Below, in pieces: positions 1 to 36,128 of a stretch of 36,128 nt of DNA. The stretch is from Chloroflexota bacterium. Lineage in GTDB: Bacteria; Chloroflexota; Dehalococcoidia; SHYB01. Every line of letters begins with the position of its first letter. The stretch's first letter is position 1. The DNA lies in assembly GCA_016875535.1 (NCBI GenBank), contig VGPF01000025.1:1-36128 (forward strand), read 5' to 3'. The notes below the pieces were generated by a model. That model did not search any database. It was not told where the DNA came from and saw only the letters and a program-made list of their open reading frames with translations. The position numbers and the translations under genes are program-made.

Positions 1-67
1 CCGAAGGGCGAGCATGGCCTTCAGGCCCCTGCCTCAACGCCTCCGCCGCCCCTCCCGGAAGCCCGCT

Positions 68-84
68 GTCCGAATCCATCGGAC
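68..84. repeat. Short inverted repeat, copy 1
   Basis: The sequence GTCCGAATCCATCGGAC folds as a 6-bp stem (GTCCGA/TCGGAC) with a 5-nt loop. It differs by one base from the copy at 321-337. Confidence 0.6.
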
Positions 85-311
85 GGTCCCCCTCGGCGCT
101 CCCTCACCGGAGCGTGACTCCCCTCCCCACGGGCCGCCTGCGCACCCTCTTCCAGAACAAACAACAAAACAGAAAGGAACCGAATCGCAAAGCTGAACCC
201 AGGCGGTCACTGACCCGCCCCCTCCCAACCCCCGGCGCAGATGCGCCGGCCACATACCCACCGCCGCTTCGCGGCATTCCTGGTAGGGGTGCGCCCTAAG
301 GGCCAACCCCC

Positions 312-337
312 GTAGGGGCGGTCCGATTCCATCGGAC
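312..337. repeat. GTAGGGGC motif joined to inverted repeat, copy 2
   Basis: GTAGGGGCG at 312-320 is followed directly by GTCCGATTCCATCGGAC (321-337), a perfect 7-bp stem with a TCC loop. Another GTAGGGG motif lies 29 bases upstream at 283. Modular combinations of this kind suggest a dispersed intergenic repeat family. Confidence 0.6.
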
Positions 338-417
338 GAACGCGGCGCGCGCCCCTCTGTCTCTCCGTGTGCCGCACCGGGAAGGGCCACCCGCTGTCAC
401 CCCAGGGCGCGCCCCGC

Positions 418-457
418 GCCCCTACACGTCGGCGGGCGGCCTGAGGCCGCCCCCTAC
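418..457 (-). repeat. GTAGGGG repeat with 8-bp hairpin overlapping the fbpC-like stop codon
   Basis: On the minus strand, GTAGGGG (457-451) supplies the TAG stop of the ATPase gene. It runs into a perfect 8-bp stem, 434-441 with 445-452, with a 3-nt loop. A second GTAGGGGC follows at 425-418. No T-run follows the hairpin, so it is not a classic intrinsic terminator, though it might protect the 3' end of the mRNA. Confidence 0.55.
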
Positions 458-1626
458 TCCCGCTCTGCGGGAAAGAGGACGACGTGGTCCGGCACGGCCC
501 GGACGATGACCCGCTGGCCCACATCGAAGACGGCCAGGGAGGGCTGGATGCTGCGCACGGAAAGGCCCGATGGCAGGCCCACCGTGTACATATTGCCCGC
601 CCCCTGAAACTCGCGGTGGACCACGATGCCCTGCCCGCCCGCATCCGGCGTGACGGCGATATCGTCCGGGCGGACCAGCAGGTCCACCGGCTCCGGCGGC
701 GGCGTGCCGTGCAGGGGAAAGACGCCCAGCTCCGTCACTACGTGGTCTTCCAGTAGGCGCGCGGGGATGAAATCGGCCTTGCCCACAAAAGCGGCCACGA
801 AGCGGCTCACCGGCCGGTGGTAGATCTCGTCGGGCGTGTCCAGCTGGGCCGCGCGCCCCCGGTTCAGGATAAGGACGCGGTCGGCCAGGCTCAGGGCCTC
901 TTCCTGATCGTGCGTCACGATGATCGCCGTCGTCCTGGTCTGCTGGAGGATGGCCTTCACCTCGCGCCGCATCTCGGAGCGGAGGGCCGTGTCCAGGCTG
1001 CCGAAGGGCTCGTCCATCAGGAGGACCACGGGCTTCGGCGCAAGGGCGCGCGCCAGGGCGATGCGCTGCTGCTGGCCGCCCGAGAGCTGGTGCGGGTAGC
1101 GCTCACCGAAGCCGCTCATGCCCACCAGCTCCAGCATGTCGGCCATGCGCTCACGTCGTTCGCCGTTGCGCAGCCGTCGCAGGCCATAAGCGACGTTCTG
1201 CGCGACGGTGAGGTGCGGGAAGAGGGCGAAGTTCTGGAAGACCATCCCCATGCCGCGCTTCTCCGGGGCCACCCACGCCCTGGGTGAAGCGACGACTTTC
1301 TCCTGGAGGCGCACCTCGCCGGCGTCCGGCGCTTCGAATCCGGCCAGGAGCCGGAGCGTCGTCGTCTTGCCGCAGCCGCTGGGGCCAAGGAGCGCCAGCG
1401 TCTCGCCCTCCAGCACGTCGAAGGAGAGCTCGTTCACCACCGGCTCGGGACTGCCGGGGAAGCGCTTCACCAGGCCGCGGGCGGTGATGATGGGCGCCCC
1501 GGCTCGCTCGCCGGCGTCCGGCCTCCACGGAACGTCCTCGGCCTTGGCGCCGTTGGCCGGGATCGCCGGCGCGGCGGGCTCCTTCTTCCCCAGGTGCACC
1601 GGCAGGGCGATCCGCTTCGGCGTCAT
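454..1626 (-). CDS. Fe3+/polyamine-type ABC transporter ATP-binding protein (FbpC/PotA-like)
   Basis: Cytoplasmic ATPase that would power the permease encoded just upstream. From the chosen ATG (390 residues) Walker [10 protein letters not shown] is at 81-89, the Q-loop at about 131, the signature LSGGQQQR at 181-188, Walker B VVLLMDEP around 200-207 and the switch His at 239. The C-terminal 120 or so residues look like a TOBE substrate-sensing domain, as in FbpC, PotA and CysA. The ATG overlaps the permease stop as ATGA, giving translational coupling; longer in-frame extensions would lie inside the permease gene. Residues 1-45 precede the usual domain start and are low-complexity. The stop codon is part of a repeat motif. 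Iron is the likely substrate from the permease type and nearby DtxR-family gene, but no binding protein is present to confirm it. Confidence 0.88.
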
Positions 1627-3203
1627 GACTGCACCGCCGCATCGCCGCGCTGCTCGCGCCGGAGGAGGATGGCCACAGGGATCGCGGAGACGCCCACCAG
1701 GAGGAGCGCGGGAATGGCGGCTTTGGCGTAGAAGCCGGAGGAGGTGGCCGACCACATCTCCGTCGCCAGGGTGCGAAAGCCGATGGGCGCCAGGAGCAGC
1801 GTCGCCGGGAGCTCCTTCATCGCCGTCAGGAAGACCATGGCGAAGGCGACGACGATGCCGGGCCGCACCAGGGGCAGGGTCACCGTCGCCAGCACTTGGA
1901 GAGAGCCGCGGCCCAGACTGCGCGCCGCCTCTTCCACGGCAGGATTCACCTGCAGGAGGGAGGCGCGCACGGAGCCCACAGCCATGGAGAGATAGAGGAC
2001 GCTATAGGCGAAGACGAGCATCGCGAGGGTCTGATAGAGAACTGGGGCGTAGTTCGCGCCGAGGAAGACGAGGGAGAGGGCGACGACGATGCCGGGCATC
2101 GCGAAGCCTGCGTAGCTCGCCGTCTCCAGGAAGCGCGAGAAGCGACCAGAGTGGCGGACGGCCAGCACCGTGACCGGGATGGCGGCGACGACGGCGAGGA
2201 GAGCCGCGAGGGCGGAGGCATAGACGGCGTTGGTCATCGCGCTCCCCAGGAAATCCACCTCCACGTTGTTGGCCAGGCCCTGGGCCAGCCAGTAGAGGAG
2301 GACGGAGGCGGGCAGGCCGAGGGAGGCAAGTACCACAAGCGTGAGGAAGGCCAAGGCGGGCCATTTCCACCTTCCCAGCCGGACCAGGGGCAAGCGGCGG
2401 GTGGCGGCGGTGGAATGATATTTCGCCTTGCCCCGCCCGCGCTGCTCCACGATAAGGATGAGGAGGGTGAAGGCGACGAGCATCAGCGCAAGCACAGAGG
2501 CGAGGATGCGGTCGAAGGAGGCTTCGTACTGCAGGTAGATGACCCGGGTGAAGGAGTTGAATTGCAGGAGGGTCACCGCGCCGAAATCGCTGAGGGTATA
2601 GAGGGCCACCAGCAGTCCCCCGGCGGCGATGGCGGGCCGCAGCTGCGGCAGCGTCACGCGAAAGAAGGTGCGACCTGCGCCGTGGCCCAGGCTACGGCTG
2701 GCCTCTTCCTGCGCGCCGTCCATGCCCCAGAGGGCCGCGCGGACGCTCAAGAGGATGTAGGGGAAGGTGAAAAGGGTGAGGCAGAGCCACGCGCCAAGGA
2801 AGCCGTAAATCTCCGGCAGGCGCTCCACGCCGAAGGGGCGCTCCAGCACCTGTTGGAGAAGGCCCCGCGGCCCCAGGGCGGAGACGAAGGCGAAGCCGCC
2901 GACGTAGCTCGGGACAACGAGGGGGAGGGCCGTGAGGACACTCCACACGCGCTGTAGGGGTAGGTCTGTGCGCACGGTAAGCCAGGCGATGGGCACCGCT
3001 ATAACCGTCGCCGTTCCCACAACGGCCGCAGCAAGGAGGGCGCTCCTCGCAAGGATCTGGAGCGTGCGAGCTTCAGACAAAAGGTCCCAGGCACTGCCGC
3101 CGGCGTCGGCGGTGCGGAGGATGAGATAGACGAGGGGCAGAAGGACAGCGGCGACGATAAGAAGGGCGGCCAGGAAGAGATAGGGCGGCGCCCCACGTCG
3201 CAT
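1623..3203 (-). CDS. Fe3+-type ABC transporter permease with two fused domains (FbpB/AfuB-like)
   Basis: Integral membrane protein of 526 residues with about twelve hydrophobic segments, made of two tandem BPD_transp_1 permease domains. Each has an EAA loop for ATPase contact: EEASRSLGHGAGRTFF in the first half and EEAARSLGRGSLQVLA in the second. This duplicated layout is typical of FbpB/SfuB/HitB ferric iron permeases and some thiamine or phosphonate permeases. The start is taken at the ATG at 3203 because it directly precedes the first membrane segment; a TTG at 3251 would add 16 residues. A likely promoter lies at 3315-3343. The ATPase follows by a 4-base overlap. The periplasmic or lipoprotein substrate-binding partner is absent from the window. 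Confidence 0.85.
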   Translation of the reverse strand: MRRGAPPYLFLAALLIVAAVLLPLVYLILRTADAGGSAWDLLSEARTLQILARSALLAAAVVGTATVIAVPIAWLTVRTDLPLQRVWSVLTALPLVVPSYVGGFAFVSALGPRGLLQQVLERPFGVERLPEIYGFLGAWLCLTLFTFPYILLSVRAALWGMDGAQEEASRSLGHGAGRTFFRVTLPQLRPAIAAGGLLVALYTLSDFGAVTLLQFNSFTRVIYLQYEASFDRILASVLALMLVAFTLLILIVEQRGRGKAKYHSTAATRRLPLVRLGRWKWPALAFLTLVVLASLGLPASVLLYWLAQGLANNVEVDFLGSAMTNAVYASALAALLAVVAAIPVTVLAVRHSGRFSRFLETASYAGFAMPGIVVALSLVFLGANYAPVLYQTLAMLVFAYSVLYLSMAVGSVRASLLQVNPAVEEAARSLGRGSLQVLATVTLPLVRPGIVVAFAMVFLTAMKELPATLLLAPIGFRTLATEMWSATSSGFYAKAAIPALLLVGVSAIPVAILLRREQRGDAAVQS

Positions 3204-3314
3204 GGGGGTCCATCGCAACAATCGAAGTGTCGCGGCGCGAGCTGTTGCCAAGGCTGGGCCTGCTTATAGCAGATGGGAGGAAGTGGGATTATGTATAGCG
3301 AACGCGCTCAACTA

Positions 3315-3343
3315 AGTGTATACATAGTCAGTGACTACGTCAA
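3315..3343 (-). promoter_or_regulatory. Putative promoter of the metal ABC transporter genes
   Basis: Reading on minus, TTGACG (3343-3338) is followed after 17 bases by TACACT (3320-3315), a good sigma-70-type pair. A second TTGACT lies just upstream at 3354-3349 but is badly spaced. Transcription would begin near 3308, about 105 bases before the chosen permease ATG. Confidence 0.55.
3322..3340. promoter_or_regulatory. 19-bp palindrome, candidate metalloregulator operator
   Basis: The 19-base site ACATAGTCAGTGACTACGT has a perfect TAGTCA-G-TGACTA core and 8 of 9 matched pairs about its centre at 3331. It fills the spacer between the -35 and -10 boxes, where a bound repressor would block RNA polymerase. 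DtxR/IdeR operators are also 19-bp interrupted palindromes, although this sequence is not the DtxR consensus. The neighbouring DtxR-family gene is the obvious candidate binder; that link is inference. Confidence 0.5.
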
Positions 3344-3398
3344 TACGAAGTCAACAGAGGAAAAAGAGGCTCAAGGAGCAGGGGGTCAAGAGCAAAAA

Positions 3399-4130
3399 TC
3401 AGTTCCTGGAGGGCGTGGGGCTGTGGACGACGATGGAAGGGGCCACGTGGACGCCGACGACGACCTCTTTGCCGTTCACATCGAGGGTGATGGTGCCCTT
3501 GAAGGCGGCGACCTCCCGGACGGTGAGGCGCTGGCCGCGGACGACACCGCTGGTCACCAGGTACTGGACGAGCCGGGGGTCGTACTCCGGGATGCGCTCC
3601 ACCACAACCGTGGTGTTGGGCTGGACTTTGTTGAGCCGGACGGCGCTGGCGGGCGGGCGATAGCCGTTCCCCGGTATCGGATGGCCGAAGGGACAGGTGA
3701 GGGGATTGCCCAGGCGCTCCACCAGCTTGGCCTCCACATCCGGAGAGATGGCGTGCTCCCAGCGGTGCGCCTCCGCGTGGACCTTGTGGAGCTCCATCCC
3801 CAGCATGTCCACAAGCATGCGCTCGGCCAGCTGGTGCCTGCGCATGATCTGCTCGGCGAGCCTGCGCCCCGCTTCGGAGAAGGCGATGTGCTTCTCCTTG
3901 GTGATCTCCAGGAGGCCATCGCGCTGCATGCGGCGCACCATGGCGGTGACGGAGGCGATGGAGGTGCCCAGGTGCTCCGTGATAGGGGATTTGGCGAGCT
4001 GTTCCGCCAGGCGGCTGGCCGTGGGGGGCATATCTTGGTCATCCCCCAGCATGTAGAGGGTGATGAGGTAGTTCTGGGCCAGGGGAGAGACCTGGTCGAG
4101 CGTCAGTTCCTTTGGGATCTTCTTAGGCAT
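3399..4130 (-). CDS. DtxR/MntR-family metal-dependent transcriptional regulator
   Basis: 243-residue regulator with the three-part DtxR layout: an N-terminal winged helix (about 12-98), a metal-binding and dimerisation helix pair (about 92-150) and a C-terminal FeoA/SH3-like domain (about 160-235). Aligning by eye with DtxR, H99, E103, H118, E125 and H126 match metal ligands, but the DtxR Cys102 position is His122, and the Met10 position (MntR Asp8) is Asn20. The DNA-binding region also seems about 10 residues longer than in DtxR (around 47-60). ATG at 4130 is preceded by GGAG six bases upstream; upstream extensions run through the rplT terminator. It sits directly upstream of the metal transporter genes on the same strand. 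It may repress them with Fe2+ or Mn2+ as co-repressor; the metal cannot be decided from sequence. Confidence 0.85.
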   Translation of the reverse strand: MPKKIPKELTLDQVSPLAQNYLITLYMLGDDQDMPPTASRLAEQLAKSPITEHLGTSIASVTAMVRRMQRDGLLEITKEKHIAFSEAGRRLAEQIMRRHQLAERMLVDMLGMELHKVHAEAHRWEHAISPDVEAKLVERLGNPLTCPFGHPIPGNGYRPPASAVRLNKVQPNTTVVVERIPEYDPRLVQYLVTSGVVRGQRLTVREVAAFKGTITLDVNGKEVVVGVHVAPSIVVHSPTPSRN

Positions 4131-4189
4131 GGGCGGCTCCACGGGGAATTGTAGCGGATGGCGTACACAAGGAACAACGCTCCGAGGGG

Positions 4190-4224
4190 AAAGAAGAAAC
4201 CCGCCCTGCAAGAGGCGGGTTTCT
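4190..4224 (-). terminator. Intrinsic terminator of infC-rpmI-rplT
   Basis: A perfect 11-bp stem (4195-4205 with 4214-4224), 8-nt loop, is followed on the minus strand by the T-rich tail TTCTTT. It lies 24 bases after the rplT stop and upstream of the DtxR-family ATG. Confidence 0.85.
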
Positions 4225-4247
4225 AGGGTCAACTATGGAACCGGAAT

Positions 4248-4595
4248 CTAGGCCTTGGCGGCGGCGACGATCTTTTCGAAGGCGCCCGGGTCGCGGACGG
4301 CGAGATCGGCCATGAGCTTGCGGTCAATGGCGACACCCGCCTTGGCCAGCCCGGCGATGAGCTTGCTGTAGGTGATGCCGTGCTTACGGGCGGCGGCGTT
4401 GATGCGCGCGATCCAGAGGCGGCGCATATCGCGCTTGCGCTCGCGGCGGTGGCGCGTGGAGTAGCTGGCCGCCTTCATGAAGGACTCATGGGCGCGGCGA
4501 TAGAGCTCGTGCTTGGTGCCGCGGTGGCCCTTGGTAAGCTTGAGGATCTTCTTGTGGCGTGCCCGTGCGGTAACGCCGCGTTTGACTCTAGGCAT
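4248..4595 (-). CDS. rplT: 50S ribosomal protein L20
   Basis: Complete 115-residue L20, beginning [16 protein letters not shown] and strongly basic, with the conserved block around [21 protein letters not shown]20 binds 23S rRNA early in large-subunit assembly, and in several bacteria it also represses its own operon. ATG at 4595 is preceded by AGGAGA at a good distance. It is the third gene of infC-rpmI-rplT, 52 bases after rpmI, and is followed by a strong terminator. Confidence 0.97.
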
Positions 4596-4647
4596 GGTGG
4601 TTCTCCTGTATCAGGTTCACGGAGCAGGGTTCAGGAAGCAGGCGCAA

Positions 4648-4845
4648 CTAGACGCCGGGAAGGAGGCGCTTGATCTGCTCCACGTTGACCTTGTTCACTT
4701 CCAGCTTGTTGTCATAGAGACGCCGGGCGGTCTTGCTGCGGTTGCGGCGGAAGTGGGTCTTGCCGCCCTTGGTGCGCATAATCTTGCCCTTGGCGGTGAT
4801 GAAGAAGCGGGACTTGGCCCCTTTATGGGTCTTAAGCTTTGGCAC
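4648..4845 (-). CDS. rpmI: 50S ribosomal protein L35
   Basis: 65-residue basic protein with the usual L35 start (MPKLKTHKGAKSRF) and full family length. It starts with GTG, supported by an AGGAGG about six bases upstream that lies inside the end of infC. The two coding regions overlap by 14 bases, so L35 translation is probably coupled to IF-3. It is a structural component of the large ribosomal subunit. Confidence 0.96.
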   Translation of the reverse strand: MPKLKTHKGAKSRFFITAKGKIMRTKGGKTHFRRNRSKTARRLYDNKLEVNKVNVEQIKRLLPGV

Positions 4846-5395
4846 TGGTTTCCTCCTCAGCCTTTCCTGAACCCGATTTCTTGGCGGCGCCGCTGATGGG
4901 CGCCAGCATCATGGTCATGGCGCGCCCTTCCATGGCGGGCGGCTTCTCCAGCTTGGCCTGCTGGGCGAACTCTTCGGCGACGCGCCGCATCAGGGTGATG
5001 GCCTGCTCCGGGTGGGTGATTTCCCGTCCGCGGAAGAGGACCGTCATCTTCACCTTATGGCCTTCGTCCAGGAAGCGCTGAACCATCTTGGACTTGAAGG
5101 CGATGTCGTGGTCGTCAATGCGCGGGCGCATGCGGACTTCGCGCACTTCGCTGGTCTTCTGGCCCTTCCGCGCCTCCTTCTCCTTCTTACTCTGCTCATA
5201 GCGGAACTTGCCGAAGTTCAGGATGCGGCAGACGGGAGGCACCGAGCTTGAGGAGACTTCCACCAGGTCCATCTCCTGATCGAGCGCGGCCTTGATGGCA
5301 TCGGACAGGCTTATCACGCCCAGCTGTTCGCCATCGGCGCCGATGACGCGAACTTCCCGAGCGCGTATCTGATGGTTGATGCGGTATTCGCGAAT
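4832..5395 (-). CDS. infC: Translation initiation factor IF-3 with a non-standard start codon
   Basis: IF-3 binds the 30S subunit, checks start-codon pairing and prevents premature subunit joining. The N-domain motif REYRINHQIRAREVRVIGADG and the linker and C-domain (VEVSSSSVPPVCRILNFGKF onward) are all in one frame. No ATG, GTG or TTG lies between the in-frame stop (TAG at 5407-5405) and GTG at 5317, and starting there would lose the conserved N-terminal strand. Initiation must be at ATT (5395) or the adjacent ATA (5398); ATT is chosen because AUU is the known start of E. coli infC, where it allows self-regulation. GGAGGG lies at 5414-5409. About 187 residues, with a short acidic/serine C-terminal tail. 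First gene of the operon with rpmI and rplT. Confidence 0.9.
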   Translation of the reverse strand: MREYRINHQIRAREVRVIGADGEQLGVISLSDAIKAALDQEMDLVEVSSSSVPPVCRILNFGKFRYEQSKKEKEARKGQKTSEVREVRMRPRIDDHDIAFKSKMVQRFLDEGHKVKMTVLFRGREITHPEQAITLMRRVAEEFAQQAKLEKPPAMEGRAMTMMLAPISGAAKKSGSGKAEEETSAKA

Positions 5396-5482
5396 TATGG
5401 CTAGCTAGCCCTCCGCACAAAAATATCCCCAACGGTCCGGGGGAACAGAAGGACTATAGCATATCTGGGGCGACAGAGGCAA
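5396..5482 (-). promoter_or_regulatory. infC promoter and structured leader
   Basis: On minus, TTGCCT (5482-5477) and TATAGT (5458-5453) are separated by 18 bases, giving a start of transcription near 5446 and a leader of about 50 nt. The leader holds a small TCCCC/GGGGA hairpin followed by TTTTT (5444-5420), the GGAGGG ribosome site (5414-5409) and a perfect 12-bp palindrome GGCTAGCTAGCC (5410-5399) between that site and the ATA/ATT start. Confidence 0.5.
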
Positions 5483-5609
5483 GGAGAAGCCGGCGGGAGA
5501 GGAGGTTCAGGGAGCAGGGGACAATCTTCCACGGAAGAGCCCGCAGAGACGAGAACGAAAGGCCACACTCAACCGACCTAACCAGAATCCTTGCCGGTGT
5601 GAGCCTCCT

Positions 5610-5831
5610 TCAGCGCGCGGCTTGGTAGATGGCAGGGCGGTATCGAGGCTTTGGGATGGGCTTCCCGGCTTTCCGGGCCGCCGCAAGCCAGGCCCGCTTC
5701 GCCCGCTCGACTTCGGCCAGGGCCGACTCGGGCGTTTTGCCGAATGCCGAACAGGAGGCCAAATCAGGTATATCTGCGATGTACCCGCTGTCTTTCTGAC
5801 TGTAAAAGATGTTGATGTGATAATCGCTCAT
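5610..5831 (-). CDS. HicB-family antitoxin
   Basis: 73-residue protein (MSDYHINIFYSQKDSGYIAD...) with the HicB fold: a partly degraded RNase H-like strand pattern, the DIPDL motif at about 21-25 and a C-terminal PRYRPAIYQ segment. HicB antitoxins bind and inhibit the HicA mRNA interferase and often repress their own operon. ATG at 5831 follows a GGAGGAGG ribosome site and overlaps the end of the ancestral hicA frame as ATGA. The antitoxin appears intact although its toxin is broken. Confidence 0.85.
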   Translation of the reverse strand: MSDYHINIFYSQKDSGYIADIPDLASCSAFGKTPESALAEVERAKRAWLAAARKAGKPIPKPRYRPAIYQAAR

Positions 5832-6083
5832 CGGTCCTCCTCCAGTTGGAGGTTATAGCGCTCAACGATCCGTATGAACTGCCGAATCTGATTGAGTTTG
5901 GCTTGGCCTTGGTCTGATTGTAAGTATCAGTTCCGGGATATAACGGTGCGCAAAGATATGGTGGCTTCCCGATACTCTTGCTTGATAGAACCCCAAGCCC
6001 TCAACCAGGTCCATCACGTCGGCAAAGGCGACATTACGCAAGGCCCCCTGAGAGATCCGCCGCAACAATCACCTGCGGTTCAC
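5828..6083 (-). pseudogene. Disrupted HicA-type toxin gene
   Basis: HicA proteins are small double-stranded-RNA-binding-fold mRNA interferases with a catalytic His. The family signature SGSHHIF is visible in the frame that starts at TTG 6068. The natural reading appears to begin at GTG 6083 (V-N-R-R), but the next codon is TGA (6071-6069) where related proteins have Lys. Near 5921-5928 the frame also slips: the expected PELINLQ becomes PELILT. After the slip, the other frame encodes the normal HicA tail (LQSDQGQAKLNQIRQFI... ending LQLEEDR) and stops at the TGA overlapping the hicB ATG. Two independent lesions argue for a dead toxin, though a sequencing slip could explain one of them. Confidence 0.75.
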
Positions 6084-6127
6084 ACGCACCTCGCTTGGGG
6101 CCAAAACCGTACGGTTGGAGAGCCGTT

Positions 6128-7870
6128 CTACCCTCTGCTAGCGAGCTGGGCCTGCATGACGGCTAACTGATCGGCGATGGGCTTGACGCCAAGGTTCTCC
6201 CCGGTGCGAGAGCGGACGGCGACGGCGCGATCGGCCTGCTCCTTATCGCCCACCACCAGCATGTAGGGGGCCTTTTGGAGCTGGGCTTCCCGGATCTTGA
6301 GGTTCATGCGCTCGTTGCGCTCGTCCACGTAGCAGCGGAGGCCGGCGGCGCGCAGGGCGGATTCGACCTCTTTGGCGTAGGGGATGTGGCGATCGGCGAT
6401 GGGAACGACGACGGCCTGGACAGGGGCGAGCCAGAGAGGAAAGGCCCCGGCCGTGTGCTCGATGAGGATGCCCAGGAAACGCTCCAGGGAGCCCAGCCAG
6501 GCGCGGTGGATGACGACGGGGCGGGCCTTTTCGCCGTTCTCCGCGATATATGTGAGGTCGAAACGCTCCGGGAGGGAGTAATCGAGCTGGAGGGTGCCCA
6601 TCTGCCATTCGCGGCCGATGGCGTCCTTCACCAGGAAATCAAGCTTGGGGCCGTAGAAGGCGCCTTCTCCGGGAGCGGGCGTATAGGCGAGGGTGTTGGC
6701 CTTGAGGGCGTTCTCCAGGGCGACTTCGGCCTTGTCCCACATGTCGTCCGTGCCCACGCGCTTGTCCGGCCGCAGGGAGAGGCGAATATCTATATTGCCG
6801 AAGCCGAACATGCGGTAGGTCTCCATGAACTGGTTCAGAAAGACGGTGATCTCGTCCTGGATCTGGTCGGGCCGGCAGAAGATGTGGGCATCGTCCTGGG
6901 TGAAGCTGCGGACGCGGGTGAGGCCGTGGGTGACGCCGGAGCGCTCGTAGCGGTGGAGGCGGGCGAAATCGGCGTAGCGGATGGGGAGATCTCGGTAGGA
7001 GTAGAGCCTGGCGCCGTACATCAGGGCGTGGCCGGGGCAGTTCATGGGCTTCACGCCGAACTCGCGCTCGTCAATCTTGGTGAAGAACATGTTCTCAATG
7101 TAGTTATCGTAGTGGCCGGAGCGCTTCCAGAGGTCGGTGGACATGATGAGGGGGGTGATGACTTCCGTATAGCCGTACTTTACGTAGAGACCGCGGATGT
7201 AATCCACCAAGAGGTTGTAGACCAGGGCGCCCTTGGGGAAGAAGAAGGGGCTGGCGGGAGCGATGGGGTCGAACATGAAGAGTTCGAGCTCACGGCCCAG
7301 CTTGCGGTGATCGCGCTTGGCGGCCTCTTCCAGCATCTTGAGGTGCTCGTCCATGGCTCCGGCCGATTCGAAGGCGGTGCCGTAGATGCGCTGGAGCTGG
7401 GGGTTGGACTCATCGCCCTTCCAATAGGCGCCGGCGACGCTGAGGAGTTTCACGGCCTTGATGCGCCCGGTGTAGTCCACGTGGGGGCCTTCGCAGAGAT
7501 CGGTGAAGGGTCCCTGGCTGTAGGTGGTGATCTTTTCGCCGGGCGGGATGCTTTCGATGGTCTCCACCTTGTAGCGGTTGCTCTTGAACTGCTCGACGGC
7601 TTCGCCCTTGGTGAGCTCCTTGACCAGCATGCGGTCGTTGCGCTTGATGATCTCCTTCATCTTGGCTTCGATCTTCGTCAGATCGTCGGGCGTGACGGGG
7701 CGGGAGATCTCGATATCGTAGTAGAAGCCGTCGTCTGTCGCGGGGCCGTGGGCGAGCTTGGCGTCCGGGAAGTAGAAGAGAACGGCCTCCGCCATGACAT
7801 GGGCTGCAGTGTGGCGCAGGCGGCTGCGCAGGGCTTTGAGGGCGTCTTTATCGGCGGGGGTGGTGGTCAC
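6128..7870 (-). CDS. thrS: Threonyl-tRNA synthetase, form without TGS domain
   Basis: Class II synthetase charging tRNA-Thr; 580 residues. The N-terminal editing domain is shown by HTAAH at 20-24 and the LCEGPH motif near 150. The catalytic core follows, with the zinc-ligand motif MNCPGH, motif 2 (FARLHRYERSG), and motif 3 (HRAWLGSLERF). An anticodon-binding domain ends the protein. The ubiquitin-like TGS domain found at the N-terminus of E. coli ThrS is missing, which also occurs in other bacterial lineages. GTG at 7870 is chosen because it directly precedes the editing domain and has AGAGGA about eight bases upstream; longer readings run into the promoter. Confidence 0.96.
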   Translation of the reverse strand: MTTTPADKDALKALRSRLRHTAAHVMAEAVLFYFPDAKLAHGPATDDGFYYDIEISRPVTPDDLTKIEAKMKEIIKRNDRMLVKELTKGEAVEQFKSNRYKVETIESIPPGEKITTYSQGPFTDLCEGPHVDYTGRIKAVKLLSVAGAYWKGDESNPQLQRIYGTAFESAGAMDEHLKMLEEAAKRDHRKLGRELELFMFDPIAPASPFFFPKGALVYNLLVDYIRGLYVKYGYTEVITPLIMSTDLWKRSGHYDNYIENMFFTKIDEREFGVKPMNCPGHALMYGARLYSYRDLPIRYADFARLHRYERSGVTHGLTRVRSFTQDDAHIFCRPDQIQDEITVFLNQFMETYRMFGFGNIDIRLSLRPDKRVGTDDMWDKAEVALENALKANTLAYTPAPGEGAFYGPKLDFLVKDAIGREWQMGTLQLDYSLPERFDLTYIAENGEKARPVVIHRAWLGSLERFLGILIEHTAGAFPLWLAPVQAVVVPIADRHIPYAKEVESALRAAGLRCYVDERNERMNLKIREAQLQKAPYMLVVGDKEQADRAVAVRSRTGENLGVKPIADQLAVMQAQLASRG

Positions 7871-7919
7871 GAGCGGGTTCCTCTGCAAGATTGGGACGCG
7901 GTCATGTGGGCACCGAACG

Positions 7920-7925
7920 ATTATA
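7920..7925 (-). promoter_or_regulatory. Putative thrS -10 box
   Basis: A perfect TATAAT on the minus strand lies 50 bases before the thrS GTG. No good -35 hexamer is seen at the normal distance. The T-rich CTTTTTCACG is close upstream but poorly spaced. Confidence 0.4.
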
Positions 7926-8025
7926 GCGCGACGGCGTGAAAAAGGCGCGACGGTTCCCGATGCAGTCCCTGGACAGCGGCGGTACAATGGCGGTGCGTTG
8001 CACAACCTCACCAGGGAGACCAGCT

Positions 8026-8256
8026 ATGCGCGCATATGTGCTGATCGAGGCGACCATCGGCAAGGCGAGGGACGTGGCGAAGGCGCTCAAAGGGACGCCG
8101 GGCGTGCAGGAGTGTTATCTCGTGACCGGGCCATACGACATCGTGGCCATCGTTGAGGGGAAGGACGCGAACACGGTGGGCAAGACGGTGGCGGAGCGGG
8201 TGCACAACGTGCCGGGCATCGCGCGGACGGTGACGTGCCTGGCGCTGGGGATATAA
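8026..8256 (+). CDS. Stand-alone Lrp/AsnC ligand-binding (RAM) domain protein
   Basis: 76 residues beginning MRAYVLIEATIGKARDVAKAL, matching the regulatory beta-alpha-beta-beta-alpha-beta domain of Lrp/AsnC proteins, with no DNA-binding helix-turn-helix. Such single-domain proteins assemble as decamers or bind small ligands such as amino acids, and may interact with full Lrp regulators. ATG at 8026 has GGGAG about nine bases upstream and begins exactly at the first strand. It is divergent from thrS across about 155 bases and convergent with phoU. A TACAAT at 7983-7988 could be its -10 box. Confidence 0.85.
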   Translation: MRAYVLIEATIGKARDVAKALKGTPGVQECYLVTGPYDIVAIVEGKDANTVGKTVAERVHNVPGIARTVTCLALGI

Positions 8257-8270
8257 AGAGGAGCAAGGGC

Positions 8271-8293
8271 GGAGAGCAGGGGACAGGGAAGAG
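8271..8293. repeat. Dispersed purine-rich intergenic motif (GAGCAGGGGACAGGG type)
   Basis: The gap between the Lrp-like gene and phoU carries a GAGAGCAGGGGACAGGG motif. Related copies lie at 3371-3388, 4614-4644 and 5506-5525, always between genes. No hairpin or terminator is visible here. Confidence 0.4.
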
Positions 8294-8294
8294 C

Positions 8295-8960
8295 CTAGTA
8301 CTTTGAGGAGCCGATCTCCTCGCGCTTGCCGGTGACGATGAAAACGACTTGCTCCGCGATGTTGGTGGAGCGGTCCGCGATGCGCTCCAGGTTGTGAGCG
8401 ACCCAGGTGAGGTAGGTGGCCTGCTGGATCGTGCGCGGGTCCTGGAGCATGTAGGTGAGCAACTCCCTATAGATCTGCTCGTGAAGGGCGTCTATCTCAT
8501 CGTCCTCCTGGCAGACGCGGGTGGCGGCGGCGGAATCGCGGTGGGTGAAGGCATCCAGGGCGCGGCGGAGCATCCCCAGGGCCAGGTCCGTCATGCGCGG
8601 GATGTCTATGAGGGGCTTGATGAGGGGGTCATCGCCGATGCGGATGCTGACGCGGGCGATGCCTTCGGCATGATCGCCCATGCGCTCCAGGTCCACGGTG
8701 GTATGCAGGACGGCGACGATGATGCGCAGGTCCTGGGCCATGGGCTGCTGAGTGGCCAGGAGCTTGAGGCAGCGCTCTTCGATGGCGAAGCGCTTGTGGT
8801 TGATGAACTTGTCCTCTTCCACCACCGTTCTGGCCAGGGCGAGATCGCGGCGCTTGAGGGAGTCGATGGACTTGATGACAGCCTTTTCCACCATGCTGCC
8901 GAGCGCAAGAAGCTCGTCCTGGAGCTGTTTAAGCTCATGATCGAAACCGATGCGTGTCAT
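8295..8960 (-). CDS. phoU: Phosphate transport system regulator PhoU
   Basis: 221 residues, full length, with two three-helix PhoU repeats. Each carries the metal-binding motif: DLERMGDHAEGIAR in the first and NLERIADRSTNIAEQ in the second. PhoU sits at the membrane with PstB and the sensor kinase PhoR, where it holds down Pho signalling and Pst activity when phosphate is plentiful. ATG at 8960 follows AGGAGG by about seven bases. It is the last gene of pstSCAB-phoU, 15 bases after pstB. No phoR/phoP genes lie in the window. Confidence 0.95.
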   Translation of the reverse strand: MTRIGFDHELKQLQDELLALGSMVEKAVIKSIDSLKRRDLALARTVVEEDKFINHKRFAIEERCLKLLATQQPMAQDLRIIVAVLHTTVDLERMGDHAEGIARVSIRIGDDPLIKPLIDIPRMTDLALGMLRRALDAFTHRDSAAATRVCQEDDEIDALHEQIYRELLTYMLQDPRTIQQATYLTWVAHNLERIADRSTNIAEQVVFIVTGKREEIGSSKY

Positions 8961-8975
8961 GGCTGACCTCCTGCC

Positions 8976-9842
<867 letters not shown>

Positions 9843-9866
9843 GGGCCACTCTCCTAGGTCGTCGCG

Positions 9867-10757
9867 CTAATCCTGGATCTTTTTCTGGAAGCGGTCGCGG
9901 AGGAAGATCGCCAAGCCGTTCATAGCCAGCAGGACGATGAGGAGGACGATGATGCCGGTGGCGGCGATCTCCTGAAAGCCTGCCTGGGGGCGCGAGGTCC
10001 AGTTGAAGATCTGGATGGGCAGGGCGGTGAACGGGTCAAGGGGGGCGTTGAGCAGGCCATCGCTGCCGGGGACGAAGGCGATATAGGTCAAGGCGCCGAT
10101 CATGATGAGGGGGGCAGTCTCGCCGATGGCGCGGGACATAGAGAGGATGACGCCGGTGAGGATGCCGGGGAAGGCATAGGGCAAGATGACGCGGCGGATG
10201 GTCTGCCACTTGCCCGCGCCGAGGGCGTAGGAGGCGGTGGCGAGAGAGGAGGGGGTGGCGCGCAAAGCTTCGTTGGTGGCAATGATGGTGATGGGCAGAA
10301 CGAGGAGGGTCATGGTGAGGGAGCCGGCGAAAACACTGCGATCGAGGGACATCCAGCGGACGAAGACGGTGAGACCCAGGAGTCCATAGACGATGGAGGG
10401 GACGCCCGCGAGGTTGGAGATGTTGGTCTGGACCATGTCTGTCCAGCGGTTCTTGGGAGCGTAGTACTCCAGGTAGAGGGCCGCGCCGACGCCGAGAGGA
10501 ACGGAGAAGACGAGGGTGAAGCCCATCATCCACAGGGTACCCATGAGGGCGGACCAGATGCCCGCCTGCTCGGGGAAACGCGAGGGGAAGCTAGTGATGA
10601 ACTGCCAATCAAGATGGCCGATGCCGACGACGAAGATGCGGACGAGAAGGGTGACAAGAACGACGATGCCCAGGAGCGTGGCGGCGATGAGGACGCCCGC
10701 ATAGAGCTTGCCTTTGAGCTTCCGCTTTTGCAGGTTGGCGGGAGGCGTGAGACGCAT
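9867..10757 (-). CDS. pstA: Phosphate ABC transporter permease PstA
   Basis: 296-residue membrane protein with six or so transmembrane segments and the PstA-type EAA loop (SYALGAGKWQTIRRVILPYAFPGI). It forms the membrane channel with PstC. ATG at 10757 is one base after the pstC stop and preceded by GGAGAAG within the end of pstC, so the two are translationally coupled. Confidence 0.94.
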   Translation of the reverse strand: MRLTPPANLQKRKLKGKLYAGVLIAATLLGIVVLVTLLVRIFVVGIGHLDWQFITSFPSRFPEQAGIWSALMGTLWMMGFTLVFSVPLGVGAALYLEYYAPKNRWTDMVQTNISNLAGVPSIVYGLLGLTVFVRWMSLDRSVFAGSLTMTLLVLPITIIATNEALRATPSSLATASYALGAGKWQTIRRVILPYAFPGILTGVILSMSRAIGETAPLIMIGALTYIAFVPGSDGLLNAPLDPFTALPIQIFNWTSRPQAGFQEIAATGIIVLLIVLLAMNGLAIFLRDRFQKKIQD

Positions 10758-10758
10758 T

Positions 10759-11715
10759 TTAATACTTCTCCCGGAAGCGCTTGACGACCCAATGGCCGAC
10801 GAGATTCATGGCCAAGGTCATGAGGAAGAGCATGAGGCCGACGACAAAGATGGTCTTGTATTCGATGGTGCCGTGGGGCGTATCGCCGAGGCTGACCTGG
10901 ACGATGTAGCCGGTCATGGTCTGGATGCTCTCGAGCGGCGTCGCTTCAATGTTGGGAGTCGCACCTGCGGCGATAGCGACGATCATCGTCTCGCCTGCGG
11001 CGCGGGCGAGGGCGAGGATGAAGGAGGCGATGATGCCGGAGAGGGCGGCCGGGACAACGACGCGGGTGGCGACTTCGAAGCGCGTCGCGCCGAGGGCACG
11101 GGCGCCGTCGCGGAGGGACTTGGGAACGGCGAGCATGGCGTCCTCACTGAGGGAGGCGACCATAGGGATAATCATGACGCCGACGACGAGGCCTGCGCTA
11201 AGGGCGTTGAAGATGTTGGCATCGGCGAAGGGGCCTGGAAGGTTGCGGATGATGTGGGGCGTGACGAAGGTGAGGGCGAAGTAACCGTAGACGACGGTGG
11301 GGATGCCCGCCAACACTTCGAGGGTGGGCTTCAGCGCACGGCGAAGGCCGTTGGGGGCGTATTCGCTAAGGAAGATGGCCGTGGCGAGGCCGACGGGGAT
11401 GGCAACGACGGCGGCGATGGCGGCGACCATCAGCGTGCCGGTGATAAGGGGCCAAATGCCGAAGTGCTGAGGATCGAACAGGGGCGCCCACCTGGTATCG
11501 AAGAAGAATTGCTTGAGGGAGACTTCGCCGAAGAAGCTGACCGCCTCCGTGAGCAGGGTGACGACGATGCCGATGGTGGTGAGGATGGAGACGAGGCCGC
11601 AGAGGAACAGGAGCTTGGGCATAAGCGCGTCATCCCAGCGCTTCCCGGCTCTCCGGCTGAGGAGTCGGCCCGGCTGCGGGGGCGGCCTGTCCACTATCTC
11701 GGTTGCTTGCGCCAT
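10759..11715 (-). CDS. pstC: Phosphate ABC transporter permease PstC
   Basis: 318 residues with six predicted membrane segments. The EAA loop reads [26 protein letters not shown]. The large extracytoplasmic loop after the first segment ([24 protein letters not shown]) is characteristic of PstC. It starts 10 bases after pstS. The N-terminal 30 or so residues are cytoplasmic and basic. Confidence 0.94.
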
Positions 11716-11725
11716 CTACGACCTT

Positions 11726-12751
11726 CTATGCCAGGGAAAGCGTTTTGCGAACCTGCTCGATATCTTCCAGGAAGTCCGGTAGGGGGACCTGGATATAGCC
11801 CACCTCGTCAACCAGAGCGGGCGATTGATTCAGATAGAACTTCACGAACTCGCGGACTGCGTCCTTTTCGCGCAGGGACTTCACGTTGACGTAGATAAGG
11901 AGCGGGCGCGAAAGCGGCTTGTACGCGCCGATGGAGATGGAGTCATGCGAGGGGGCGACGGGTGTCCCAGCGCCCACGGCAATGGGGACGGCGCGCAGTT
12001 TGTCCTTGTTCTCCACATAGTAGGCATAGCCGAAATAGCCGAGGGCGTTTCGCTGGCCGGCGATGCCCTGGATGAGGACGTTATCGTCCTCGCTGGCCGT
12101 ATAGTCGGACCGGGATGCGCGGGCCTTGCCGACGATGGCCTCCGTGAAGTAATCGAAGGTGCCCGAATCGGTGCCGGGGCCGAAGAGGGCGATGGATTGA
12201 TCGGGCCAGTTGGGACGCACCTGGTTCCAGCGGCTGACGGCGGAGCCGGGCTCCCAGATGCGCTTGAGCTCATCCACGGTGAAGTAGTCCACGAAGGTGT
12301 TGGCAGGATTCACGAGGATGGAAAGGCCATCGAAGGCGATGCGCAACTCCAGATAGGCGATGCCTCGCTTCAGGCATTCCTGTTTCTCCGTGTCCTTGAT
12401 AGCGCGTGAGGCGTTGGAGATATCGGTCTCGCCGGTGCAGAAGCGTTTGAAGCCGCCGCCGGTTCCGGAGACGCCGACGGTGACGCGGACCCTGGGGGCT
12501 ATGCCGCCGAACTCTTCGGCCGCGGCCTCCGTGATGGGGAAGACGGTGCTGGAGCCATCCACAGAGACGGTGCCGTTCATGCGTCGGATGCCGGAGGAAG
12601 GGGTCAGCGTGGGGTAGGGGGTGAGCTGGGGGGCGGAGGTGGGCCGACCCCCCAGATCGCCGGAACAGGCGGTGAGGAGCAGAAGCACTACAAGGACAAG
12701 CGCCACAGGGCCGAGGGCCGTGAGATGTCTTGTACCGAGAGCGCTTCGCAC
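11726..12751 (-). CDS. pstS: Phosphate-binding lipoprotein PstS
   Basis: 341 residues. The N-terminus is a lipoprotein signal: hydrophobic stretch about 12-27 and lipobox LTAC with Cys29. A flexible Ser/Thr/Pro linker follows, then the phosphate-binding domain with [10 protein letters not shown] and the [11 protein letters not shown] loop that usually cradles phosphate. Lipid anchoring suits a cell without a typical outer-membrane periplasm, but does not prove one. The start is GTG at 12751 with only a weak ribosome site. It is the first gene of the pst operon, preceded by a Pho-box-like repeat. Confidence 0.94.
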
Positions 12752-12841
12752 GCGATGTGCAACCCCGCATCCATATTGTCCGAGTCACCGGATGCCGCAC
12801 CACAACGATAGTGCGCCGCCGCTGACGCCACAACGGAGCAA

Positions 12842-12859
12842 TGTTTAAGAGAGTGTTAA
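12842..12859 (-). promoter_or_regulatory. Pho-box-like direct repeat upstream of pstS
   Basis: TTAACA (12859-12854) and TTAAAC(A) (12848-12842) on minus form two copies with 11-base periodicity. PhoB and PhoP response regulators bind 11-bp direct repeats, and TTAACA is the Bacillus PhoP half-site. The site is about 90 bases before the pstS GTG. Confidence 0.5.
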
Positions 12860-12901
12860 TGTTGCGGACTTGCGATGGCGGCGCGCCCTGCCATGAATTC
12901 C

Positions 12902-12931
12902 TTGACACCCTTTACCGGGGCGGCCTAGGAT
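12902..12931 (+). promoter_or_regulatory. Putative ruvB promoter, nearly leaderless
   Basis: A consensus TTGACA (12902-12907) is separated by 18 bases from TAGGAT (12926-12931). The expected transcription start at about 12938 is only some three bases before the ruvB GTG at 12941, and no Shine-Dalgarno sequence is present. Confidence 0.6.
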
Positions 12932-12940
12932 AGCGCTACT

Positions 12941-13981
12941 GTGGCTGAACGCATCACTTCGGCAAAGGGAAAACAGGACGAGACAGCGCTGGAGACGAGC
13001 CTGCGCCCGCGCAAGCTCGATGAGTACGTGGGCCAGGGGAAGACCAAGGAGAATCTCAAGATCGCCATAGACGCGGCGAAGAAGCGGGATGAGGCACTGG
13101 ACCACATCCTGCTGTACGGGCCGCCGGGGCTGGGGAAGACGACGCTGGCGAATATCGTGGCGGCGGAGATGGGCGTCAACATCCGCATCACGTCCGGCCC
13201 GGCCATCGAGCGTCCCGGGGACATGGCGGCGATCCTCACGAACCTGAAGGCGCGAGACATCCTGTTCATTGACGAGATCCACCGTTTGGGGCGAGGCATC
13301 GAAGAGGTGCTGTACCCGGCGATGGAGGACTTCGCGCTGGACATCGTGATCGGCAAAGGGCCGACAGCGCGGAGCATCCGGCTGAAAATCCCGCGCTTCA
13401 CGCTCATCGGCGCGACGACGCGCTACGCGATGATGAGCGCACCGCTCCGCGACCGATTCGGCTCGGTCTACCGCCTCGACTTCTACACACCAGGCGACCT
13501 GGAGGCGATCCTGGACCGCTCTTCCAAGCTGTTGAGCATCCCGATAGACAGGCAGGCGGTCACGGAAATCGCCAAGCGCTCGCGGGGGACGCCGCGGGTG
13601 GCGAACCGCTTGCTGAAGCGGGTGCGGGACTTCGGCGAGGTGGTGACGAAGGGTCGAGTGACGCAGGCGGTGGCGGTGGACGCCCTTTCGCGGCTGGAAG
13701 TGGACGAGCTGGGCCTGGACAAGATGGACCACCAGGTGCTGCAGGCGGTCATCGAGAAGTTCGGCGGCGGGCCGGTGGGGCTGGAGACGATCGCGACGTC
13801 CATCGCGGAAGAGGCGGACACGATCATGGACGTCTACGAGCCGTTCCTGATGCAGCTGGGCTTCCTTGGCCGCACACCGCGCGGGCGCGTGGCAACGAAG
13901 CGGGCCTACGAGTATCTGAAGATCCCCTACCCGCACAAGAACGGGCCGGACACGCTGCAGCCTTCGCTGCTGAACGATTAG
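12941..13981 (+). CDS. ruvB: Holliday junction branch-migration DNA helicase RuvB
   Basis: 346-residue AAA+ motor that pulls DNA through the RuvA-held Holliday junction. Walker [10 protein letters not shown] is at 60-68, Walker B ILFIDEIH at 107-114, sensor 1 GATT at 157-160, the arginine finger region APLRDRFG at 167-174 and a C-terminal winged helix (about 270-335, [11 protein letters not shown]). Start is GTG at 12941; the N-terminal [13 protein letters not shown] confirms the frame. ruvA and ruvC are not in the window. It is divergent from pstS. Confidence 0.97.
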
Positions 13982-13995
13982 CGCTCCATCTCCGG

Positions 13996-14025
13996 TTGAC
14001 TCGTTATCCCGGCGCGTGCTAGATT
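13996..14025 (+). promoter_or_regulatory. Putative promoter for the acyl-CoA gene block
   Basis: TTGACT (13996-14001) is followed after 17-18 bases by CTAGAT/TAGATT (14019-14025) with TG just upstream, resembling an extended -10. It lies 55 bases before the first CoA-transferase. Confidence 0.5.
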
Positions 14026-14079
14026 CCTCCGGCTTGGCGCACGGCCCACGGCCGCGCCACCTCCGGAGATGCCCCATAG

Positions 14080-15285
14080 ATGAGCGGCGCGCTGGACGGC
14101 CTGACGGTGCTGGACCTGACGCAAGCCATCGCCGGGCCCTTCGGCACGAAGCACCTGGCGGATTGCGGCGCGAAGGTCATCAAAATCGAGAAGCCTTCGG
14201 GCGACCCGGCGCGGCGTGCCCCGCCGTTCTACAAGGATAGGCCCCACCCTGAAGGAAGCGGCCTCTTCCTCTATCTCAACACCAACAAGCTCGGGATCAC
14301 CCTTGATCTGAAGTCGGCGGAGGGACGCGCGCTGTTCAAGCGGCTGGCGCGGAAGGCGGACCTGGTGGTGGAGAGCTACCGCCCAGGAACGATGGAGCGG
14401 TTGGGGCTCAGCCACCGTGAACTGCTGCAAGAGAACCCGCGGCTGGGCATAATCTCCCTGAGCGATTTTGGGCAGACGGGGCCGTATCGCGAGTACCGCC
14501 TGACGGAGCTTGCGGCCTTCGGCCTGACGGGGCCGATGTTCGCGCTGGGCGCGCCGGGGAAGGAGCCGCAGAAGTTCGCGGAGAACTCGACGCTGGCTAT
14601 CACGGGGCTTGCAGTGGGGAACGCGGCGATGGCGGCGGCGATCACCTCCCAGCGCACCGGCAAGGGCGTCTCTGTGGACCTCTCCATCGCCGAGAGTTTC
14701 CTGGCGACGACGGAGACGCAGATGATGTCCCACTTCTATAGCGGCGAGGTGGCCCAGCGGCTGGGAACGGCGATAAGGCCGCAGTTCCTCATCGGAAGCT
14801 ACCCGTGCAAGGACGGCTATGTGGCGATCCAGGGCGTGGGGCGGGGCGAGAGCTGGTGGCCGCGGGTTTTCCAGATGATGGGAAAGCCGGAGCTTTCCAA
14901 GGACCCTCGCTTCAAGGACTCGCAGGCGATCATGGAGCATGGGGACGACTTCGACGCTATCTGGTACACATGGCTGATGGAGCATACGCGCAAGGAAATC
15001 TTCGACGCCGCAGGGGAGGCGCGGTTCCCCATCGCGCCGGTCTATTCATCGGAAGATATCTACAACGACCCGCACTTCAATGCGCGAGGCTTCTTCGCAA
15101 CGATCAGGCACTCGCACACGGGGCCGATCCGCTACCCAACACGGCCCTTCCGCCTGCACGGGACGCCGAATCCTCCGCCGCAGCCCGCGCCAAGGCTGGG
15201 CCAGCATAACGCCAAGGTCTTTTGCGGGATGCTAGGGCTACCCAAGCGAGCGCTCGCAACACTCAAGAAGAAGGGAGTGGTGTAG
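14080..15285 (+). CDS. CaiB/BaiF family III CoA-transferase
   Basis: 401 residues, normal length for the family, which moves CoA between acyl-CoA thioesters and carboxylic acids (formyl-CoA:oxalate, carnitine, succinyl-CoA:benzylsuccinate types). The N-terminal GLTVLDLTQAIAGPFGTKHLADCGAKVIKIE and the ITLDLKSAEGRALFKRL segment are diagnostic. At the site of the catalytic Asp of formyl-CoA transferase, alignment by eye gives Glu205 (VDLSIAESF). ATG at 14080; GGAG lies upstream but a little far. It is directly followed by a second CoA-transferase, so the two may form a hetero-oligomer as in BbsEF-type enzymes. The acid substrate cannot be read from the sequence. Confidence 0.9.
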   Translation: MSGALDGLTVLDLTQAIAGPFGTKHLADCGAKVIKIEKPSGDPARRAPPFYKDRPHPEGSGLFLYLNTNKLGITLDLKSAEGRALFKRLARKADLVVESYRPGTMERLGLSHRELLQENPRLGIISLSDFGQTGPYREYRLTELAAFGLTGPMFALGAPGKEPQKFAENSTLAITGLAVGNAAMAAAITSQRTGKGVSVDLSIAESFLATTETQMMSHFYSGEVAQRLGTAIRPQFLIGSYPCKDGYVAIQGVGRGESWWPRVFQMMGKPELSKDPRFKDSQAIMEHGDDFDAIWYTWLMEHTRKEIFDAAGEARFPIAPVYSSEDIYNDPHFNARGFFATIRHSHTGPIRYPTRPFRLHGTPNPPPQPAPRLGQHNAKVFCGMLGLPKRALATLKKKGVV

Positions 15286-16560
15286 ATGGCTGCCCCACTT
15301 CCACTAGAGGGCATTCGCGTCCTGGAGCTGGCCGAAGGGTGGGCCGGGCCGATGACGGCGATGTGGCTCGGCGACCTGGGCGCGGAGGTCATCAAGATCG
15401 AGGCGATCCAGCGGTACGATCATGCGCGGGGACAGGTGAACGAATCGCGGGCGCTGCCGGGCTACCCGAACAAATCGCCGGGGGAGCGGCCGTATGACGT
15501 TGCGGCGGCCTACATCCAGGCGAACCGCAATAAGCTGGACGCCACGATTGACCTCTCCCGAACGCGGGGCGTGGCGCTGTTCAAGGAGCTCGTCGCCGTC
15601 AGCGATGTGGTGGTGACGAACATGGTGACAGGGGTGCCGGAGAAGATGGGGATCGGCTATGGCGACCTGGCGAAGATACGCCCCGACCTTATCATGCTCA
15701 TCAGCTCAGGCTACGGAGCCTCCGGGCCGTACGCGCGACGGGTGACGATGGGCGGCGCGATGGACGGGATCGCGGGGTTCACATGGCTGAGGCACTACCC
15801 CGGCCAAACGCCGGACACGGCCACGTTCAGCATCCATACGGACGTAGTAACAGGGATGAACAATGCAATGGCAGTGCAGATGGCGCTCTTCCACCGCAAT
15901 AGGACGGGAAGGGGACAGGTGATAGAGACGTCCGGAGTGGAGGCCTCTATCCACCAGATCCACGTCTCGCTGATGGACTATGCCCTGAACGGGCAGGTGC
16001 GAACGGCCCACGGCAACGGCCACGAGTCGCTCGCGCCCTATGGCTGTTACCCATGCGCCGGGAACGACAGGTGGCTCACCATCACGGTGTATAGCAAAGG
16101 GCAGTGGCGGGCGCTGTGCAATGCGATGGGCAACCCGGCGTGGTCGCGGGAGGCGCGCTTCGCCACCATGGCGGAGCGAGTGAAGCACCGGGAGGCGCTG
16201 CATGAGCGCATCGGGGAATGGACGAAGGGGCAGGAGCAGATGGAGCTGATGCACCGCCTCCAGCGAGCCGGAATTCCGGCCGGGGCGGTCTACGACCAGA
16301 GCCAGGTGGCGCGGGACCCGCACTACGCAGAGCGGGGGGCCTTCCAGCGGGTTACGCTGAAAGGGTATGGCGAGTACCCGATACCGACTTCGCCGTGGAC
16401 GATAGCAGGCAGACACGCGGGAGCGCGGAGGCCCCCGCCTCGACTAGCGGAGCATAATGACTACGTCTTCCGTGAACTGCTACACTTGCGGCGCGAAACG
16501 ATCGAAGGACTGCGACGGGAGGAGTACATAGGGGAGCGGCCGGTGCAGAAGGCGATCTAA
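15286..16560 (+). CDS. CaiB/BaiF family III CoA-transferase, second copy
   Basis: 424 residues, starting at the base after the previous stop codon, so probably co-translated and possibly a partner subunit. Family features include GIRVLELAEGWAGPMTAMWLGDLGAEVIKIEA and the ATIDLSRTRGVALFKELV block. The expected catalytic Asp position appears as Glu219 (ETSGVEAS). Residues 42-78 form an insertion compared with the first copy. The second half (GCYPCAGNDRWLTITV) matches the usual C-terminal domain. Substrate unknown. Confidence 0.9.
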   Translation: MAAPLPLEGIRVLELAEGWAGPMTAMWLGDLGAEVIKIEAIQRYDHARGQVNESRALPGYPNKSPGERPYDVAAAYIQANRNKLDATIDLSRTRGVALFKELVAVSDVVVTNMVTGVPEKMGIGYGDLAKIRPDLIMLISSGYGASGPYARRVTMGGAMDGIAGFTWLRHYPGQTPDTATFSIHTDVVTGMNNAMAVQMALFHRNRTGRGQVIETSGVEASIHQIHVSLMDYALNGQVRTAHGNGHESLAPYGCYPCAGNDRWLTITVYSKGQWRALCNAMGNPAWSREARFATMAERVKHREALHERIGEWTKGQEQMELMHRLQRAGIPAGAVYDQSQVARDPHYAERGAFQRVTLKGYGEYPIPTSPWTIAGRHAGARRPPPRLAEHNDYVFRELLHLRRETIEGLRREEYIGERPVQKAI

Positions 16561-16579
16561 CAGCATCTCAGGAGAAATC

Positions 16580-16963
16580 ATGGCAAAGCCACTAGACCCG
16601 GGAATGAGCGTGGAGGAGACGATCGAGACACGGCCCGGGATGGGCGTGAAGCATGTGGGGCCGGTGGAGATGCTCTCCACCCCGTCAATGATCGGGATGA
16701 TGGAGGGCGTCTGCCTGAAGGTGCTTCAGCAATCGCTAGAGGGGAGCATCACCTCGGTGGGGTACCACGTGGATGTGAAACACCTGGCGCCGCACCCCGT
16801 GGGCAAGCCGGTACGTGTGAAGTCCACCTTTGTGAACAGCGACGGGCGCCGCTACACGTTCCAGGTCCAGGCCTATAGCGGCGAGGTGAAGATAGGCGAA
16901 GGAACACATACGCGGGTAGCCGTTGACCCGAGCAAGTTCAGACAGAGGCCGCCGGGCTCGTAG
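16580..16963 (+). CDS. FlK-like hotdog-fold acyl-CoA thioesterase
   Basis: 127 residues in the family of fluoroacetyl-CoA thioesterase FlK. The FlK catalytic set Thr42-Glu50-His76 has equivalents here at Thr34, Glu42 and His68 with identical spacing (8 and 26). The segment DGRRYTFQVQAYSGEVKIGEGTHTRVAV is the usual C-terminal strand pattern. Members hydrolyse a variety of short acyl-CoA esters; most are not fluoroacetate-specific. ATG at 16580 follows TCAGGAG. It lies 19 bases after the second CoA-transferase, in the same apparent operon, and may release free acid and CoA from a dead-end or toxic thioester. Confidence 0.85.
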   Translation: MAKPLDPGMSVEETIETRPGMGVKHVGPVEMLSTPSMIGMMEGVCLKVLQQSLEGSITSVGYHVDVKHLAPHPVGKPVRVKSTFVNSDGRRYTFQVQAYSGEVKIGEGTHTRVAVDPSKFRQRPPGS

Positions 16964-17103
16964 GAGATTTGTCCACGGATTTTCACAGATTGCACAGACA
17001 GGATCGGGTAAAGGGATTCGCAGAGCGAGATACAAATGCGCGTTCGTAGTACAATGCCCGTCGCTCACGAGCGACGACCGCTGACTTTCTGATGGAGGCC
17101 GCC

Positions 17104-17409
17104 ATGTTCAAGACCCGGACCGTTGACCCATATCAAGCCAAGATTACCAGCGCCATCCTGCAGAAGTGGAACGGCGAGATACGGGTATGGGACGCGCCGA
17201 AGAGCGCCATCGAAGGGGCGGTGGTGGTGGACAAGATCACAGCGCCCGCCACGGCCACCGTTGTGGAGGAGCAGCTGGATATGTTCGGCTCCATCCCCCA
17301 GCGCGCCAAGATCAAGTATGGCAATGTTGAGGGCTGGGTCATCTACGACATGATCGAAAGGCCGAAGACGGCGGCGCCCAAGAAGGCCGCAGCGAAGAAA
17401 AAGAAGTAG
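17104..17409 (+). CDS. Small protein with SH3-like core and lysine-rich tail, unknown function
   Basis: 101 residues; not recognised as a named family. Residues about 40-88 (GAVVVDKITAPATATVVEEQ... RAKIKYGNVEGWVIYDM) look like a short beta-barrel of bacterial SH3 type. The last 15 or so residues are Ala/Lys repeats (PKKAAAKKKK), which could bind nucleic acid or another anion. The ATG at 17104 is preferred over one at 17092 because GGAGG ends six bases before it. A TACAAT at 17051-17056 may be a -10 box. It separates the CoA-transferase genes from the thiolase pair. Confidence 0.65.
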   Translation: MFKTRTVDPYQAKITSAILQKWNGEIRVWDAPKSAIEGAVVVDKITAPATATVVEEQLDMFGSIPQRAKIKYGNVEGWVIYDMIERPKTAAPKKAAAKKKK

Positions 17410-17443
17410 CGCCTCCCCCTTCTCTCTTCCCGAGCGCCGTCTG

Positions 17444-17695
17444 TTGCAACAGCCTCCCAAAAGAGAGGGAGAGAAACCTCCCCCGAGGCCGAGTCCGCGT
17501 CAGCCTGAGGCCGTGGGCTGCGGATGCGCCCTTTCCGGACCCGGATTCGTCCTGCTTCTCCTCACCATCGTCCTAGCCCTGATCCTCGCCTCGCGGGAAG
17601 ACCTGCGAGACTCGCCCCTCTGGCTCGTCCTTATCCCGCTTATCCTGGGCCTTGTGCTGCTGTACACCAAGGTGAAGGTAAAGAAGGACAAGTAG
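17444..17695 (+). CDS. Small two-helix membrane protein, unknown function
   Basis: 83 residues from a TTG start; no ATG or GTG start is available. A proline- and charge-rich N-terminal 25 residues is followed by two hydrophobic segments (GPGFVLLLLTIVLALILAS and SPLWLVLIPLILGLVLLYT) and a basic tail (KVKVKKDK). The clean hydrophobic pattern supports a real hairpin membrane protein, but the weak start leaves some doubt. No family recognised. Confidence 0.55.
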   Translation: MQQPPKREGEKPPPRPSPRQPEAVGCGCALSGPGFVLLLLTIVLALILASREDLRDSPLWLVLIPLILGLVLLYTKVKVKKDK

Positions 17696-17791
17696 GGCGC
17701 AGCGGCCTCGGCTGACGCCGGATTGACGCAGGCAAGCGCAGGGGCTATCGTTGCGCGCACGAAAGGCCATCCCTGGAGAAGAGGTTGCCCT

Positions 17792-18958
17792 ATGCCAGCT
17801 TGGGAGCTGAAGGACAAGGTCGCCATAGTCGGCATCGGCGAGACGGAGTACACGCGGTGGGGCAAGGCGACGAAGAGCGAGCTCGCCCTGACGCTCGAAG
17901 CCATCGTCAAGGCGGTGAACGACGCGGGCATTGATATGAGCGAAGTGGACGGCTTCTGCTCGTATGCGAGCGAACGCCAGGAGCCGATCACGCTGGCGAA
18001 CGCCTTGGGCATCAAGCAGCTGCGGTGGAACACGCTCCACTGGGGCGGCGGAGGAGGCGGCTCGGCGGGAGGCGTGATGGACGCGATGCTGGCCGTGGCG
18101 ACGGGTGTAGCGAACTATGTGGTGGCATACCGATCGCTGGCGCAGGGGCAGTTCTACCGGTTCGGGATGGCGAAGGGGCCCAGCGTGGCCAGCGGCAACA
18201 GCGCCTTTTCGAACTGCTTCGGCCTGCTGACGCCGGCGATGACCTTCGCGCTCCAGGCAAGACGCCATATGCACGAATACGGAACGACGAGCCTCCAGAT
18301 GGGGGCGGTGGCCGTCGCGAGCTACAAGCATGCGCAGAACAACCCCCGCGCCGTGATGCGCGGCCGCCCCATCACGCTGTCTGATCATCAAGCCTCGCGG
18401 ATGATCGCAGACCCGTTCCACCTCTACGATTGCTGTCAGGAAAACGACGGCGCATGCGCAGTGGTGCTGACGACGGCGGCGCGGGCGAAGCACCTGAAGC
18501 AGAAGCCCGTCTACATCATGTCGGCCTCGCAGGGGTCCGGCTACCGCGAGGGCGTGAGCGGACACAACAAGCTGCAGTACACCACGGCGAACTTCGGCGC
18601 AGTGGCGAAGGACCTGTACGCGCGGGCGGGCATCACGCCGAAGGATGTGGACGTGGCGCAGATCTACGAGAACTTCACCGGCATGGTCATCATGTCCATC
18701 GAAGACCACGGCTTCTGCAAGCGTGGCGAGGGAGGGCCCTTCGTGGAGGGAGGGCGCATCGAGATCGGCGGGGAGCTGCCGATCAACACGAGCGGCGGGA
18801 ACCTAGCGGAGGCGTACATCCACGGGTTCGAGCTGGTGATCGAGGGCGTGCGGCAGATGCGCGGCACGTCTGTGAACCAAGTGAAGGACGCTGAAATCTG
18901 TCTCGTCGCCGGCGGGCCGGGCGTGGCCCCGTGCAGCGACCTGCTTATCAGGAGATAG
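17792..18958 (+). CDS. Thiolase-superfamily protein lacking the nucleophilic Cys (SCP2-thiolase/Ltp2-like)
   Basis: 388 residues of thiolase fold, beginning KDKVAIVGIGETEY. Where thiolases have the acylated Cys (CASG), this protein has Trp-Gly-rich sequence (HWGGGGGGSAGG, 83-94), and the C-terminal CxG cysteine is also absent. It is therefore unlikely to be a true thiolase. Tyr292 (IYENFTG) and Tyr342 (AEAYIHGFE) are candidates for the active-site tyrosines reported in the steroid side-chain aldolase Ltp2. The next gene encodes a DUF35 protein, the obligate partner type of Ltp2 (ChsH2). ATG at 17792 has AGAGG nine bases upstream; upstream in-frame codons are non-conserved. A retro-aldol or acyl-transfer role on an acyl-CoA is likely; the substrate is unknown. 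Confidence 0.85.
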   Translation: MPAWELKDKVAIVGIGETEYTRWGKATKSELALTLEAIVKAVNDAGIDMSEVDGFCSYASERQEPITLANALGIKQLRWNTLHWGGGGGGSAGGVMDAMLAVATGVANYVVAYRSLAQGQFYRFGMAKGPSVASGNSAFSNCFGLLTPAMTFALQARRHMHEYGTTSLQMGAVAVASYKHAQNNPRAVMRGRPITLSDHQASRMIADPFHLYDCCQENDGACAVVLTTAARAKHLKQKPVYIMSASQGSGYREGVSGHNKLQYTTANFGAVAKDLYARAGITPKDVDVAQIYENFTGMVIMSIEDHGFCKRGEGGPFVEGGRIEIGGELPINTSGGNLAEAYIHGFELVIEGVRQMRGTSVNQVKDAEICLVAGGPGVAPCSDLLIRR

Positions 18959-18960
18959 CG

Positions 18961-19386
18961 ATGCCGTACCTTCCAGAGGCGCCGATCCCCGACCTGAAGG
19001 ACTGGATCTCCGGCGAGTGGTGGCAGCGCGTGAAGCGCCACGAGCTGACGGTGCAGCGGTGCAGCGCATGCAAGACGTTCCGCCATCCCCCAAGCCCCAT
19101 CTGCTACGTCTGCCGCTCCTTTGAATCCGAATGGGTTCCGGTGAGCGGGAAGGGCCTCATCTACAGCTACACGATCGCGTACCATCCGCCGAACCCGGGC
19201 TTCGCGCAACGGGTGCCGTACGGCGTGATCCTGGTGGAGCTGGCGGACGGCGGAAAGGTGCGTATGCTGGGGAACCTGCTGGATACGCCTGTAAACCAGA
19301 TCAAGATCGGGACGCCGGTGGAGGTCGTCTTCGACGACATCTCACCGGAGATCACGCTGCCGCAGTGGCGCAGGGCTACGAAGTAG
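18961..19386 (+). CDS. DUF35 Zn-ribbon/OB-fold acyl-CoA-associated protein
   Basis: 141 residues. A rubredoxin-like zinc ribbon has Cys34, Cys37, Cys48 and Cys51 (CSAC...CYVC). An OB-fold domain follows (about 56-135). DUF35 proteins partner thiolase-like enzymes, shuttling CoA in archaeal HMG-CoA synthase complexes or completing the Ltp2 aldolase. ATG at 18961 is two bases after the thiolase-like stop with GGAG six bases upstream, so the pair is co-translated and probably a complex. It marks the end of the plus-strand acyl-CoA block; AT-rich DNA begins shortly after. Confidence 0.9.
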   Translation: MPYLPEAPIPDLKDWISGEWWQRVKRHELTVQRCSACKTFRHPPSPICYVCRSFESEWVPVSGKGLIYSYTIAYHPPNPGFAQRVPYGVILVELADGGKVRMLGNLLDTPVNQIKIGTPVEVVFDDISPEITLPQWRRATK

Positions 19387-19465
19387 GGGGAGGGGCTGGG
19401 TCCGCGGTCACTGCTCGTGATGGGGGAGAGCCAGCAGGCAACATTCGTTCCGTACAAAAGAAATT

Positions 19466-19588
19466 TCATCGCTTGCGTTTCCAATTCGATAACTTAGAGA
19501 TTGCCAGATATACCAGGCAGATCATGAACACTACATTAGCGATGTGCCTACCTATCCAATACATCTGGTAGTCTCTAAGATCAAACAT
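19466..19588 (-). CDS. Tiny single-span membrane protein of the AT-rich cassette
   Basis: 40 residues: MFDLRDYQMYWIGRHIANVV, then the rest of a hydrophobic stretch (about 16-32) and the very basic end NWKRKR. The ATG begins two bases after the previous stop (TAGAAATG), the same tight spacing as at the preceding junction, which supports real translation. A short single-span protein with a basic tail after phage-like genes could be holin-like, but no family is recognised. Confidence 0.5.
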   Translation of the reverse strand: MFDLRDYQMYWIGRHIANVVFMICLVYLAISKLSNWKRKR

Positions 19589-19590
19589 TT

Positions 19591-20445
19591 CTATTCGTTC
19601 ACGTAAACTGATGCGCCATGAAATGCGATCTCACTTTTATTGACAAAGCCGGGATCGTCCCATCCATCATCGTTCTCGATTTCAATACGCACCCCACAGC
19701 CTAGATAGAGTGGATTCGGAAGATACCCGGAAGGGCCGCCTGTTGCCACATACGCAACACTAATTCCGTTGACAAGAAATTCTGTAGCCCCATCACCGAA
19801 ACTTACAGCCGTTAGTGTATAGTTGCTAGAGTAGTAATTCACACCAGAGGGCGGCGGTATAGCAACTAACACAGACTCCAATCCATTCACTAACGATCCG
19901 CCAGCATGTGCTAACCCGTAACAGGTATGTGGTAGCGTTCCGCCTTGCTTCAACAAGAACCCTATCCCTTGCATATTCGGAGGGATGGGGCCGAAACCTA
20001 CCAGATTCGATTTTCCTAGGGTAAGTCTAGCATTGAAGTAACTTTGTATATGCAGGCTAACCCGAAAGTTGATCACAATCAGTTTAGACCAATTCATCTG
20101 GAAATTGTGAAATCCTAGCCCGGTATCTTCGGACGTTCTGATATAGCGAGATTTTTTCCGTCCGCACGTTTCCGTGGCATGAACAGTTTGGCGGCTTTCT
20201 CTAGCTACAGATGGTGTATACAAACCATCTTCCGTTTCCCAAGCTAAACCAGGATCAAGATACACCCAAGATTCAGGTCTGAATATGGCGTGATCAGGAT
20301 CGCGCTTCCGTAGCGTTTGACGTAGAGTAGCGTAGCGGCTATTAGACGTGGTAAAAACTTCTTCAACGCCTAATACCGGCTTTGATAGGACAAAACTGCC
20401 TACCAAACCTACCGCGCCGCGCTTTAGAAAAGCGCTACGTTTCAT
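19591..20445 (-). CDS. Exported protein of unknown function with Tat-like N-terminus
   Basis: 284 residues. The N-terminus MKRSAFLKRGAVGLVGSFVL has a basic start, an R-S-x-F-L-K motif close to a twin-arginine signal (Lys-Arg rather than Arg-Arg) and a hydrophobic core. The mature part is rich in Gly, Ser, Asn and aromatics with alternating beta-strand patterns (LTAVSFGDGATEFLVNGISV), like a jelly-roll or lectin-type fold. No catalytic motif is recognised. ATG is three bases after the stop of the upstream tail-fibre-like frame (TAGAAAATG). Much more AT-rich than neighbouring chromosome genes, so probably acquired. Confidence 0.65.
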   Translation of the reverse strand: MKRSAFLKRGAVGLVGSFVLSKPVLGVEEVFTTSNSRYATLRQTLRKRDPDHAIFRPESWVYLDPGLAWETEDGLYTPSVARESRQTVHATETCGRKKSRYIRTSEDTGLGFHNFQMNWSKLIVINFRVSLHIQSYFNARLTLGKSNLVGFGPIPPNMQGIGFLLKQGGTLPHTCYGLAHAGGSLVNGLESVLVAIPPPSGVNYYSSNYTLTAVSFGDGATEFLVNGISVAYVATGGPSGYLPNPLYLGCGVRIEIENDDGWDDPGFVNKSEIAFHGASVYVNE

Positions 20446-20448
20446 TTT

Positions 20449-20954
20449 CTACCATGCCGGGATGTATCTAGTTGTGCTGTTGTCATCTATGGCGATCCAT
20501 TTTGTCGGATTACCTGCACTTGGGCCGTTTGTTAGTGTGCCTGTTGACGCGCCACTACCATCAGCCAGGGTAGTACCTGTGTGAATCAGTGTTGTATCGC
20601 CTGTGATTTTAAACCTCCGCTACCATCTACTACAACCGTTCCAGTAGGGGTTTTTAGAACAACGTTGCTAGGGGTGTCTAACGTAATGTTGTCTGCCTTT
20701 ATGTCGAGATCGGTAGTCCTAGTTGTTTTGATAGTGGTTCTTCCCGATGTTGTTTCTATTTGTAGTGTTTCACTACCGAATACGGAAATCTCTAGCACTA
20801 TTCCATAATTGCCAACACGTTTGATAAAACCTGTAAGTTCATTTGTGCTTTGAAAATTGAACGCATTTCCGCTACTGCTAGCGTCTCCAAAAAATGCATA
20901 ATCTCCGGAGGATTTAGACGTTATCCCTCTACCGTTTCCGTTATCAATATTCAA
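20449..20954 (-). pseudogene. Truncated, frameshifted phage tail-fibre-like gene
   Basis: The first frame (TTG 20954 to 20586) encodes beta-rich repeats typical of phage appendage proteins (IKADNITLDTPSNVVLKTPTG). Near the homopolymer at 20607-20613 the frame appears to lack one base; the adjacent frame then continues naturally with FKITGDTTLIHTGT... and ends ...DDNSTTRYIPAW at TAG 20451-20449, just before the next gene's ATG. Upstream of the TTG, the same frame stays open and protein-like (NDNSRDSRLNIDNG) back to about 20995, where it runs out of foreign DNA inside the RDD gene. It is therefore probably missing its 5' end. The frame break could be a sequencing error. Confidence 0.65.
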
Positions 20955-21553
20955 CCGACTGTCTCTGGAGTTGTCATTATCGTTTTCTTTTCCTCGCGAA
21001 CGAGCACCACGTGTCCGGCGATGCGGTCGTACCAGGTCTGCTTTTTCGGGTAGGCCTGAAGAATAAGGAAGCCTACGCCGACGGCGGCAATTGCCAGGGG
21101 CCGCACTATCAGCCGCAGCAACGAGGATCGCAGAGGGACGCGCCGGCCACTCAAATCAGTGACCCTAAGTCCGACGGCTTGCTTACCCAGCGTTCCCTGC
21201 CACCGGGAGGCGTCCATCCACAGGTAATAGACCGCTAGGATGGCAAGCCACACTACGTACTGGCCAGGCCCGGTGGGTAGCGGATCGCTAGACTCGGGAT
21301 CGAAGGATTCTCCAAACAGAAGATGGACGAGGGCAAGGAGGCCAAAGGCAAGTATCAAATCAATCTGAAGCGCCGCGAACCGAAGCCAGATATTGGCAAA
21401 GGCGTAGCCCTCAAGGGGCGCCTTGACATCAGGGCTTGCTGCCGGAGGGGACTCGCTCTCCTGGAGCAACCGGACCGCGTGAGTCCCAGCGCCACAGCGC
21501 CTGCAGAAGAGGTCGCCGACCGGATGAGGCGTGCCGCAGGCGGTGCAGAACAT
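20951..21553 (-). CDS. Zinc-ribbon + RDD-family membrane protein, copy 1
   Basis: 200 residues. An N-terminal zinc ribbon (Cys3, Cys6, Cys17, Cys20) precedes an RDD domain with three or so membrane segments and the family landmarks RFAALQIDLILAF, the GTLGKQAVGLRVTDLSGR block and RPLAIAA. RDD proteins are small membrane proteins of mostly unknown role, some linked to ion transport. The final residues (about KTIMTTPETVG) are encoded by the AT-rich foreign DNA, so the original C-terminus has been replaced. It is last of three tandem related genes. Confidence 0.8.
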   Translation of the reverse strand: MFCTACGTPHPVGDLFCRRCGAGTHAVRLLQESESPPAASPDVKAPLEGYAFANIWLRFAALQIDLILAFGLLALVHLLFGESFDPESSDPLPTGPGQYVVWLAILAVYYLWMDASRWQGTLGKQAVGLRVTDLSGRRVPLRSSLLRLIVRPLAIAAVGVGFLILQAYPKKQTWYDRIAGHVVLVREEKKTIMTTPETVG

Positions 21554-21562
21554 CCACGCCTA

Positions 21563-22130
21563 CTACGACTTTTTCTCGTTGACGACGAGGGTGCCTGCCA
21601 TGATGTCATGCAGGCCCTGTTTCTTTTCCGTCCAGGCGACCATCAGGTATCCGATGAGGAGGATGACAACAGAAATGAGTTTGCCGAAATAGCGGCCTGT
21701 CGCCTTTGCAAAAGTGATTTGCTTTCCATCGTAGTCGGTCACCGCGATGCCGAGGGCCATCTTGCCGAGGGTGGCCTTGCGCGGCGAGCTCTCCATGAGG
21801 GCATAGTAGAGCCAGCCGCCGAAGAAGGCGATGAGCCGGGCGACGGCATCCAGCTTCGTGAATCCGCCATCGTCTTCCACATCATTGCCTGTAGCGGCAA
21901 CGATGATGTCCCCCGCCCTAGGATTTTCTTGGACACGGAATTGGGGCATGATGCCACAAACTCAAGGAGGTGTCCATGATGGATGGAAAGGGCGAGGGAG
22001 CACTTGATCGAGGCGGCGTTGCCACAGGCGGTTGCGGCTGGGCAGCAACGGGGGCGCTGATATTGTGGCCGCACTTCCCGCAGAATGCCGCCGTATCTTC
22101 GTTCGCTGTGCCACATTTAGGGCAGAACAT
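21563..22130 (-). pseudogene. Zinc-ribbon + RDD gene, copy 2, disrupted
   Basis: The start is normal: ATG 22130 with AAGGAG upstream, inside the end of copy 3. It encodes a zinc ribbon (Cys3, Cys6, Cys17, Cys20) and a Pro/Ala linker. That frame then leaves homology and stops at 21918. The rest of the RDD domain (LDAVARLIAFFGGWLYYALM onward, GKMALGIAVTDYDGK) is in another frame, open from 21949 to 21563. Compared with copies 1 and 3, the first RDD membrane helix, about 25-30 residues, is missing. A deletion with frameshift is the simplest reading. The ATG at 21949 has no ribosome site, so independent translation of the second half is doubtful. Confidence 0.65.
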
Positions 22131-22731
22131 TTGCCGGCTCCTTAAATGGGGTGGTGTGTGCAGATGCCTCTAAGACCAGGGTCCTGGCAAACACGTCATG
22201 CAACGCCTGACGGCGGTCTGACCAGAAGGCCATCAGATAACCTATCAAAACAAGGCTAGCGGAAATCGCCTTCGCGAAGTAGCGGGCCGTGGCGCGACCG
22301 AAGCCGATGTGGCCGCCATCCTCATTGGTGACGACAAGGCCCAGGAGCATCTTCCCTGGAGTGGCCCTCCGTTTTGAGGACTCAAAGCCTGCGAAGTAGA
22401 GCCACGGGCCGGCAAAGCCCAGCACAAGCAAGAAAGCGGCCAGGCCCGAATAGCTCTCGGAGTAATCGATATCGAAGTTCTCAAGGGTTGCAGCCTCTGC
22501 CACATCGGGGCTCAGGACGGCATACGCAATCGAAAGGGCTATGACGGGTGTCAAAACAATCAGCCAGTCAACGATAAAGGCGGCGACCCGCCTGCCCGGA
22601 TCTGCGTACGGCAAGGGCGCCGGCGCGGGCCGTGGAACCACAATCTCAACGGGAGAGGCGAAGTGCTGGCCGCACCGGGTGCAATAAACGGCCTCATCGG
22701 CCCGCTGGACGCCGCACTTAGGGCAATACAC
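22117..22731 (-). CDS. Zinc-ribbon + RDD-family membrane protein, copy 3
   Basis: 204 residues, complete. Zinc ribbon Cys3, Cys6, Cys17, Cys20, then a Pro-rich linker and an RDD domain starting RRVAAFIVDWLIVLTPVIAL with the classic Arg and Asp-Asp/Asp-Trp positions, then GKMLLGLVVTNEDGG. About four hydrophobic segments. Start is GTG at 22731 with GGAGG seven bases upstream. It heads the tandem trio and overlaps copy 2 by 14 bases. Zinc-ribbon plus membrane domain suggests a sensor or scaffold, but the substrate is unknown. Confidence 0.85.
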   Translation of the reverse strand: MYCPKCGVQRADEAVYCTRCGQHFASPVEIVVPRPAPAPLPYADPGRRVAAFIVDWLIVLTPVIALSIAYAVLSPDVAEAATLENFDIDYSESYSGLAAFLLVLGFAGPWLYFAGFESSKRRATPGKMLLGLVVTNEDGGHIGFGRATARYFAKAISASLVLIGYLMAFWSDRRQALHDVFARTLVLEASAHTTPFKEPANVLP

Positions 22732-22754
22732 CCGCCGACCTCCGCACAGTGAGC

Positions 22755-23957
22755 TTAGACGCCGACCTTCGCGCGCTCTTCGATGGGCCAGTTGACGATG
22801 CCGCGGGTCTTCAGGTCATCCTGCTGTGAGGTGGTGTAGCCCAGCTCCGCGAGGATGTCCCGCGTGTGCTGGCCTGCCAGCGGCGCTGGCCCCCAGATGT
22901 TGCCCGGCGTCTCCGAGAGGCGGATGATCTGGCCCACCTCTCGCATGGTGCCGAACTGGGAATGGGGGTAGACGGAGACGAGACCGCTCTGGACGTGCTC
23001 CGGGTTGCCGAAGAGCTTATCGGGGCCTTTCATCTCGGAGATCTCACAGGGGACGCCTGCGGCATCAAGGGCCTTGAACCACTCGGCGGCGGTGCGCGCC
23101 AGAAAGAGTTTCTCCAACTCGGCGGAGAGGGAGTCGGCGTTCTTCTTGCGGGCCTCTTTGGTGGCGAAGCGAAGGTCCGAGGATAGTCCAGGCGCGCCGA
23201 CGGTCTTGCACAGCGCTTGGAAGTCCTTCTCCTTTGCGACCACGACACATATCCATTCCTCGCTCTTCGTCGGGTAGATACGGCAGAGTGGGCCATAGCC
23301 GGTCTGCTTTTGATCCAGCTGGAACCACTCGGAGAGGGTGCCGTCCTTTTTCCAATGGAGCTCCGACGTGGTAATCATGCCGGAGACCATCTGCGGACAT
23401 TCGATCTTCTGGCCCTGGCCGGTCTTAGCCCTATGGATAAGGGCCATGAGGAGGCCAATGGCGCCGAGCTGGCCGTTGCCGTAGTCCATGTTGGCGACGC
23501 TGTTCACGGGGTTATTGCCCTTGCCCGCGCTCATGATGGCCATCCCGACCATCGCGCCGACGAGGGGCTCGAAGCCGGGCTGGTCCTTGCGCGGGCCAAT
23601 CGTGCCGAAGGAGGGCGAGTGCATGTAGATGACGCCGGGGTTGAACTTTTTCACGTCTTCGTAGCCGATGCCCAGGCGCTCGGCGACGCCCGGGCGCATG
23701 TTGTGGCAGACGATGTCCGTCTGCTTGAAGAGCTTGTGGACGATGGCCTGGCCATCCGGGTTCTTGAGGTCCACGGCGAGAGAGCGTTTGTTGCGCTGGC
23801 AGCCGATGAAGGGGCCCATGCTGCGGCGCATAGGGTCGCCGGTGACGGCTTCCACCTTGATGACGTCTGCGCCGAGATCGGCAAGGAGCTTCGCGGCATA
23901 AGGGCCTGCGAAGAAGATACCGAAGTCTACGATCTTGATGCCTTGGAGCGCGTACAT
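22755..23957 (-). CDS. CaiB/BaiF family III CoA-transferase, third copy
   Basis: 400 residues with the family N-terminus (GIKIVDFGIFFAGPYAAKLLADLGADVIKVEAVTGDP) and LAVDLKNPDGQAIVHKLF. At the position of the formyl-CoA transferase Asp the alignment by eye gives Val191 (IECPQMVSG), with no obvious acidic replacement next to it. That would impair the usual acyl-anhydride mechanism unless another residue serves. ATG at 23957 has AAGGAGG upstream. It starts 10 bases after copy four on the same strand, so the pair is likely co-transcribed and might form a heteromeric enzyme with one active subunit. Confidence 0.9.
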   Translation of the reverse strand: MYALQGIKIVDFGIFFAGPYAAKLLADLGADVIKVEAVTGDPMRRSMGPFIGCQRNKRSLAVDLKNPDGQAIVHKLFKQTDIVCHNMRPGVAERLGIGYEDVKKFNPGVIYMHSPSFGTIGPRKDQPGFEPLVGAMVGMAIMSAGKGNNPVNSVANMDYGNGQLGAIGLLMALIHRAKTGQGQKIECPQMVSGMITTSELHWKKDGTLSEWFQLDQKQTGYGPLCRIYPTKSEEWICVVVAKEKDFQALCKTVGAPGLSSDLRFATKEARKKNADSLSAELEKLFLARTAAEWFKALDAAGVPCEISEMKGPDKLFGNPEHVQSGLVSVYPHSQFGTMREVGQIIRLSETPGNIWGPAPLAGQHTRDILAELGYTTSQQDDLKTRGIVNWPIEERAKVGV

Positions 23958-23967
23958 GGCGTCCTCC

Positions 23968-25104
23968 TTAGATGACGGCGGCGGCGCGCAGCTTCGCGAT
24001 ATCGTTCTTGGTGTAGCCTGCGGCGGAAAGCAGCTCTTCCGTGTGCTGGCCCTTCTTGGGAGCGGAGCCACGGATGGCGGTGGGAGCCTTTTCGAAACGG
24101 AGGCTGAGGCCGATCTCTTCGATGGGGCCGATCTCCGGGTCGTCAACGGTTTCGACGAACTTCATGGCGTAGGCCTGGGCGTCATGAAGGGCGCCGCCAG
24201 GGGGCAGGACCGGCAGAGAGGGAACATCTGCGCGCTTCAGCATGGCGAGGCCCTCATCCCGGGAGTGCTCCAGGAACCACCGCTTGGTGCGTTTCTCCAT
24301 CTCGGGCCAGCTTTCGCCGGTCATGGGAACGCCCACATACTCCTTAAAGCCGATATGCTCCATCATCCGGTCGAAGGCGCCCTGCGCGCCGGTGTGAAGC
24401 TGGAGCCATTCTCCTTTGGCGCATTCGAAGAGCTCGACGAGGAGGCGCTTCTGCCAGGGGGTGATGTTGAACTTGTCCGCGCCGCGCTCCGTGCGCCACC
24501 AGTTCATATTGAGCATGGCGAGGGCGCCATCGCGGAGGGAGGTGTCCACATGCTGGCCATTGCCGGTCTTGGTATCGCGGACGTAGAGGGCGGTGAGCGC
24601 GCCGATGACGACGTTAAAGGCGGTGGAATAGCTGGGCATGGCGAGGCCGGCGTAGATGGGCCCCTTGCGGTGGCCTGTCTGCTGGCCGTGGATACCGACG
24701 CGGGCCTGGACGAGGCCGTCATACCCGGGGCGGTCACGGTCGCTGCCCTTCTGGCCATAGGCGGAGATGGAGGTATAGACCAGACGGGGGAACTTCTTGT
24801 GAACGGCCTCGTAGCCGATCCCGAGCGCATCGGCGACGCCGGGGGAGAAGCTTTCGACAAGGACATCGGCCTTGGCCAGCAGCTTCTCGAGAACGTGCTT
24901 CCCTTCGGGCTTCTTGAGGTCGAGGGTCACGCTCTTTTTGCCTCGATTCCAGACGCGATAGCCGGGGTGGGTGACGACATCGCCGCCGGGCGGGACGATA
25001 CGTATGACCTCGGCCCCGTAATCGGCCATGAGCATGGCGGCAAGGGGGCCGGGGATGCCCCAGGTGAGATCGAGAACGGTGTAGCCGGTCAGCGGTCCTG
25101 CCAT
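23968..25104 (-). CDS. CaiB/BaiF family III CoA-transferase, fourth copy
   Basis: 378 residues. Begins GYTVLDLTWGIPGPLAAMLMADYGAEVIRI and contains VTLDLKKPEGKHVLEKLL. It is the only one of the four copies in this window whose catalytic Asp is clearly kept (Asp192 in VDTSLRDGAL). ATG at 25104 follows CAGGAGG by six bases. Divergent from pheS across 230 bases. The acyl and acceptor substrates are not predictable. Confidence 0.91.
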   Translation of the reverse strand: MAGPLTGYTVLDLTWGIPGPLAAMLMADYGAEVIRIVPPGGDVVTHPGYRVWNRGKKSVTLDLKKPEGKHVLEKLLAKADVLVESFSPGVADALGIGYEAVHKKFPRLVYTSISAYGQKGSDRDRPGYDGLVQARVGIHGQQTGHRKGPIYAGLAMPSYSTAFNVVIGALTALYVRDTKTGNGQHVDTSLRDGALAMLNMNWWRTERGADKFNITPWQKRLLVELFECAKGEWLQLHTGAQGAFDRMMEHIGFKEYVGVPMTGESWPEMEKRTKRWFLEHSRDEGLAMLKRADVPSLPVLPPGGALHDAQAYAMKFVETVDDPEIGPIEEIGLSLRFEKAPTAIRGSAPKKGQHTEELLSAAGYTKNDIAKLRAAAVI

Positions 25105-25273
25105 AGTGGCCTCCTGAATCGGGAAAGCGGCCCAATCCTACCAAAGTATGGGCGGTTGCGCCACCAAAGGAGGAACGGGAAGGGAAAGCGGTCATCCACT
25201 GAAGAGACTGAAGGATGCCGATATCACTTGGTGGATTTGCCACCGGGAACAGCGGGTACGCACGTTATGCCAT

Positions 25274-25303
25274 TTGACGCCTCTCTTTGGCCTTCTGTAT
25301 CCT
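25274..25303 (+). promoter_or_regulatory. Putative pheST promoter
   Basis: TTGACG (25274-25279) is followed after 18 bases by TATCCT (25298-25303), 32 bases before the pheS ATG. The leader would be only about 25 nt, too short for a tRNA-responsive leader. Confidence 0.45.
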
Positions 25304-25334
25304 GTTCACCAGATTTATCGAGGCTCCCCTCTCC

Positions 25335-26339
25335 ATGCAGGAACAACTTACCCATCTGCGCGCCGAAGCCCTTGCCGCCTTGGAAAAGGTCTCCAACGCC
25401 AAGGAGCTTGAGGAGTGGCGCATCGCTTACCTTGGGCGCAAGGGGCAGATGACCCAGGTCCTTCGGGGCCTTGGGGCGCTTTCGCCGGAGGATCGCCGGG
25501 CGGCTGGAGCGCAATCGAACGAGCTGAAGGCGCTCCTGGAGCAGCGCTTCGCCGAGCGGGAGGCCGCCCTGCAAGCAGGGTCGGCTGAGGCGATAGCAGC
25601 CAGCGAGGCGATTGATGTGACCCTGCCGGGGAGGCCCGTCCAGATAGGACGGCTGCACCCAATCACGCAAGTGATCCGGGAAATCACAGGCGCTTTCACC
25701 GCGATGGGCTTCCAGGTCGTGGAAGGGCCGGAAGTGGAGTGGGACTACTACAACTTCGAGACGCTGAACATCCCGAAGGGCCACCCGGCTCGGGATATGT
25801 GGGACACGATGTGGATAGACCAGAAGAACAAGGACGGCGAACGTCCGCTGCTTCTGCGCACGCATACCTCGCCCATGCAGATACGCTACATGGAGAGGCA
25901 CAAGCCGCCGGTCCGCGTCGTGGTCCCCGGCAAGGTCTATCGCTATGAGGCGACAGATGCGACCCACGAGTGGCACTTTCACCAAATCGAAGGGTTGGTG
26001 GTGGACAAGGGCGTAAGCTTCGCGCAGTTGAAGGGGACGCTCGAAGAGTTCGCGAAGCGGCTCTTCGGCATCGAGCGGAAGGTGCGCTTCCGCTGCGACT
26101 ACTTCCCCTTCGTGGAGCCCGGCGCGGAGATGGCGATTGACTGGCAGGGGCGCTGGCTGGAAATCCTGGGCGCGGGGATGGTGCATCCGGTTGTGTTGAA
26201 GAATATGGGGTGTGACCCTCAAGTCTATTCCGGTTTCGCTTTTGGTATGGGCGTGGAGCGCATCGCGATGCTGAAGTACGGGATAGACGATATCCGGCAT
26301 TTCTATACGAACGACCTAAGATTCCTGAAGCAGTTCTAA
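25335..26339 (+). CDS. pheS: Phenylalanyl-tRNA synthetase alpha subunit
   Basis: 334 residues. An N-terminal coiled coil (1-85) binds tRNA-Phe, then a class II catalytic domain: motif 2 in [21 protein letters not shown] and motif 3 in [18 protein letters not shown]. Forms the (alpha-beta)2 enzyme with PheT. ATG at 25335 begins the conserved N-terminus; GAGG lies upstream but rather far. pheT follows by three bases. Confidence 0.97.
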
Positions 26340-26342
26340 GCC

Positions 26343-28730
26343 ATGAAAGCTCCCCTCTCCTGGCTGAAGTGGTACGTTCCGTTTGAGCTTGACCCGCACA
26401 CGCTGGGCCACCGGATGACGCTTGCCGGCGTTGAGGCGGACAAGATCGAAGTGCGCGGCGGCTGGGATGGCGTCGTCGTCGGCCTGGTGAAGGCGGTCAA
26501 CCCGCACCCGAACGCCGACCGCCTGCGCCTGGCGACGGTGGACTACGGCGCAGGGGAGATGACGGTGGTCTGCGGCGCGCCGAACGTGGCAGCGGGGCAG
26601 AAGATTGCCTTTGCGCGAGCAGGGGCGAAACTCATTGACGGGCACACGGGCAAGCCTGCCGTGCTGAAGCCCGCAAAGATCCGGGGCGTTGAATCGCAGG
26701 GGATGGTCTGCTCCGAAAAAGAGCTTGGCCTTTCGCAGGAGCATGAAGGCATCCTGGTGCTGCCATCGGAGGCGGCTATCGGAACACCGCTGGACGCCGT
26801 CCTGGGCGATGCCGTCATTGACTTCGCGGTGACTGCCAACCGGCCGGACTGCCTCTCCATGCTGGGGCTGGCGCACGAAGTGGCGGCGCTGACGGGCGGC
26901 AAGGTGCGGGAGCCGACGCTGCGCTACCCGGAGACGGGCGAGGCGATCCAGAAGAAGACACGGGTCGAAATCCTCGATGCCGACCTCTGCCCGCGCTATA
27001 TCGCGGGCTTGGCCACCGGCGTCAAGATCGGCCCCTCGCCGAAGTGGATGCAGGACCGCCTGACGGCGGCCGGGATGCGTCCCATCAACAATATCGTGGA
27101 TATCACGAACTACGTCATGCTCGAGTTCGGCCAGCCGCTCCACGCCTTTGACTACGACCTGCTGACAGAGCACCGGATCGTGGTGCGACGGGCGAAGGCG
27201 GGCGAGACCATCACCACGATAGACGGCCAGGAGCGGAAGCTGACGCCCAGCATACTCCTCATCGCGGACGCGGCGCGGCCGGTGGCGCTGGCGGGCGTGA
27301 TGGGCGGCGCGCGCAGCGAAGTGAGCGAGCGCACGACGAACGTGCTGCTGGAATCGGCGGCCTTCAACAATATCAACATCCGTCGAACGTCCAGAGATAT
27401 CGGCCTGCGGAGCGAGGCATCGTCGCGCTTCGAAAAGGGCCTTTCGGCGGAGCTGCCCATCTACGCGGCGCGCCGGGCGATGCAGCTCTTTGTGGAGCTG
27501 TGCGGCGGGACGGCGGCGCAGGGGCTTGTGGATGTCTACCCAGGAAAGGCGCCGCAGCGGAGGGTGCGGGTGACGGGCCATCGGGCGAGTGCGCTGCTGG
27601 GCGTCCGACTCACTTCAAGCGACCTGACGCCGGTGCTGAGGTCGCTCGGCTGTGATATCCATCACGCAAGCGACGACGCGTTGGAGGTCACACCACCCTA
27701 CTGGCGGATGGACTTGAATATCGAGGACGACCTGGTAGAGGAGTATGTGCGCATCAAAGGCTTCGACTCGATCCCGACGGCAAAGCTCTCAGGGGCTGTG
27801 CCAGCCTTCGAGCCATCGCCGCTCCTGGCGCTCAAGGAGAGCCTGCGCGATTTGCTGGCGGGAGCGGGACTGCAAGAGGTCATCACCTATTCGCTGACGA
27901 ACCAGGCCGGGCAAGCGCTCTCCGGGGGCGGCAACGGCCTGCGCATCCTGAATCCCCTGGCGAGTGACCAGGAGGAGCTGCGCCTGAACCTGCGCCACGG
28001 GCTGCTGAAGACACTGGCGATCAACCAGAGGAACCAGGAGAACGGTGTGCGTCTCTTCGAGCTGGGGCGCATCTACATCCCACGCTCGGAAGAGCTTCCG
28101 GACGAGCGGGAAATCCTTGGGGTGCTCCTCTCCGGGCCGCGGGATGACCTGCACTGGAGGCGAACAGAGGAGAGCCTGGACTTCTTCGACGCGAAGGGGC
28201 TGATCGAAAGCCTCCTGGCTGAGTTACTCCTGAAGGGAACCTTCGATCCCACAAAGGACGCCGTCCTGCACCCTGGGAAGACGGCGGCGATTACCCTCGG
28301 GAAGACGCAGGTGGGTGTCGTTGGCGAAGTGCATCCTAAATTCGCGCGCGCCTTCGACCTTTTAGAAAGATCTGCGGCCTATTTCGAGATTGATCTTCAA
28401 GCGCTGCTTGAAGCGATGCCGAAGGATGAGCGACGCTACCAGGCGGTCGGGCGCTTCCCCAGCGTCCTGCGGGACCTGGCTATCGTGGTAGACAGGGCGC
28501 TGCCGGCGGAGCAGGTGGCGGCGCTGATCCGGTCCGGGGAGATGGTGGCGGGGGTAACACCGTTTGATGTTTACACGGGCAAGAATATCGCCCCGGACAA
28601 GAAGTCGTTGGCTTACCGGGTGGTCTTCCAGTCACCGTCCAAGACACTCACGACGGAAGAGGCGGATGGACTACAGGAACGCCTGCTGTCGCGCCTCGCA
28701 AAGGAATTTGGGGCGACGCTCCGGGGTTAG
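26343..28730 (+). CDS. pheT: Phenylalanyl-tRNA synthetase beta subunit
   Basis: 795 residues, full length. In order: EMAP-like tRNA-binding domain (about 40-150, VVGLVKAVNPHPNADRLRLATV), B3/B4 editing domain (about 210-370), B5 domain (about 400-475), catalytic-like core, and FDX-ACB anticodon-binding domain (about 700-795, VGRFPSVLRDLAIVVD). It edits misactivated tyrosine and binds tRNA-Phe. Three bases after pheS and clearly co-translated. Confidence 0.97.
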   Translation: MKAPLSWLKWYVPFELDPHTLGHRMTLAGVEADKIEVRGGWDGVVVGLVKAVNPHPNADRLRLATVDYGAGEMTVVCGAPNVAAGQKIAFARAGAKLIDGHTGKPAVLKPAKIRGVESQGMVCSEKELGLSQEHEGILVLPSEAAIGTPLDAVLGDAVIDFAVTANRPDCLSMLGLAHEVAALTGGKVREPTLRYPETGEAIQKKTRVEILDADLCPRYIAGLATGVKIGPSPKWMQDRLTAAGMRPINNIVDITNYVMLEFGQPLHAFDYDLLTEHRIVVRRAKAGETITTIDGQERKLTPSILLIADAARPVALAGVMGGARSEVSERTTNVLLESAAFNNINIRRTSRDIGLRSEASSRFEKGLSAELPIYAARRAMQLFVELCGGTAAQGLVDVYPGKAPQRRVRVTGHRASALLGVRLTSSDLTPVLRSLGCDIHHASDDALEVTPPYWRMDLNIEDDLVEEYVRIKGFDSIPTAKLSGAVPAFEPSPLLALKESLRDLLAGAGLQEVITYSLTNQAGQALSGGGNGLRILNPLASDQEELRLNLRHGLLKTLAINQRNQENGVRLFELGRIYIPRSEELPDEREILGVLLSGPRDDLHWRRTEESLDFFDAKGLIESLLAELLLKGTFDPTKDAVLHPGKTAAITLGKTQVGVVGEVHPKFARAFDLLERSAAYFEIDLQALLEAMPKDERRYQAVGRFPSVLRDLAIVVDRALPAEQVAALIRSGEMVAGVTPFDVYTGKNIAPDKKSLAYRVVFQSPSKTLTTEEADGLQERLLSRLAKEFGATLRG

Positions 28731-28760
28731 CAAAAAGCCCGTGGTACAATCGGTGACGGT

Positions 28761-28837
28761 GCGGCGGTAACTCAGTCTGGTAGAGTTCCTGCCTTCCAAG
28801 CAGGTTGTCGCGGGTTCAAATCCCGTCCGCCGCTCCA
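28761..28837 (+). tRNA. tRNA-Gly (anticodon TCC), CCA encoded
   Basis: A 7-bp acceptor stem (GCGGCGG 28761-28767 with CCGCCGC 28827-28833) is followed by T and a genomically encoded CCA (28835-28837). The D arm carries CAGTCTGGTAGAG. The anticodon stem CCTGC/GCAGG (28788-28792, 28800-28804) encloses CTTCCAA, giving anticodon TCC at 28795-28797. The T loop is TTCAAAT. A TACAAT at 28745-28750 may be its -10 box. Its 3' half is reiterated downstream. Confidence 0.93.
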
Positions 28838-29163
28838 GCGTTTTCCCCCGAAGTCCCCTTGTTTACCCTGCACTTAGGAGGCAGGTCTTTTTGAGGCTTC
28901 AAGCGGACCAAGCAGGTTGTCGCAGGGACAAATCCCGTCCGCCGCTCCAGCGTTTTTCCACTCCTTCGCTAGCTTGCTCGTTGCTTGGAAGGCAGGTCTC
29001 TTTTGGGGCCTCTGGCGGGCCAAGCAGGTGGTCGCAGGTCAAATCCCGTCCGCCGCTCCAGCGCTTTCCCCCTAAGTCCCCTTGTTTACCCTGCACTTAG
29101 GAGGCAGGTCTTTTTGAGGCTTCAAGCGGACCAAGCAGGTGGTCGCGGGGACAAGTCGCTTCC
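28796..29163 (+). repeat. Tandem array of about 112-bp units derived from the tRNA-Gly 3' half
   Basis: Units start with CCAAGCAGG at 28796 (inside the real tRNA), 28908, 29020 and 29131 (partial), spaced 112, 112 and 111 bases. Units 1-2 keep the tRNA 3' end through CCGTCCGCCGCTCCAGCG, with progressive T-loop damage; the partial fourth lacks it. Spacers alternate A-B-A': the first and third are nearly identical, the second is different. Each spacer also carries a GGCAGGT motif; in the second it is a reverse-complement copy of the anticodon arm (GCTTGGAAGGCAGG). No full second tRNA can be folded. Confidence 0.85.
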
Positions 29164-29214
29164 CACCCTTTGTGGATGAGTGAACCAGCCCAGTAGCTTA
29201 CAAGCCAGTAGTTC

Positions 29215-29243
29215 TTGCTTTCTTCTGTTGGATTATGTAAAAT
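29215..29243 (+). promoter_or_regulatory. Putative promoter of the polysaccharide gene cluster
   Basis: TTGCTT (29215-29220) and TAAAAT (29238-29243) are spaced by 17 bases, with TG directly before the -10 box. Transcription would start near 29250, leaving a leader of about 315 nt before the NusG-like gene. Confidence 0.5.
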
Positions 29244-29567
29244 GTACGCAAATCTGATAGCTCCCTCAGTTATTAACTCCAAATCTGGAGCAGTCGGGGT
29301 TCCACATCTTGTTTATTGCCCTCCTCAGGAGGTACGATTTCTTTCTGGACACCGAAAGCTGAGGGGGCTCTACTTCCTGTGTCCGGCAGCAGTAGAGTGA
29401 CCCATATCTGTGTTAGGGGAGTAGACTAAGCGATTTGGTCATCCTAGCTCTGGGCTTTGCAGGATTTCAGACCAACATGAATCGCCCTTACCGGCAAGAG
29501 GAAGCCCCCTTTTGAACGTCCACTTAGACCAACAGGCAATTCGCCCTGAACCTCACGGAGGATGCCA
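29244..29567 (+). promoter_or_regulatory. Long structured leader before the NusG-like gene
   Basis: No gene seen. Visible structure includes a CCTCC-TCA-GGAGG hairpin (29320-29332) and a perfect 7-bp stem CTCTACT/AGTAGAG (29368-29374 with 29391-29397) enclosing a 16-nt loop. Neither is followed by a T-run. A long leader in front of a specialised NusG gene is the place where such factors, or RNA polymerase, are often loaded; that role is inference. Confidence 0.4.
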
Positions 29568-30188
29568 GTGAGTCTTCAGTGGTATGTGATTCGAAGCAAG
29601 CCGCAGAAGGAGTACACGACCCGAAATCGTCTCCTTCGGCTTGGTTTTGAAGTTTTTCTCCCTGTTGCCCGGACAGCGATGTCGAACGGTGAGCGCAAGG
29701 AGCGTCCTCTGTTCCCCGGATATCTTTTCCTCCGATGCAACCTCGGCGAACTCAAGTGGGCTCCTCTAGGTCAGTTCTCAGACTTCCTAGGCTTTGTGCA
29801 GTTCGAAAGCGTTTCCCCTCCTGTCCCTGATTCATTAATCGGTGACCTCCGCGGACGCGTCCATCGCCTTGAGCAACAGGGGGGCCTGTGGCATGCTCCC
29901 CAGTTGGGCGACCGTGTTCGGGTAAAGATCGGGAAACTGGAGAACCTGGGCGAAGTACTTAACACCCCGCAAACGCCCGACGAGCGCGTATGGGTCCTGC
30001 TTCAGTTCCTTGGTTCCCTTGTGCGAGCTCAGGTAAGACAACAGGACATCATCCCGGACTCAAAAGTCTCCACCACGCCGCTTGGCCCATTTGTGACACG
30101 CCCGCCAAGGCGCACGAGGGGCGGAGGACGTTGGATCCAGACGCCGAGCGCACTTGAGAAACACACGCCCGGCTTTGCCGTCTCTTAG
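29568..30188 (+). CDS. NusG/RfaH-like transcription antiterminator of the polysaccharide cluster
   Basis: 206 residues. The N-terminal NGN domain (WYVIRSKPQKEYTTRNRLLRLG... RPLFPGYLFLRCNL) binds RNA polymerase. A KOW-like domain follows (about 108-160, LGDRVRVKIGKLENLGEVL), then a basic, low-complexity tail. Specialised NusG paralogues (RfaH, UpxY, LoaP) sit first in long polysaccharide operons and let polymerase read through. GTG at 29568 is chosen because GGAGG (29557-29561) lies six bases before it; the ATG at 29562 touches the ribosome site. The general NusG of the cell would be elsewhere. Confidence 0.88.
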   Translation: MSLQWYVIRSKPQKEYTTRNRLLRLGFEVFLPVARTAMSNGERKERPLFPGYLFLRCNLGELKWAPLGQFSDFLGFVQFESVSPPVPDSLIGDLRGRVHRLEQQGGLWHAPQLGDRVRVKIGKLENLGEVLNTPQTPDERVWVLLQFLGSLVRAQVRQQDIIPDSKVSTTPLGPFVTRPPRRTRGGGRWIQTPSALEKHTPGFAVS

Positions 30189-30307
30189 CTGCAGAAAAAA
30201 CGAATTGCCTGCGTCGTAGCCGCTGCTCCGGGGCAGTTCGTCAAAAGAGCCAGTTCGCTCAGGATCCAGGGGGTCTTGGGCAGGGCAACTATTTGGAAAA
30301 TCCACAG

Positions 30308-30329
30308 CTCCCGGCAGATTTGCTGGGAG
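30308..30329 (+). promoter_or_regulatory. Stable hairpin upstream of the UDP-glucose dehydrogenase gene
   Basis: A 9-bp stem with one G-U pair (CTCCCGGCA 30308-30316 with TGCTGGGAG 30321-30329) and GATT loop, in a 171-base gap with no gene. No T-run follows, so it is not a plain terminator. It could be a processing or antiterminator-loading site. Confidence 0.4.
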
Positions 30330-30359
30330 GAAGTTCCCACACAGCGCACAGGAGCGTCA

Positions 30360-31658
30360 TTGAATATCGCAATCATCGGCACGGGGTACGTCGGGCTCGT
30401 TACTGGGACATGCCTCGCAGAAACGGGGAACCAGGTAGTCTGTGTTGACAACAACCCTGAAAAGATCACCCAACTACAGAAGGGCGCTGTCCCTTTCTAT
30501 GAGCCGGGCCTGGAGGAGCTCGTCCACCGACATTCGGCGAGCGGGTCTCTTTGCTTTAGCACAGATCTTGCCGAAGCAGTGGCCAAGGCATTAATCATCT
30601 TCATCTGTGTAGGGACCCCGCCAGGACAGGAGGGCGCGGCTGACCTTACAGCTGTGGAATCGGTCGCCAAGGATATTGCCAGGGCGATGAACGGGTACAA
30701 GGTCATCGTCACGAAAAGCACCGTGCCGGTAGGAACAACTGATGCCCTGGCAAAGAAGATCGCCCTTTTCACAACGCAGCCGTTCGATATGGTTTCCAAC
30801 CCCGAATTCCTAAAGCAAGGCGATGCGGTGCATGATTTCCTCAAGCCGGACCACATCGTTATTGGGACCACAAGCGCGAAGGCTGCGGAGACGATGCGCG
30901 AGCTCTACGCCCCCTTCGTCCGAACCGGAAGTCCGGTCCTTCTCACCGATACACGCAGCTCAGAAATGACAAAGTACGCCACAAACGCCATGCTCGCGGC
31001 ACGGATCTCCTTCATGAATGAAATTGCCAACCTTTGCGAACTTGTCGGAGCCGACGTTGAAATTGTGCGAAAAGGACTCGGCGCAGACAAACGGATAGGT
31101 AGCTCATTCATATTCCCTGGGGTAGGCTACGGCGGAAGCTGTTTGCCTAAGGACGTGAAAGCACTAGCCCAGATGGGACGCCAAAATGGCTATACGCTTC
31201 GTCTCTGTGAGGCCGTTGATTATGTTAATCATAGTCAAGCTGACCGATTCTTCAAAAAAATCGAGCAGCATTTCGGCTCGCTGGCAGGAGTGAAAATCGC
31301 ACTTTGGGGGCTCTCCTTCAAACCGAGGACCGACGATCTGCGAGAGGCTCCGTCTATCCGGCTCATCCAGCGGTTGCTCAGTGCTGGAGCGCAAATCAGC
31401 GCACATGACCCGCAGGCGATGGGCCTCGTAGCGAAGGCCTACCCAAGCGGCATCAGGTTCTCGCATGACGCCTACGATGCTGCCGCAGGTGCCCAAGCTA
31501 TCGCTCTTATCACTGAGTGGAATGAGTTTCGGAATCCCGACTTTGCACGTGTCAAAAAGACGATGCAGTCACCTATTATTTTCGACGGCAGGAACATTTA
31601 CGACGGCACAAAGCTGAGGCAGATGGGCTTCACATACTACGGCATAGGGCGCCCCTGA
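30360..31658 (+). CDS. ugd: UDP-glucose 6-dehydrogenase
   Basis: 432 residues. Oxidises UDP-glucose to UDP-glucuronate with two NAD+. The N-terminal Rossmann motif is NIAIIGTGYVG. The catalytic Cys lies in GVGYGGSCLPKDVKAL (about residue 260), and the C-terminal UDP-binding domain has KIALWGLSFKPRTDDLREAPS. The start is TTG at 30360, supported by AGGAG five bases upstream and by the Rossmann motif beginning at once. The stop overlaps the next ATG (TGATG). Its product is the substrate of the following enzyme. Confidence 0.93.
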   Translation: MNIAIIGTGYVGLVTGTCLAETGNQVVCVDNNPEKITQLQKGAVPFYEPGLEELVHRHSASGSLCFSTDLAEAVAKALIIFICVGTPPGQEGAADLTAVESVAKDIARAMNGYKVIVTKSTVPVGTTDALAKKIALFTTQPFDMVSNPEFLKQGDAVHDFLKPDHIVIGTTSAKAAETMRELYAPFVRTGSPVLLTDTRSSEMTKYATNAMLAARISFMNEIANLCELVGADVEIVRKGLGADKRIGSSFIFPGVGYGGSCLPKDVKALAQMGRQNGYTLRLCEAVDYVNHSQADRFFKKIEQHFGSLAGVKIALWGLSFKPRTDDLREAPSIRLIQRLLSAGAQISAHDPQAMGLVAKAYPSGIRFSHDAYDAAAGAQAIALITEWNEFRNPDFARVKKTMQSPIIFDGRNIYDGTKLRQMGFTYYGIGRP

Positions 31659-32626
31659 TGCCTCGATCTCTAGTCACCGGCGGCGCAGGATTTATCGGTT
31701 CCCATCTCTGTGAACGGCTCGTGGCGGCCGGGCATGACGTTGTCTGCGTTGACAATTTTATCACTGGGCGATCCGCCAATGTTCAGCACCTCGCGGGGCA
31801 GAAGCGCTTTACGCTACTGGAATCGGACATTCGAAAGCCGCTTCACGTGCCAGGCCGCCTTGATCATATCTTCCATCTTGCAAGCCTCGCGAGCCCCAAG
31901 GATTATGTCCGCCATCCATTGGAAACGCTCGAGGCCGGTTCCATCGGCTCCACACACACCCTTGAATTAGCCCGCAACTCCGGTGCCACCTTCCTTTTCA
32001 CATCTTCCTCTGAGGTCTACGGTGACCCCTTGGTCCATCCACAGCGGGAAGATTACTGGGGCAACGTCAATCCAAACGGGCCGCGCAGTATGTACGATGA
32101 ATCGAAGCGGTTTGGTGAGGCCATCGCGATGGCATACCACCGACAATACGGAGTTTCAATCCGTATCGCCCGCATCTTCAATACCTATGGCCCACGGATG
32201 CGCATTGGAGACGGGCGGGTCATACCGGCGTTTGTGACACAGGCACTGCAAGAGAGGCCGCTTACCGTTTATGGAGACGGCACTCAGACTCGGTCACTTT
32301 GCTATGTAGACGACACAGTGGAGGCTCTTTTTCTTCTCGGCACTAAGACCTTCCCGAAAGATGTGCAAGGCGTGGGGTTGGTGATCAATATCGGCAACCC
32401 GAATGAGTTAACGATGCTGGATCTAGCTAGATTGGTACTTAAGGCTACCGGAAGCAAGAGCCCTATCATCCACGAGCCATTGCCGGAAGACGACCCAAAG
32501 AAACGACGGCCGGATATATCTCGAGCCAGAGCGTCACTAAGCTGGGAGCCTCGAGTCCCTCTCCGGGAGGGGATCAAGAGCACTATCCCCTACTTCAAAG
32601 CCGCTTCAATGACGAAGGCTTCCTAG
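31658..32626 (+). CDS. NAD-dependent UDP-glucuronate decarboxylase (UXS-like) or related epimerase
   Basis: 322-residue short-chain dehydrogenase. The NAD site is GGAGFIGSH at about 8-16. The active-site set is SSSEVYGDP and YDESKR (Tyr and Lys). NPNGPRSMYDESKRFGEA and RIFNTYGPRM are the strings usual in UDP-xylose synthases. It would convert UDP-glucuronate from the upstream enzyme to UDP-xylose; a UDP-glucuronate or dTDP-glucose epimerase/dehydratase is the main alternative. Overlaps ugd by one base. Confidence 0.85.
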   Translation: MPRSLVTGGAGFIGSHLCERLVAAGHDVVCVDNFITGRSANVQHLAGQKRFTLLESDIRKPLHVPGRLDHIFHLASLASPKDYVRHPLETLEAGSIGSTHTLELARNSGATFLFTSSSEVYGDPLVHPQREDYWGNVNPNGPRSMYDESKRFGEAIAMAYHRQYGVSIRIARIFNTYGPRMRIGDGRVIPAFVTQALQERPLTVYGDGTQTRSLCYVDDTVEALFLLGTKTFPKDVQGVGLVINIGNPNELTMLDLARLVLKATGSKSPIIHEPLPEDDPKKRRPDISRARASLSWEPRVPLREGIKSTIPYFKAASMTKAS

Positions 32627-32632
32627 CGGCTT

Positions 32633-33964
32633 ATGAGCACATCGCCAAGCACAAAGGTCGCCGTTGTTGGACTGGGCTACGTCGGCCTACCTTTAGCCAT
32701 CCACTTCGGACGCTCAGTCTCGACACTAGGCTTTGACATCAACCCAAAGAGAATCGAATCACTAACCCGCGGCGAAGACCTCAACGGAGAAGTCTCGAAG
32801 GTAGATCTCGCCATACCTTTCCTTCGCTTCTCCGCAAACCCTGAAGACTTGGCAGATGCAAACGCTTTTATCGTTGCAGTTCCAACGCCCGTTGATAAAG
32901 CAAATCGCCCGGACCTAACACCACTGATCCATGCCAGTCGACTCGTAGGGCGAGCGTTACGCTCCCGGAGAGATGGCAACGAAGGCAATAACACACCTCC
33001 ACTGGTCATCTACGAGTCCACAGTTTATCCCGGCTGCACTGAGGAGATCTGCCTCCCAATCCTTGAGGAAGAGTCTCAGCTCCTGCGCGGGAAGGCGTTC
33101 AAGATCGGCTATTCCCCAGAGCGCATCAACCCCGGCGATACGGAGCATACGCTCGACAAGGTGGTAAAGATCGTTTCAGGAGAGGATCGCGAGACTCTAG
33201 AGCGGATAGCTGCGCTTTATTCCGTAGTGGCGAAGGCGGGGGTGCATCGCGCCCCAACTATCCGAACTGCGGAAGCCGCCAAGGTAATCGAGAACATCCA
33301 ACGCGACCTCAACATCGCCTTGGTGAATGAACTCTCGATGCTCTTCCACCAGATTGGCCTTAGCACAAAGGACGTACTTGAAGCCGCAGGTACGAAGTGG
33401 AACTTCCTTCCATTCTGGCCTGGTCTCGTGGGCGGGCACTGCATCCCTGTCGACCCCTATTATCTTACCCATAAAGCAGAAGAGATAGGGTTCCACCCTC
33501 AAGTGATTCTTGCAGGGCGGCGAGTCAACGATTCCATGGGGAAATACGTCGCCGACCAGACCGTTAAGCTTTTGATCCAGACGGGCGCGGCGGTACGCAA
33601 CGCTAAGGCACTGGTGCTGGGTATCACCTTCAAAGAAGGTGTGCGGGATATTAGAAATAGCAAGGTTTTGGACCTTATTAATACGCTTTCATCCTATGGC
33701 GTCCATGTCGAGGTGTACGACCCCTTGGTGGAAGCCATCGCCATCAAGCGCCTAGGCTTCACTGCAACACCCGACCCGTTCAAGAACGCGAACAGGTACG
33801 CAGCCGTGATTGTGGCAGTAGCCCATAAAGAATTCCTCGCGCAACCAGGGCAGCGGTATGTTGACCTCCTTCAGGACAACACGGGCCACAGCCTGATCAT
33901 AGACATAAAGGGCGCCCTGACCGGCCGAATAGCCGAGGGTAAAGCGCTTTACTGGAGCCTATAG
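32633..33964 (+). CDS. UDP-N-acetyl-hexosamine dehydrogenase (TviB/WbpO/WecC family)
   Basis: 443 residues. Same overall design as Ugd but of the N-acetyl-sugar branch: VAVVGLGYVGLPLAIHFG at the NAD site, YSPERINPGD, the catalytic Cys in GLVGGHCIPVDPYYLTHKAEEIGF, and VLGITFKEGVRDIRNSKV near the C-terminus. TviB-type enzymes oxidise UDP-GlcNAc or UDP-GalNAc to uronic acids for capsules and O-antigens. It begins seven bases after the previous gene; the ribosome site is weak. Confidence 0.9.
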   Translation: MSTSPSTKVAVVGLGYVGLPLAIHFGRSVSTLGFDINPKRIESLTRGEDLNGEVSKVDLAIPFLRFSANPEDLADANAFIVAVPTPVDKANRPDLTPLIHASRLVGRALRSRRDGNEGNNTPPLVIYESTVYPGCTEEICLPILEEESQLLRGKAFKIGYSPERINPGDTEHTLDKVVKIVSGEDRETLERIAALYSVVAKAGVHRAPTIRTAEAAKVIENIQRDLNIALVNELSMLFHQIGLSTKDVLEAAGTKWNFLPFWPGLVGGHCIPVDPYYLTHKAEEIGFHPQVILAGRRVNDSMGKYVADQTVKLLIQTGAAVRNAKALVLGITFKEGVRDIRNSKVLDLINTLSSYGVHVEVYDPLVEAIAIKRLGFTATPDPFKNANRYAAVIVAVAHKEFLAQPGQRYVDLLQDNTGHSLIIDIKGALTGRIAEGKALYWSL

Positions 33965-33966
33965 GT

Positions 33967-34830
33967 TTGGGGACTTCAGACGTCCAGCAACAAGGGCACC
34001 AGCCACACACCCCGCCCACCCACGTGATCAAGCCATCACGGGGCTGGTTCGCCTTAAACCTGCGAGAGCTCTGGGCATATCGGGAGTTGCTTTATTTTTT
34101 CATCTGGCGGGATATCAAAGTCCGCTATAAGCAGACAGTTGTCGGAGCAGCGTGGGTAATCATCCAGCCCTTCTCGCAGATGGTGATCTTCAGTGTTGTC
34201 TTTGGCCACCTTGCCGACCTGCCGTCGGACGAGATTCCCTATCCGGTCTTCACCTACACTGCCCTGGTCCCTTGGATCTACTTCGCAAACTCTCTTACAA
34301 ACTCGTCGAATGCCGTGGTGGACCAGGCGAGAGTCATCACGAAGGTCTATTTCCCCCGTGTCCTGCTCCCTGCCGGAGGGGTCATAGGCGGTCTGCTGGA
34401 CTTCGGCATCGCTTTCCTGGTGCTCATTGGGATGATGCTCTATTTCGGTATCTCTCCGGGCTGGGCGATCCTCACACTCCCACTTTTCCTTCTGCTTGCC
34501 ATGGCAACGGCACTGGCAGTTGGACTTTGGCTCTCCGCGCTCAATGCCGTCTATCGAGACGTGCGCTATGCATTAACGTTCCTGATCCAATTCTGGATGT
34601 TTGCAACTCCAGTGGCGTATTCAAGCGGCCTCATCCCAGATAGCTGGAAGCCTCTATACGGAATCAATCCGATGGCCGGAGTAGTAGATGGGTTTCGCTG
34701 GGCGCTCCTGGGCAAGGCAGAAGCGCCCGGCCCGATGCTCGCCGTCTCCGCAGCGGTAGTCGTTTTGCTCCTGGTAACGGGCGCGCTCTACTTCAAACGA
34801 ATGGAGCGCTACTTCGCCGATATCGTTTGA
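33967..34830 (+). CDS. Polysaccharide export ABC permease (Wzm/TagG-like)
   Basis: 287 residues with six transmembrane segments of the ABC-2 type. A cytosolic N-terminal part with WRDIKVRYKQTVVGAAWVIIQPF is diagnostic for O-antigen and teichoic-acid exporters. The start is TTG at 33967 with GGAG nine bases upstream; GTG at 34024 is possible. Forms an export channel with the following ATPase to move lipid-linked glycan out of the cytoplasm. Confidence 0.92.
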   Translation: MGTSDVQQQGHQPHTPPTHVIKPSRGWFALNLRELWAYRELLYFFIWRDIKVRYKQTVVGAAWVIIQPFSQMVIFSVVFGHLADLPSDEIPYPVFTYTALVPWIYFANSLTNSSNAVVDQARVITKVYFPRVLLPAGGVIGGLLDFGIAFLVLIGMMLYFGISPGWAILTLPLFLLLAMATALAVGLWLSALNAVYRDVRYALTFLIQFWMFATPVAYSSGLIPDSWKPLYGINPMAGVVDGFRWALLGKAEAPGPMLAVSAAVVVLLLVTGALYFKRMERYFADIV

Positions 34831-34839
34831 GCCACTTCT

Positions 34840-36128
34840 ATGTCTCAGCCAGTGATTGAGCTTAACGGCATCGGCAAGCGGTTCCGCCTCGGGGAACGGG
34901 AGCGGTACCTCGCGCTTCGAGACATTCTCTCGCGCTCCATAGAGGCGCCACTGCAACGCATCCGAGGAAGAAAGGCACCTCAAGAAAAACGGCGCGACTT
35001 AATATGGGCTCTCAAGAACATCTCCTTCCACGTGAAGCATGGCGAGGCTATCGGGATCATCGGAAGGAACGGTGCGGGGAAAAGCACCCTGCTGAAAATC
35101 CTTTCGCGGGTAACGGAACCGACGGCGGGTGAGGGCGAAGTGCTGGGACGTGTCGGCTCTCTACTGGAAGTCGGCACGGGTTTTCACCCGGAATTGACCG
35201 GCAGGGAAAACCTCTATCTTAGCGGCGCAATTCTTGGGATGACCAAGGCGGACATCAACCGCCGCTTCAATGACATCGTCGGCTTTGCTGAGCTTGAGCG
35301 GTTCATCGATACGCCGGTGAAATACTACTCCAGCGGTATGTACATCCGGCTGGCTTTTTCCGTGGCAGCCCATATGGAGCCTGACATCCTCCTAGTAGAT
35401 GAAGTGCTTGCCGTCGGTGATTCAGAGTTTCAAAAGCGCTGCCTTGGCCGCATGGGCGATATCGCGAGCGGAGGGAGAACCGTTCTTTTTGTCAGTCACA
35501 ACATGGCCATCATCAAGGCGCTCACAGAAAAAACAATTTGGCTGGAGAAAGGAGAAATCAAGGGAATCGGGCCCTCATCCGAGGTCGTAGACAAGTATCT
35601 CGCATTGTCTTCCGGGAAAGTTCGCCGTGGTTCCGTTGATGACCATGATCTGGATCTGAATCGAGTCAAGGGCTCTCAGTACCTACACGATGTGGTTATT
35701 AAGAAGGTGGACCTTAAGAACAGTTCTGGGGAAATTTGTGGAGCTTTCCCAGAGAATGCAGATCTCTCAATCGAAATCTACATAGAATGCATCCGTGACA
35801 TAAATCGGTTCAATGTTAGAGTTCCCATCACTACTCCAGAAGGCCTGCTTGTTTTCGAGCTCGTACCGGGCATGAGAGCAGTGCATCTCTGTCCAGGTGT
35901 GTATCGCACATCACTCGACTTGAATCTTTCTCCACTACTACCAGGGGTATTTCAAGGGGAAATCGTCCTTGAGACAAAAGATCTTCAGGATCGTGTGCGG
36001 CCAGCTTTTGAGTTCGAAGTCACGCCATCACCAGGGAAGAGTGCTGATATGTACACCCTCAGCAACTACCCATCAGGAGAATCTCTACTGACTCGAACTG
36101 AGGTAGGGATGATTCGTGTTCCTTGTAG
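34840..36128 (+). CDS. Polysaccharide export ATPase (Wzt/TagH-like), cut by window end
   Basis: At least 429 residues; the frame is open from ATG 34840 to the last base, with no stop. Walker A GRNGAGKST is at 75-83, the signature YYSSGM at 162-167, Walker B LLVDEVLAVGD around 184-194 and the switch His at 220 (VSHN). After about residue 265 comes an extended C-terminal domain rich in beta strands, like the Wzt carbohydrate-binding domain that recognises the modified end of the O-antigen. This suggests length control by a terminal cap. It lies nine bases after the permease. DNA toward its 3' end is notably AT-rich. Confidence 0.92.
   Translation, partial: MSQPVIELNGIGKRFRLGERERYLALRDILSRSIEAPLQRIRGRKAPQEKRRDLIWALKNISFHVKHGEAIGIIGRNGAGKSTLLKILSRVTEPTAGEGEVLGRVGSLLEVGTGFHPELTGRENLYLSGAILGMTKADINRRFNDIVGFAELERFIDTPVKYYSSGMYIRLAFSVAAHMEPDILLVDEVLAVGDSEFQKRCLGRMGDIASGGRTVLFVSHNMAIIKALTEKTIWLEKGEIKGIGPSSEVVDKYLALSSGKVRRGSVDDHDLDLNRVKGSQYLHDVVIKKVDLKNSSGEICGAFPENADLSIEIYIECIRDINRFNVRVPITTPEGLLVFELVPGMRAVHLCPGVYRTSLDLNLSPLLPGVFQGEIVLETKDLQDRVRPAFEFEVTPSPGKSADMYTLSNYPSGESLLTRTEVGMIRVPC

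Follow-up and report, generated by a model that had tools for sequence, protein, structure and literature searches.

The whole stretch of DNA analysed here (the window, 36,128 nt) has a sole tRNA gene, tRNA-Gly(tcc), predicted by ARAGORN at 28761-28837. It is followed by a tandem array of copies of its own 3' part, and the array is confirmed as real. There is about an even chance that its copies are attR-type relics, tRNA-Gly 3' fragments displaced by site-specific integration and subsequently multiplied by local tandem duplication. The features of the locus are as follows.

26343-28730: putative pheT, a 795-aa ORF upstream of tRNA-Gly, named by similarity to known PheT
28745-28750, plus strand: TACAAT, probable -10 box of tRNA-Gly (sequence; upstream-region comparison)
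28761-28837, plus strand: intact tRNA-Gly(TCC), CCA encoded (ARAGORN; Rfam RF00005, 68.7 bits)
28838-28907, plus strand: spacer A, 70 nt, with a degraded reversed anticodon arm at 28871-28885 (11/15)
28908-28949, plus strand: copy 1, tRNA positions 36-77, 39/42, CCA kept
28950-29019, plus strand: spacer B, 70 nt, homologous to A, diverged (47/71)
28982-28996, minus strand: perfect 15-nt reverse complement of tRNA positions 28-42 (anticodon arm)
29020-29060, plus strand: copy 2, tRNA positions 36-77 with one deletion, CCA kept
29039-29163, plus strand: downstream member of a duplication of two units (223 bp); 94% identity with 28816-28940
29061-29130, plus strand: spacer A', 70 nt, 68/70 identical to A
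29131-29163, plus strand: copy 3, truncated, positions 36-68, 27/33, without CCA
29562-36126, plus strand: polysaccharide island, running to the contig end (Pfam; composition)

TRF reports a single array at 28796-29146 (period 112, 3.1 copies, score 479). The tRNA 3' part begins at 28796 within the gene and again at 28908, 29020 and 29131, that is, in steps of 112, 112 and 111. TRF and the repeat search agree on this repetition, which had been noticed in the first-pass annotation together with the presence of two copies keeping the CCA end and a partial last one. The first two copies are 42 and 41 nt long, and the last is 33 nt. Every copy begins at tRNA position 36, in the anticodon loop. The boundary is sharp: identity is approximately 93% to the right of it and at chance level to the left, where 6-9 of 20 positions match the tRNA.

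The spacers had been described as alternating in the order A-B-A'. A and A' are indeed almost the same, but B is not an unrelated sequence. The alignment of A and B has 47/71 identical columns, and its score was reached by none of 1000 shuffles. Thus B is a diverged relative of A, and all units share one ancestor. The 125-nt blocks 28816-28940 and 29039-29163 are 94% identical, with similarity stopping at 29163, and hence the two-unit (223-bp) duplication was the last large step. The TACAAT hexamer upstream of the gene also precedes other tRNA genes of the same genome, as seen from comparison of the upstream regions. A consensus scan found no full sigma-70 site in the promoter region of tRNA-Gly.

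A repeat error of the assembly, considered in the first-pass annotation, is unlikely, as every copy and spacer has differences of its own and the array lies inside a 36-kb contig. The assembly is MAG-like, with 86 contigs, and a similar tRNA-Val repeat lies at a contig end. On the other hand, comparable structures are present in independent assemblies (G001, G002, and the deltaproteobacterial locus L175 described below), and an artefact is scarcely credible. Nor does the array look like a decayed cluster of full-length tRNA-Gly genes. Intact tRNA-Gly genes at a similar period (112) occur in Dethiosulfatarculus (L177). However, the sharp boundary at position 36, the absence of 5' halves from the array and the lack of ARAGORN and Rfam matches in its copies argue against such an origin. 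This candidate was rejected because the tails of the spacers show no resemblance to the 5' half of the tRNA (p 0.24-0.44), and we consider it very improbable.

A search of related genomes, suggested earlier as a check, found the array once in its own genome (G000) and in none of 59 other genomes of the class, where the matches were ordinary tRNA-length stretches of at most 47 nt. No further tRNA-Gly(tcc) fragment was found anywhere in the own genome. The closest relatives considered were G001, of the same genus, and G002 and G003, members of the family. In G001, whose assembly is 70% complete, tRNA-Gly(tcc) itself was not found. A phage or viral origin was rejected: viral_contigs contained no matching array, and phage matches covered the tRNA only.

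The GC content falls from 0.60-0.67 upstream to mostly 0.53-0.58 in the island, and the fall is located at the array. The genes of this foreign-looking island encode, according to Pfam, a NusG/RfaH-like factor, UDP-glucose and GDP-mannose dehydrogenases, an epimerase, an ABC-2 permease and an ABC ATPase, the last two making up an ABC exporter of the polysaccharide type. The NusG/RfaH-like gene is the first of them, approximately 400 nt past the array. No tRNA gene was found at the pheT loci examined in relatives, G002 and G003 included. The fall in GC content, the polysaccharide genes and the tRNA-less pheT loci of relatives together place the array at the edge of the island, at the tRNA 3' end. 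The far end of the island lies beyond the assembled contig. No tyrosine integrase (PF00589) was found on the contig of the array, no recombinase among the Pfam-scanned genes downstream of the array, and no gene between the copies. The own genome contains six tyrosine integrases, four of them adjoining tRNA genes. Elsewhere in the window, at 20951-22731, there are three adjacent minus-strand ORFs encoding apparently related small membrane proteins, RDD-like by eye, two of them with zinc-ribbon-like starts.

The anticodon loop is a standard integrase crossover site. One possibility, and the one that we prefer with about even confidence, is that tRNA-directed integration with crossover in this loop displaced the first fragment, the integrase acting in trans or having since been lost. 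The 70-nt spacers would then be gene-less cassettes or deletion products with no cargo gene left. Local tandem duplication would have enlarged the stack, and the array would now have no function of its own. This is close to the stacked attachment site of the first-pass annotation, the best of its three ideas. In its favour are the start in the anticodon loop, the position of the 3' fragments downstream of the gene and the edge of the island at the array, together with the tRNA-adjacent integrases and two findings described below, the tRNA-Gly(gcc) junction and the ParE cassette that has no integrase. However, it needs two additions. Firstly, the stack grew by local duplication, as A and A' are 97% and the 125-nt blocks 94% identical. 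Secondly, B does not stand apart from A: as the two spacers are homologous, they do not represent independent integrations. Against the integration reading are the contig without an integrase, the gene-free spacers, the unassembled far end of the island, the absence of any other tRNA-Gly(tcc) fragment from the genome, the fragments of sister genomes, which are mostly away from integrases and in many cases are 5' halves (a type rare in Islander), and the integrases of G003, which are not accompanied by fragments.

The serious rival is plain local tandem duplication of the segment from position 36 to 70 nt past the gene, the spacer being the native trailer. It would have proceeded by slippage or unequal exchange, with no integrase ever involved. 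The constant period (112/112/111), the three homologous 70-nt spacers and the second-order duplication of 223 bp are what one would expect from such a process. Small tandem units also occur elsewhere in the lineage: 29-bp at fMet (G002), 101-bp, three times, at Leu(taa) (G000) and 80-bp at Pro(ggg) (G001), and most fragments are not beside integrases. However, this scenario does not account for the fact that the copies and the tRNA-Gly(gcc) junction both start in the anticodon loop, for the island edge, or for the ParE cassette between a tRNA-Leu gene and its fragment. Further, the last element of the array is a tRNA fragment and not a spacer, unless the end has been deleted. We regard plain duplication as possible though doubtful. 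The demonstrated duplication is a part of both explanations.

Contig C9 of the own genome opens with 20 foreign bases, after which tRNA-Gly(gcc) follows from its position 32 onwards. Thereafter C9 is 125/125 identical to the flank of the intact tRNA-Gly(gcc) on contig C62. The foreign 20-mer has no second occurrence in the assembly. This resembles an attR junction and falls in the anticodon loop, as do the position-36 starts of the array copies. The junction (L045 1-64) and the intact copy (L044 8900-9055) are perhaps two forms present in the population.

Terminal tRNA fragments beside tRNA genes recur in the own genome and its nearest relatives, and the array looks like a part of this wider accumulation. 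Fragments of 5' ends lie upstream and fragments of 3' ends downstream, with two exceptions: G004 has an unusual Leu(cag) match, and G001 an Arg copy that is complete but degraded. Exact matches of at least 12 nt within 130-nt tRNA flanks number 9 upstream and 4 downstream, versus approximately zero in shuffles. Fragments accompany 12/104 tRNAs in G000-G002 and 1/51 in G003-G004 (none in G003, one in G004), a borderline difference (Fisher p 0.06). G003 has integrases near tRNA genes, yet no fragments. 5' halves account for many of the fragments in the sister genomes, whose integrases do not adjoin the fragments.

In G000, positions 1-26 of tRNA-Leu(taa) are present in three upstream copies with period 101, and positions 1-18 of tRNA-Val(tac) are copied at the end of contig C40 (L116 / L182). 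A longer array at this contig end may have broken the assembly. The Leu(taa) units (L049 4889-5217 on C14, beside the gene at 4831-4914) are 101 bp long. Besides tRNA positions 1-26, they include a 14-nt segment that is the reverse complement of positions 21-34, and a TACAAT promoter. On its 3' side, the same gene is accompanied by a tyrosine integrase. In G001, 5' fragments precede Leu(caa) and occur at two loci of Pro(cgg), and Ala(tgc) and Pro(ggg) are accompanied by degraded copies that resemble tRNAs. At Pro(ggg) of two species (L124, L112), degraded tRNA-like copies precede the gene (a tandem pair in G001) and a 3' half, also degraded, follows it; by eye, the hairpin arms of these copies seem still paired despite sequence change. 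G002 has fragments at Ala(tgc) and fMet.

G001 also contains a perfect 28-nt copy of the 3' end of tRNA-Leu(caa), approximately 0.6 kb past the gene. The segment between the gene and the fragment encodes a ParE-type protein (PF05016, E 8e-7) and no integrase. Its arrangement is like that of a minimal att-flanked toxin-antitoxin cassette. In this segment (L181 1135-1848), the ParE-type toxin gene is preceded by a small ORF.

Spacer B contains the anticodon arm in reverse orientation, as had been observed before: 28982-28996 is the exact reverse complement of 28788-28802, which is far above chance. This segment straddles the position-36 breakpoint, 8 nt of it falling to one side and 7 to the other. 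The integration reading does not account for it. The same arm is degraded in both A and A' (11/15), and the Gly segment by itself gives no evidence of conservation.

The reversed arm is one argument for a functional RNA array. Here readthrough RNA would yield CCA-ended minihelices or anti-tRNA, and these would titrate one of several targets: RNase P/Z, tRNA-modifying enzymes, CCA enzymes or tRNA-Gly itself. The calculated energy of the duplex between the B segment and the tRNA anticodon arm is -28.9 kcal/mol, no terminator-like site was found ahead of 29286, and similar anti-tRNA segments are conserved and matched to the isoacceptor in the promoters of four tRNA-Leu genes from three genomes. 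The first-pass annotation had likewise suggested minihelix-like hairpins in several units, and a small-RNA array or an RNase P decoy. However, ARAGORN found nothing tRNA-like in copies 1-3, and the covariance-model check that the annotation proposed, cmscan against Rfam at E up to 10, gave no match in the copies. The folding of single units is that of shuffles (z +0.5, +0.3, -0.8), the hairpin piece of B is weak (z -1.35), and no promoter-like site was observed within the array. As the copies have no tRNA score and the units fold no better than shuffles, the RNA readings, decoy and small-RNA array alike, gain no support. A structured RNA family was rejected on the same Rfam and folding results. 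The degradation of the anti-tRNA in A and A' also argues against function, and a functional RNA array is improbable. For longer transcripts, the predicted native tRNA-Gly fold varies with transcript length from 0.17 to 0.93.

The tRNA-Leu segments are 14-nt reverse complements of tRNA positions 21-34. Each precedes its gene by 30-42 bp, close to the -35 region of a probable TACAAT promoter. The segments were found at Leu(taa) of G000 and G001 and at Leu(caa) of G001 and G002 (L049, L120, L084, L098). The Leu(caa) segment is identical (14/14) between two genera, with flanks of 30/63, and the Leu(taa) segment is identical (14/14) within the genus, with flanks of 27/48. The taa and caa segments differ in three positions, each matching its own tRNA. 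Pattern searches covering 391 (taa) and 195 (caa) genomes of the class found the segment in none besides these. The pattern suggests either selection or a copying process that acts repeatedly. Against a functional RNA, the position of the segment, upstream of the likely -10 box, probably leaves it outside the transcript of that promoter. The tRNA-Leu cassette was also considered as a dispersed mobile family, which was rejected, as convincing matches occur only in front of tRNA-Leu genes. The difference between G000 and G001 at tRNA-Leu(caa) may be an insertion in G001 or, as the cassette is also present in G002, a loss from G000.

Another explanation takes the reversed anticodon-arm segments as working parts, so that half-tRNA cassettes insert into or regulate tRNA genes by base pairing. 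The 14-15-nt complement across the breakpoint would act in recombination, as a folded single-strand core, or in control, as an anti-tRNA element, and the Gly array would be one such cassette, amplified. The Gly segment straddles its breakpoint by 8 + 7 nt and the Leu segment by 8 + 6 nt, and the Leu segments are identical (14/14) across genera and follow the isoacceptor. This explanation is unlikely.

Among known arrangements, the array is neither a tandem tRNA cluster, as its copies are not full-length tRNAs, nor a CRISPR, as its spacers are homologous (68/70 for A and A'). For an integron cassette array, whose marks are an integron integrase and attC sites, the relevant observation is that the contig gave no tyrosine integrase hit. 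Cis-mobilizable elements are flanked by att sites and have no recombinase of their own. The 0.6-kb ParE cassette at tRNA-Leu(caa) of G001 has a layout like theirs. The Gly units could be gene-less versions of such elements, although 112 bp is far smaller. An independent analogue of the array is L175 (768-1083), from a deltaproteobacterial MAG, with two tight copies of the tRNA-Gly(gcc) 3' fragment in steps of 107 and 121 bp. Its spacers are mixed, repeated, contain strong hairpins and are unrelated in sequence to those of the array. Both L175 and L178 (Flavivirga, one fragment) have tRNA-Gly 3' fragments directly after the gene at similar spacing, but these start in the T arm and are approximately 24 nt long, whereas those of the array start at position 36.

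Tandem islands of Dehalococcoides are delimited by serial ssrA repeats, and 15 of them have no integration module (PMC3146451). There, as in the array, the 3' end of an RNA gene is repeated downstream of the gene. However, the ssrA islands have 20-bp repeats, kilobases of cargo and the serine recombinase DsiB (PMC3146451), whereas the array has a tRNA-Gly target, repeats of 33-42 bp, 70-nt spacers and no recombinase among the Pfam-scanned downstream genes. A further likeness is to tRNA-integrated islands, which also combine an intact tRNA gene with a downstream 3' fragment in the same orientation and an anticodon-loop crossover (PMC4383910; van der Gulik 2023, PMC9897764). Of 3919 islands in Islander, 2083 use the anticodon site; 3' fragments number 3760 and 5' fragments 159, and integration-split 3' fragments are required to lie downstream and to end with the tRNA 3' end (PMC4383910). 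The array has the intact tRNA and the same-orientation terminal 3' fragments downstream, and they start at one of the known crossover sites (anticodon loop, T loop or T/acceptor junction). However, the Islander islands are 2-200 kb long and contain an integrase, whereas the array is approximately 0.3 kb of several tight tandem fragments with 70-nt spacers and no integrase between tRNA and fragment. Island surveys drop candidates shorter than 2 kb or lacking an integrase, and thus stacks of gene-less fragments would be missed by the Islander filters. Should such stacks be relics of integration, they preserve evidence that a tRNA site was used repeatedly, even though the elements themselves are gone; should the anti-tRNA segments be functional, they would point to an undescribed means by which tRNA genes are targeted or controlled.
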